A stretch of 43,132 bases of DNA. Source: Tychonema bourrellyi FEM_GT703. Lineage in GTDB: Bacteria; Cyanobacteriota; Cyanobacteriia; Cyanobacteriales; Microcoleaceae. The position numbers and the translations under genes were made by a program. This document shows, one piece after another, positions 1 to 43,132 of the stretch (its first letter is position 1; each line of letters starts with the position of its first letter). The notes below the pieces were generated by a model. It was not told the origin of the DNA. It saw only the letters and a list, made by a program, of their open reading frames with translations, and did not search any database. The stretch covers positions 1-43,132 of the forward strand of contig NZ_NXIB02000011.1 in the NCBI RefSeq assembly GCF_002412335.2, in the 5' to 3' direction.

Positions 1-76
1 ACTTTTACCGCCTCAATTCGCGTATGTGCCAGTTGGGGGTGCGGAATGTGGGTTTAAACTCCGCAGCGTAGGGTGC

Positions 77-104
77 GTAGGGGCGAATGGCCATTCGCCC
101 CTAC
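77..104. repeat. Perfect 28-bp palindrome
   Basis: Two 14-base arms (GTAGGGGCGAATGG and its complement) meet without a loop. The surrounding 1-201 segment holds no gene I can support; it also carries GGGTGCG/CGCACCC motifs on either side of the palindrome. This type of GTAGGGGCG palindrome is a common dispersed repeat in cyanobacterial intergenic DNA. It lies downstream of the protease gene and could act as a transcription stop, but there is no clear T-run. Confidence 0.7.
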
Positions 105-201
105 AAGGTTTTCCGTTTCAGCGTAAGGGTTCGCGAATGCCGCACCCTAAGCCTAATTGAGTTGTGAACACTAACCATAGCTTGGATCATCGGCTCAATG
201 A

Positions 202-1305
202 TTAAGCAGGGTTTCCAAGAGCTCGTTTTTCTAATAGTCTGGCAATTTCAGCTTTTTCTACCAGTCCGACGAGGACACCGTTGCCGCGAATGACGGGGAG
301 TTCTTGGACTTTGAGTTGTTCAAAGAGAGTGACGACTTCTAGGAGGGATAATTCTGGTTCGACAGTGGCGGAAAATTCGATCGCCTTTAGGAGTTCTTTC
401 ACTTGAACAGAAGGCCAGTTACCCGTAGGAATTGCTTTAAGATCATCAGTCTCGATCGCACCTACCAATTGTCCCGCATCATCTGTCACCAGATACCGAC
501 GCCAGTTTTGAGCGTTACCAATCACGTAGTTGTTGGCAAATTCTCGGAGGGACAAGTCTTGGGAGACGATCGGACTTCCAGGAGTCACAGCATCTGCCGC
601 TGTCAGCCCAGCCAGTTGATTTTGGACTGTAGCATATTGTGCAGATTGACCAGCATTTTGCAACAAGAACCAACCGATTACTAGATTCCAGATGTTGCCG
701 AATATGCCTGTAGCAATAGCAATCCAACCAATGATTTGACCCACGCGACTAGCAAAAATTACGCCTTTGTAAGGATTACCTGTAATTTTCCAGACGATCG
801 CTTTGAGGATGTTACCACCATCTAGGGGCAAACCAGGAATCAGATTAAACAGGGCTAAAGCTAAGTTGATCTGAGCTAAAAGTTGGACGATGGCCGCTGC
901 GGGGCCTGTGAGACCAGCAGCAATGCCGATCGCGGTTAACAAACCCGATAGTAATAGACTAACTAACGGCCCTGCGATCGCCACCCAAAATGCCTCAGCC
1001 GGAGTTTTGGATTCTCTTTCCAAATTAGCCAATCCGCCAAACAGAAATAGCGAGATCGATTTCACGCCAATTCCCTGTTTGATAGCGACCCAACTGTGTC
1101 CTAATTCGTGGGCGATAACGGAAGCAAATAACAACAATGCTGCGAATAATCCGAGCATCCAGGGCGCTACGGGGCCTAATGTGGGAAATATAGCAGCTAG
1201 TGCGCCACCGTATTGCCACGTTACCAAGCCCAGGACTAAAAACCAAGATGCGTTGATGTAAAAGGGAATTCCAAACAGGTTGCCGACGCGAAATGTACCA
1301 TTCAT
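202..1305 (-). CDS. Site-2-type membrane zinc metalloprotease (M50) with CBS domains
   Basis: This 367-residue protein has the two hallmarks of M50 intramembrane proteases: HELGH at residues 66-70 (two zinc-binding His and the catalytic Glu) inside a hydrophobic segment, and an NLIPGLPLDGG motif around residues 154-164 whose Asp162 should be the third zinc ligand. Several transmembrane segments fill residues 15-215. The C-terminal 245-365 region reads as a pair of CBS domains, which in this family bind adenine nucleotides and are thought to control the protease. The family cleaves membrane-embedded substrates such as anti-sigma factors; the substrate here is unknown. The start MNGTFRVG is followed by the usual short amphipathic stretch of this subfamily. 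It stands alone on the minus strand. Confidence 0.9.
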   Translation of the reverse strand: MNGTFRVGNLFGIPFYINASWFLVLGLVTWQYGGALAAIFPTLGPVAPWMLGLFAALLLFASVIAHELGHSWVAIKQGIGVKSISLFLFGGLANLERESKTPAEAFWVAIAGPLVSLLLSGLLTAIGIAAGLTGPAAAIVQLLAQINLALALFNLIPGLPLDGGNILKAIVWKITGNPYKGVIFASRVGQIIGWIAIATGIFGNIWNLVIGWFLLQNAGQSAQYATVQNQLAGLTAADAVTPGSPIVSQDLSLREFANNYVIGNAQNWRRYLVTDDAGQLVGAIETDDLKAIPTGNWPSVQVKELLKAIEFSATVEPELSLLEVVTLFEQLKVQELPVIRGNGVLVGLVEKAEIARLLEKRALGNPA

Positions 1306-1496
1306 ATAGCTACCTCTGATTTTATGGGGGAGAGTTTTTTGCTCTCTGTTTCCTTATCGTAACGAAATGTAACGAGGATGTTAATGCTTCAATTAGGGTG
1401 GTATCCGCCTGGGTTGGTTCGGTAAAGCGCGATCGCCCTTTGGCTTGACCTTGCGGCTAGAAGGTGCGATCGCCTCGATCGGCACTCAAACAAATT

Positions 1497-2693
1497 TCAG
1501 TCCGGTGTTTTGCCCAATCTTTCCCTCAATTCATCAGCCGATAACTGCGGTAGTTGTTCGACAAATAGTGCCAATTCTGCTACAGACAATCCCAATAAAT
1601 TAGTCACGGCGATCGGCAAAAGATCGCCCAATTCATTTGAACTCATTTTCAAGACACTTTCAGCTAATAATTTCACCGCTGATTCCCGCCCTGATTCATC
1701 GACTTTCAGCATCGATATTGCCAGTAACAACACAGTAAAATCCGTCGCAGACAACTTGGATATTGGCGCTAGAACAACCATCATTTTTGGGATTAATTCT
1801 CCAAATCTCACTTGCAGAAAACTTTCTAAAATTAAGCGCTGTTGTTCTTGTCTACCTCGTTCTAGCCCCTGTTCTAGCCCTCGTTCTAGCCCCTGTTCTA
1901 GCCCTCGTTCTAGCCCTCGTTCTAGCCCTCGTTCTAGCCCCTGTTCTAGCCCTCGTTCTAGCCCTTCTTCTCTAGCTTTTTGCTGTGCTGCTTCTATTTG
2001 TTGCTGAAAAAGTGGTGCAATAGCCATAATTAACTCCCGCTCTTCTGGCTCTAATTCCTGTGGGATATCAGTTACTAAATTTGACTGTAACCGATACAAT
2101 AATTCTAGCGCTATCATCCGCAACGGATCGTCCGTTGGTAAAGCGCTCAATTGAGCGATCGCCCTTTGCTGCACTTTACCTTTGCCCAAAATCCTTAACC
2201 ACAAGGTTTCTGGAGTTTCTGGCAACTGGTGAATAGCCACAATGGCAGTTCGCAAAGACTCGCCAAAAAAATAGATTCCCTCCATCCAATTCTCTGTGTC
2301 TGGCTTGGCATTAAAGCTATCCACCAATGCTTTTGATGCTGTGGGCATCAAAATCCACAGTTTGGGTAACTGAGAATCATCAAGGCGAGTATTTTCTCTT
2401 CTAGATTGTCGTTCTAATTCACCTCGCACATCTAATAACTTGCCCAAACAGCTACAAATTTCGCTGACGTTGGCAGGATTCCGAAACGGTTCAATAATAG
2501 CAGTTGTACTTGCTATTTTTCCCAATAATCCCAGAGTTTTTAAGTATTCTGGATTTAGGGTAATGGGAGTGAAGTAAACATCAATTTCTCGGACTTCGGA
2601 AGTTACATCTCTGCCGATATTGACTGTTCCAATGGGTGACAGAAGTTCTTCCAGGTATTCTTTCGCAAAACGATCGTGAATAAATCGCGTCAT
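1497..2693 (-). CDS. DUF4351-containing protein with Rpn-like (PD-(D/E)XK) N-terminus
   Basis: The 398-residue product starts MTRFIHDRFAKEYLEELL and has the EIDVYF segment (about residues 36-42) typical of the Rpn/YhgA-like putative nuclease group that is very abundant in filamentous cyanobacteria. Its centre (about 240-285) is a low-complexity run of four-residue units, E-R/Q-G-L, encoded by a 12-bp tandem repeat. The C-terminal 290-398 region resembles DUF4351, with VRFGELIPKM and leucine-rich helices. Related proteins have been linked to recombination or transposition, but the role here is unproven. No clear operon partner. I am confident of the family and not of any activity. Confidence 0.8.
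   Translation of the reverse strand: MTRFIHDRFAKEYLEELLSPIGTVNIGRDVTSEVREIDVYFTPITLNPEYLKTLGLLGKIASTTAIIEPFRNPANVSEICSCLGKLLDVRGELERQSRRENTRLDDSQLPKLWILMPTASKALVDSFNAKPDTENWMEGIYFFGESLRTAIVAIHQLPETPETLWLRILGKGKVQQRAIAQLSALPTDDPLRMIALELLYRLQSNLVTDIPQELEPEERELIMAIAPLFQQQIEAAQQKAREEGLERGLEQGLERGLERGLERGLEQGLERGLEQGLERGRQEQQRLILESFLQVRFGELIPKMMVVLAPISKLSATDFTVLLLAISMLKVDESGRESAVKLLAESVLKMSSNELGDLLPIAVTNLLGLSVAELALFVEQLPQLSADELRERLGKTPD
1861..1968. repeat. 12-bp tandem repeat in coding sequence, 9 units
   Basis: Nine consecutive 12-bp units, TCTAGCCCTCGT or TCTAGCCCCTGT (the last one degenerate), lie inside the DUF4351 gene. On the coding strand each unit encodes E-R-G-L or E-Q-G-L. Copy changes keep the frame, so only linker length would vary. 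The repeat also leaves long open frames on the opposite strand, which I treat as artefacts. Confidence 0.9.
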
Positions 2694-2727
2694 AAAAATT
2701 AGGATTAATCTGTCAATTATAGCATAA

Positions 2728-2847
2728 GCTGTTACGCATTTAAAATAGTATTGTAGGGTGCGTCAGCCCCCAGCGTTTCCCTTGCCTCATAAGCGATCAA
2801 GCTGACGCACCCTACAGACCTCGTTAGTGGTTTAAATGCGTAACAGC
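2728..2847. repeat. 120-bp nested inverted repeat (MITE-like)
   Basis: Outer arms GCTGTTACGCATTTAAA (2728-2744) and its complement (2831-2847) enclose inner arms TGTAGGGTGCGTCAGC (2752-2767) and its complement (2801-2816). The arms are perfect, giving a two-stage cruciform of about 120 bp between two minus-strand genes. The size and symmetry suggest a miniature mobile element; I see no coding capacity. Confidence 0.75.
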
Positions 2848-2856
2848 ATACTTGAC

Positions 2857-4500
2857 CTAATCATGATCGAACCCATCCCTTCTGCCCCGCTGACTATAGC
2901 GTTTTAATTCATCAATTAATTGACTATCATTAGAAGCTGTTTTCGCTCCTGATTGGGCCGCCCAACGCTTCAAATCCTCGATTTGCGATCGCGCGATCGC
3001 CACTAGAGGTACTGTATCCTCGATCGACCTCAAAACATCCTCCGTCGTCAAATCTCGCCGCTGGCCGTTGACAAAAGTGCCAAAAGCTCGATACAGTCCA
3101 TCGATTACAACCTGCTCAATTTCTGCACCGCTAAAATTCTCAGTCCGCTTCGCCAAAACCCCCAAATCGAATTCCCGCAATCTAGTCGGGCGCAGCCGCT
3201 GCAAATGCACTTGAAAAATATCTTGACGTTCCAATTCTGAAGGCAAATGCAAAAAGAAAATTTCATCAAATCGGCCCTTTCTCAGCAACTGGACAGGTAA
3301 AATCCGCACATTATTTGCAGTGGCGACAATAAACACCTGACTGGCTTTTTCCTGCATCCAAGTAATCAAACTGCCAAATACCCGGCATGATGTTCCAGAA
3401 TCGGCATCGCCACCAGTCATCATATTACCGAAAAGGTGATCTATGCGATCGATCCACAAAACGCAAGGTGCGATCGCCTCTGCCAATTCTATCATCTGTT
3501 TGACCCGACTTTCGCTTTCCCCAACAATCCCACCAAACAACCTCCCAGTATCCAACCGCAACAGTGGCAAACGCCATTCTGAGGCAATAATTTTCGCTGA
3601 CAAAGATTTGCCAGTACCTTGAACTCCCACCAATAAAACACCCTTGGGATTAGGTAGCCCATAGCGTCGGGCTTCATCGGTAAAAGCATCTTTCCGCATC
3701 TTGATCCACAGCTTCAAATTCTCCAATCCGCCCACACTATTCAGAGATTCTTGAGAAGTGAAAAACTCCAAGATTCCTGTTTGACGAATGGCTTGCTGTT
3801 TCTCCTCCAAAATTCCATCAATATCTGACTCATTAATCTGCTCTTTCGCCGCCAAAGCTTTAGCTAAAACTCGTCCGATTTTAGCACGACTCAAACCTTG
3901 ACAAGCTTTAACTAACTGTTCCCTTGCTAAACTCGTAACTTGCAACTGTTCCGGCTTGGTAACAACGTGGGAAATTAAATGTTCGATTTCCTGAACATTC
4001 GGTAAAGGGAAATCAATTACTGTCACTTCTTCCTGCAATTCTTCCGGCAATTCCAGCGCGTGGGAAGTCAAAATGATTGTTTTCTTGCTGCGCTTCAATT
4101 CCCGCGTTAAATTGCGTAATTCTCGGACTACCGGGGCATTTTTTTCGGTGTAGGGATATTTCAAAACTGGGTGCAAGTCCCGCAACACAAATATGGTATA
4201 TTCTTCCACAGCAGTCTTACCGATGCGATCGAGCGCCGCCATCACCGAACCTTTCCCAGAACCGTTATCTTCCCAGCCACGCACGATATCCCAGAACAAC
4301 ACCCGGCGCGCAGGAGTTACAAACAGCGCTACTTGAGCAATTACCGCTTCCACAGGTTCCTCTTCTGCACCCACAATATACAGCAGCGAATAGTGGGCGC
4401 GAATCATCAAATCCAGTCGTTTTATCAGTGCCTCGAAAGGGTTATTGCGATCGCAATTAACCGCATCGCCTACTTTTATTTGAATGGAATCTGCTGTCAT
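2857..4500 (-). CDS. Ycf46-like AAA ATPase with altered Walker B
   Basis: With the ATG at 4500 the product has 547 residues. The N-terminal half carries a diverged Ycf46-type domain; the C-terminal half is a AAA module with Walker A GVQGTGKS (Lys298), sensor-1 VATANN and the arginine-rich LLRKGRFDEIFF motif of the Ycf46 group. The Walker B reads VLWIDRID: Arg352 stands where AAA proteins have the catalytic Glu. Ycf46-family ATPases have been tied to CO2 uptake regulation in cyanobacteria. An upstream in-frame ATG at 4563 would add 21 residues, but it lies inside a repeat element (4542-4787), so I prefer 4500. A HIP1-like site overlaps the altered codon. This is probably a paralogue rather than the main Ycf46. 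Confidence 0.85.
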   Translation of the reverse strand: MTADSIQIKVGDAVNCDRNNPFEALIKRLDLMIRAHYSLLYIVGAEEEPVEAVIAQVALFVTPARRVLFWDIVRGWEDNGSGKGSVMAALDRIGKTAVEEYTIFVLRDLHPVLKYPYTEKNAPVVRELRNLTRELKRSKKTIILTSHALELPEELQEEVTVIDFPLPNVQEIEHLISHVVTKPEQLQVTSLAREQLVKACQGLSRAKIGRVLAKALAAKEQINESDIDGILEEKQQAIRQTGILEFFTSQESLNSVGGLENLKLWIKMRKDAFTDEARRYGLPNPKGVLLVGVQGTGKSLSAKIIASEWRLPLLRLDTGRLFGGIVGESESRVKQMIELAEAIAPCVLWIDRIDHLFGNMMTGGDADSGTSCRVFGSLITWMQEKASQVFIVATANNVRILPVQLLRKGRFDEIFFLHLPSELERQDIFQVHLQRLRPTRLREFDLGVLAKRTENFSGAEIEQVVIDGLYRAFGTFVNGQRRDLTTEDVLRSIEDTVPLVAIARSQIEDLKRWAAQSGAKTASNDSQLIDELKRYSQRGRRDGFDHD

Positions 4501-4541
4501 TTTATTTAAAATCTTAGAGTAAAGTTTAAGTTTGATTAAAC

Positions 4542-4787
4542 TGAGATATTGCACCATTCTCAATTAGCCTTTTATGAACAGGCAAGATGCCTGTTCCACA
4601 AGAAAATAGAATTTTTGTGGAACAGGCCGGACAGCCTGTTGCACAAGATGCCTGTTCCACAAGAAAATAGAATCTTTGTGGAACAGGCATCTTGCCTGTT
4701 GCTGACACAAGATGCCTGTTCCACAAGAAAATAGAATCTTTGTGGAACAGGCATCTTGCCTGTTGCTGACAATGGTGCAAGATATCA
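4542..4787. mobile_element. Repeat-module MITE-like element, copy 1 (three palindromic modules)
   Basis: The ends are near-complementary: TGAGATATTGCACCATT at 4542-4558 and AATGGTGCAAGATATCA at 4771-4787. Inside are three copies of a roughly 65-bp module in which GCAAGATGCCTGTTCCACA and its complement flank a short AT-rich loop. A GATTAAA direct repeat flanks the element (4534-4540 and 4788-4794), consistent with a target-site duplication. A second copy with the same ends lies at 27050-27362. Open frames across it are by-products of the repeats. Confidence 0.75.
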
Positions 4788-4800
4788 GATTAAAAATACA

Positions 4801-4864
4801 GTTCGTAGTCAAGACTTTAGTCCTTATAAACTATTTTAAAAAGACTAAAGTTTTTACTACGAAC
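4801..4864. repeat. 64-bp inverted repeat
   Basis: GTTCGTAGTCAAGACTTTAG (4801-4820) is answered by an almost complementary arm ending at 4864. Half of the same sequence (TGTAGTCAGGACTTTAGTCC) reappears at about 5744-5764, so this is a dispersed family. It sits 3' of the DUF2470 gene and could also serve as its terminator. Confidence 0.7.
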
Positions 4865-4896
4865 TTTAAAATTATAACAGAATAAGAGACTCTTGG

Positions 4897-5181
4897 CTAT
4901 TTAGCAACTTTTCGAGCTTGTTTCAGCATTTCAATCAGAGTGTGGTGAGCATCTTCAGCATCTTTCAAAGTGCGCTCGAATTTAACTCTGACTGGCAAAG
5001 TTTCGCCATTGACTTGGGCGGTTAAATCCATACCATTGGCGTCAATAGCCAGCATTTGAGCCGATGTTGCATCTGGTTTGTCGCCAAATGCTTGAGCATA
5101 AAGCACTACAGCGCTAGCATGATCTTCGTTCATGTGGGTGCAGATGCGATCGCTAATCTCAATCGAAAACGGTTCTGACAT
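4897..5181 (-). CDS. DUF2470 domain protein
   Basis: The 94-residue protein is essentially one DUF2470 domain: the family motif HMNEDHASAVVLYAQAF near residues 16-33, the IDANGMDL strand at about 46-53 and the closing RVKFERTLKDAEDAHHTLIEML helix. The same domain forms the C-terminal part of HugZ-type heme-binding proteins and occurs alone in cyanobacteria, where heme or flavin-related roles have been suggested. No catalytic residues can be assigned. No signal peptide, so it should be cytoplasmic. It is monocistronic as far as the sequence shows. Confidence 0.9.
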   Translation of the reverse strand: MSEPFSIEISDRICTHMNEDHASAVVLYAQAFGDKPDATSAQMLAIDANGMDLTAQVNGETLPVRVKFERTLKDAEDAHHTLIEMLKQARKVAK

Positions 5182-5249
5182 CAGTGGAGTCCTTCCTATG
5201 CAATATTATTTAATTGTACTGCGATCGGTACAAATAAGAAGGACAAACT

Positions 5250-5723
5250 ATGACCGATGCCCAAGAGTACCTAATTTACCTGATAAATGCTATATTGAAT
5301 AATAAAATGAAAAACTCTAGCGCTTATATCGAACTACTACAAGCATTTCCTCCACGACCTATAAATGCTGAGGAGGAATTAATTGCTACTTAAAAAGCGA
5401 TCGACTCTTTGTTAGATAAAGGCGAACTGACTCCAGACGAACGCGATTACCTCCATGTACTAGGAACCCTAGTTTATGAGTACGAGCAAACTTTAGAAGC
5501 CATACCTGATATTTACGGCATAGAATTATTAAAGGCTTTAATCGAAGAATTTGAACTGAGACAAAAAGACCTAGTTTATATTTTTAAAACCGAGTCTATT
5601 GTCTCAGATATCCTGCATGAAAAGCGCCAAGTTACCACCGAAAACATCCAAAAACTTGCAGAGTTTTTCAGCGTCTCTCCGGCTGTTTTCTTTCCGCTGC
5701 ATCCAGTTAAAAAAACTGCTTGA
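5250..5723 (+). pseudogene. HigA-like HTH antitoxin gene interrupted by an in-frame TAA
   Basis: An ATG at 5250 opens a frame encoding MTDAQEYLIYLINAIL... to ...EEELIAT and is stopped by TAA at 5391-5393. The same frame continues as KAIDSLLDKGELTPDERDYLHVLGTL and runs to 5723. The downstream part has the cyanobacterial HigA-type antitoxin pattern: an N-terminal helical region, then an HTH with RQKDLVYIFKTESIVSDIL and VSPAVFFP at the end. Family members read ...EEELEAT-Q-..ID.LLDKGELTPDERDYL, so the TAA most simply is a CAA Gln codon changed by one transition. A TTG at 5409 could restart translation of a 104-residue HTH protein. No toxin gene is adjacent. Confidence 0.75.
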
Positions 5724-5764
5724 ATTTAGAACCATATTTTTGTTTGTAGTCAGGACTTTAGTCC

Positions 5765-5828
5765 AGAAACCGGGTTTTGATGATAATACGCATTGTCACC
5801 GAGAGATTCTCTAAAAACCCGGTTTCTT
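5765..5828. repeat. AGAAACCGGGTTT inverted repeat, copy A
   Basis: AGAAACCGGGTTTT at 5765-5778 is complemented by AAAAACCCGGTTTCTT ending at 5828, and followed by GTGCGTAAATCCT. Two more copies occur at 7556-7622 and 25560-25628 with the same ends and the same trailing GTGCGTAAGTCCTAAT-like sequence, so it is a dispersed element family. The rest of 5724-5931 shows no gene. Confidence 0.75.
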
Positions 5829-5931
5829 GAATCGGAGTGCGTAAATCCTGAGAATGCTTCCTCTTCATTGCTTTTTAAAGGCGAGACAGTTTATCATAAT
5901 TAGCAACTAAATAGAATTTAAACAACCTGCC

Positions 5932-7380
5932 ATGCTTATGAGCCAGTGTCTAAACCCTGATTGCCTCAACCAAAACCCATCCGGCACTACAAACTTTTGT
6001 CAAAAGTGTGGTAATAAACTGCTATTGGGCGATCGCTACCGAGCCAGAAAAATTATTGGACAAGGGGGCTTTGGGCGCACTTTTCTCGCGGTTGACGAGT
6101 ATAAACCCTCTAAACCTCCCTGTGTTATTAAACAATTCTATCCGCAAGCTCAAGGCACTTCTAGCATCCAGAAAGCCACTGAGTTATTTGAGCTTGAAGC
6201 AGTACGCCTCGAACAGTTGGGGAAACATCCTCAAATTCCTGACTTATTAGCCTATTTTAGTCAAGATGGACAGCAGTATTTAGTACAAGAGTTCATCGAC
6301 GGTGAAAATTTAGCCCAAGCACTAAAATCTGAGGGATATTTTAGCGAAACGCAGATTCGTGACTTGCTTAATAATTTATTGCCAGTGTTTGAGTTCATTC
6401 ACTCTCGCCAAGTCATTCACCGAGATATCAAGCTAGAAAATATTATTTTGAGGTCAAATCGTGAATTAGTTTTAGTTGACTTTGGCGCGGCAAAATATGC
6501 GACTCAAACAGCTTTAGCGGTAACGGGAACAATGATCGGAAGTGCTGGATATACAGCACCAGAACAAGCAGCAGGAAAAGCTATTTATGCTAGTGATATT
6601 TATAGTTTAGGTGTGACTTGTCTATGTCTGTTAACTCAGGTTGAACCGCTTGAATTATTTGATGTGAGCGAGTTTGAGTGGGTTTGGCGAGAACACTTGA
6701 AAACATCTGTTAGTTCGGAATTGGGTCAGATTTTAGATAAAATGATTCAACCTGCTAGTAAGAAACGTTATCAATCTGCTACTGAAGTTTTGCAGGCGCT
6801 TGGTAATCAATTAACTCAAACACCTCCACCAAAACCATCACCTAAATCATCACCTCAATCATCACCAGATTTGCTTAAATCAGCGCGGGGTGTTGACTAT
6901 ACTCGTCTCCGGGATTTATTGACCACAGGGGAGTGGAAAGAGGCGGATAGGGAAACATTCAAGGTGATGTTAAAAGCTGCTAGTCGGGAGAAGGAAGGTT
7001 GGTTCCATACGAACTCGATCGAGAATTTTCCTGGCGATGATTTGCGGACGATCGACCAATTGTGGGTAAAATACAGTCAGGGTCACTTTGGCTTTAGCGT
7101 CCAGAAAAAAATCTGGTTGGAAGTTGGTGGTAAAGTTGATTATGACACTGAATGCAAGCTAGGCGATCGTGTCGGTTGGCGAAAGAGGAGAAAGGGGAGA
7201 AAAGATTGGTTGAAGTACGATGACCTGACGTTTAATCTAAAGCAAGCACCACCGGGGCACCTGCCGTCGTGTGCGCGTGTGTTTGCGTGGGAGGGAGAAG
7301 GATTGGGTTGGGTTGTTGGAGTGTTGGGGTGGTTAGGGTTGGTTGTATGGTTCTCTCTTCTCTCGCATCAAGAGCTGTAA
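5932..7380 (+). CDS. Zinc-ribbon Ser/Thr protein kinase fused to GUN4 domain
   Basis: The 482-residue product begins with a four-cysteine ribbon (Cys6, 11, 23, 26), then a complete Hanks-type kinase (about 33-300): GQGGFGRTF loop, VIKQF lysine, HRDIKLEN catalytic loop and DFGAAK. A Pro/Ser linker (about 300-315) leads to a GUN4 domain (about 318-460) with YTRLRDLLTTGEWKEAD, FPGDDLRTIDQLWV and HFGFSVQKKIW. GUN4 domains bind porphyrins in chlorophyll synthesis; kinase fusions may sense tetrapyrroles, an inference. The last 30 residues look out of frame: the +1 frame at 7355-7387 encodes LFSRIKSCKL and a stop, the usual ending of cyanobacterial GUN4 domains. A second ATG at 5938 is possible. Confidence 0.9.
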   Translation: MLMSQCLNPDCLNQNPSGTTNFCQKCGNKLLLGDRYRARKIIGQGGFGRTFLAVDEYKPSKPPCVIKQFYPQAQGTSSIQKATELFELEAVRLEQLGKHPQIPDLLAYFSQDGQQYLVQEFIDGENLAQALKSEGYFSETQIRDLLNNLLPVFEFIHSRQVIHRDIKLENIILRSNRELVLVDFGAAKYATQTALAVTGTMIGSAGYTAPEQAAGKAIYASDIYSLGVTCLCLLTQVEPLELFDVSEFEWVWREHLKTSVSSELGQILDKMIQPASKKRYQSATEVLQALGNQLTQTPPPKPSPKSSPQSSPDLLKSARGVDYTRLRDLLTTGEWKEADRETFKVMLKAASREKEGWFHTNSIENFPGDDLRTIDQLWVKYSQGHFGFSVQKKIWLEVGGKVDYDTECKLGDRVGWRKRRKGRKDWLKYDDLTFNLKQAPPGHLPSCARVFAWEGEGLGWVVGVLGWLGLVVWFSLLSHQEL

Positions 7381-7555
7381 GCTGTAATCTATAGCCATTT
7401 CAGCCCCTTTTTAAGTATTTATTCTCGAACCTTTTTCTAGGAAGTTATCGGCTTTTGGTCATTTCATTACCTGCTACGCGGGGGTTTACTCTTCAAACAA
7501 CAGACTCGCGAAATTCGGGTGATACCAATTGGCCAACACAAACTGTTTGGGGCTC

Positions 7556-7622
7556 AGAAACCGGGTTTTTTACGAAATATTTGGTTGTAGCGCGCAGATT
7601 CGGTAAAAACCCGGTTTCTTTG
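7556..7622. repeat. AGAAACCGGGTTT inverted repeat, copy B
   Basis: Same ends as copy A: AGAAACCGGGTTTTTT at 7556-7571 and AAAAACCCGGTTTCTTTGG ending at 7622, followed by GTGCGTAAGTCCTAATC. The 7388-7663 gap contains nothing else I can name. Confidence 0.75.
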
Positions 7623-7663
7623 GTCAGTGCGTAAGTCCTAATCTACTCTAAATTCGAGACTAA

Positions 7664-7894
7664 ATGATGCGTTATGCAATTGCGATCGAAAAAACACCGA
7701 ATAACTATTCAGCTTATGCGCCCGATTTACCCGGATGTGCAGCAGGATTAAAAGGCACTATTAAATCTCCTCATTTTCAGAAAAAATGGTGGCCGCGTAT
7801 TGCAAAGAAAATGTCGTTATATCGAGTTTATCTTCTTCAGTCCAAGTCTCGCTTTCATCGACAACCGATAGATTTTGCTGCACCAAATCGTTGA
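7664..7894 (+). pseudogene. HicB-type antitoxin remnant
   Basis: The first 27 or so residues, MMRYAIAIEKTPNNYSAYAPDLPGC, match the start of HicB-like antitoxins (RNase-H-like fold, YSAYVPDLPGC motif). After residue 27 the similarity stops and the reading continues through sequence antisense to the neighbouring minus-strand gene, so the rest is not a HicB domain. No hicA toxin is next to it. I read it as a 5' fragment left by a deletion. Confidence 0.65.
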
Positions 7895-7979
7895 GAATAA
7901 GAGTTGCCAAGCGCAGTCTATCCTTTGGTGAAAGGGTAGACAGAACGCGATCGTAAACTTCTCGAACAGTAGTTAACAT
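7761..7979 (-). CDS. Small antitoxin-like protein, unknown family
   Basis: The 72-residue acidic protein (MLTTVREVYDRVLSTLSPKDRLRLATLIL...) resembles short conserved cyanobacterial proteins often found near toxin-antitoxin genes: an N-terminal helix pair with SPKDRLRLATLILNDLV, then an acidic tail WTEEDKLDITTFSLQYA. I cannot name a domain. It is divergent from the DUF433/DUF5615 pair and its 3' part overlaps the HicB remnant on the other strand. No toxin partner is visible downstream on its own strand. Confidence 0.6.
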   Translation of the reverse strand: MLTTVREVYDRVLSTLSPKDRLRLATLILNDLVQQNLSVVDESETWTEEDKLDITTFSLQYAATIFSENEEI

Positions 7980-8073
7980 AGCAAATCCTCCTGCTTCTGA
8001 TCTTATGGAAAACTTAGGACAGGTTGATTTGATTATAGCTCAAAAATTTAATAAATTTATGCTATACTTAAGT

Positions 8074-8079
8074 TATAAT
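8074..8079 (+). promoter_or_regulatory. Possible -10 element for the DUF433/DUF5615 pair
   Basis: TATAAT sits 20 bases before the ATG at 8100 in an AT-rich stretch; a second candidate, TATACT, lies at 8063-8068. No convincing -35 box is spaced correctly, so the assignment is weak. Confidence 0.3.
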
Positions 8080-8099
8080 TTTTAACCCCAGATTCACTT

Positions 8100-8399
8100 A
8101 TGCCAACTTTAACTGATATTGGCACTTTGATTATCCGCGATCCGCACCTTCGCGGTGGCATCCCTATTATTGCAGGTACTGCCACATCGGTACAGCGAAT
8201 CGTAGTCTTATACAAACAAGGTAATAGTGCTGAGGAAATAGCAGCGGATCTGGATCATCTCACCTTAGCGCAGGTTTATGCTGCACTGACTTATTATCAC
8301 GCAAATCGAGCAGAAATAGAAGCAGATTTAGTGGCTGAACAAGCAGAATATGAACGTTTGGCAGCATTAAATAAGCTAAAAATGCAGGAGAAAGCATGA
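8100..8399 (+). CDS. DUF433 protein, likely antitoxin
   Basis: The 99-residue protein carries a DUF433 HTH-like domain: the opening IIRDPHLRGGIPIIAGTATSVQRIV followed by GNSAEEIAADLDHLTLAQVYAALTYYHANRAEIEADL. DUF433 proteins commonly pair with DUF5615 PIN-like proteins and are taken to be the antitoxin and repressor of the pair. Its stop overlaps the next start by four bases (ATGA at 8396-8399), indicating translational coupling. The gene looks intact, unlike the other antitoxin-type genes in this stretch. Confidence 0.85.
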   Translation: MPTLTDIGTLIIRDPHLRGGIPIIAGTATSVQRIVVLYKQGNSAEEIAADLDHLTLAQVYAALTYYHANRAEIEADLVAEQAEYERLAALNKLKMQEKA

Positions 8400-8761
8400 G
8401 CCAAATTCGTCTTTACTTAGATGAAGATTCACGAAGTAAAAAACTATTGCAAGCTTTACAAAGTCGTGGTGTAGATGTCATTACAGTTGCCGAAACAGGG
8501 ATGCTATCTCGCAGCGATGAAGAGCAATTAATTTGGGCTTTTACTAATCAAAGGGTAATTTATAGTTTCAACATTAGGGATTTTTATAGAATCCATACCA
8601 ATTGGCTAGAAAGAGGAGATTCTCATGCAGGAATTATTTTAGGACAGCAAAATTATTCAGTGGGAGAACAAATGCGTCGCCTTTTGAGTCTAATTTCTGC
8701 CAAATCAGCGGCAGGAATGCAAAATCAAATAGAGTTTATCAGTGCTTGGAGTGAAAAGTAA
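8396..8761 (+). CDS. DUF5615 PIN-like protein, likely toxin
   Basis: The 121-residue protein starts with the family signature IRLYLDEDS (Asp9, Asp11), followed by LLQALQSRGVDVITVAETGM and the VIYSFNIRDF strand, the pattern of DUF5615 PIN-like domains. PIN nucleases use clustered acidic residues to cut RNA, usually tRNA or mRNA. The coupling to the DUF433 gene through an ATGA overlap supports a type II toxin-antitoxin pair. RNase activity is inferred from the family. Confidence 0.85.
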   Translation: MSQIRLYLDEDSRSKKLLQALQSRGVDVITVAETGMLSRSDEEQLIWAFTNQRVIYSFNIRDFYRIHTNWLERGDSHAGIILGQQNYSVGEQMRRLLSLISAKSAAGMQNQIEFISAWSEK

Positions 8762-8784
8762 AGATATTATCGATCGAGATAATT

Positions 8785-8819
8785 AGATACCCTGATTTCT
8801 TAAATAAGTCAGGGTATCT
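8785..8819. terminator. Hairpin between convergent genes
   Basis: AGATACCCTGA (8785-8795) and its perfect complement (8809-8819) form an 11-bp stem with a 13-base AT-rich loop. It lies between the ends of the toxin gene and the SPFH gene and may terminate both, although the T-run is poor. Confidence 0.6.
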
Positions 8820-8847
8820 GAGTATTCTATCCTATAAACTACACAGC

Positions 8848-11022
8848 CTAACTAAAAGATCGATCGTCAAACGGCAATTCATCAAACAACGACTCAATAT
8901 CAGCCTCAGACTTAGCCACTGGCGAATTAGCACGAGATGCTGGAGGCTTCACCGAAGGCACTTTTGCTACTGGTAAATTCGCCGCAGGTTCCAAAACAGG
9001 AGACTCAGATTTTGGTAACTTACCTACAGGTAATTCCCCACCATTTTCACCATTTTTGCTAGTTTGATTCCACATCATCATTCCCAGCAAACCATCAACC
9101 AAACCACCACCGCTACCATTACCGCTTACCGCAACATCCGGCACAACTCGCACATGGCGATCGCCTATAATTTGCATTAACTGCAAAGCCGTATAACCAG
9201 AACCCCCCAAAGCCACAACACCCGCGTGATAAGCCGAAGCTTGAGCATTTCCCTTCACCCGAATCGACTCAGCTTCACCTTGAGCTTGTTTCACCTGAGA
9301 ATTCGCTTTCAACTCCGAAATCTTCACACCTTGTTCCGATTTCACCATCTCTTGCTGAATCTCAGCCAGCGCCGTTTCCCGCACCAATTGTTGCCGCTGA
9401 GTTTGCGCCAATTGCTGCACCTCATAAGTCTTACATTGTTCTTCCGCAATTTTGCGATCGGTTTGAGTTTGCATCAACTCTCCCGGTGGCAAAATATCCC
9501 CAATCAAAGTATCAATTGCTTGCACATCATAGGTACGCAAAGCCGCTTTGATATACTCGGCGGCTTCCGCTTGGCGATCGCTCCTTGCAGAGAGAAAATC
9601 CAACACAGAATAAGCTTGAGCCGAATTACGGAAATAATTCCCAATAGTCGGCTGCAAAACATGGTCAACTAAATTCTGCATCGAACCCACGCGAGAGATG
9701 ACTTTCGGAGCATCCAAAGCACCGACATGAATAATTTGAGCTACTTCTAAATCAAAAGCAAAACCGTCTCTAGATCGCACAGTCAAAGATGAAAGTTGAG
9801 AATCATAACTGTGCCGTTCCGTTTTGCTAGACCAATTCAAAACAATATTTGTAGTCGGCACTAACTCTACCTTCAAAATGCGAGTATTCAGCGGATGTTT
9901 CCCCGGATAAAGAGGTGTCACCCAAACCCCTTTATTCCCGACATTTACTAAATTGCCATGAGTAAAAGCAGCGCCACTCACATCTTCCGACGTTTGACCA
10001 ACATAGGAAATAACTGCACCGACATAGCCGATCGGGATTTCGGTCATCGCAGCTTGTTCCACCCCGACAAACCAAGGATTCAAGTTCCACGAACCGGAAA
10101 GCAAAACCTGTTCCTGCAAACCGCGCCGCCCCCCGCCGTTGACAAATTTCTGCGCGTTTTGGAAATTATCATGATTCGGAATAATCGCACCAGCAATTTC
10201 GCCATCTTGAATCGGAACGCCGTCATAAGTGGTGACTATTCCCACTTTGTCAGGAGCAATTTTGTACAGCTTCAACTGTTCCGCTGTCATCCCATGTTTG
10301 GCAGCATTTGTTGCTGTAATTACCGTAAACAGTGCGGTATTAATTCGATAGCTACCTCCAGTTAAAATTCCCAGTTGCCGACCTTTTTCACCACCGCTCT
10401 TCAGGAATTTACGAGCATCTTGAAAATTATCAGATTCCGTGACTTTGCCGAGGATGCGCTGTGGCGGAATCGACTGACCACCTGCTGCGATAATTAAGGC
10501 AATTTCACCTTGTGGAACCACAGTTAGGGACTCTTTGCGAACATTGTACTGCAAAGGCCAATAACCCCAGTGCCAACCGGGTGGTAAAGTATCAGCTTGA
10601 TATCCAGCTTCTCCGTTTAAGGCAATTAAATCACCCGGTGGTAAAGACTTGCCACCAAAGCTAAACTTTTTACTGACAATGCCAACTTCGCGATCGCCAA
10701 TTACGACCAATCCACCAAAAAATAGCGGTATACAAATAATAATCGCACCGCCGATCGCAATTGGTACAATTGAGCCGAATAAGTCCATCTGCACTGTCTG
10801 CACAGCAACAGTGGTTTGAGGTAGCTGTTTCAATACTATCTGAGGTTTGGCGGCTAGCTGAGTCGAAATTTGACTTGCAGGGGGGATATCGCTAGCAGCT
10901 AATACGGGCGAGGGTTTTAAGCTGGTTGTTGCGCCCAAAGCTAGAGCAGCCGAAACAGCCGCTGCTAATTGTTTTAAAACGCGGACTTTGGTTTTTGAGT
11001 TTGGTTTAAATGAATAAAGCAT
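8848..11022 (-). CDS. SPFH/Band 7 flotillin-like membrane protein
   Basis: The 724-residue protein has a signal-like hydrophobic stretch ending near PVLAAS (18-44), a strong membrane segment at about 84-108 followed by IGDREVGIVSKKF, then a long SPFH/Band 7 region. The core contains LTVRSRDGFAFDLEVAQIIHV, and a charged coiled-coil at about 520-620 (EIQQEMVKSEQGVKISELKANSQVKQAQGEAESIRVKGNAQA) is typical of flotillins. The last 100 residues are Pro/Ser-rich and disordered. SPFH proteins form large oligomeric cages in membrane microdomains. It is longer than standard flotillins because of the N-terminal leader and repeated LGKVTESDNFQDARKFLKSGG-like blocks. Monocistronic. Confidence 0.85.
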   Translation of the reverse strand: MLYSFKPNSKTKVRVLKQLAAAVSAALALGATTSLKPSPVLAASDIPPASQISTQLAAKPQIVLKQLPQTTVAVQTVQMDLFGSIVPIAIGGAIIICIPLFFGGLVVIGDREVGIVSKKFSFGGKSLPPGDLIALNGEAGYQADTLPPGWHWGYWPLQYNVRKESLTVVPQGEIALIIAAGGQSIPPQRILGKVTESDNFQDARKFLKSGGEKGRQLGILTGGSYRINTALFTVITATNAAKHGMTAEQLKLYKIAPDKVGIVTTYDGVPIQDGEIAGAIIPNHDNFQNAQKFVNGGGRRGLQEQVLLSGSWNLNPWFVGVEQAAMTEIPIGYVGAVISYVGQTSEDVSGAAFTHGNLVNVGNKGVWVTPLYPGKHPLNTRILKVELVPTTNIVLNWSSKTERHSYDSQLSSLTVRSRDGFAFDLEVAQIIHVGALDAPKVISRVGSMQNLVDHVLQPTIGNYFRNSAQAYSVLDFLSARSDRQAEAAEYIKAALRTYDVQAIDTLIGDILPPGELMQTQTDRKIAEEQCKTYEVQQLAQTQRQQLVRETALAEIQQEMVKSEQGVKISELKANSQVKQAQGEAESIRVKGNAQASAYHAGVVALGGSGYTALQLMQIIGDRHVRVVPDVAVSGNGSGGGLVDGLLGMMMWNQTSKNGENGGELPVGKLPKSESPVLEPAANLPVAKVPSVKPPASRANSPVAKSEADIESLFDELPFDDRSFS

Positions 11023-11581
11023 TTGTTTAATATCGGCTAGATTGTCCTATTGGTTCAAGCTTAGCCTCGATCGCCAATTTTGACTAAAAACTTAAGCTCT
11101 CATAAATGAAACAGCCCTGGGGGGATAGGGGGATAGGATTTGATCAGTTTTGAAATTTAAAAAATATTATTTATTTTCAATAATGCACAATTATTGAGAA
11201 TTTGATTGAATCATTTATATCTTGAAAGTCATACCCTCAAAGAGTTTCAACTCCTGACGGCAACCGAGTGATGCACTAAAGACTGCTTCCTCAGAGAGAA
11301 TGTTAGGGAAAAAACTGAGAGCAACCCTCATAAATTGCGATCGGTCATCCCAATAAGTTAATAGTACACACACACAGCACCGCAGCCACTATGCTCAAGC
11401 TACTCCCACAGCCGATCGATCGCTCACAAACATCTGGGCCCCTTGTACAGGGGAATTAGGTGCGATCTTTCAAATCCGCGTTTCATCCTCCTGGTAAAAT
11501 CGAGTTAACAGTTAACAGTTAACAGTTAACAGTGCATCAGCCTTAAATTCTTTCTTTATTACTATTGGAGAATCACCCAAG
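11023..11581. other. 559-bp divergent intergenic region
   Basis: This gap separates the SPFH gene (leftward) from the sigma-like/DUF1822/CHAT operon (rightward) and must hold both promoters, but I find no convincing promoter boxes. It contains no credible open frame. Its notable feature is the GTTAACA array at 11504-11533, about 50 bases before the first gene of the operon. Confidence 0.6.
11504..11533. repeat. GTTAACA heptamer array, 4.3 units
   Basis: Four perfect GTTAACA units plus GT. Related heptamers (TGTTAAC/TGTTGAC) occur inside the TPR-CHAT gene at 20666-20700. Short tandemly repeated heptanucleotides, including a CAACAGT class, are a described feature of some cyanobacterial genomes. 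Its position in the 5' region of the operon could affect mRNA structure or promoter spacing. Confidence 0.9.
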
Positions 11582-13198
11582 ATGTCCAAATCCTCTAATC
11601 AGGAAAACATTCCCACATTACCAAAACGTCTAAATAACAGCGACATTTTTTGCACATATTTGACACTGAATACTGATAATTCTCGTAAATATTTTCAGTG
11701 GAATAATGCTCTTCATCTCAATCGTAACTTTGAGTTGTACGCAAGAAATAACGAGGTATTTGCACAGTTTTGTTCCCAGCCTAATGGAATTACAAATATA
11801 CTAGAATTCTGGAAAACCATCGCCATTGATGCTTCACCTATTCTTCAAGAATGGGAACGTCAAAATAGCAAGCAATTAGCCTTACATCATTTAATGAGTT
11901 ACCTTGAAACAAGCTGCTATTATGCAACTAAAAAAGTATCCTCTATATCAAAAATTAGCTCTTGGGAAGATTATTTATCATCAGCTCGCATTTTCATTCA
12001 TAATTCTGACAATCTTGTCAAGTTACTGAAATCTTATGATGATAGTCAGGCTTTGCTAGATACTTATATTCAAGGAATCTTGATTAAGGAGATCCAAAAT
12101 CAACAAAATATTGGTAAATTTTCACCGTGGCGAATGCTAGGTAAAACCTCAGAAAAACTACTTCGGGAAGCGCTGCAAAGATCTGGACATAAAGAGCCTT
12201 ATATTTCTCAATATATCTTTGCACGCAAACACTTTCAACCAGTTTATAATTTTAACAAAGTTCGTAATCCCTTACTCAGAAAATCAGGGGATAAATGGCT
12301 AGAGCCTGACAGCGAAGACTTTCAAGCTGCGGCTAACTGCTACAATGCAGAAAAGTTTCTTTCTTCAGCTCCCCATGAAGTTTCCGCAGGTTCAAATATT
12401 AGCACAGAGCAAATGCAAGCTTGGATGAAAATTTGCATTAGTTCCATACAAGAATACGATCAAATTAAACAAGACAGTGAAAGATGCTTGGATGATTCAC
12501 AGCCAGAAGATATTAATTTTGAAGCTGAAGAATCAGATTCAGAATCAAATTCACAGTTTGAAGAAACTCAATCTGCTTTCCACAAAGAACTCGATCGCTT
12601 CAAGCCAGATCAACACCAAATTCTCCTGCTTTATTACGGTGCAAACCTAAAGCAAAAGCAACTAAAAATTAAATTAGGAGTCAGCCAATCCGCCATTTGT
12701 CGTCGTCTCCTTACTATTAAGAATCAACTACTAAAAACTTTGATTCAAAAATCACAACCCCATGAATGGGTGAGAAATTATGTAGTTGAATGGCTACATA
12801 AAGATTTCTGTGCACCCCGGCACTCAGATTTAATTGAAGCAGCTTTAGTTCAAGCAACAAAAGAACTTGGATCTGAAGAGCAACAAATTTTGTTCCTGCG
12901 CTATGGCGAAAAGGTAAATGAACAAAACATTGCCACTCACTTTGGTATTAGTTTATTCGAGGTGAATGCCATAATTGCTGTCTCTCAGCACAAGTTACAG
13001 GCACATTTAATCAAGGAACTGCCTCATTGGGAAAAGGAGTGTGTGGAAGAGTGGCTAAAGAGTTTTTATCACTCTAAAATATCGGCGGCTTGTCGAACTC
13101 TAAATCTATCTTTAGAGATGGACGATTCCCACCAGATAATTGATAAAATTGTCGAAGAATGCTTACAAAATTTGATAGTTACTGAAAAAGGAGAATAA
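11582..13198 (+). CDS. Sigma-70-like regulator with two region-4-type HTH blocks
   Basis: This 538-residue protein is conserved-looking but diverged. Two segments resemble sigma region 4: residues 337-388 (FKPDQHQILLLYYGANLKQKQLKIKLGVSQSAICRRL) and 429-480 (SEEQQILFLRYGEKVNEQNIATHFGISLFEVNAII). An acidic linker (about 300-335) precedes them. The N-terminal 280 residues show no clear sigma region 2 by eye, so DNA binding is supported better than true sigma function. It is the first gene of a four-gene run; a GAAAAAGGAG ribosome site at its end serves the next gene four bases after its stop. Similar proteins accompany DUF1822 and CHAT genes in cyanobacteria, suggesting a dedicated regulator. 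Confidence 0.65.
   Translation: MSKSSNQENIPTLPKRLNNSDIFCTYLTLNTDNSRKYFQWNNALHLNRNFELYARNNEVFAQFCSQPNGITNILEFWKTIAIDASPILQEWERQNSKQLALHHLMSYLETSCYYATKKVSSISKISSWEDYLSSARIFIHNSDNLVKLLKSYDDSQALLDTYIQGILIKEIQNQQNIGKFSPWRMLGKTSEKLLREALQRSGHKEPYISQYIFARKHFQPVYNFNKVRNPLLRKSGDKWLEPDSEDFQAAANCYNAEKFLSSAPHEVSAGSNISTEQMQAWMKICISSIQEYDQIKQDSERCLDDSQPEDINFEAEESDSESNSQFEETQSAFHKELDRFKPDQHQILLLYYGANLKQKQLKIKLGVSQSAICRRLLTIKNQLLKTLIQKSQPHEWVRNYVVEWLHKDFCAPRHSDLIEAALVQATKELGSEEQQILFLRYGEKVNEQNIATHFGISLFEVNAIIAVSQHKLQAHLIKELPHWEKECVEEWLKSFYHSKISAACRTLNLSLEMDDSHQIIDKIVEECLQNLIVTEKGE
13188..13193 (+). promoter_or_regulatory. Shine-Dalgarno for the DUF1822 gene
   Basis: AAGGAG lies nine bases before the ATG at 13203 and inside the last codons of the preceding gene. 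It fixes the DUF1822 start and implies co-translation with the upstream gene. Confidence 0.7.
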
Positions 13199-13202
13199 AC
13201 CA

Positions 13203-14693
13203 ATGTTTGACTTAACCAAATTACAACTCGTTGATTCTAGTGATTCTTGCCTCGTGCGATTGACAATTGACCAAGCAGATCAAGAGACTGCATGGCATCA
13301 AGCTCAAGATCATTCTAATCCGATTTCTCGTTACAATGCGTATCTCAATGGCGTTTGTTTAAAGACCTTTATGCAGTGGATTACAGAGTTGCTGGCAGAA
13401 GAAGGATTGCCTCAACCTTCAGTCTGGAAACGTCAGGATATTGCTAGTATTTGGGAATTTGTCAATGGCACTGCCATTGAAATTGGTGATACTAGATTAG
13501 TGTTAATTCCCAGTGATCAGGGAGATTTGGAGGAATTATTTGTGCCGCAGGAATGGGTTGATATGCCTAATTGGACTGCTGATTATTACCTGTCGGTGCA
13601 GGTGAATTTGGATGGGGATGATGATGAGGAGTCCTGGATGGAAGTGTTGGGTTTTGCAACGCATCGCCAACTGAAGCATGAAGGTAGGTATAATGCGGGC
13701 GATCGCACTTATGCTTTGTCAACACAGGAATTAACCAAATCTCTCCTTGTCATGGACATAACTCTAGGCTTGAATTTGCAACAAAAAGTCCCACCATTGC
13801 CAAGCTTATCCGAACTGGAATCGACTGAATTATTACATACTTTGGGTAATTTATCGGTATATTCTCCTCGGCTGCTAGTCCCATTTGCACAGTGGGCATC
13901 TTTCTTGAATAATGATGAATGCAGGCAAGAACTGTATAATCAGCGTTTAGGAATTATTGAGGAACCAGTATTAGCTGCTGCGCCCTCTGTGGTGGTTCAA
14001 AGTGAAGCAAATTTAGTTGAGCGGCTAAATACTTATATTCAAGCTGGGTGGGAGGCGATTGATGACATAGTTGAGAGGTTTGGAATCTTAGATTCTGGTT
14101 TCATGTATGCGATGGAAGGTGGAGGCTATCGGTATGGTGGATCGAGTAGTCAGAAGGGAATTCCGACATTGCTTGACTTATTGCAATCGCGCAATAAAAG
14201 CAATCAATTGCGGGCTGCTGAATTATTAGGTGGCGTTGGGGTTGGAAATCAGGAGGCAATTTCCGCACTGACACAGTTGCTGCAAACTACCCAAGATGAT
14301 AACGATATCTTGAAACGCCAAGCTGCTCTGAGTTTAGGAAAACTTGACCCCAAGAATTCCGCTGCGGGGGTGAGAATTGGTAAGATTATGGAATTAACAA
14401 TACAGCTTGATACTGTTCATGTTGTGCTGCAAATAACTCTGTTACCTCAAGGAACCGATAAAACTAATATTGAGTTGCGGGTATTGCCCGTGCCATCAAC
14501 AACATCGAAAACTCTGCCGCCAAATCTCGAATTAATTATCCTAGATGAAGAAGGCGAAGTTTTCTGGAAAGAAAAGGCTCAGAATTCTAGAAAGAATATC
14601 CCCAATTATGAATTTACGGCTGCTGTCGGCGATTGTTTCCAGGTAAAAGTCGCTTGTGATGGATTTAGCATCACAGAGGATTTCATCATTTAG
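13203..14693 (+). CDS. DUF1822 family protein with HEAT-like repeats
   Basis: The 496-residue protein has the DUF1822 pattern from residue 1 to about 260: ARYNAYLN-like RYNAYLNGVCLKTFMQWI, WEFVNGTAIEIGDTRLVLIPSD, VPQEWVDMPNWTADYYLSVQV and SWMEVLGFATHRQLK. Residues 315-395 (IPTLLDLLQSRNKSNQLRAAELLGGVGVGNQEAISALTQLLQ) form HEAT-like helical repeats, and the C-terminal 100 residues look like a beta-sandwich. DUF1822 has no known function; its partners here (a sigma-like protein, CHAT-CHASE2, DUF928) recur in cyanobacterial clusters. No signal peptide, so cytoplasmic; a scaffold or ligand-presenting role to the CHAT protein is my inference. Confidence 0.8.
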   Translation: MFDLTKLQLVDSSDSCLVRLTIDQADQETAWHQAQDHSNPISRYNAYLNGVCLKTFMQWITELLAEEGLPQPSVWKRQDIASIWEFVNGTAIEIGDTRLVLIPSDQGDLEELFVPQEWVDMPNWTADYYLSVQVNLDGDDDEESWMEVLGFATHRQLKHEGRYNAGDRTYALSTQELTKSLLVMDITLGLNLQQKVPPLPSLSELESTELLHTLGNLSVYSPRLLVPFAQWASFLNNDECRQELYNQRLGIIEEPVLAAAPSVVVQSEANLVERLNTYIQAGWEAIDDIVERFGILDSGFMYAMEGGGYRYGGSSSQKGIPTLLDLLQSRNKSNQLRAAELLGGVGVGNQEAISALTQLLQTTQDDNDILKRQAALSLGKLDPKNSAAGVRIGKIMELTIQLDTVHVVLQITLLPQGTDKTNIELRVLPVPSTTSKTLPPNLELIILDEEGEVFWKEKAQNSRKNIPNYEFTAAVGDCFQVKVACDGFSITEDFII

Positions 14694-14721
14694 TTCAATT
14701 AGTATCAGAAGGTAAAAGGCG

Positions 14722-17076
14722 ATGAGCAAGCTCGTAATTTTGGAAATACGCAATCTTGATAGAGACCAACGCTATCCTGTCACCCTCAGAATCGGTGATA
14801 GCATTAACTCTATGAATGTTTCAACTCATGGGTACTTACCCCCAGCTCAAGATTTGAAAAAAAGCTATGACCATTTTAATACCTGTCGAAGAGATTGCAA
14901 TTTAGGTCGTTCTCGCAAATTAGAGCATATCAACAAGGGTAAAATTGTACATTACTCGATCAAAGAATTAGGAGACACCCTAGAAAATAATATTAATACT
15001 TGGCTCACTTTTGGCGATCGGGATTTTCATCCAATTCGAGATAAAATCATAGAAGTATTAAGTCACGAGAACGCTAAACATCAAGGTAAGTCTAAGGTCA
15101 GGTTCATTATTCAAACAGATGATGTCGATTTATGGGGTTTGCCTTGGCATTTATGGGAGAAATTTCAACAGTTTGAAGTTGAACCTGTGATTAGCAGTTT
15201 TCAGGCAATATCTAATACCCAGTTAATTAGTCCTCAAGATAAAATTAGAGTTTTAGTAATTTTGGGAGCTAGTAAAGGCATAGATATCCTGGTAGATTTA
15301 AAGTCACTAGAAGAATTTATCGATCCGAATGAAGCCGAAATTATACCCTTAGTGGCTATTAATAGCAGTAAGCTTAATGACGAGTTATGGAAGCAGAATT
15401 GGGATATTTTATTTTTTGCAGGTCATAGTTCCAGTACAGATGATTACAGTCAAGGTAAGCTGGCTCTGAGTGAAACTGAAAGTATATCGATTAAAGATTT
15501 AAAGTATGGTTTAGAAAATGCAATTAAGCACGGCTTGAAATTAGCAATTTTCAATTCTTGTGATGGCATGGGATTAGTAAACGAACTGGCTTCGCTGCAA
15601 ATTCCAGCCGTGATTGCTATGCGAGAGCTAGTCCCGGATGAAGTTGCTCAAAACTTTTTGAAGTATTTTTTACAGGCGTTTGCTAGAGAGAAGAAGTCTT
15701 TGCCGGACTCAGTTTTGCAGGCGCGGAAAAAGCTGCACGGGATGGAGGGTGAATATCCTTTTGCTAGTTGGCTACCGATGATTTATGAGCACTTGGCTGT
15801 GGAGTCTCCCACTTGGGATGAGTTGCTGAGGGGGAATGAGGAAGAGCGGCAGCGTGTTTCGATTTGGCGCAATCTTCGCACTGTGTTGGTGGCTAGTGTG
15901 TTAGTCACGGGTGCTGTGATGGGAGTGCGGTGGATGGGATTGTTAGAATCTTTAGAATTACCTGCTTACGATCATTTAATGTGGCAACGCCAATCAGAGG
16001 CGATCGATCCGCGCCTTTTAGTTGTTGAGATTACAGGTAGCGATCTGGATAAATATGGCAATCCAGTCAAGGATGCGACTGTAGCTAAACTTATCGAGAA
16101 AATAGAACAGAATGAGCCACGGGCGATCGGCTTAACTTTGCATCGCTATCAACCTCAACAACCAGGTAGAGAAGCTTTAATCGCCCAATTTAAGAATTCC
16201 AATCTTTTAGGTGTGTGTGCATTTGGCGATGGCAATCAAAAAGGTTATCCACCTGCCTCTGAATTATCAGAAAAGCAAATCAAAGATCAAATAGGATTTA
16301 GTGACTTACAAATTGACGATCGGCACGACAACAACGGTCGCATGGTACGCCGCCAACTGCTATCCTATAATCCTCAGCGGTTTCCTTCTTCTTGCCCTTC
16401 GCCGTTTAGTCTGAGCTTAAAATTAGCATACCGATTTATATATGGAGAAAATATTCAACCGATAACTCAAGAAAATGACAAGTGGAGATTTGGTAAAATT
16501 ATTTTACAACCCCTTGGCTCTCAGACTGGCGGTTATCAAAAATTAGGTGAAAGCGACCAAATCCTGTTGAATTACCGCGCCAACCCCATGCCAGCCCAAA
16601 AAGTAACTCTTACAGAAGTTATCGAAGGACGAGTTAGCCGTAATTTAATCAAAGATAAAATTGTTTTGATTGGTGTTAATGACCCTAGAGGAAAGGAAGA
16701 GGTAGATACTCCTTATGGGAGAATGGCGACAGTATGGGTTCATGCTCACATGGTTAGCCAAATTCTTAGTGCTGTTATTGATAAACCTAATCGTCCTTTA
16801 TTGTGGGTGTTGCCACAATGGAGTTTTATTCAGTGGGGAGATACTGTTTTTATTTGGGTGTTTGCCTTGAGTGGAGGACTTTTAGTTTGGCGGTTTCGAT
16901 CGCCTTTACAATTGATATTAGCTACTGGCTTAGCGACTTGCATCATCTATTACCTTTGCCTCGCCATCCTGCACAGAGGAGGCTGGATGCCACTTGTCCC
17001 GTCAGTTTTAGCTTTGTTTACCACCGGAGGAACTTTGGTCCTCTATACTGTGTCTAGGGAGCAAAAACACCTATAA
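14722..17076 (+). CDS. CHAT protease-CHASE2 sensor membrane protein
   Basis: In 784 residues there is an N-terminal extension, a CHAT caspase-like domain (about 175-370) with the expected dyad His235 (FFAGHS) and Cys280 (FNSCDG), a transmembrane helix at about 385-403, an extracytoplasmic CHASE2 domain (about 405-690; opening LELPAYDHLMWQR, containing LLVVEITGSDLDKYG and IVLIGV), and three C-terminal transmembrane helices (about 705-780). The layout predicts that CHASE2 senses a periplasmic signal and controls a cytoplasmic protease. In most CHASE2 receptors the output is a kinase, cyclase or adenylate enzyme at the C-terminus; here the effector is N-terminal. Third gene of the operon, 28 bases after the DUF1822 stop. 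Confidence 0.88.
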   Translation: MSKLVILEIRNLDRDQRYPVTLRIGDSINSMNVSTHGYLPPAQDLKKSYDHFNTCRRDCNLGRSRKLEHINKGKIVHYSIKELGDTLENNINTWLTFGDRDFHPIRDKIIEVLSHENAKHQGKSKVRFIIQTDDVDLWGLPWHLWEKFQQFEVEPVISSFQAISNTQLISPQDKIRVLVILGASKGIDILVDLKSLEEFIDPNEAEIIPLVAINSSKLNDELWKQNWDILFFAGHSSSTDDYSQGKLALSETESISIKDLKYGLENAIKHGLKLAIFNSCDGMGLVNELASLQIPAVIAMRELVPDEVAQNFLKYFLQAFAREKKSLPDSVLQARKKLHGMEGEYPFASWLPMIYEHLAVESPTWDELLRGNEEERQRVSIWRNLRTVLVASVLVTGAVMGVRWMGLLESLELPAYDHLMWQRQSEAIDPRLLVVEITGSDLDKYGNPVKDATVAKLIEKIEQNEPRAIGLTLHRYQPQQPGREALIAQFKNSNLLGVCAFGDGNQKGYPPASELSEKQIKDQIGFSDLQIDDRHDNNGRMVRRQLLSYNPQRFPSSCPSPFSLSLKLAYRFIYGENIQPITQENDKWRFGKIILQPLGSQTGGYQKLGESDQILLNYRANPMPAQKVTLTEVIEGRVSRNLIKDKIVLIGVNDPRGKEEVDTPYGRMATVWVHAHMVSQILSAVIDKPNRPLLWVLPQWSFIQWGDTVFIWVFALSGGLLVWRFRSPLQLILATGLATCIIYYLCLAILHRGGWMPLVPSVLALFTTGGTLVLYTVSREQKHL

Positions 17077-17100
17077 CTACCCCGGCATACATGAATCAAG

Positions 17101-17832
17101 ATGCACCCATTCCATTTTAAATTAGCTTTCGGGATCGGGACTATACTAATTGGCATTACGCCCTACTCTAGCTGGCTACAAACTTCTTTTAGCGTTCTGG
17201 TCACTCAAAACCCAGAGAAACCTCCTGACAAAGACCCCCCTCCAGGGCGAAGAGTGCGAGGCGGAGACCTAGACCCGACCAATCCGAACTGTAAAAAGAC
17301 AAGTCAACCACTTACTGCTATTGTTCCTGCTAATAGCCTGGGAACCATCACTTCTGAACGTCTCACGTTGTGGTTTTATGTTCCCTATACTTCCGAAGAT
17401 ATAACCTCCACAGAGTTTTCGGTACTCAACAGAGATGAAACAGATTATGTCTACCAAACTCAATTTATGATGCCGAAAATACCGGGAATTGTGAGTATCA
17501 GCCTTCCCTTATCTGCGAAAAATTCCTTGGAAACAGGGAATTTTTATCGTTGGTACTTAAAGTTTAAATGCAAAGGTTCTACAAGTAACGCACCGGATAT
17601 AGAAACGGACGGATGGGTGAAGCGGATAGCATCCACGCCTATCACAACTAATCAAATAAATACGGCAACGCCAGAGATTTGGTATGATGCTGTGAATAAT
17701 TTAGCTAACCGCCTCCTCGCTTCTCCACAAGATACTAAGCTCAAGCAAGAATGGACAGATTTATTGAAATCTGTTGGTTTGTCAAATTTGGCTCAAGAAC
17801 CATTAACAGGTCCAGTTATCATTTCCAAATAA
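17101..17832 (+). CDS. Exported DUF928 protein
   Basis: The 243-residue protein has a hydrophobic export signal (FKLAFGIGTILIGITPYSSW, residues 6-25), then DUF928: CKKTSQPLTAIVPANSLGTITSERLTLWFYVPY, the FYRWYLKFKC strand with its second Cys and WVKRI. The two conserved cysteines may form a disulfide. The C-terminal helices (EIWYDAVNNLANRLLASP) are typical of the family. Function unknown; it regularly occurs near CHAT and two-partner-secretion genes in cyanobacteria. It ends the plus-strand operon and converges with the TPR-CHAT gene, only 18 bases apart. Confidence 0.85.
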   Translation: MHPFHFKLAFGIGTILIGITPYSSWLQTSFSVLVTQNPEKPPDKDPPPGRRVRGGDLDPTNPNCKKTSQPLTAIVPANSLGTITSERLTLWFYVPYTSEDITSTEFSVLNRDETDYVYQTQFMMPKIPGIVSISLPLSAKNSLETGNFYRWYLKFKCKGSTSNAPDIETDGWVKRIASTPITTNQINTATPEIWYDAVNNLANRLLASPQDTKLKQEWTDLLKSVGLSNLAQEPLTGPVIISK

Positions 17833-17850
17833 TTCTTAAATGATTGTTGA

Positions 17851-20800
17851 TTATTGAGAAATTAAGGGAAGCCAATTGCCAATTAAAACATAGTTTGCCC
17901 AAGTACGAGCATCTTTATATCCGTCTTGCTCGATCAGGATTTTTTGAGCGGTATGGAGTGCCCTAGCCATTTTCATCCCTGGTTTGCGTAATTCATTGTA
18001 GAAGTGTACCATCAACTTAGTAGTCGCTTCATCATCTGCTTTCCATAAGGTTGACAGAGTGCTCCGAGCACCCGATCGCACCGCCAGTCCCGCCAAACCC
18101 AGAGTGGCTCGATCGTCTCCTTTTGCTGTTTGACAAGCACTGAGTACGAGCAACTCAATAGTATGGCGATCGCCTTCGCTACCAGTTTTGACCAAATTAT
18201 CCAAATCTTTACTTCTCAGGAAGCTTCTATAGGCAACAAGAAATGTCTTTTCGGGTTGAGAACTAAACTGACCGTGGGTTTTTATGTGAATGATTGAATA
18301 GTTTTCTAAAGCAATAAGTTGGCGAATTTTAGCGATAGTAAATTCTGAATTTAAAAGCCGTTTTTTTACTGGCATAACTTTATCTATACCATTAATCTCT
18401 TCTTTTAAATTTTTAATGGCTTCAAATTCTACATCTTCGATAGGTAGCTGTTTTTCATCGACACCACCTGCGAAAAGTTTGATATCTTTGAATCGAGTAT
18501 CTTGCCTTTCTTTAGCATTTGTAAGCTGCAAGCCAGGAGCTAGAACAATATCATATTTTTTTTGAATGAGATGCTGCTTTCCATCATGGAGAATAGTCAT
18601 TGGAATCTTCTGCAAAGGTCTGTCTAATACAAAAACTAATGTTTCAACATTCAAGTTTTTATCAATCGATAATTCAATGGGTTTAAAAACCCATTGATAC
18701 AACTGTTTGGCTGTTATGATTACATCAGGATTTTTCCCCCTTTCTTCCAGATACCCTCCCAACTTTTTTAAAGTATTTCTGATAGTTTCTTCTGAGACAG
18801 CAGTCACATGATACTCTAATTCCGATTGACCTGGTAACTTCAAGATAATTGCCAAACGATTTGGTAAAATAATTGCATGGATAACTGCTGCTGTCGGATC
18901 GTATTTATCCGCGATCGCATCAATCTCTTCTGCCTTATTCACCACGACACAACCATCCCTAAAAAAGTTATCCAACTCAGCCACCTGAAGCGCCTCAATC
19001 ACATTCCTCGCTTGCTTCAAATTCTCTGGACTAGGCTTCTCCCCCTGCAACAACAAGTCCACAAATTCCCGATAAACAGGCTCTATTTTATCGCGAAAAT
19101 CGAACTGTCCATCCCGACTAATCGGCACCAAATCGTTGCGTAGCGACTGTAACGTATTAAATGCAGCCGTATAAGCCCCGATCGCACCGTCAACATCCTT
19201 CGCCTCCCCATTCCGACGAATCCGCCCCAATTGCCACTGCCACTGATAGGCAAGATCCGGCGCATTTAACTGAACATTCTGCGACAACAACAAAGCTTGT
19301 TCCGTACACTGTTGAGCCTCCAGCCACTGCTGATTTTTTTCATACACGGTACCCAAATTGCCCAAAGCATAGGCTGTTGCCCTGAAATCGCCCAAATTCC
19401 TAGCCAATGCGATCGCCTTTGCACCCAATCTACCAACTTCTCCCGAAGACACAAACTCAATATTTTCCAGCACACTTTCAGCCACAATTGCAGAATTTGG
19501 CAAACAGTAATTCAATATCTTTTCTGAATTTACGTTAGACGAATTTGAAACATTATTAGGAGTTTCTAGTTGTTTTTTGAGGTCAACTAAACTATTCATC
19601 AAACTAACTTCCGCATAAACTAGCTTGTGACTTCGCGGCAACTTACTCAATTGAGATAAAATTTCTAAGCGCAATTGTTGGATTTCCTTTGCATTTCCCG
19701 TAAATTCACTTTTACGCTTAACTACAAGACTTAATAAATTTAGTTGTGCCTGGACTTTGAGAAAGGAATTATTCGCGGTCACATTTATAGATTTTTTATA
19801 TAAATTTATAGCATTTTCGTAGTCTTTTTTATAATTGTTATCTTCTGATACAGACAAAAATTTGTTTCTATTTCCCAGAGATTGATAGGTATCACCTAAA
19901 CTTAGTAACACCAAAGCTTGTTCTTGAGGAAATTCTTGTTGAGTCACAACTCGCTCTAATTCTTCCAGCAACTGTTGAGACTCTTTCAAATAACCAAGCT
20001 GTCTCCATACATCGCCAAGGAGACGCGCCCCGGTAATTTGGATGTTTTTCAAAGTCGGATTTGATGGCGTTTTGACACTTCGTTTGATTGTTACTAATTT
20101 TTCAGTAATTAACTGCTGACAATCCTGACTGGGAATGACGAAGTTTTCGGAATTGTTTGATTCGACAACTGGGATGATTGCTTGACAAGCTTGCTGATAT
20201 AAACCTAATTCTTGCAAGGTTTTAACTTGAGCAATTAGGCTGCGTTTCCAGCCTAAATTATCCTTTAATTTAACATAAATATTCGTTGCTTGCTTCCCTG
20301 TTTGCAAAGCAAGATTGATTTGTCCTTGTTCCCATTCTCCATTGGATTGAATATCGAGAATTTGCCCGATCGCCTTTAATTCCACTAATGACTTTACCCT
20401 AGACTCCTGCGGTAACAAACTGCGACTTTTGCCGATCGCACTATTTGCCTCTTCCCAACGCCCCAACTGTTGATATGTCAACGAAAGATTACTCAGGGCG
20501 ATCGCCTGATTCAACCAATCTCCCCCCACCTCAAAACCCGCAACAGCTTGCCGCCAATACTTCGCAGCCTCTGCAAACTCTCCAGCAGCATAACTGGTTC
20601 TAGCTAAATTTTCCCATGCTTGGGGCGATCGCGACTCATTACCAATTCCGGTTTTACCGGAATGATGTTGACTGTTAACTGTTAACTGTTGACTGTTGAC
20701 TGCTATAGATTGAGCCTTGACATTTACCGCAAAGAATGCTATGAATCCAACAACAAATAGGATAGTAAATAGCCTCAAACTTCGGCGGAATCTCTGACGA

Positions 20801-20859
20801 ACTGGTCTCAAAAAGAGAACCTGGATAGAACCGAAAAATGTAAACCTTTTTCTTGCCAT
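17851..20859 (-). CDS. Exported TPR-CHAT caspase-like protease
   Basis: The 1002-residue protein has an Arg-rich start and a hydrophobic segment at about 31-49 ending in VKAQS (signal peptide or anchor), TPR helices from about 80 to 620 (LARTSYAAGEFAEAAKYWRQAV; LGNLGTVYEKNQQWLEAQQCTEQAL), and a C-terminal CHAT domain (about 700-1000) with His862 (IKTHGQ) and Cys909 (LSACQT). The end, WANYVLIGNW, is the standard close of TPR-CHAT proteins. It should act in the periplasm. It is the third gene of the tpsA-tpsB-CHAT operon; the ATG at 20859 overlaps the end of tpsB by 52 bases, and starting later would remove the signal. A heptamer array encodes residues about 53-65 just after the signal. Confidence 0.88.
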   Translation of the reverse strand: MARKRFTFFGSIQVLFLRPVRQRFRRSLRLFTILFVVGFIAFFAVNVKAQSIAVNSQQLTVNSQHHSGKTGIGNESRSPQAWENLARTSYAAGEFAEAAKYWRQAVAGFEVGGDWLNQAIALSNLSLTYQQLGRWEEANSAIGKSRSLLPQESRVKSLVELKAIGQILDIQSNGEWEQGQINLALQTGKQATNIYVKLKDNLGWKRSLIAQVKTLQELGLYQQACQAIIPVVESNNSENFVIPSQDCQQLITEKLVTIKRSVKTPSNPTLKNIQITGARLLGDVWRQLGYLKESQQLLEELERVVTQQEFPQEQALVLLSLGDTYQSLGNRNKFLSVSEDNNYKKDYENAINLYKKSINVTANNSFLKVQAQLNLLSLVVKRKSEFTGNAKEIQQLRLEILSQLSKLPRSHKLVYAEVSLMNSLVDLKKQLETPNNVSNSSNVNSEKILNYCLPNSAIVAESVLENIEFVSSGEVGRLGAKAIALARNLGDFRATAYALGNLGTVYEKNQQWLEAQQCTEQALLLSQNVQLNAPDLAYQWQWQLGRIRRNGEAKDVDGAIGAYTAAFNTLQSLRNDLVPISRDGQFDFRDKIEPVYREFVDLLLQGEKPSPENLKQARNVIEALQVAELDNFFRDGCVVVNKAEEIDAIADKYDPTAAVIHAIILPNRLAIILKLPGQSELEYHVTAVSEETIRNTLKKLGGYLEERGKNPDVIITAKQLYQWVFKPIELSIDKNLNVETLVFVLDRPLQKIPMTILHDGKQHLIQKKYDIVLAPGLQLTNAKERQDTRFKDIKLFAGGVDEKQLPIEDVEFEAIKNLKEEINGIDKVMPVKKRLLNSEFTIAKIRQLIALENYSIIHIKTHGQFSSQPEKTFLVAYRSFLRSKDLDNLVKTGSEGDRHTIELLVLSACQTAKGDDRATLGLAGLAVRSGARSTLSTLWKADDEATTKLMVHFYNELRKPGMKMARALHTAQKILIEQDGYKDARTWANYVLIGNWLPLISQ
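20666..20700. repeat. Heptamer array inside the TPR-CHAT gene, 5 units
   Basis: Five consecutive units, TGTTGAC or TGTTAAC, lie just after the signal-peptide coding segment; on the coding strand they give AVNSQQLTVNSQ. A change of one or two units would shift the frame directly after the signal peptide. A CCGG-TTTTA-CCGG dyad (20648-20660) is adjacent. Confidence 0.85.
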
Positions 20860-22718
20860 GTTCTCCCTCTCGAATTCACATCAACTAAAGGAATACCCCA
20901 GTAAAAATTAGCCGACATACTATCACCCAATTCCCACCGCAAACCCGTACCTACAGACATCAAAAATTGACGCTCAGAATTTTCCATACCCGAACTATTC
21001 CAAACCGTGCCAGCATCAACAAAAGGGGCAATTTGTAAAACTCCTAAACCTCGATCGGACCTACCAACAATCGGAAACCTCAACTCCGCCGATGCAGAAA
21101 TCCCATTGTCAGCCAACAGAATATCCTGCCGATAACCTCTGACACTATTCCCACCCCCAATCCCAAATTGTTCCAGAGGTAAAAGCGTCCTATTCGCCAA
21201 TTGTACATCAGTTTTTGCCACCAAAAAAGTGTCTCTCCTGAAGCGGCGAATCCACTGTCCCTGGCCCCGCCATGCCAAAAATCGGCTATCAGGAGCCTCG
21301 CTATTAATAGTAGCATTAAACGCTCCCAATCCCAAACTAAATTGAGAGCGCAAAGCCAACAATTCATCATTGTTCCGCACAGTCCAATCTTGAAAAAACC
21401 TGACTGCTGATATTCCCGTGCGCCCTTTCGCATCCGCACCCGCAGAAAGGGGGAAATCTTCCCCTAAAATGGAAGTGCCACTTTCCCGTCTAGTTGCTGT
21501 CACTCCCAGGGCTAATTCTTGTCTGGGATTTCTCAATATAGGTTGACGGAAAGTTAGGTCAAAATATTGTGCTGCTGCTCTGATATCCACTTTTTCAAAA
21601 GGTTTTTCGATAACGCGATTTCCGGTAATACCTGCTGATAAATTAATTGTGCCGTTGTGAGGATTTAAGGGCAAAGTATAGCTGAGATCAAAGGCATTGC
21701 TACCGTCAGTATTGGTATAAGCCAGACTCAAACCATCTCCTTTTCCTAATAAGTTAGCTTCGGTTAGCTGTATTTGGCGGCGGAAACTGCCGATGCTGGG
21801 AGCCCGTCGATTATCTAGCAGCAATGCAGCACTAAATGTTTTTTCCTCCTCGAATTTAACTTCTAGGGCACTTCTCTGGAAATCGGAACCGTGTATTAAT
21901 TCAGCAGAAATACTTTTAATTAAGGGATCGAGTTGGAGTAATCGCAGGGCATCTAATAGGCGAGATACTTGTAAAGGCTGGGAGGCCATATCTAAACGGC
22001 TGCATATATAATTGAGATTGAGGCGCTGTTTTCCTGTCTTTCTTCTGACTCGAATTGATTCTAAACCACCTTCAACTATTTTAATGATAACTTCCCCAGC
22101 AGCGCCTCGGTTTTGTAACCTTTGATTTGGTTCTTCGCTAGTGCTAGGAATGTAGGCAAAGGAGTTGATATATCCTCTGTCATTATAGAGTTTTGTTACT
22201 TCGGAAATCAGTTGCTGCAATTGGGGAAATGTGATTCTGTTAGTATTGCTATCTAATTTTAGAAGTTTATTACTAATTTCTTGTTCTAGGGTTTTTTGAC
22301 TGAAAACTGTATTACCAATGAAGCGAAAATTAGTAACGGAGATTGCTTCGATTACTTCATTGGTTTTACTATCTTCTGGTGTTTGAGTTGTGGGAGATTG
22401 CGGTTCGGCCGATCGCGCGATCGGACATTCATAGACTTCACTGGTATCGGAATTAGGTTCAGTTTGTCTTTGTAAGCTAGGAGATGGTTCAGGCTGCGGT
22501 AGGTTTGGCTGGGAAGGGACTGTTTGCGGTGCTAAAGGTTCCGAGAGGTTAGGAGTTTGAGTTTCGATCGGTGTTTGTGCTGTAAATTCTACTGGAAATA
22601 GGGGAACAGTTTGTGCTTTCAGTGGCAAAACCATCCAATTACTAGCTAACACTCCCACAGCTATTTGTAGGAGGCGATCGCCCTTTTTCTGATTTCCTTT
22701 ATTGACCATAGCAACCAC
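20808..22718 (-). CDS. TpsB-type two-partner-secretion outer-membrane transporter
   Basis: The 636-residue ShlB/FhaC/HecB-family protein has a signal peptide (LLQIAVGVLASNWMVLPLKAQ), a Pro/Gln-rich linker, a POTRA region (about 120-290: FRFIGNTVFSQKTLEQEI, LYNDRGYINSFAYIP) and a 16-strand barrel region with FGIGGGNSVRGYRQD, the conserved loop-6 VRGY motif. It ends in SRFSF; a terminal Phe is the usual BAM recognition signal. Such proteins export a partner TpsA exoprotein across the outer membrane; here that is the gene immediately upstream, which it overlaps by 20 bases. A second ATG at residue 4 is possible. Confidence 0.92.
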   Translation of the reverse strand: MVAMVNKGNQKKGDRLLQIAVGVLASNWMVLPLKAQTVPLFPVEFTAQTPIETQTPNLSEPLAPQTVPSQPNLPQPEPSPSLQRQTEPNSDTSEVYECPIARSAEPQSPTTQTPEDSKTNEVIEAISVTNFRFIGNTVFSQKTLEQEISNKLLKLDSNTNRITFPQLQQLISEVTKLYNDRGYINSFAYIPSTSEEPNQRLQNRGAAGEVIIKIVEGGLESIRVRRKTGKQRLNLNYICSRLDMASQPLQVSRLLDALRLLQLDPLIKSISAELIHGSDFQRSALEVKFEEEKTFSAALLLDNRRAPSIGSFRRQIQLTEANLLGKGDGLSLAYTNTDGSNAFDLSYTLPLNPHNGTINLSAGITGNRVIEKPFEKVDIRAAAQYFDLTFRQPILRNPRQELALGVTATRRESGTSILGEDFPLSAGADAKGRTGISAVRFFQDWTVRNNDELLALRSQFSLGLGAFNATINSEAPDSRFLAWRGQGQWIRRFRRDTFLVAKTDVQLANRTLLPLEQFGIGGGNSVRGYRQDILLADNGISASAELRFPIVGRSDRGLGVLQIAPFVDAGTVWNSSGMENSERQFLMSVGTGLRWELGDSMSANFYWGIPLVDVNSRGRTWQEKGLHFSVLSRFSF

Positions 22719-25497
22719 CAGTAGGTTGAACTGGACTCTGGAGGGTAACAGTGGCAGGATTAGCAGTAAAAATCACTTCTCCTTTGGTGTTAATTGCCCA
22801 ACCTTGAGCTGATAGGATGGGTCTGTTAGGGGGGCCGACTTGTTGGCGTGGAGCCGTCCTGGTTCGTTGTTCTACAGGGGCTACAGCATCGGCTAAACCG
22901 ACGGCGGTTGAACTATTGCTAGGTGTTTCCGCCGGATTTGCTGGCAAGCCGCGCCCAATTCTGGTGAAGGTTTTGTCGGTTCCTGATTGTCGTTGATTGG
23001 GGCAAATTTGGGCGATCGCATCGGGATTGACAATGGTTTTTGGTAATTGAACCACGCCTTGAGTGGGGTCAATATCGGGTGTGTTGAGAATCACTTCACC
23101 GTCGAGTTGCGGGCCTGCTAGGGAGGTAGCGGTGATGTCGCTGTTTAGGGTTTGTTGCGATCGGGCCTCAGTACCAAAAATACCTTGAGCATTAATTGTA
23201 ACGCGCCCGCCTCTAGCTTCTTGGGAATTAGCACTAATATCGCTATTTTCTAACGCTACTAATGCTCCGGTATCAATACTAATATTGCCACCCGTCGCCG
23301 AACCTGTAGCGCTAGTAGTGATTTGACTGCTTCGGCGCATTTGCAAGTCCTGACTTTGTAAGCGAATATTACCAAAATTGCCAGCCGAAGTTGTCGCTGA
23401 TATCTCTCCACGATCTAGGCGAATAGAGTCCGCATTTACTATCAAATTACCAGCCGCTCCTGAGCCATCAGCACTGACAGTAACTTTTGCACCATCCTGA
23501 ATAATCAACCGCCCTGCTTGAACACTTAAATTTCCCCCCGCCCCTGTAGCATCTTTCCCCGTACTCGCAAATAACCCGCTAGGAGAACCTTCATTATTGC
23601 CAAGGATGTTTGTACTAAATAGGGGAACTCGCTGGACAAAATTGGGATCGCTACCGGAGATGAGAACTTTGTCAGCGGCATTAATTGTTAAATTTCCCGC
23701 TTGTCCGCTACTGGCCGTCGTCGCGATTATCTGTCCGCCACCAGTAGCCTCAAACCTATTAGCATTGATGGTAATATTGCCCCCAGCATTATCATTTAGG
23801 GTTTGGGCATTAACGACTGCTCCATTTGAGACTCGAAAATTATTTGTATTGACTATAATGTCTCCGCCTTGACCGGTTCCTTTGGATTCTGTTGGCGCGA
23901 ACAATCCACTTGATGACAAGTCGGGGCCTACGCCATCAATATTAACGAAATCAGCAGCGTTCACCACAATATTTCCCGATCGTCCTTGCCCTTCAGTTCG
24001 GACGATCGCAACAGCACCATTCGTGACAGACAGAGAACCAGTAGTAAGGTTAATGTTTCCTCCATTGCCAACCCCTGTCAGCTTGACGCTGCTATACACG
24101 CCAGAGGACTGTTGAAATTGAAGCAGTTTGCCATCTAGAGTAATCTCTTGCAACGGCCCCAATCCATCTAAGATTGTCTGATTGCTGACAGAAAGGACGA
24201 TGTTTCCTGCATTACCCTGCCCTTGAGTGCTCGCCGTAATCAAACCACCGTTTGTCAGTAAAAGGGAACCAGTAGTCAGGTTAATGTTTCCTCCATTGCC
24301 GATAGTTTCTTTTACTTCGGTTCTGCTGTAAATGCCGCTGGAGATGTTATTACTACCTGCGCCGTCCAAAGACGTGGAATTGCCAATGCGAATATTCACA
24401 TCGCCTGCGTTTCCCTGCCCAAAAGTGCTGGCTTTAATGAGCGCTCCATTTGTTAAAGAAAGGGTATCGGCTGTAATATTAATGCTGCCACCTTCACCAG
24501 CAGCGTTGAATTCAACAAGGTTATACGCGCCACTGGATTCGTCGTTCCCCACTCCGTCAAAGGAAATAGCTCCTGTGGCATTAATTTGAATATTACCCGC
24601 TCGATTGCCAGCCGTGCTTACCCATGACCGGATTCCTGCTAACAGCATACTCCCTTCTGCCAGGTTCAAATTGTCGGTGGCGATCGCAATGATGCCTCCA
24701 CCGCCAGCACGCACGTCTACTATGGCACCGTTTGTCAGAGATACATCGCCTCTGGCTACCCCCTCTGGAAAGCTCAAACTCAGTTGATTATTATCCCAAT
24801 TCAGGCTGATTGTTCCCGATCGGCTTAAGCCACCTAACTCAACTCTACCCCCCGGAGCCTGCAAATTTCCGCCGTCCAACTTCACATCGCCACCTGCGAG
24901 TGCTATAGTTTTGCCTGGTAACACTTGGAGTCCCACAACTTTACCACTGCTATTGATCGCCCTGGATTGATCGACAATTTGACCGGGATTCTGACCAAAT
25001 TGCAAACCAATGGGAATGCTAATAGTTAGCAAAGGAGTTGTTTGGGGATTAGTAGCACTGAATGATGTACCGTCAGCAAAATTAATACTATTAGCTGTAG
25101 TGCCTAAAAACGAGCCACCGATATTTAGGCTGGCATTCGGACCAAAAATAATGCCGTTGGGGTTGAGGAGAAATAGGTTAGCAGTGCCTTTAGCTTCGAT
25201 TATGCCGTCAATGTTAGAAATTGACCCGCCTGTGACGCGACTGAAGATATTTTGAACTGTATCAATGTTGTTAAAAGATGCTTTACCGCCTGTGGGGACG
25301 GAAAATTCGCGAAAGCTGTGGAACAAGTTGCGCCCCGCTGCTGTGCCGCCTTCAATGGTGAAGTTGTTGTCGTTTGGGGTGACGGTGGAGTTGAGCGGTA
25401 AAGTGCGATCGGGGGCAATTTGGGCGATCGCCAAATTTGGAAAACCACACACATAAAATAGAATACAGAATATTTTGACTTGTGTTTTATGGCTCAC
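22699..25497 (-). CDS. TpsA-type filamentous haemagglutinin-like exoprotein
   Basis: The 932-residue protein has a signal peptide (ILFYVCGFPNLAIAQ), then the TPS domain (about 27-270) with the hallmark NLFLLNPNGIIFGPNASL and FREFSVPTGGKASFNN. Residues 300-800 are beta-helix repeats with recurring NGALI.ASTxGQGNAGN and GNGGNINLTTGSL units, the fold of secreted haemagglutinins. It ends in VQPTGGCYGQ. It should be exported by the TpsB partner downstream and stay at the cell surface or be released; adhesion, aggregation or contact-dependent roles are known for the family. First gene of the operon; the stop overlaps the tpsB start. Confidence 0.92.
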   Translation of the reverse strand: MSHKTQVKIFCILFYVCGFPNLAIAQIAPDRTLPLNSTVTPNDNNFTIEGGTAAGRNLFHSFREFSVPTGGKASFNNIDTVQNIFSRVTGGSISNIDGIIEAKGTANLFLLNPNGIIFGPNASLNIGGSFLGTTANSINFADGTSFSATNPQTTPLLTISIPIGLQFGQNPGQIVDQSRAINSSGKVVGLQVLPGKTIALAGGDVKLDGGNLQAPGGRVELGGLSRSGTISLNWDNNQLSLSFPEGVARGDVSLTNGAIVDVRAGGGGIIAIATDNLNLAEGSMLLAGIRSWVSTAGNRAGNIQINATGAISFDGVGNDESSGAYNLVEFNAAGEGGSINITADTLSLTNGALIKASTFGQGNAGDVNIRIGNSTSLDGAGSNNISSGIYSRTEVKETIGNGGNINLTTGSLLLTNGGLITASTQGQGNAGNIVLSVSNQTILDGLGPLQEITLDGKLLQFQQSSGVYSSVKLTGVGNGGNINLTTGSLSVTNGAVAIVRTEGQGRSGNIVVNAADFVNIDGVGPDLSSSGLFAPTESKGTGQGGDIIVNTNNFRVSNGAVVNAQTLNDNAGGNITINANRFEATGGGQIIATTASSGQAGNLTINAADKVLISGSDPNFVQRVPLFSTNILGNNEGSPSGLFASTGKDATGAGGNLSVQAGRLIIQDGAKVTVSADGSGAAGNLIVNADSIRLDRGEISATTSAGNFGNIRLQSQDLQMRRSSQITTSATGSATGGNISIDTGALVALENSDISANSQEARGGRVTINAQGIFGTEARSQQTLNSDITATSLAGPQLDGEVILNTPDIDPTQGVVQLPKTIVNPDAIAQICPNQRQSGTDKTFTRIGRGLPANPAETPSNSSTAVGLADAVAPVEQRTRTAPRQQVGPPNRPILSAQGWAINTKGEVIFTANPATVTLQSPVQPTGGCYGQ

Positions 25498-25559
25498 GGG
25501 GATGCACGATGTAAAAAAGGGCGATCGATGAAAATATTAAGATGATTAGTCCTGGAAGC

Positions 25560-25628
25560 AGAAACCGGGTTTTTTTACAAAAATACTGCACGCCCAACCT
25601 TTAAGACTGGTGAAAAACCCGGTTTCTT
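25560..25628. repeat. AGAAACCGGGTTT inverted repeat, copy C
   Basis: AGAAACCGGGTTTTTTT (25560-25576) and AAAAACCCGGTTTCTTT ending at 25628, inside a larger imperfect dyad GATGATTAGTCCT/AGTCCTAATCATC (25542-25656). Third member of the family at 5765 and 7556. Confidence 0.75.
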
Positions 25629-25776
25629 TGGTATTTACACGCAAGTCCTAATCATCTTACAAGAAAATGAGCCAAGGATGTAACCATCGCCCAATTAATT
25701 GTAGGGAAAGGGCACTGCCCAAGGAGTGTCAACTTAAGCCTGAAAGCCCTGAGAAATCTGGTTTTTACCTGAGTCT

Positions 25777-25884
25777 AGATCCCCCTAAATCCCCCGATCG
25801 AAGGGGGACGAAAGATCGGACTCCTGTCCCCCCCGAATGTAGGGGCGGTGCCCCCGTGCCCGCCCTCTTGGTTAGGGGGGATCT
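25777..25884. repeat. 108-bp imperfect inverted repeat, C/G-rich
   Basis: AGATCCCCCTAA at 25777-25788 faces TTAGGGGGGATCT at 25872-25884, enclosing further CCCCC/GGGGG pairs and a GTAGGGGCGGTGCCCCCG segment, a type common between cyanobacterial genes. The small open frame across it (25667-25906) has no protein-like features. The whole 25498-26024 gap holds only this, copy C and a possible operator. Confidence 0.65.
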
Positions 25885-25938
25885 GGCCTTAATAGTCAAA
25901 CAGTAGTCTCTCAAGGGGTTTTACCTGATTGTTGACAC

Positions 25939-25956
25939 CACTGGGCACGTGCAGTG
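25939..25956. promoter_or_regulatory. Operator-like dyad upstream of bioU
   Basis: CACTG and CAGTG half-sites are separated by eight bases, about 70 bases before the bioU start. The symmetry fits a repressor site, but I cannot link it to a known regulator. Confidence 0.25.
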
Positions 25957-26024
25957 TCCTGACTGTGGGTAACTTGTCCCCGATTGACCGATAATGAAAA
26001 ATTGTCCAATATCAAGAAAGTCCC

Positions 26025-27041
26025 ATGAATACAAAAAAAGCTACAGATTTAATTAACCAACCAATTCGAGTAGGCGTCTTGGGTTATGGCGGACTCGGCC
26101 AAGCAGCCGCCCGGTTACTCGCTCCCAAACGAGAAATGCTCTGGGTAGCCGCCGCCGACCAAAAAGGTTACGCTTACGCCGCAGAAGGCTTGAATTCCAA
26201 AGAGTGCGAGGCAATTTATAAATCTCAAGGTTCTTTAGGTTATTTGGAATCAGCGGGAATTTTGTGCGATCGCAGCATTCAAGAACTCATCCAAACAGCC
26301 CAAGGAGTAGACGGCTATTTCCTAGCATTACCAAATCTTCCCAACACATTCATGGCATCCGTAGCCAGACAATTTATCGAATCCGGCTGGAAAGGAGTAT
26401 TAGTTGATGCCATCAAACGCACCAGCGCCGTCGAACAAATTCTCGCCCTCAAAGACGAACTTCAAGCAGCAGGAATTACCTACATGACAGGCTGCGGTGC
26501 AACACCTGGGTTGCTAACAGCAGCAGCAGCATTAGCCGCTCAAAGTTACGCAGAAGTGCACAGCGTCAAAATCACCTTTGGAGTCGGAATTGCCAATTGG
26601 GAAGCTTATCGAGCCACCATTCGCGAAGACATCGCACATTTGCCCGGTTATGATGTACCGAAAGCTCAAGCCATGTCTGATGCAGAAGTGGAAGCGCTAT
26701 TAGATAGCACCGACGGTTTATTGAAGCTGGAAAATATGGAACACGCCGATGATATCATGTTGGAATTGGCTGGAATTTGCGATCGCGATCGAGTCACAGT
26801 CGGTGGCATTGTCGATACTCGCAATTCCAAAAAACCTCTGAGCACCAACGTCCAAATTACCGGCCGCACCTTCGAGGGCAAAATCTCAACTCACACCTTT
26901 ACTTTAGGCGACGAAACCAGCATGGCAGCCAACGTTTGCGGCCCAGCTTTCGGTTATCTGAAAGCCGGTATAATGCTGCAAAGAAAAGGCATTTCTGGCT
27001 TATTCACCGCCGCTGAAATCATGCCCCAATTTGTCAGGTAA
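26025..27041 (+). CDS. bioU: BioU-type (S)-8-amino-7-oxononanoate synthase
   Basis: The 338-residue protein opens with a Rossmann motif ([14 protein letters not shown]) and contains [70 protein letters not shown] and [36 protein letters not shown]. This is the pattern of cyanobacterial proteins once called saccharopine dehydrogenase-like and later shown, for the Synechocystis member, to be BioU, a suicide enzyme that donates its own lysine side-chain nitrogen in biotin synthesis. Lys131 aligns with the reported Lys124, allowing for a seven-residue longer N-terminus. It replaces BioA. No other bio genes are adjacent. The start ATG at 26025 precedes the Rossmann fold closely. Confidence 0.82.
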
Positions 27042-27049
27042 GCTAAATA

Positions 27050-27362
27050 TGAGATATTGCACCATTCTCAATTAGCTTTTTATGAACGGGCAAGATGCCC
27101 GTTCCACAAAAGAATTTATTTGTTGTGGAACAGGCATCTTGCCTGTTCTTGAGAATAAAGAATTTATTTGTTGTGGAACAGGCATCTTGCCTGTTCTTGA
27201 GAATAAAGAATTTATTTGTTGTGGAACAGGCATCTTGCCTGTTCTTGAGAATAAAGAATTTATTTGTTGTGGAACAGGCATCTTGCCTGTTCTTGAGAAT
27301 AAAGAATTTATTTGTTGTGGAACAGGCATCTTGCCTGTTCTTGAGAATTGTGAAACATCTCA
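27050..27362. mobile_element. Repeat-module MITE-like element, copy 2 (48-bp modules)
   Basis: The same left end as copy 1, TGAGATATTGCACCATTCTC (27050-27069), faces an imperfect complement GAGAATTGTGAAACATCTCA (27343-27362). The 9-bp direct repeat AGCTAAATA flanks it at 27041-27049 and 27362-27370, a probable target duplication. Inside, a first palindromic module is followed by further 48-bp units containing GTGGAACAGGCATCTTGCC; the period is a multiple of three, so several frames stay open by chance. It begins just after the bioU stop. Confidence 0.8.
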
Positions 27363-27527
27363 GCTAAATAAAACTAATATTCACTAAATTGAGTACACAA
27401 CCTAATATATATTCAATTTACTAAGATAGGGTGATGGGTTAATCACCGATATTTAACTGAGCAATAGGATCGGATAAGTTCAGGTATTCTGTCACTAATT
27501 CACGCCTACACCAATTGAGGAAAAACC

Positions 27528-28234
27528 ATGACAACCCTGCTAATTCCAACCCAAAGCGTTCCATTGACGATCGAGCTCCCTGCGATCGAACCAATGACTG
27601 TTGAACAGTTCTATCAATTCTGTCTAGCCAATGGCGATTTGAGAATCGAACGTACCGCCAGTGGGGAAGTGATCGTTATGTCACCAGCTTTTTCGGATAC
27701 AAGTAATCGCAACGGTAAGATTTCCCTACAACTTGCGAACTGGGCAGAACAAGATGGCACAGGTGAAACGTTTGACTCCAGTGCAGGCTTTACCCTGCCC
27801 AATGGAGCAACCCGCTCCCCCGATGCCTCATGGATTAAACTAGAGCGCTGGAATGCCTTAACTGAAGAACAAAAAGCCTCATTTGCACCGATTTGTCCAG
27901 ACTTTGTGATTGAATTACGGTCTTCTAGCGATACTCTCAAAGGATTGCAAAAAAAGATGCAAGAATACAGCGGTTCCCACTGCTATGCGGTACAGTCAAA
28001 AACTCTAAAATAACATAACCTGGGTTGGCTCGTAGCTGTTACTGTACCTCATAAGAGCGGGAACCGCTGTATATTGACAACGGTGTATCACTCGGCTTGT
28101 TGATCGATCGCAAAAACCGAAAAGTTTACATCTACCGTCCCGAAAAAGAACCGGAAATCTTGGATAATCCCGAAACAGTGAGCGGCGATCCAGAGTTAAC
28201 AGGATTTGTCTTACGGATGGCCAAAATCTGGTGA
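27528..28234 (+). pseudogene. Uma2-family (DUF820) nuclease gene disrupted by a MITE
   Basis: The reading from 27528 has the Uma2 features: EPMTVEQFYQFCLANGDLRIER, RSPDASWIKLERW, PDFVIELRSSSDTLKGLQKKMQEY. It then enters a 102-bp inverted-repeat insert and stops at 28013. Removing the insert and one copy of the TA duplication rejoins ...KMQEY-IDNGVSLGLLIDRKNRKVYIYRPEKEPEIL... to a TGA at 28232-28234, a normal full-length Uma2 ending in MAKIW. Uma2 proteins have a PD-(D/E)XK nuclease fold and are very numerous in cyanobacteria. The restored 3' end overlaps the convergent Uma2 gene by 24 bases. The intact parts suggest recent insertion. Confidence 0.85.
27968..28069. mobile_element. 102-bp MITE inside the Uma2 gene
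   Basis: Termini CAGCGGTTCCC and GGGAACCGCTG are perfect inverted repeats, and a TA dinucleotide lies on both sides (27966-27967, 28070-28071). TA duplication is the mark of IS630/Tc1-mariner transposition, so the element is probably mobilised by such a transposase elsewhere. Subterminal arms (GGTACAGT/ACTGTACC) extend the hairpin. Confidence 0.85.
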
Positions 28235-29089
28235 ATCATCTGCATCAGGATCGATACCCATTGCTAATAGTCTTTCTGCAAGTCGCGCCGCTTTTTGTTC
28301 CGCCCGTTCAGCACGTTGACGCTCTTGTTCAGCACGTTGATGTTCCTGTTCAGTTCTGAGTTTTTCAAGTTCAGCTCTTTCGTCACCAATTAACAACAAA
28401 TTCCCGTGAATATCCCACCACCGCAACCAAAGTTGCGTTTGATTTTGATAACTTCCCTGCCAAAGTCCCAACTCAATTTCTAATGGTTCAATCGGATAGT
28501 GACCCCGTTGATTAGGTTCGAGTTTGTGATAAGCAAAATCTCTCAAATGATAGACTTCTAATCGATCGTTGCTCATCTCATAAATGCCGTAGTAAGGAAT
28601 CCGAATAATTTGCTCGTAAACCCAAAACTTACCCGGCTTTTGCACTTCTCCTGCATCAGTCATCAACAGAGGAGTGGCATCCCGTTCTTCATTGCCATTG
28701 CCGCTGGCAAATTCCAAAGCAATTAAAGGTGCCATATGTTCTCGCCACAGCACGTAAGAACGGCGATATTTTCCCTGTTCCGGGCGTGCTGAAACATTCG
28801 GCGCGTAGAACCAGTCAGGAGCTTCTGCCCCTTTTTCCGGTGGTTCAGTTTCTCGCCAATAAATCCCAGAATCTTGTCCGATGCAGTAGCGTCCGTCGGG
28901 ATGTCGCCGCTGCAAAACAGGTCCGATGGAATCAGTGAGAATTATGCTTTGAGGATGCTCCTGAAAATTTTTCACGAAAGTACCGTCAGACTCAGGAAGT
29001 TGTGTATGATCTGGAAATGCGGGGGGCAGACCTATGTCAATTAATGTTTCCGACATAATTTTAGGGCGATCGGACTTATTGTTAGTCAT
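28211..29089 (-). CDS. Uma2-family (DUF820) putative nuclease with coiled-coil tail
   Basis: The protein of about 292 residues (start at 29089) is a long-form Uma2: SDGTFVKNFQEHPQSIILTDSIGPVLQ, EAPDWFYAPNV, LIALEFASGNGNEER and KFWVYEQIIRIPYYGIYEM, then a C-terminal charged coiled coil (LEKLRTEQEHQRAEQERQRAERAEQKAARL). The acidic and Lys residues of the PD-(D/E)XK core are present in PDWFYAPNV and IALEFAS. The frame is open back to 29185, but that extra N-terminus (MSRKVFYPTPTLPLLRGG) is encoded by a MITE, so 29089 or 29056 is a better start. It is convergent with the broken Uma2 gene. Confidence 0.85.
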   Translation of the reverse strand: MTNNKSDRPKIMSETLIDIGLPPAFPDHTQLPESDGTFVKNFQEHPQSIILTDSIGPVLQRRHPDGRYCIGQDSGIYWRETEPPEKGAEAPDWFYAPNVSARPEQGKYRRSYVLWREHMAPLIALEFASGNGNEERDATPLLMTDAGEVQKPGKFWVYEQIIRIPYYGIYEMSNDRLEVYHLRDFAYHKLEPNQRGHYPIEPLEIELGLWQGSYQNQTQLWLRWWDIHGNLLLIGDERAELEKLRTEQEHQRAEQERQRAERAEQKAARLAERLLAMGIDPDADDSPDFGHP

Positions 29090-29096
29090 TTTATCA

Positions 29097-29199
29097 TATA
29101 GCAATCCTAAATCATTTGTGAATTTCTTACTCCCTCCCCTTAATAAGGGGAGGGTTGGGGTGGGGTAAAAAACTTTACGACTCATTTAGGATTGCTATA
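29097..29199. mobile_element. 103-bp MITE at the 5' end of the Uma2 gene
   Basis: Arms TATAGCAATCCTAAAT (29097-29112) and its perfect complement (29184-29199) enclose CCCCTTAATAAGGGG. The outer TATA allows a TA target duplication. It supplies the DNA directly upstream of the Uma2 start and an in-frame but probably artificial N-terminal extension. Confidence 0.8.
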
Positions 29200-29225
29200 T
29201 AGTCGAAGGAAGAAGTAAAGATTAC

Positions 29226-29840
29226 CTACAATTCATAACTCTCTTCACCCAGACTTCCCAGTTCCCCGCTACCCAGAAACTCTTCCTCCTCTGCTTCCTC
29301 AATCCCAGAGTCGAAACTTTCCACCACAAACGGCAAACCAGCCCCCATTAAACCTCGCTGAATCAGTTCCGGCGTTTCATCAAACAACACAAATAAAGGA
29401 TGAATAGCCTCAGCTTGATCGCTGAAAATATGCCTGTAACGATGTGGCATCACCCACTCATAATCTTTATCCAGCCAAACCTCACACTGCCGCCAGCGGC
29501 CAAGTAACTCAGAAAACTCCTCATCGGGGCGATGAATAAAAATCAAAATTTCCACCCCAATTTTAACTTTCCATTCAGGATCGCACATCAAAATCGCCAA
29601 ATCACAGGGCAAACAAACTGCTTGTCCCGGCGATATGCTAGCGCCACTACTTCGCGCATAGGAAACTCCTTCTCGCAGCCGTGCGATCGGCAAAGGAATT
29701 GCGATTAAACTATCATCAATGCGGCGGATACTCGGAATCATTTCCATGTAAACCCGATATTTTTTCAGCAGTTCAAGGGCGTTAGAAGATTCGCTATATT
29801 GTGCTAATAAAGCTTCGTAATGTGATTTCTTAATAGACAT
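29226..29840 (-). CDS. Hypothetical protein downstream of pilC
   Basis: The 204-residue protein (MSIKKSHYEALLAQYSESSNALELLKKYRVYMEM...) matches no family I recognise. It has a helical N-terminus, a central part with SISPGQAVCLPCDLAILMCDP (a CxxC within it) and strands such as WKVKIGVEILIFIHRP, and a very acidic C-terminal tail after residue 175 (SFDSGIEEAEEEEFLGSGELGS). No signal peptide or membrane segment. It follows pilC on the same strand after a heptamer array, so it could be the last gene of the pil operon, but a pilus role is only suggested by position. Confidence 0.65.
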   Translation of the reverse strand: MSIKKSHYEALLAQYSESSNALELLKKYRVYMEMIPSIRRIDDSLIAIPLPIARLREGVSYARSSGASISPGQAVCLPCDLAILMCDPEWKVKIGVEILIFIHRPDEEFSELLGRWRQCEVWLDKDYEWVMPHRYRHIFSDQAEAIHPLFVLFDETPELIQRGLMGAGLPFVVESFDSGIEEAEEEEFLGSGELGSLGEESYEL

Positions 29841-29861
29841 TCTAAATCAAGTAATAGGTAA

Positions 29862-29908
29862 CAGTCAACTGTCAACAGTCAACTGTCAACAGTCAACTGT
29901 CAACTGAC
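29862..29908. repeat. CAGTCAA/CTGTCAA heptamer array, 6.7 units
   Basis: CAGTCAA and CTGTCAA alternate strictly for six units, forming a 14-bp higher-order period, then CTGAC. It fills the gap between pilC and the unknown gene. Confidence 0.9.
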
Positions 29909-29913
29909 TATTT

Positions 29914-31041
29914 TTACATCTTCTGGAACACTGCGAACATCGGCAGATACATAGACAGCAAAATCGAACCTACGATACCACCAACGACCACAATCATCAG
30001 CGGCTCTAGCATACTCGTGAGTCCTTTTACCGCTTCTTCCACTTCCGTTTCGTAGAAAGCGCCAACTTTCATCAGCATCTTGTCAAGTTCCCCAGTTTCT
30101 TCGCCAATTGCGATCATTTGAATTGCCAAAGATGGGAAAACTTGCTGTTCTTGCAAAGCAATACTGATCATGCCGCCGCCTTGAATTTCCTGCCTTGCAT
30201 ATTCGATCGCATTTGAGATTGCCTGATTCCCCGCCACATCTCGCACAATTTCCAAAGAGTTGATAATCGGTACACCCGATCGCGTCAGTGACCCAAATAT
30301 CACACAAAATCGAGCCACAGCCGATTTTTCCAGCAAATCTCCAAAAATCGGCGCCTTCATCATCATCTTATCAATTTGCAGATGACCTACTGGAGTTTTG
30401 TAGTACATCCCGAATCCAATATTTAGCGCTATAATCACCCCAATAGTTGTCACCTGTTGGATGGGAGGCCAAGCCACACAAAATGCACTAATTGCCAACA
30501 TAAACATCGTAAAAGCCGGCAAATCTGCACCAATATCCTTAAATATTTTCGCAAAAGTTGGTAGCAGAAATATCGTCATTGCGAAAAAAATCACGATCGC
30601 GATGGAAAACACAGTCTTCGGATAAGACATCGCCGAATTAATTTCAGACGACGTTTTATGATTTTTTTCCATCATTACCGCCAGACGGTCTAGTGATTCA
30701 TCTAGCACACCCCCGACTTCTCCCGCTGCCACCATACTGATAAACAGTTGGTCAAAAACATCAGGAAACTTCGCCATCGCTTCTGCCAAGTTTATACCCT
30801 CTTGTACGTCAGCATTCATGCTCCTGATCGCTCGTTTCAACTTAGGATTAGAACACTGTTCCTGCAATACAGAAAGACATCTAACGATGGCAACCCCTGC
30901 ATTAAACATAGCAGAAAACTGACGAGCGAAAATCGCTAAATCTTTAATAGTAACACTGCTAAAATTGTACTCTATTTCCTCCTGAATTTTCTCAATACTA
31001 AAGCCGCCTTTAGGTTTATTGCCGATAACATTAGTAGCCAT
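29914..31041 (-). CDS. pilC: Type IV pilus inner-membrane platform protein PilC
   Basis: The 375-residue protein has two GspF domains, each with the family pattern: FARQFSAMFNAGVAIVRCLSVLQEQ with VAAGEVGGVLDESLDRLA in the first, FCVIFGSLTRSGVPIINSLEIV with IAIGEETGELDKMLMKVGAFYE in the second. Three hydrophobic segments (about 150-170, 200-220 and the C-terminal PLMIVVVGGIVGSILLSMYLPMF) anchor it. It should couple PilB and PilT ATPases to the pilus. It lacks the first 30-40 residues usual in cyanobacterial PilC, starting at MATNVIGNK; the missing part is cytoplasmic. Last recognised gene of pilB-pilT-pilC. Confidence 0.93.
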   Translation of the reverse strand: MATNVIGNKPKGGFSIEKIQEEIEYNFSSVTIKDLAIFARQFSAMFNAGVAIVRCLSVLQEQCSNPKLKRAIRSMNADVQEGINLAEAMAKFPDVFDQLFISMVAAGEVGGVLDESLDRLAVMMEKNHKTSSEINSAMSYPKTVFSIAIVIFFAMTIFLLPTFAKIFKDIGADLPAFTMFMLAISAFCVAWPPIQQVTTIGVIIALNIGFGMYYKTPVGHLQIDKMMMKAPIFGDLLEKSAVARFCVIFGSLTRSGVPIINSLEIVRDVAGNQAISNAIEYARQEIQGGGMISIALQEQQVFPSLAIQMIAIGEETGELDKMLMKVGAFYETEVEEAVKGLTSMLEPLMIVVVGGIVGSILLSMYLPMFAVFQKM

Positions 31042-31081
31042 ATATTGCCTCTGGTATTTTATTGAAAATCAGTAATCAGTC

Positions 31082-31276
31082 GTTATTGGGAATGGGGCAT
31101 TGGGCATTGGGCATTGGTAATTTGTTATCTGTTAGTTGTTACTGGTTATGGGTAATTGGTAATTTGTTATCGGTTACTGGTTACTGGTTATTGTTTAGTT
31201 GTTACTGGTTACTTATTTAACCAATGCCCAATGCCCCATTCCCAATGCCCCATTCCCAATGCCCCATTCCCAATAA
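31082..31276. repeat. Inverted GGGCATT heptamer arms between pilT and pilC
   Basis: GTTATTGGGAATGGGGCATTGGGCATTGG at 31082-31117 is answered by CCAATGCCCAATGCCCCATTCCCAAT units at 31221-31276, so heptamer arrays in opposite orientation face each other across about 100 bp that is itself full of GTTACTG/GTTATC-type heptamers. In the transcript the arms would form a long hairpin. Confidence 0.85.
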
Positions 31277-31281
31277 CTAAA

Positions 31282-32376
31282 TTAATGCCCCCCTGTCTTG
31301 GCACCAGCGGGGGCCGGGCCGATCAAACGTTGGAGTTCATCTGGCTTAGAAGCCTTGGCCATTCCAGATTCCCAAGTGATTTTACCACTCTTGTAAAGAT
31401 CACATAAAGCCATTTCCATTGTCCTCATACCCAACTTCGCCCCCATTTGGATTTGGGAGTAAATCATGGGAGTTTTCCCCTCCCGGATTAAGTTAGACAT
31501 AGCAGGAGTATTCAGCATGATTTCCATAGCACAGCAACGGCCACCGCCAACTTTCACCACCAAATTTTGGCTGGCTATTCCCACCAAAGAGTTAGACACC
31601 TGGGCGCGAACCTGGGGTTGTTGAATGGGCGGGAACACGTCCAAAATCCGATCGACCGTTGCACCCGCAGAATTAGTGTGCAGCGTTCCCATGACCATGT
31701 GACCCGTTTCCGCAGCCGAAATTGCCAGACCGATCGTTTCCAAGTCGCGCATTTCCCCCACCAGAATCACATCAGGATCTTCCCGCAGAGCCGCCTTCAG
31801 CGCATTAGAGAAGCTCTTAGTATCCTCCCCCTTTTGACGCTGGTGAAACAAACTCTTAACATTGGGAAACACATATTCGATCGGGTCTTCAACTGTCAGA
31901 ATGTGTTCCGCCCGCGTCCGGTTGATCAGATCCAACAAAGCCGCCATCGTAGTAGTTTTCCCAGAGCCCGTTTGTCCCGTCACCAACAGCATACCCCTCG
32001 GTCTTTCCGTCAGATCCCGCAAAATCTGAGGCACACCTAAAGCATCGGCGTTCGGAATCTTAGAAGCCAGAGCCCGCAAACAAGCAGCCCAAGAACCCCG
32101 TTCCCGGTACACATTCACCCGGAACCGAGCCAATCCCTTAACACCGTAAGCGCAGTCGAGTTCCCATTCCATCTCCAATTGCTTGCGCTGCATATTGTTG
32201 AGCATTTGGAAGATCAGCATCTGCACTTCCTCAGCAGACAGGATTTCGCCGAATTGTGGCTGAGGAGTGAGTTTACCGCTAATTCGGAAGAAAATAGACG
32301 CGCCCGCTTGGATGTGTATGTCTGAACCCCCTTTCTCTACCAGGCACTCCAGTACGTCTTCAATGATCAGACCCAT
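31282..32376 (-). CDS. pilT: Type IV pilus retraction ATPase PilT
   Basis: The 364-residue ATPase shows the full PilT set: GGSDIHIQAGASIFFRISGKL near the start, Walker A GQTGSGKT (134-141), Asp box EDPIEYVF, Walker B DPDVILVGEMRD, His box TGHMVMGTLHTNSA and the C-terminal AIRNLIREGK-type segment (MSNLIREGKTPMIYSQIQMGA). PilT powers pilus retraction and twitching. It sits between pilB and pilC with long repeat-filled gaps of 267 and 240 bases, unusual spacing for an operon. Confidence 0.95.
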   Translation of the reverse strand: MGLIIEDVLECLVEKGGSDIHIQAGASIFFRISGKLTPQPQFGEILSAEEVQMLIFQMLNNMQRKQLEMEWELDCAYGVKGLARFRVNVYRERGSWAACLRALASKIPNADALGVPQILRDLTERPRGMLLVTGQTGSGKTTTMAALLDLINRTRAEHILTVEDPIEYVFPNVKSLFHQRQKGEDTKSFSNALKAALREDPDVILVGEMRDLETIGLAISAAETGHMVMGTLHTNSAGATVDRILDVFPPIQQPQVRAQVSNSLVGIASQNLVVKVGGGRCCAMEIMLNTPAMSNLIREGKTPMIYSQIQMGAKLGMRTMEMALCDLYKSGKITWESGMAKASKPDELQRLIGPAPAGAKTGGH

Positions 32377-32430
32377 AGATATGTCTCCCTAATCCAGTTG
32401 ATAGCTATTGACCAATTTAACTCAGTTATT

Positions 32431-32577
32431 TGTTGTCTGTTGTCTGTTGTCTGTTGTCTGTTGACTGTTGTCTGTTGTCTGTTGACTGTTGTCTGTTGTC
32501 TGTTGTCTGTTGTCTGTTGTCTGTTGTCTGTTGACTGTTGTCTGTTGACTGTTGTCTGTTGTCTGTTGTCTGTTGTC
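32431..32577. repeat. TGTTGTC/TGTTGAC heptamer array, exactly 21 units
   Basis: An unbroken 147-bp run of TGTTGTC with some TGTTGAC units lies between pilB and pilT. The open frame across it on the plus strand (CLLSVVCCLLTVVC) is a repeat artefact. On the transcribed strand it reads GACAACA/GTCAACA. Confidence 0.92.
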
Positions 32578-32606
32578 GTTGTTTTTCTAATAACCGATTA
32601 CTAACA

Positions 32607-32641
32607 ACTACTGACTACTGACTACTGACTGCTGACTGCTG
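32607..32641. repeat. ACTACTG/ACTGCTG heptamer array, 5 units
   Basis: Five heptamers abut the pilB stop codon. It is a different heptamer from the 21-unit array 30 bases away. Confidence 0.85.
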
Positions 32642-32643
32642 AA

Positions 32644-34647
32644 TCAATCTAGAAAGCGCGGAGTCAAACAGTAGGGACAATCCAGCATCTCCGGCTTCAA
32701 TTCTGCCTGACAAGTCTTGCAGGTCAGCCCCTGCTTGCGTTTTGCCTTCATTTCAGCCTCCAGCCCAGAGTCGGTAAACGTCACCCGCTCGACTTCCTCA
32801 AAGGTAGTCGCGCCTTCTCGCACTAACTGCAAACTGTAAGCCAGCAAGGTTTTCATCCCTTCTTCTACTGCGGCTTCCTTAATTTGCTCTGTGGGAGCAC
32901 CTTGAGTGATCAGAGTTTGCAGCCGCTCAGTATTTTTCAGGAATTCGTAAACCCCTACCCGCCCTTTGTAGCCTATGCCTCCGCACTTCTTACACAGTTT
33001 GTCCTGTTCTGCCAGTTCCTTCCTCTGCTCAACTGGTATGGTGTTGGCTTTGTAGACAGTCAGATCGACTTCTTGAGAAGCTGACAGGCCGTAGCGACCG
33101 AGTTCGATCGCAGTAGGCTGATAAGGAATGCGGCATTTGTCACAAACGCGGCGCATCAAGCGCTGAGCTAACACGCCCAACAAAGCCGCCGAAACCATGA
33201 ACGGTTCTACGCCCATTTCGTCCAAACGGGCGATCGCACCGGCCGCGTCATTAGTGTGCAATGTAGTCAGCACCAAGTGTCCGGTCAAAGCAGCTTCCAG
33301 AGCCGTTTTCGCCGTTTCCTTGTCCCGCGTTTCCCCCACTAGCATGACGTCAGGGTCTTGCCGCAAAAACGCCCGCAGAATGTTGGAAAAAGTCAAGTCT
33401 TTTTCACGAATTACTTGACATTGGGTAATTCCTGGCAAAGCATATTCGATCGGGTCTTCCGCCGTACAAATATTAATCGCCGGATCATTCTTTTCCGCCA
33501 GAATTGAATAGAGCGAAGTTGACTTACCCGAACCAGTCGGCCCAGTCACCAAAATCAGTCCAAAGGGGCGGCTGGCAGTTTCTCGAACCAAAGCCAAAGT
33601 TTCTGGATCTGAGATTAACAAACCCAGACCCAACTGAGTGCTGGAACTATCCAAAATCCGCAACACAATTTTTTCGCCGTAGCGAGAAGGCAAGCTATTT
33701 ACCCGAAAATCCACCGTCCGTCCTTCAAATACCCGGCGGATACGACCATCTTGAGCTTGTCTGCGTTCGGCAATGTCCAAATTGGCAATAATTTTGAACC
33801 TAGCAGTAATCCCTTGCACCACTTGCTTGGGAAATCGGAAATACTCTTGCAGTACCCCGTCCTTCCGCATCCGAATTCGCATGAACTCTTCTTGTGGTTC
33901 GACGTGGATGTCAGAGACTTTTTCTGACAAAGCTTTAGCCAAAATGATGTTGACCGCTTTGATTACAGGAGCTTGCTCTACAGCGTTTATGGTGTCAGCG
34001 ATGTCTTCTGTATCAGCAGAAACCTCTTCTAATGAGAGTTCGCCAAAATCTCCATCTCCTAGGGATAGTTTTCTCTCCTTTTCGGCTTCGGCTATTTTGG
34101 CTGCTATTTTAACTTGGTCTTCTTGATAGACAGAAGTAATGTCCTGATAGTCATCTGGGGTAATCACTCGTCGTTGAAAACTCAACCCTTTCAAAATCCG
34201 CCGCAAATCTTCTTGGGCGTCTAGGTTGTCAGGATCGACCATTGCGACTACGATCGCCGGAGGTTCGGTTTCCGTCTTCGCCACGGGTAAAAACCGACGT
34301 TGGTGACAGATGTCGATCGACATTTTTAAGTCGTCGAGCATCGCTCCGAGTTGCTCATTAGTCAGTTCGCTCAACTCTGGGTCAAAGGCTTCAACCCCAT
34401 AGACTATTTTCATTTCAAACATCTGCTGCTTTTTGTAAAGCCGCAGCAATTCTGGCGGCAAGGGCAGCCCTGTAGTTGATTCCAGTACCTCCGTCAACCG
34501 CTTACCTGACTTCTTACTTTCAAGTTGAGCTTTCTTCAGTTGGTCACTGTTGACGTAACCAGACTGAATCATCTTGTTGAGAGCCGGAGTAAACAGGCTG
34601 GTAGCAACTAGAGATGTGGAGAAACGCCGATCGGATGTGTTAGTCAT
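32644..34647 (-). CDS. pilB: Type IV pilus extension ATPase PilB
   Basis: The 667-residue protein has a T2SSE N-terminal domain (SGYVNSDQLKKAQ, TGLPLPPELLRLY), then the GspE/PilB ATPase: Walker A GPTGSGKS (Lys375), EDPIEYALPGITQ, Walker B DPDVMLVGETRD, TGHLVLTTLHTNDA and QRLMRRVC. It carries the tetracysteine (CDKC and CKKC, about 500-545) of PilB and a further C-terminal zinc-ribbon (CKTCQAELKPEMLDCPYC). It drives pilus assembly for motility and natural transformation. First gene of the operon, divergent from grpE. Confidence 0.95.
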   Translation of the reverse strand: MTNTSDRRFSTSLVATSLFTPALNKMIQSGYVNSDQLKKAQLESKKSGKRLTEVLESTTGLPLPPELLRLYKKQQMFEMKIVYGVEAFDPELSELTNEQLGAMLDDLKMSIDICHQRRFLPVAKTETEPPAIVVAMVDPDNLDAQEDLRRILKGLSFQRRVITPDDYQDITSVYQEDQVKIAAKIAEAEKERKLSLGDGDFGELSLEEVSADTEDIADTINAVEQAPVIKAVNIILAKALSEKVSDIHVEPQEEFMRIRMRKDGVLQEYFRFPKQVVQGITARFKIIANLDIAERRQAQDGRIRRVFEGRTVDFRVNSLPSRYGEKIVLRILDSSSTQLGLGLLISDPETLALVRETASRPFGLILVTGPTGSGKSTSLYSILAEKNDPAINICTAEDPIEYALPGITQCQVIREKDLTFSNILRAFLRQDPDVMLVGETRDKETAKTALEAALTGHLVLTTLHTNDAAGAIARLDEMGVEPFMVSAALLGVLAQRLMRRVCDKCRIPYQPTAIELGRYGLSASQEVDLTVYKANTIPVEQRKELAEQDKLCKKCGGIGYKGRVGVYEFLKNTERLQTLITQGAPTEQIKEAAVEEGMKTLLAYSLQLVREGATTFEEVERVTFTDSGLEAEMKAKRKQGLTCKTCQAELKPEMLDCPYCLTPRFLD

Positions 34648-34999
34648 GTACGCCCCCTATTTTCAACTAATTTCCGTGCAATTTTCAAGATTCACTACTG
34701 CTATACAAATCCTCTGTAATACCTAAATCGACCCCAACTTCGATAGAGGATTGAGGTAATCGCTGAATTTCGACATCCACTAACAAAGAAACAGTCCATA
34801 AATTCTGATGATAGCTTTTAGAAAGCTCTCGATCGGTCTTTTAAGATATATTTTGATTAATCATCTGCTCGATCGCCCAACAGCCAGCAACGCAGATCAG
34901 AAGCAGGTCGAGTTGGCGATCGGGAAATACTACAGGATGGCGCGACTCTTCCGACTGCTACAATTGATAGGGTTCTGTCGCACACATATATGTCAGGAA

Positions 35000-35333
35000 C
35001 TCAGGGCTAAAGCCACTGAGCTTGTAAGAAATTACAAGCTGTTCTGACCAGACCCCTCTTAGGAGGAGACGTTATTCAGGTCACGACACCGGAGAATGCG
35101 ACGCCAGTTTTCCGCTCTGTCATCTGCAATTAAACAGTTTTAAAGTCACTGAAACAGTGTTGCAGGTCTAACAAGCCTTTATAACCAGGTCGAGGCGAAC
35201 ATTACCCCGCAAGGGAGAAAGGAGACAACTGTATCGACCTTGCAGGGGCAACCATACCCCTCTAACCCCGAAAGGGGATTCAAGGCGGTTTCAACCGCCG
35301 AGTCGTTTTCCTCTCAGGTCTTTAGACTCTGAG
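35000..35333 (+). mobile_element. Candidate ORF-less IS200/IS605-type (HEARO-like) element
   Basis: Two hairpins with the same design bound this segment in the same orientation: CTCAG-GGCT-AA-AGCC-A-CTGAG (35000-35020) and CTCAG-GTCT-TT-AGAC-T-CTGAG (35313-35333), each with a single bulged base at the same place on the 3' side. Matching bulged hairpins at both ends are the transposase recognition signals of IS200/IS605 elements. No transposase or IscB/TnpB frame is inside. The small open frame at 34808-35047 runs through the left hairpin and looks artificial. The 34648-34999 part of the gap shows nothing recognisable. Confidence 0.4.
35147..35299 (+). ncRNA. Candidate structured RNA upstream of grpE
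   Basis: Several stems line up on the plus strand: CACTG-AAA-CAGTG (35147-35159); a long-range 7-bp pairing AGGTCGA/TCGACCT (35187-35193 with 35234-35240) enclosing CCC-GCAA-GGG (35206-35215); AGGGG/CCCCT (35244-35261); CCCC-GAAA-GGGG (35266-35277); GGCGGT-TTCA-ACCGCC (35284-35299). Two have GNRA tetraloops. It could be an omega-RNA/HEARO-type RNA of the surrounding element or a leader affecting grpE expression. I cannot decide by eye. Confidence 0.4.
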
Positions 35334-35357
35334 TTTCCCACTTACCGAATATTTTTT

Positions 35358-36149
35358 ATGATTGACGAGGAAAAACAGCCACATCAAGATTCTAGCTCAA
35401 CCGGGGAAACTCTGGAGAGTCCGCCAATAGCTAGCGAAAATCCGCCAGCAGAAGCAAACTCAAATGCAGTAGCCGATTGGGAACTAGAACTTGCTCAAGC
35501 TTATCAAAGTTCTCAGGTCGATCGCACGGCCGCCAACGCGAACGGGGAAACAGGTACTGACAGTTCCAGCAACAGCGTCTCTGCTGACGTTACGGAATTG
35601 CTAAAGAGAGAACTGGCGCAAGCCACAAATGATAAAGAGGGTTTAAAAGCTCAGTTGCAAGCCTATTCAACTCAGTTAGAAGAGCTGAAAAATCAAAATC
35701 TGCGCTTAGCAGCAGATTTTGAGAACTTTCGCAGGCGCACCCAAAAGGAAAAAGAAGAGTTAGATTTGCAGGCAAAATGTGTAATTATCAAACCCCTGTT
35801 GCCAGTAATCGACAACTTTGAGCGGGCTCGATCGCACATCAAGCCACAAACCGACGGCGAAATGAACATACACAAAAGCTACCAAAGCGTTTACAAGCAA
35901 ATGGTAGAATGCCTCAAACAAATCGGGGTTTCTCCGATGCGCCCCGAAGGTGAACAGTTTGACCCCAACCTCCACGAAGCTTTGCTCAGCGAACCAACTG
36001 ACGAACATGAGGAAGGAACAATCATCCAAGAACTAGAACGAGGCTATACTCTGGGCGATCGCGTCTTGCGTCACGCCAAAGTGAAAGTTGCAGCGCCTGG
36101 GAGCTCTGTGCTAGCCTCAGATGAAAATCCCGATAGTTCGGACAATTAA
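35358..36149 (+). CDS. grpE: Nucleotide exchange factor GrpE
   Basis: The 263-residue protein has a long acidic, Ser/Asn-rich N-terminus, a coiled coil (about 80-135: LLKRELAQATNDKEGLKAQLQAYSTQLEELKNQNLRLAADFENFRRR) and the GrpE head (about 140-250: LLPVIDNFERAR, MRPEGEQFDPNLHEAL, VLRHAKVKVA). It releases ADP from DnaK. It opens the grpE-dnaK-dnaJ set. I find no CIRCE element in the 5' region; instead a structured segment precedes it. Confidence 0.95.
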   Translation: MIDEEKQPHQDSSSTGETLESPPIASENPPAEANSNAVADWELELAQAYQSSQVDRTAANANGETGTDSSSNSVSADVTELLKRELAQATNDKEGLKAQLQAYSTQLEELKNQNLRLAADFENFRRRTQKEKEELDLQAKCVIIKPLLPVIDNFERARSHIKPQTDGEMNIHKSYQSVYKQMVECLKQIGVSPMRPEGEQFDPNLHEALLSEPTDEHEEGTIIQELERGYTLGDRVLRHAKVKVAAPGSSVLASDENPDSSDN

Positions 36150-36278
36150 TCTGGATCAAACCTACGGCGTTCTTGGACGTATTGCAGGGAGTAAGTTCAA
36201 ATCTCAGAAACGTTGCAGGGCGATCGTCCCTAGAATACCGATAGCCTCAACGCTTCAACTTCTACAGGCGGTAATAAA

Positions 36279-36299
36279 CCCCCGAATAGAATTCGGGGG
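36279..36299 (+). promoter_or_regulatory. Perfect hairpin 45 bases before dnaK
   Basis: CCCCCGAAT (36279-36287) and its complement (36291-36299) form a 9-bp GC-rich stem with a three-base loop and no T-run. In the grpE-dnaK gap it could attenuate or protect the dnaK message. Confidence 0.55.
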
Positions 36300-36344
36300 C
36301 TTGAAATAGATTTGTAAATATCCCACGAAGTTTTATGAGGCGCT

Positions 36345-38459
36345 ATGGGAAAGGTGATAGGCATCGACTTAGGCACAACCAACAGTTGCGTAGCCGTGTT
36401 AGAGGGTGGTAAACCCGTCGTGATCGCCAATTCAGAGGGCGGTCGCACAACTCCGAGCATAGTAGGATTTGGCAAAGGGGGCGATCGCTTAGTAGGTCAA
36501 CTGGCCAAACGACAAGCAGTCACTAATGCAATAAATACTGTCTACAGCATCAAACGATTTATCGGACGGCGGTGGGACGACACAGAAGAAGAAAGAGCCC
36601 GGACTCCCTATACCTGCATCAAAGGCAAAGACGATACCGTTAACGTCCAAATTCGGAACAAAGTTCACACCCCCCAAGAAATCTCGGCAATGGTACTCCA
36701 AAAGCTCAAGCAGGATGCAGAAGCTTACTTGGGACAAACAGTCACCCAAGCCGTGATTACAGTGCCAGCTTACTTCACCGATGCCCAACGGCAAGCTACT
36801 AAAGACGCAGGTACGATCGCCGGTTTAGAAGTTCTGCGGATCGTCAACGAACCCACCGCAGCCGCACTTTCCTACGGCTTGGACAAACAACATATAGAAC
36901 AAAAAATCCTGGTATTTGACCTCGGTGGCGGCACCTTCGACGTTTCAATCCTGCAACTAGGAGACGGAATTTTTGAAGTCAACGCTACTGCGGGGAACAA
37001 TCATCTGGGAGGAGATGACTTTGACGACTGCATCGTGCAGTGGCTGGTTGAAACCTTTCGCACTCAAAAAGGCACTGACCTCTCAAAAGACAAAATGGCC
37101 TTGCAACGCCTTCGAGAAGCAGCAGAAAAAGCGAAAATAGAACTTTCTAGTACCGAATCGACTTCAATCAATTTGCCGTTTATCTCTTCAGACGAAAAAG
37201 GGCCGAAGCATCTAGAAAAACCACTTTCCAGAGCTCAGTTTGAAAAATTGGTCGCTCACTTAGTCCAAGCAACGATCGACCCCGTGACTCAAGCCCTCAA
37301 AGACGCAAATTTGACCCCAAAAAATATAGATCGAATTATCTTAGTAGGAGGCTCAACCCGAATTCCGGCAGTGCAACAAGCAATTAGCAAATATTTTGGC
37401 GGAGTGTTTCCCGATAAATCAGTCAATCCCGACGAAGCTGTAGCCATAGGCGCAGCAATTCAAGCTGGGGTATTGGGTGGCGAGGTCAAAGATTTACTGT
37501 TGCTAGACGTAACTCCCCTTTCCCTGGGACTAGAAACCTTGGGCGGAGTGTTCACCAAAGTAATTGAACGCAATACAACTATCCCCACCAGCCGATCGCA
37601 AATGTACAGCACGGCGGTCGATGGGCAAACTTCAGTAGAAATTCACGCGCTTCAAGGCGAACGAGCATTAGTCAAAGACAATAAAAGTCTCGGCAAATTT
37701 CTGCTCAAAGGCATTCCCCCAGCCCCCCGCAGCGTACCTCAAATCGAAGTTACCTTTGAAATCGATGCTAACGGCATTCTGAAGGTTTCCGCTCAAGACA
37801 AGGGAACCTCCAAAGAACAAAGCATCCAAATTTCAAATACAGGGGGATTGAGCGAAACCGAAGTTGAGCGGATGCGACAAGATGCAGAACTTTATGCCGA
37901 CGAAGACCTCGATCGCACCCAATTGGTCGAACTCAAAAATCAAGCCGACACCCTAGTCTATAATTGTGGTGTAACTTTAAAAACAAACGCCCAATTGCTA
38001 GGCGACGACCTCAAGACCGAAGCCAAAGCAGCATCTGTTACCTTGCGGGCGGCGATCGCCAACCCCGAAATCACCTGCGAAGAACTCGAAGCCCAAATCG
38101 AATCTTTCAAGCAACTGCTATACTCGCTTGGTGCTGCTGTCTACGAGCAAGCTCGCAGCGGGGAAGCCACTTCCTCAACAGCCGTTGAAAGTGAAATAGT
38201 GCCAGAATTAGATGAGGTTGAAGCGGACGACGACAGCATCTTGCCAACAGAAGAGCTGGTGACGATCGCAGAACCAATGCTGGAATTAACGCTGGAACTA
38301 CCGCCGGAACCAAAACCGGAACCAAAACCGGAATCAAAACCGGAACCAAAACCGGAACCAAAACCGGAACCAAAGCGCCAAAAACAGCAAAATCTACAGA
38401 CAAAACAAAAACCAAAGGTTCCCGAACCTGAAGTTGATGATATGAATCCTTTCCTTTAG
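36345..38459 (+). CDS. dnaK: Chaperone DnaK (Hsp70) with EPKP-repeat tail
   Basis: The 704-residue Hsp70 has the complete ATPase domain ([52 protein letters not shown]) and substrate-binding domain ([36 protein letters not shown]). After the lid the usual C-terminus is replaced by a tail of P-E-P-K repeats from a 12-bp tandem repeat, then VDDMNPFL. Cyanobacteria have several DnaK paralogues; linkage to grpE and dnaJ marks a heat-shock-type locus, but I do not assign the DnaK1/2/3 number. Its length is above the usual 635. Confidence 0.95.
38304..38375 (+). repeat. 12-bp coding repeat in dnaK tail, 6 units
   Basis: Six CCGGAACCAAAA-type units (one TCA, the last ending AAG) encode P-E-P-K or P-E-S-K. 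Copy changes keep the frame. Confidence 0.88.
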
Positions 38460-38583
38460 AAATTAACAACTAAAGATTAAAAGTTACAAATAAACATCGT
38501 AATTTTTAATTTTTAATTTCTCGAAAGGTCAATAGTTTCTTTCTCGTACACTTTTTGTTATTTACCTCTAGGCAAACTGCTTT

Positions 38584-39717
38584 ATGGCCGGCGATTACTA
38601 TGAAATATTAGGCGTTTCTCGCAGCGCAGACAAAGAAGAAATTAAGCGTGCCTACCGCCGCCTAGCTCGTAAGTACCACCCAGACGTGAACAAAGAATCC
38701 GGTGCCGAGGATCGGTTCAAAGAAATTAACCGCGCCTACGAGGTACTCTCAGAACCCGAAACCCGTGCTCGTTTCGACCGTTTTGGTGAAGCAGGTGTCA
38801 GTGGTGCAGGAGCGCCGGGGTTCCAAGACTTCGGCGACAGCTTCGCGGATATCTTTGAAAGCTTCTTTCAGGGTTTTCAGGGAGGGCCGGGCGGCCAACA
38901 ACAACAACAAGGTCGCAGACGCAGCGGGCCCGTGCGCGGAGACGATTTGCGGCTGGACTTGCGGCTGGAGTTTCGCGAAGCAGTGTTTGGTGGGGAAAAA
39001 GAACTCCGCATCAAGCACCTAGAAACCTGCGAAACTTGCAGTGGTACTGGCGCAAAACCGGGAACCAGACCCCAAACTTGCTCGACTTGCGGTGGCGGTG
39101 GCCAAGTCCGGCGCGCTACCCGCACGCCCTTTGGCAGTTTTACTCAAGTTTCAGTTTGCCCCACCTGCAATGGCACCGGGCAAGTTATTGAGGACAAGTG
39201 CGATACTTGTGGCGGCCGGGGCCAAAAAGAAGTGATGAAAAAGCTGAAAATTACCATCCCGGCGGGGGTTGACAACGGTACTCGTTTGCGCGTTTCCAAT
39301 GAAGGGGATGCAGGCAAACTGGGCGGCCCGCCTGGGGATTTGTACGTGTTCTTGGCTGTGAGTGAAGACCCCGTATTTAAGCGCGAAGGCACTAACATTA
39401 ACTCGGAAGTTACAATTAGTTACTTGCAAGCCATTTTGGGCTGTCGCTTGGAGGTGGAAACTGTAGATGGGCCGACGGAATTGTTGATTCCAACGGGAAC
39501 TCAAGCGAATACTGTTCTGACTCTGGAGAAAAAAGGGGTGCCTCGGTTGGGCAATCCAGTCAGTCGTGGTGATCATTTAATTGTGGTGTCTATTGAGATT
39601 CCGACTAAGGTGACGACGGAGGAGCGGGAGTTGTTGATGCAGTTGGCTAAGCTTAAGGGCGATCGAACCGGAAAAGGTGGCTTGGAAGGATTTCTGGGCA
39701 ATTTGTTTCAGAAGTAA
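38584..39717 (+). CDS. dnaJ: Co-chaperone DnaJ (Hsp40, type I)
   Basis: The 377-residue protein has a J domain with the HPD tripeptide (YHPDVNKE, about 33-40), a Gly/Phe-rich region (about 70-115) with a Gln run, four zinc-binding CxxCxGxG-type repeats ([32 protein letters not shown]; about 148-220) and the C-terminal substrate domain. It stimulates the DnaK ATPase and delivers clients. It follows dnaK after 124 bases and is followed by a strong terminator. Confidence 0.95.
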
Positions 39718-39749
39718 GCAAAAAAATGAGCGCAGTTTATTATTTCTGA

Positions 39750-39779
39750 AAAAAATGAGCGCAATTGCGCTCATTTTTT
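39750..39779 (+). terminator. Rho-independent terminator after dnaJ
   Basis: AATGAGCGCAA and its complement form a perfect stem within a 30-bp palindrome ending in TTTTTT. A partial copy of the left arm (AAAAAATGAGCGCAG) lies at 39721-39735. Confidence 0.88.
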
Positions 39780-39889
39780 CTTAAAATAATAATAAATTGC
39801 CTCTTCGGGATTTACGCACGCCGAGTCAAAAACCTGCTGGTTGAGCCCTTCGACTACGCTCAGGATAAACTGCATCGAAACCAGTTTTT

Positions 39890-39917
39890 TCTTCCTTCTT
39901 CCTTCTTCCTTCTTCCT
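39890..39917. repeat. TCTTCCT heptamer array, 4 units
   Basis: Four exact TCTTCCT units precede the TusA-like gene by a few bases. The same heptamer recurs inside rsgA at 40795-40820. Confidence 0.9.
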
Positions 39918-39925
39918 TCCGCCAT

Positions 39926-40213
39926 ATGAATTCAACATCGAAAATTGAAAATCTCCAATCCCCAGATGCTCAGCTCGATCTGCGGGGTACACCCTGCCCG
40001 ATCAATTTTGTCCGTACTAAACTGCGGTTGGAGCAAATGGCTCCAGGATCAGTTTTGGAGGTTTGGCTGGATGCTGGGGAGCCGATCGAACAAGTACCTG
40101 ATAGTCTAAAAATGGAAGGCTACCAGATTCTTGAAACTCAATTAGTGACTTCTGATGATAATTCGGGCTTTTTTGCGATGAAAGTGCAGCGACCAGAACA
40201 GGAAATAGCATGA
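39926..40213 (+). CDS. TusA-family sulfurtransferase-like protein
   Basis: The 95-residue protein is a SirA/TusA domain: LDLRGTPCPINFVRTKLRLEQMAPGSVLEVWLDAGEPIEQVPDSLKMEGY. The conserved Cys (CPIN, about residue 25) would carry persulfide sulfur; classical TusA has CPxP, and CPIN is seen in the cyanobacterial group. Its stop overlaps the rsgA start by four bases (ATGA), so the two are translated together. The pyrimidine-rich heptamer array occupies its ribosome-binding region. Confidence 0.85.
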   Translation: MNSTSKIENLQSPDAQLDLRGTPCPINFVRTKLRLEQMAPGSVLEVWLDAGEPIEQVPDSLKMEGYQILETQLVTSDDNSGFFAMKVQRPEQEIA

Positions 40214-41395
40214 GCCGGGATTCTTCCTTGATTACGGGTACTGTTGTGGCTGTCCAAGCTAACTTCTATCAAGTCAGGTTAGATCCAGATGTCAGCACTG
40301 ATGGGGAAAATCCTCTTTTAGCCGATCGTCCAATTCTCCTGTGTACTCGCCGCACGAGACTGAAAAAAATTGGTCAACAGGTGATGGTGGGCGATCGCGT
40401 GGTGGTAGAAGAACCCGACTGGAACGATCGCAGGGGTGTCGTTTCTCAAGTTTTTCCCCGCCAAACAGAACTCAACCGACCACCTGTAGCTAATGCCGAT
40501 CGCATTCTCCTGGTTTTTGCCCTCACCGAACCAGACTTAGACCCCGCATCATTAACTCGGTTTTTAGTCAAGGCCGAATCTACCGGTTTAGAGGTGAGTT
40601 TGTGTCTCAACAAATGCGATTTGGTCACGGATGAGGATTTGGTACAGTGGCGCGATCGGCTTAAAGGATGGGGATATGATCCCATGTTTATTAGCGTCCG
40701 TAGCGGCTTAGGAATCTACGAGGAAGCCACCAATGACCGTCAAAATGAAGTTTCTGCCACAAACCCAAATTCATCAGATAAAATCGATAGCTCCCTTCTT
40801 CCTTCTTCCTTCTTCCTTCTCTATCCAAAGTCACCTGCAAGGCAAAATAACGGTAATTTGTGGGCCTTCAGGGGTCGGTAAGTCCAGCTTGATCAATCAA
40901 CTGATTCCGGCGCTGAATCTGCGAGTGAACGCTGTTTCCGGCAAACTCGGCCGCGGACGACATACTACTCGCCACGTAGAATTGTTCGATCTCCCCGGTG
41001 GCGGACTTTTGGCTGATACTCCAGGCTTCAATCAGCCGGCACTTGAATGCGATCCGTCCGAGTTACCTGCATATTTCCCGGAAGCTCGTCAGAGGCTGGC
41101 TTTGGGTAGTTGCCAGTTTAGCGACTGTTCGCACCGAAGTGAGCCTAACTGTGTCGTGCGGGGTGATTGGGAGCGCTATGAGTATTACTTGCAGTTTCTC
41201 TCTGAGGCGATCGTCCGCCAGCAACAAGAGCAAAATTCTAGTAGTGCGGAGGCGAGTTTGAAGCAGCAAACTAAGTCGGATGGTACGCAGCAATACGAAC
41301 CGAAGCTGCAAACTAAAAAATATCGCCGCTCTTCCCGTCGTGTTCAACATCAGTCACTGCAAGATATGTGTCAAGAGGATTTAGATCGGGTTTGA
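40210..41395 (+). pseudogene. rsgA: Ribosome small subunit GTPase RsgA, out of frame at a heptamer array
   Basis: Two frames hold the halves of one RsgA. The 40210-40881 frame has the OB-fold and the G4 motif NKCD (residues 134-137) up to ISVRSGLGIYEE. The 40733-41395 frame has G1 GPSGVGKSS, G3 DTPG, and the zinc motif Cys-Cys-His-Cys (FSDCSHRSEPNC). The circularly permuted order G4-G1-G3 is that of RsgA/YjeQ, which checks 30S subunit maturation. Between the halves lies a TCTTCCT-type array (40795-40820); losing one 7-bp unit would join both into a 392-residue protein without a stop. So this is a broken, phase-variable or frameshift-read gene, or a sequencing slip. About 30 residues here are not family sequence. 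Confidence 0.85.
40795..40820 (+). repeat. CTTCTTC heptamer array inside rsgA, 3.7 units
   Basis: Three CTTCTTC units plus CTTCT lie exactly where the rsgA frame changes. The same heptamer array is found 900 bases upstream (39890-39917). Confidence 0.88.
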
Positions 41396-41530
41396 GGAAT
41401 TAGTCGATCGCGATCGGTCGATCGGCTCAAGATTACAGTACATTAATAGCTAAAATTAAGTTGCCTTAAATTTGTTAAAAAAATTACAGCAGAAGCCAAG
41501 GTTAGCAGGTAATGCAGGAGTAAAAATACT

Positions 41531-42328
41531 GTGAATATTCAAGAACTGTTTGAAAAAGGCGGCCCCGCCATGTGGCCCCTGTTGGTGTTATCGATTCTAT
41601 CTGTAAGTACAATTATCGAGCGTTTGTGGTTCTGGGCGAGCCTCCTCACCAAGGAAAAGCAAATAGTCAACCGTATCCTCGATGCCGCTCGCAGCGACTG
41701 GGGCGCGGCCAACGAGATTGCTAGACAAGCTAGCCGACAGCCGATCGGACGATTTTTATCTGCACCTCTGCGACTGTACAATCCTGAACCAGAATTATTT
41801 CGACTCGCACTAGAAGCCGCCGCTGATGAAGAGTTGGCTTCTATGCGCCGTGGAGACAAAGTATTAGAATCGGTGATCGCTCTAGCGCCTTTGTTGGGCT
41901 TGCTGGGAACTGTTTTGGGTTTGATTAACTCCCTGAGTTCGATCCGGCTGGGTGATATCGGGACCTCGGCAACTACTGGGGTGACTTTGGGGATTAGTGA
42001 AGCGCTGATCACTACAGCGACGGGAATGGTAGTAGCAATTTTTAGCTTGACATTTTATCGCATCTTTCAAGCTTTTTTGTTCAATCAAGCCAAAATTTTT
42101 CGCAAGGCTGGAAATGAACTGGAATTGCTCTACAGGCAATACTGGCCTACGGCTAACGCTCAGGGTCGATCGGCTGCTGAGGCAGAATATGGCAAGTCTT
42201 CCTTTGGTTCAGATAGGTTAAACAAGCATTCCTGGAATTCTCAACCAGAATCAGGAGAACGAAATCGGGAGCCGAAACCGAAATTGAAAGGTTCCGATCC
42301 AGATGTTGATTCAACTTCCAACAATTAA
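41531..42328 (+). CDS. exbB: MotA/TolQ/ExbB proton channel protein
   Basis: The 265-residue protein has three membrane segments (about 14-30, 112-135, 155-180) and the family core [25 protein letters not shown] with [23 protein letters not shown]. With ExbD it converts the proton gradient into motion, powering TonB- or Tol-type envelope processes. It starts with GTG at 41531; the C-terminal 50 residues are polar and disordered. It is followed after 14 bases by the exbD gene. No tonB-like gene is seen in the window. Confidence 0.9.
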
Positions 42329-42342
42329 AACCTTGAGAACTA

Positions 42343-43041
42343 ATGAAGATTCATCTAGATACTCCTACTGAAGAGGCTCGGATTGAACTGGTGCCTCTAA
42401 TTGATGTGATATTTTGCATTCTGACGTTTTTTTTGTTGGCTGCTTTGCAACTGACTCGTCAGCAAGCGATTAATGTCGATTTGCCTAAAGCCAAAACGGG
42501 ACAAACCCAGATGCGAGAGATGCTGATTGTCAGCATTGATGATTTTGGCCAAACTTATATTGACCAATTGCCTGTTAATTATCAACAGCTCGATCGAGTT
42601 TTAAAGAGTTTCCACAACAAAAATCCTGCGGGGTTGACGGTGCTGTACGCTCCTCAAAATGCCAAGTACGCCAAAGTTGTCGAGGTTTTGGACAAATTGC
42701 GAGAGGTAGGGGGCGATCGCGTGGCTCTAGCTACTCTTCCTAGTTCGGCTCCATCTCCGCAGCCCAATCCCTCAGTTCCCAATTCTGGCATTCCCGCCGC
42801 ACCCCCGACGGGAAATCAGGTTCAACCGCTACAGTCTCCTCTGGCAACTCCCTTGAACCCTAGTGGGTCTCAGTTTCAAGTACCATCGCAGCAGCAGCAA
42901 TTCAATCCTAATCAGTTTCAATCCCCTCTCCCTACTCCTAGCCAGGGGGTTAACAAATCTCCTGTTTCCCCTGCACCCACTGCTCCTAATATCGGGCCGG
43001 GAGTCGCCACTCCATCGCAGAATGTTGCGCCTCAAAATTAG
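42343..43041 (+). CDS. exbD: ExbD/TolR biopolymer transport protein with Pro/Gln-rich tail
   Basis: The 232-residue protein has an ExbD N-terminus: EARIELVPLIDVIFCILTFFLLAALQ, with the functionally important Asp in the membrane segment, then a periplasmic domain to about residue 140 (LREVGGDRVALATLP). The last 90 residues are a Pro/Gln/Ser-rich tail, longer than normal ExbD (about 140 residues), possibly spanning peptidoglycan. Works with the preceding ExbB. Confidence 0.9.
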   Translation: MKIHLDTPTEEARIELVPLIDVIFCILTFFLLAALQLTRQQAINVDLPKAKTGQTQMREMLIVSIDDFGQTYIDQLPVNYQQLDRVLKSFHNKNPAGLTVLYAPQNAKYAKVVEVLDKLREVGGDRVALATLPSSAPSPQPNPSVPNSGIPAAPPTGNQVQPLQSPLATPLNPSGSQFQVPSQQQQFNPNQFQSPLPTPSQGVNKSPVSPAPTAPNIGPGVATPSQNVAPQN

Positions 43042-43077
43042 GCAATGTATTGATTTATCATCTAGGGATAGGGGATA

Positions 43078-43132
43078 GGGCATTGGGCATTGGGCATTGG
43101 GCATTGGGCATTGGGCATTGGGCATTGGGCAT
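43078..43132. repeat. GGGCATT heptamer array, at least 7.9 units, cut by the window edge
   Basis: Perfect GGGCATT units begin 37 bases after exbD and continue to the end of the window. The same unit forms the inverted arms between pilT and pilC. Confidence 0.92.

Follow-up and report, generated by a model that had tools for sequence, protein, structure and literature searches.

A core ribosome-assembly GTPase gene of a filamentous cyanobacterium, broken in frame at a heptanucleotide array

Why should rsgA, the gene of a core GTPase of ribosome assembly, lie in two pieces in different reading frames, and what has a seven-base tandem repeat at their junction to do with it? The window (the whole analysed stretch of 43,132 nt) encodes dnaJ, a tusA-like gene, rsgA, exbB and exbD in this order, as identified by Pfam matches. 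On the forward strand, the tusA-family gene (39926..40213; PF01206) lies directly 5′ of rsgA, its stop and the rsgA start at 40210 overlapping by four bases, and the exbB-type gene (41531..42328; PF01618) follows 3′. Between them, and on the same strand, the 5′ ORF of rsgA (ORF1, 40210..40881, 223 aa) encodes the N-terminal part and the G4/G5 half of the circularly permuted GTPase (PF03193 1-97, E 5.1e-20; NF008932 12-178), and the 3′ ORF (ORF2, 40733..41395, 220 aa as listed) the G1-G2-G3 half with the C-terminus (PF03193 99-173, E 2.1e-30; NF008932 173-358). The two frames are one apart and jointly cover PF03193 almost without loss, in the permuted order G4-G5-G1-G2-G3; these profile matches bear out the preliminary description of this DNA, which had placed the G4 half and the G1/G3 half in different frames. 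ORF1 contains G4 (NKCD), and ORF2 contains both G1 (GPSGVGKS) and G3. Residues C306, C311, H313 and C319, which are invariant in 52 RsgA proteins and presumably have a role in zinc binding, are present in ORF2. The family cut-off for a single-frame protein (NF008932/PRK12289, 483 bits) is reached by neither half, their scores being 255.4 and 324.2 bits. The search for another rsgA, which had been proposed as a check, found none over this cut-off in the organism's own genome (92.5% complete).

The frames part at a CTTCTTC array (40794..40820, forward strand; TRF period 7, 3.9 copies, 100% match) of three full units and a partial one, which is where the switch point had been suspected; that the frame of rsgA breaks at this array is confirmed. 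Its unit of 7 bp lies within the coding sequence and is not divisible by three, and its number of copies reaches the threshold for a heptanucleotide simple sequence repeat as worded in an excerpt of PMC2651432 (7-bp unit, at least three uninterrupted copies). All six frames of the array are open, each giving LLPSSFF or EEGRRKK in some rotation. The array therefore has no stop of its own, and the flank decides where translation ends: in the frame of ORF1 a stop follows 19 residues beyond the array, and in the third frame one would follow after 9. The ORF1 stop (40879-40881) sits inside the DNA that codes for G1 in the other frame, and no ORF1 stop is found between the array and the start of G1; as listed, the two ORFs overlap over 149 bases, the ATG of ORF2 being at 40733.

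The window belongs to a genus represented by 29 genomes, its own included; among records that carry a name, those closest to it are from Tychonema, Microcoleus and Oscillatoriales. In the sister genome (locus L009, genome G007) the array has five full units against three in the window, which makes exactly 14 bp (two units) more; its flanks align with few changes and rsgA is one open frame of 399 aa; that a gain of two units would open the frame had been calculated. A protein search with the sister gene, of which the best 120 of 3,457 matches were considered, returned the sister's own protein (P0001) and, among the matches listed, five others with a five-unit linker (P0002, P0003, P0004, P0006 and P0007), one of which, P0003, comes from Tychonema bourrellyi B0820. 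The loss of one unit had been calculated to give an open frame of 392 codons, and a protein of just this length exists: P0005 (392 aa, on a contig of 10,099 bp) has linker residues that fit two units, and it is identical to the window in 194 of 195 residues before the array and in all 189 after it. It bears the source mark "-" given to the window's own proteins, although the window lacks that one-frame gene, and it may derive from a record closely related to that of the window. With P0003, too, the window agrees in every residue after the array.

The comparison with sister strains that had been called for thus gives different unit counts at this site, three (window) and five (sister) being read from DNA and those of P0002 to P0007 deduced from residues; protein databases favour open alleles, so that these counts do not measure how frequent shut alleles are. 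Judged from the sequences, two and five units appear to be open alleles and three a shut one, in keeping with the frame arithmetic, the two-unit allele being known from protein; close relatives are, in other words, polymorphic in unit number, with open and shut alleles among them. The shut state was seen at the DNA level in one genome, that of the window. Among the proteins fetched in a search with the N-terminal half (best 120 of 2,164 matches), none besides ORF1 itself ends like ORF1. Of three short N-half matches that were inspected, P0122 (207 aa, ending LLPSSFLFQHPI) lies on a contig of 1,123 bp and may represent either the end of that contig or a further array allele that is truncated; the other two, P0124 and P0126, stop within linkers that have no array.

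The frame break at the array, the open five-unit gene of the sister and the open proteins fitting two or five units together support as the best reading that copy-number slippage shut rsgA here, recently and in a manner reversible in principle; we regard this as likely, with a probability of roughly 0.6. A cyanobacterial heptanucleotide repeat would have settled in a disordered, length-tolerant linker of the protein; slippage of the seven-base repeat during replication would then have turned an open rsgA into the three-unit state, and could undo it. The shut state may go back to one recent event, or open and shut cells may coexist within a population. With 3k+2 units the gene would be open and its product would merely have a longer or shorter LLPSSFF stretch, while with any other number translation would end just beyond the array. 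The predicted product of 223 aa would be devoid of most of the P-loop, of G3 and of the C-terminal domain and should not be a working GTPase, and three-unit cells are predicted to form their 30S subunits without RsgA. Several points speak against slippage, among them that a single genome was seen shut in its DNA. Moreover, three to four units are few beside the heptanucleotide tracts of Haemophilus influenzae, most of which have 6 to 38 according to passages of PMC2651432, and typical phase-variable genes encode surface proteins, whereas RsgA has a housekeeping role.

The linker in which the array sits (DNA at approximately 40705..40861, forward strand, as delimited by the G4-to-G1 spacing and by a low-confidence segment in the model of the sister protein) connects G5 to G1. 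From G4 to G1 the genus group has a spacing of 61-103 residues (22 loci at 88-98% identity, of which 21 were parsed, the remaining one having an altered G4), other loci one of 44-48 (57, of which 38 were parsed by pattern and 19 were not). In the 106 proteins parsed among the best 120 listed, the linker has 23-92 residues of very different content, and the array motif is present in eight of them. The predicted structure of the sister's RsgA (mean pLDDT 76.6) matches solved RsgA structures, as does the protein itself; residues 173-193 and 195-206 of the model are below 50, and the array codes for residues 196-207. In this model the array thus sits in a linker predicted to be disordered, which is longer in the genus, and it appears to accommodate every length by which the frame is preserved. 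The RsgA linker of a different genus in the family (genome G037, L168) has 9-bp GED-rich repeats and a gap of 100 N; G037 was considered as a second shut genome and rejected on account of this gap.

Heptad arrays are not peculiar to rsgA. The window holds nine perfect ones of at least 21 bp, and the one in rsgA is the only one to overlap an ORF of at least 100 aa; the overlap of array and gene is more than chance. Another CTTCTTC array (39889..39919, forward strand; TRF), between dnaJ and tusA, has no counterpart in the sister. An 18-mer of the rsgA array has 152 matches in the organism's own genome, overlaps counted, a number on which the control with the backwards pattern says nothing because CTTCTTC reads the same backwards; the 18-mer is present in all 29 genomes of the genus. 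Seven array regions of the window were looked up in the sister, and the six that could be compared all differ in span, the one in rsgA alone differing by whole units with nothing else changed. A survey of 20 array loci (21 arrays) of the own genome, which were the first listed places and not a random choice, and which were scanned for spanning ORFs of at least 120 aa, found a single locus inside a Pfam-supported gene: ribBA (L132, C44; DHBP synthase/GTP cyclohydrolase II), which is open in frame and has its heptad array near 980-1012, on the opposite strand, in a linker that follows the cyclohydrolase domain. This array contains one N in the assembly; among the genomes of the genus the ribBA linker is variable in both length and content, and many of them have EEGRRKK-like stretches there. 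At another of the loci (L133) an array precedes the likely later start of a phycobilisome gene, and L128 (895-1299 on C39 of the own genome) has a short ORF, by its looks a gene remnant, which continues into a heptad array and has some similarity, at a score below the Pfam cut-off, to a portion of a release-factor (RF-1) domain.

How long has rsgA been broken, and can the organism do without it? A gene free of constraint should accumulate more replacing than silent differences. Between window and sister there are 18 silent and 7 replacing differences in the 194 codons before the array, and 18 silent and 6 replacing ones in the 190 codons after it; silent differences thus prevail in both halves, which argues that the break is recent and that constraint had acted on the gene until a short time ago. 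Of the 29 genus genomes, 27 encode RsgA in one frame and above the cut-off, and in a family-wide sample 52 of 59 genomes pass (27 of the 59 are from the genus); those below are G000, G010, G037, G033, G055, G057 and G060. In G033 (L173) rsgA looks frame-broken upstream of G1, and no heptad array was seen there. Genome G010 (7.1 Mb, 99% complete) has dnaJ and tusA, and the stop of tusA is directly followed by the end of a TnpB-type transposon (PF07282; L176, C32, 1-222), at the place where rsgA starts in relatives, and then by the end of the contig. In this genome rsgA, exbB and exbD gave no match, while the control, the sister genome, matches all three. Possibly this block of genes is really lost from G010, or it lies on a missing contig. 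Going by G010, members of the genus may be able to do without rsgA. Escherichia coli without RsgA, as described in passages of PMC3669203, grows slowly, retains 17S rRNA and is salt tolerant. Two genomes of the genus have an additional, weaker RsgA-like match that stays below the cut-off, G008 (C350:6365-7132) and G021 (C111:35386-36258); the match in G021 contains a stop.

The explanation that best withstands the evidence after slippage is that the unit count is wrong in the assembly, and that rsgA of the organism itself is open, its array having two or five units; we hold this to be a possibility of some weight, though an improbable one. Arrays are prone to misassembly, as suggested by the single N in this genome's ribBA array and by the gap of 100 N in the RsgA linker of G037; moreover, the product of a nearly identical gene, P0005, is open, and rsgA is intact in 27 of the 29 genus genomes. 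However, the array stretch, with about 32 bp, is shorter than usual reads, and ambiguous bases are absent from the window. The sister has 32 ORFs of 120 aa or more, and 18 of them, including some antisense ORFs that are not genes, find a match in the window; 15 of the matches are in one frame. The other three are split: rsgA at its array, a gene in which the window has 104 additional bp, and a fragment of dnaK, from which 40 bp are missing in the sister. No other frame change of the window was found among the 18. These findings favour a real three-unit state, which they do not prove, arrays being special. As to the two other split matches themselves, the 104 bp (27966-28069), which have no counterpart in the sister, disrupt a gene of the window that runs from 27528 onward and has about 200 codons, and in the sister (L179) dnaK, 40 bp shorter than in the window, is frame-broken.

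More doubtful is a selected contingency switch, in which the array would turn RsgA on and off within a population, a slow-growing or stress-tolerant off state being favoured at times. In favour of it are the unit not divisible by three, the presence of open and shut alleles and the polymorphism of close relatives, and also the phenotype of E. coli, which, going by passages of PMC3669203, grows slowly upon loss of RsgA but tolerates salt. On the other hand, the units are few and a single genome is shut, chance suffices because arrays turn over everywhere in the genus, and 98 of the 106 parsed linkers of the relatives listed are not flagged for the array motif. It is unlikely that ribosome assembly is phase variable in the Microcoleus/Tychonema lineage, with fast-growing RsgA-on and slow, stress-tolerant RsgA-off cells or filaments. 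If open and shut cells occur together in a mat, the capacity for translation would be a trait that can be switched; even without switching, the site would show how heptanucleotide repeats found throughout a genome get into coding linkers, where they put core genes at risk of a loss that is reversible.

The preliminary description had also offered a +1 frameshift site. Full-length RsgA would then be made by ribosomal frameshifting within the array, whose repeated CTT and TTC codons, together with the overlap of the listed ORFs over 149 bases, could be taken to suggest it; yet 27 of the 29 genus genomes encode RsgA in one frame and need no shift, no stop codon is present from the array to the start of G1, no stable structure was found downstream or at the overlap (z-score +1.44), and the number of units varies among relatives. 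What marks programmed +1 frameshifting, that is, a conserved recoding site with a stop or stimulator and split orthologues, is not seen here either, the array motif being present in 8 of 106 parsed linkers among the matches listed; we consider this proposal very improbable and do not uphold it. Least credible of all is that the halves are made as separate polypeptides and jointly form a split RsgA: the break does lie between G5 and G1, the junction created by circular permutation, ORF2 has its ATG at 40733, and a C-half match of another taxon (P0235, 213 aa, on a contig of 21,665 bp) starts with M, but that ATG is inside ORF1 without a coupling stop, no other two-gene RsgA was found in the 29 genomes of the genus, and of the five C-half matches read, four have no start codon at their beginning and give the impression of genes cut off at the end of a contig.

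Returning to slippage as the preferred reading, its ingredients have precedents. Heptameric repeats are abundant in cyanobacteria, according to excerpts of PMC4692102 and PMC4679880; the same excerpts place them in intergenic regions and describe them as suppressed in the middle of genes, whereas the array in rsgA is mid-gene and critical for the frame. In other respects, namely the perfect tandem unit of 7 bp, the many loci per genome and the turnover between sisters, the rsgA array is like them. In H. influenzae, as passages of PMC2651432 have it, heptanucleotide tracts occur inside ORFs that have a frameshift: (AATTTTG)14 lies in hmw1a of strain PittAA, and AACAACC, repeated 13 or 8 times, in a homologue of HI1369. 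Phase variation is doubted there for a short octanucleotide tract of 1, 4 or 6 copies. The principle, gain or loss of a 7-bp unit that shifts the frame, is the same; the tracts described there are longer and reside in genes for surface proteins or iron uptake, unlike the three full units in a ribosome-assembly gene of a cyanobacterium. In the open-licence literature, no coding heptanucleotide switch of a cyanobacterium was found by title or abstract, and nothing was found that combines phase variability, ribosome assembly and tandem repeats. As far as these searches show, the mechanism is already known (frame switches by heptanucleotides of 8 to 14 units in ORFs of H. influenzae, in the passages cited), and the gene and the phylum are new: the alleles of two, three and five units sit mid-gene in a core ribosome-assembly GTPase of a filamentous cyanobacterium, while the printed cases concern a host-adapted bacterium.

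With regard to the proteins and repeats involved, both halves in the window match the profiles of RsgA (YjeQ, YloQ), the circularly permuted GTPase, from which the genus differs by its expanded, repeat-bearing G5-G1 linker and the window by its broken frame. The heptanucleotide repeats of cyanobacteria referred to above go by the names STRR and LSSR. In Microcoleus sp. CAN_BIN18, a metagenome-assembled genome (L014/L107), G4 of RsgA reads NKCY in place of NKCD, and the gene is otherwise open. Finally, two longer tandem repeats of the window, at 4583-4771 and 27109-27393 (64 bp and 48 bp), have a GTGGAACAGGCATCTTGCCTGTT-like stretch in common.
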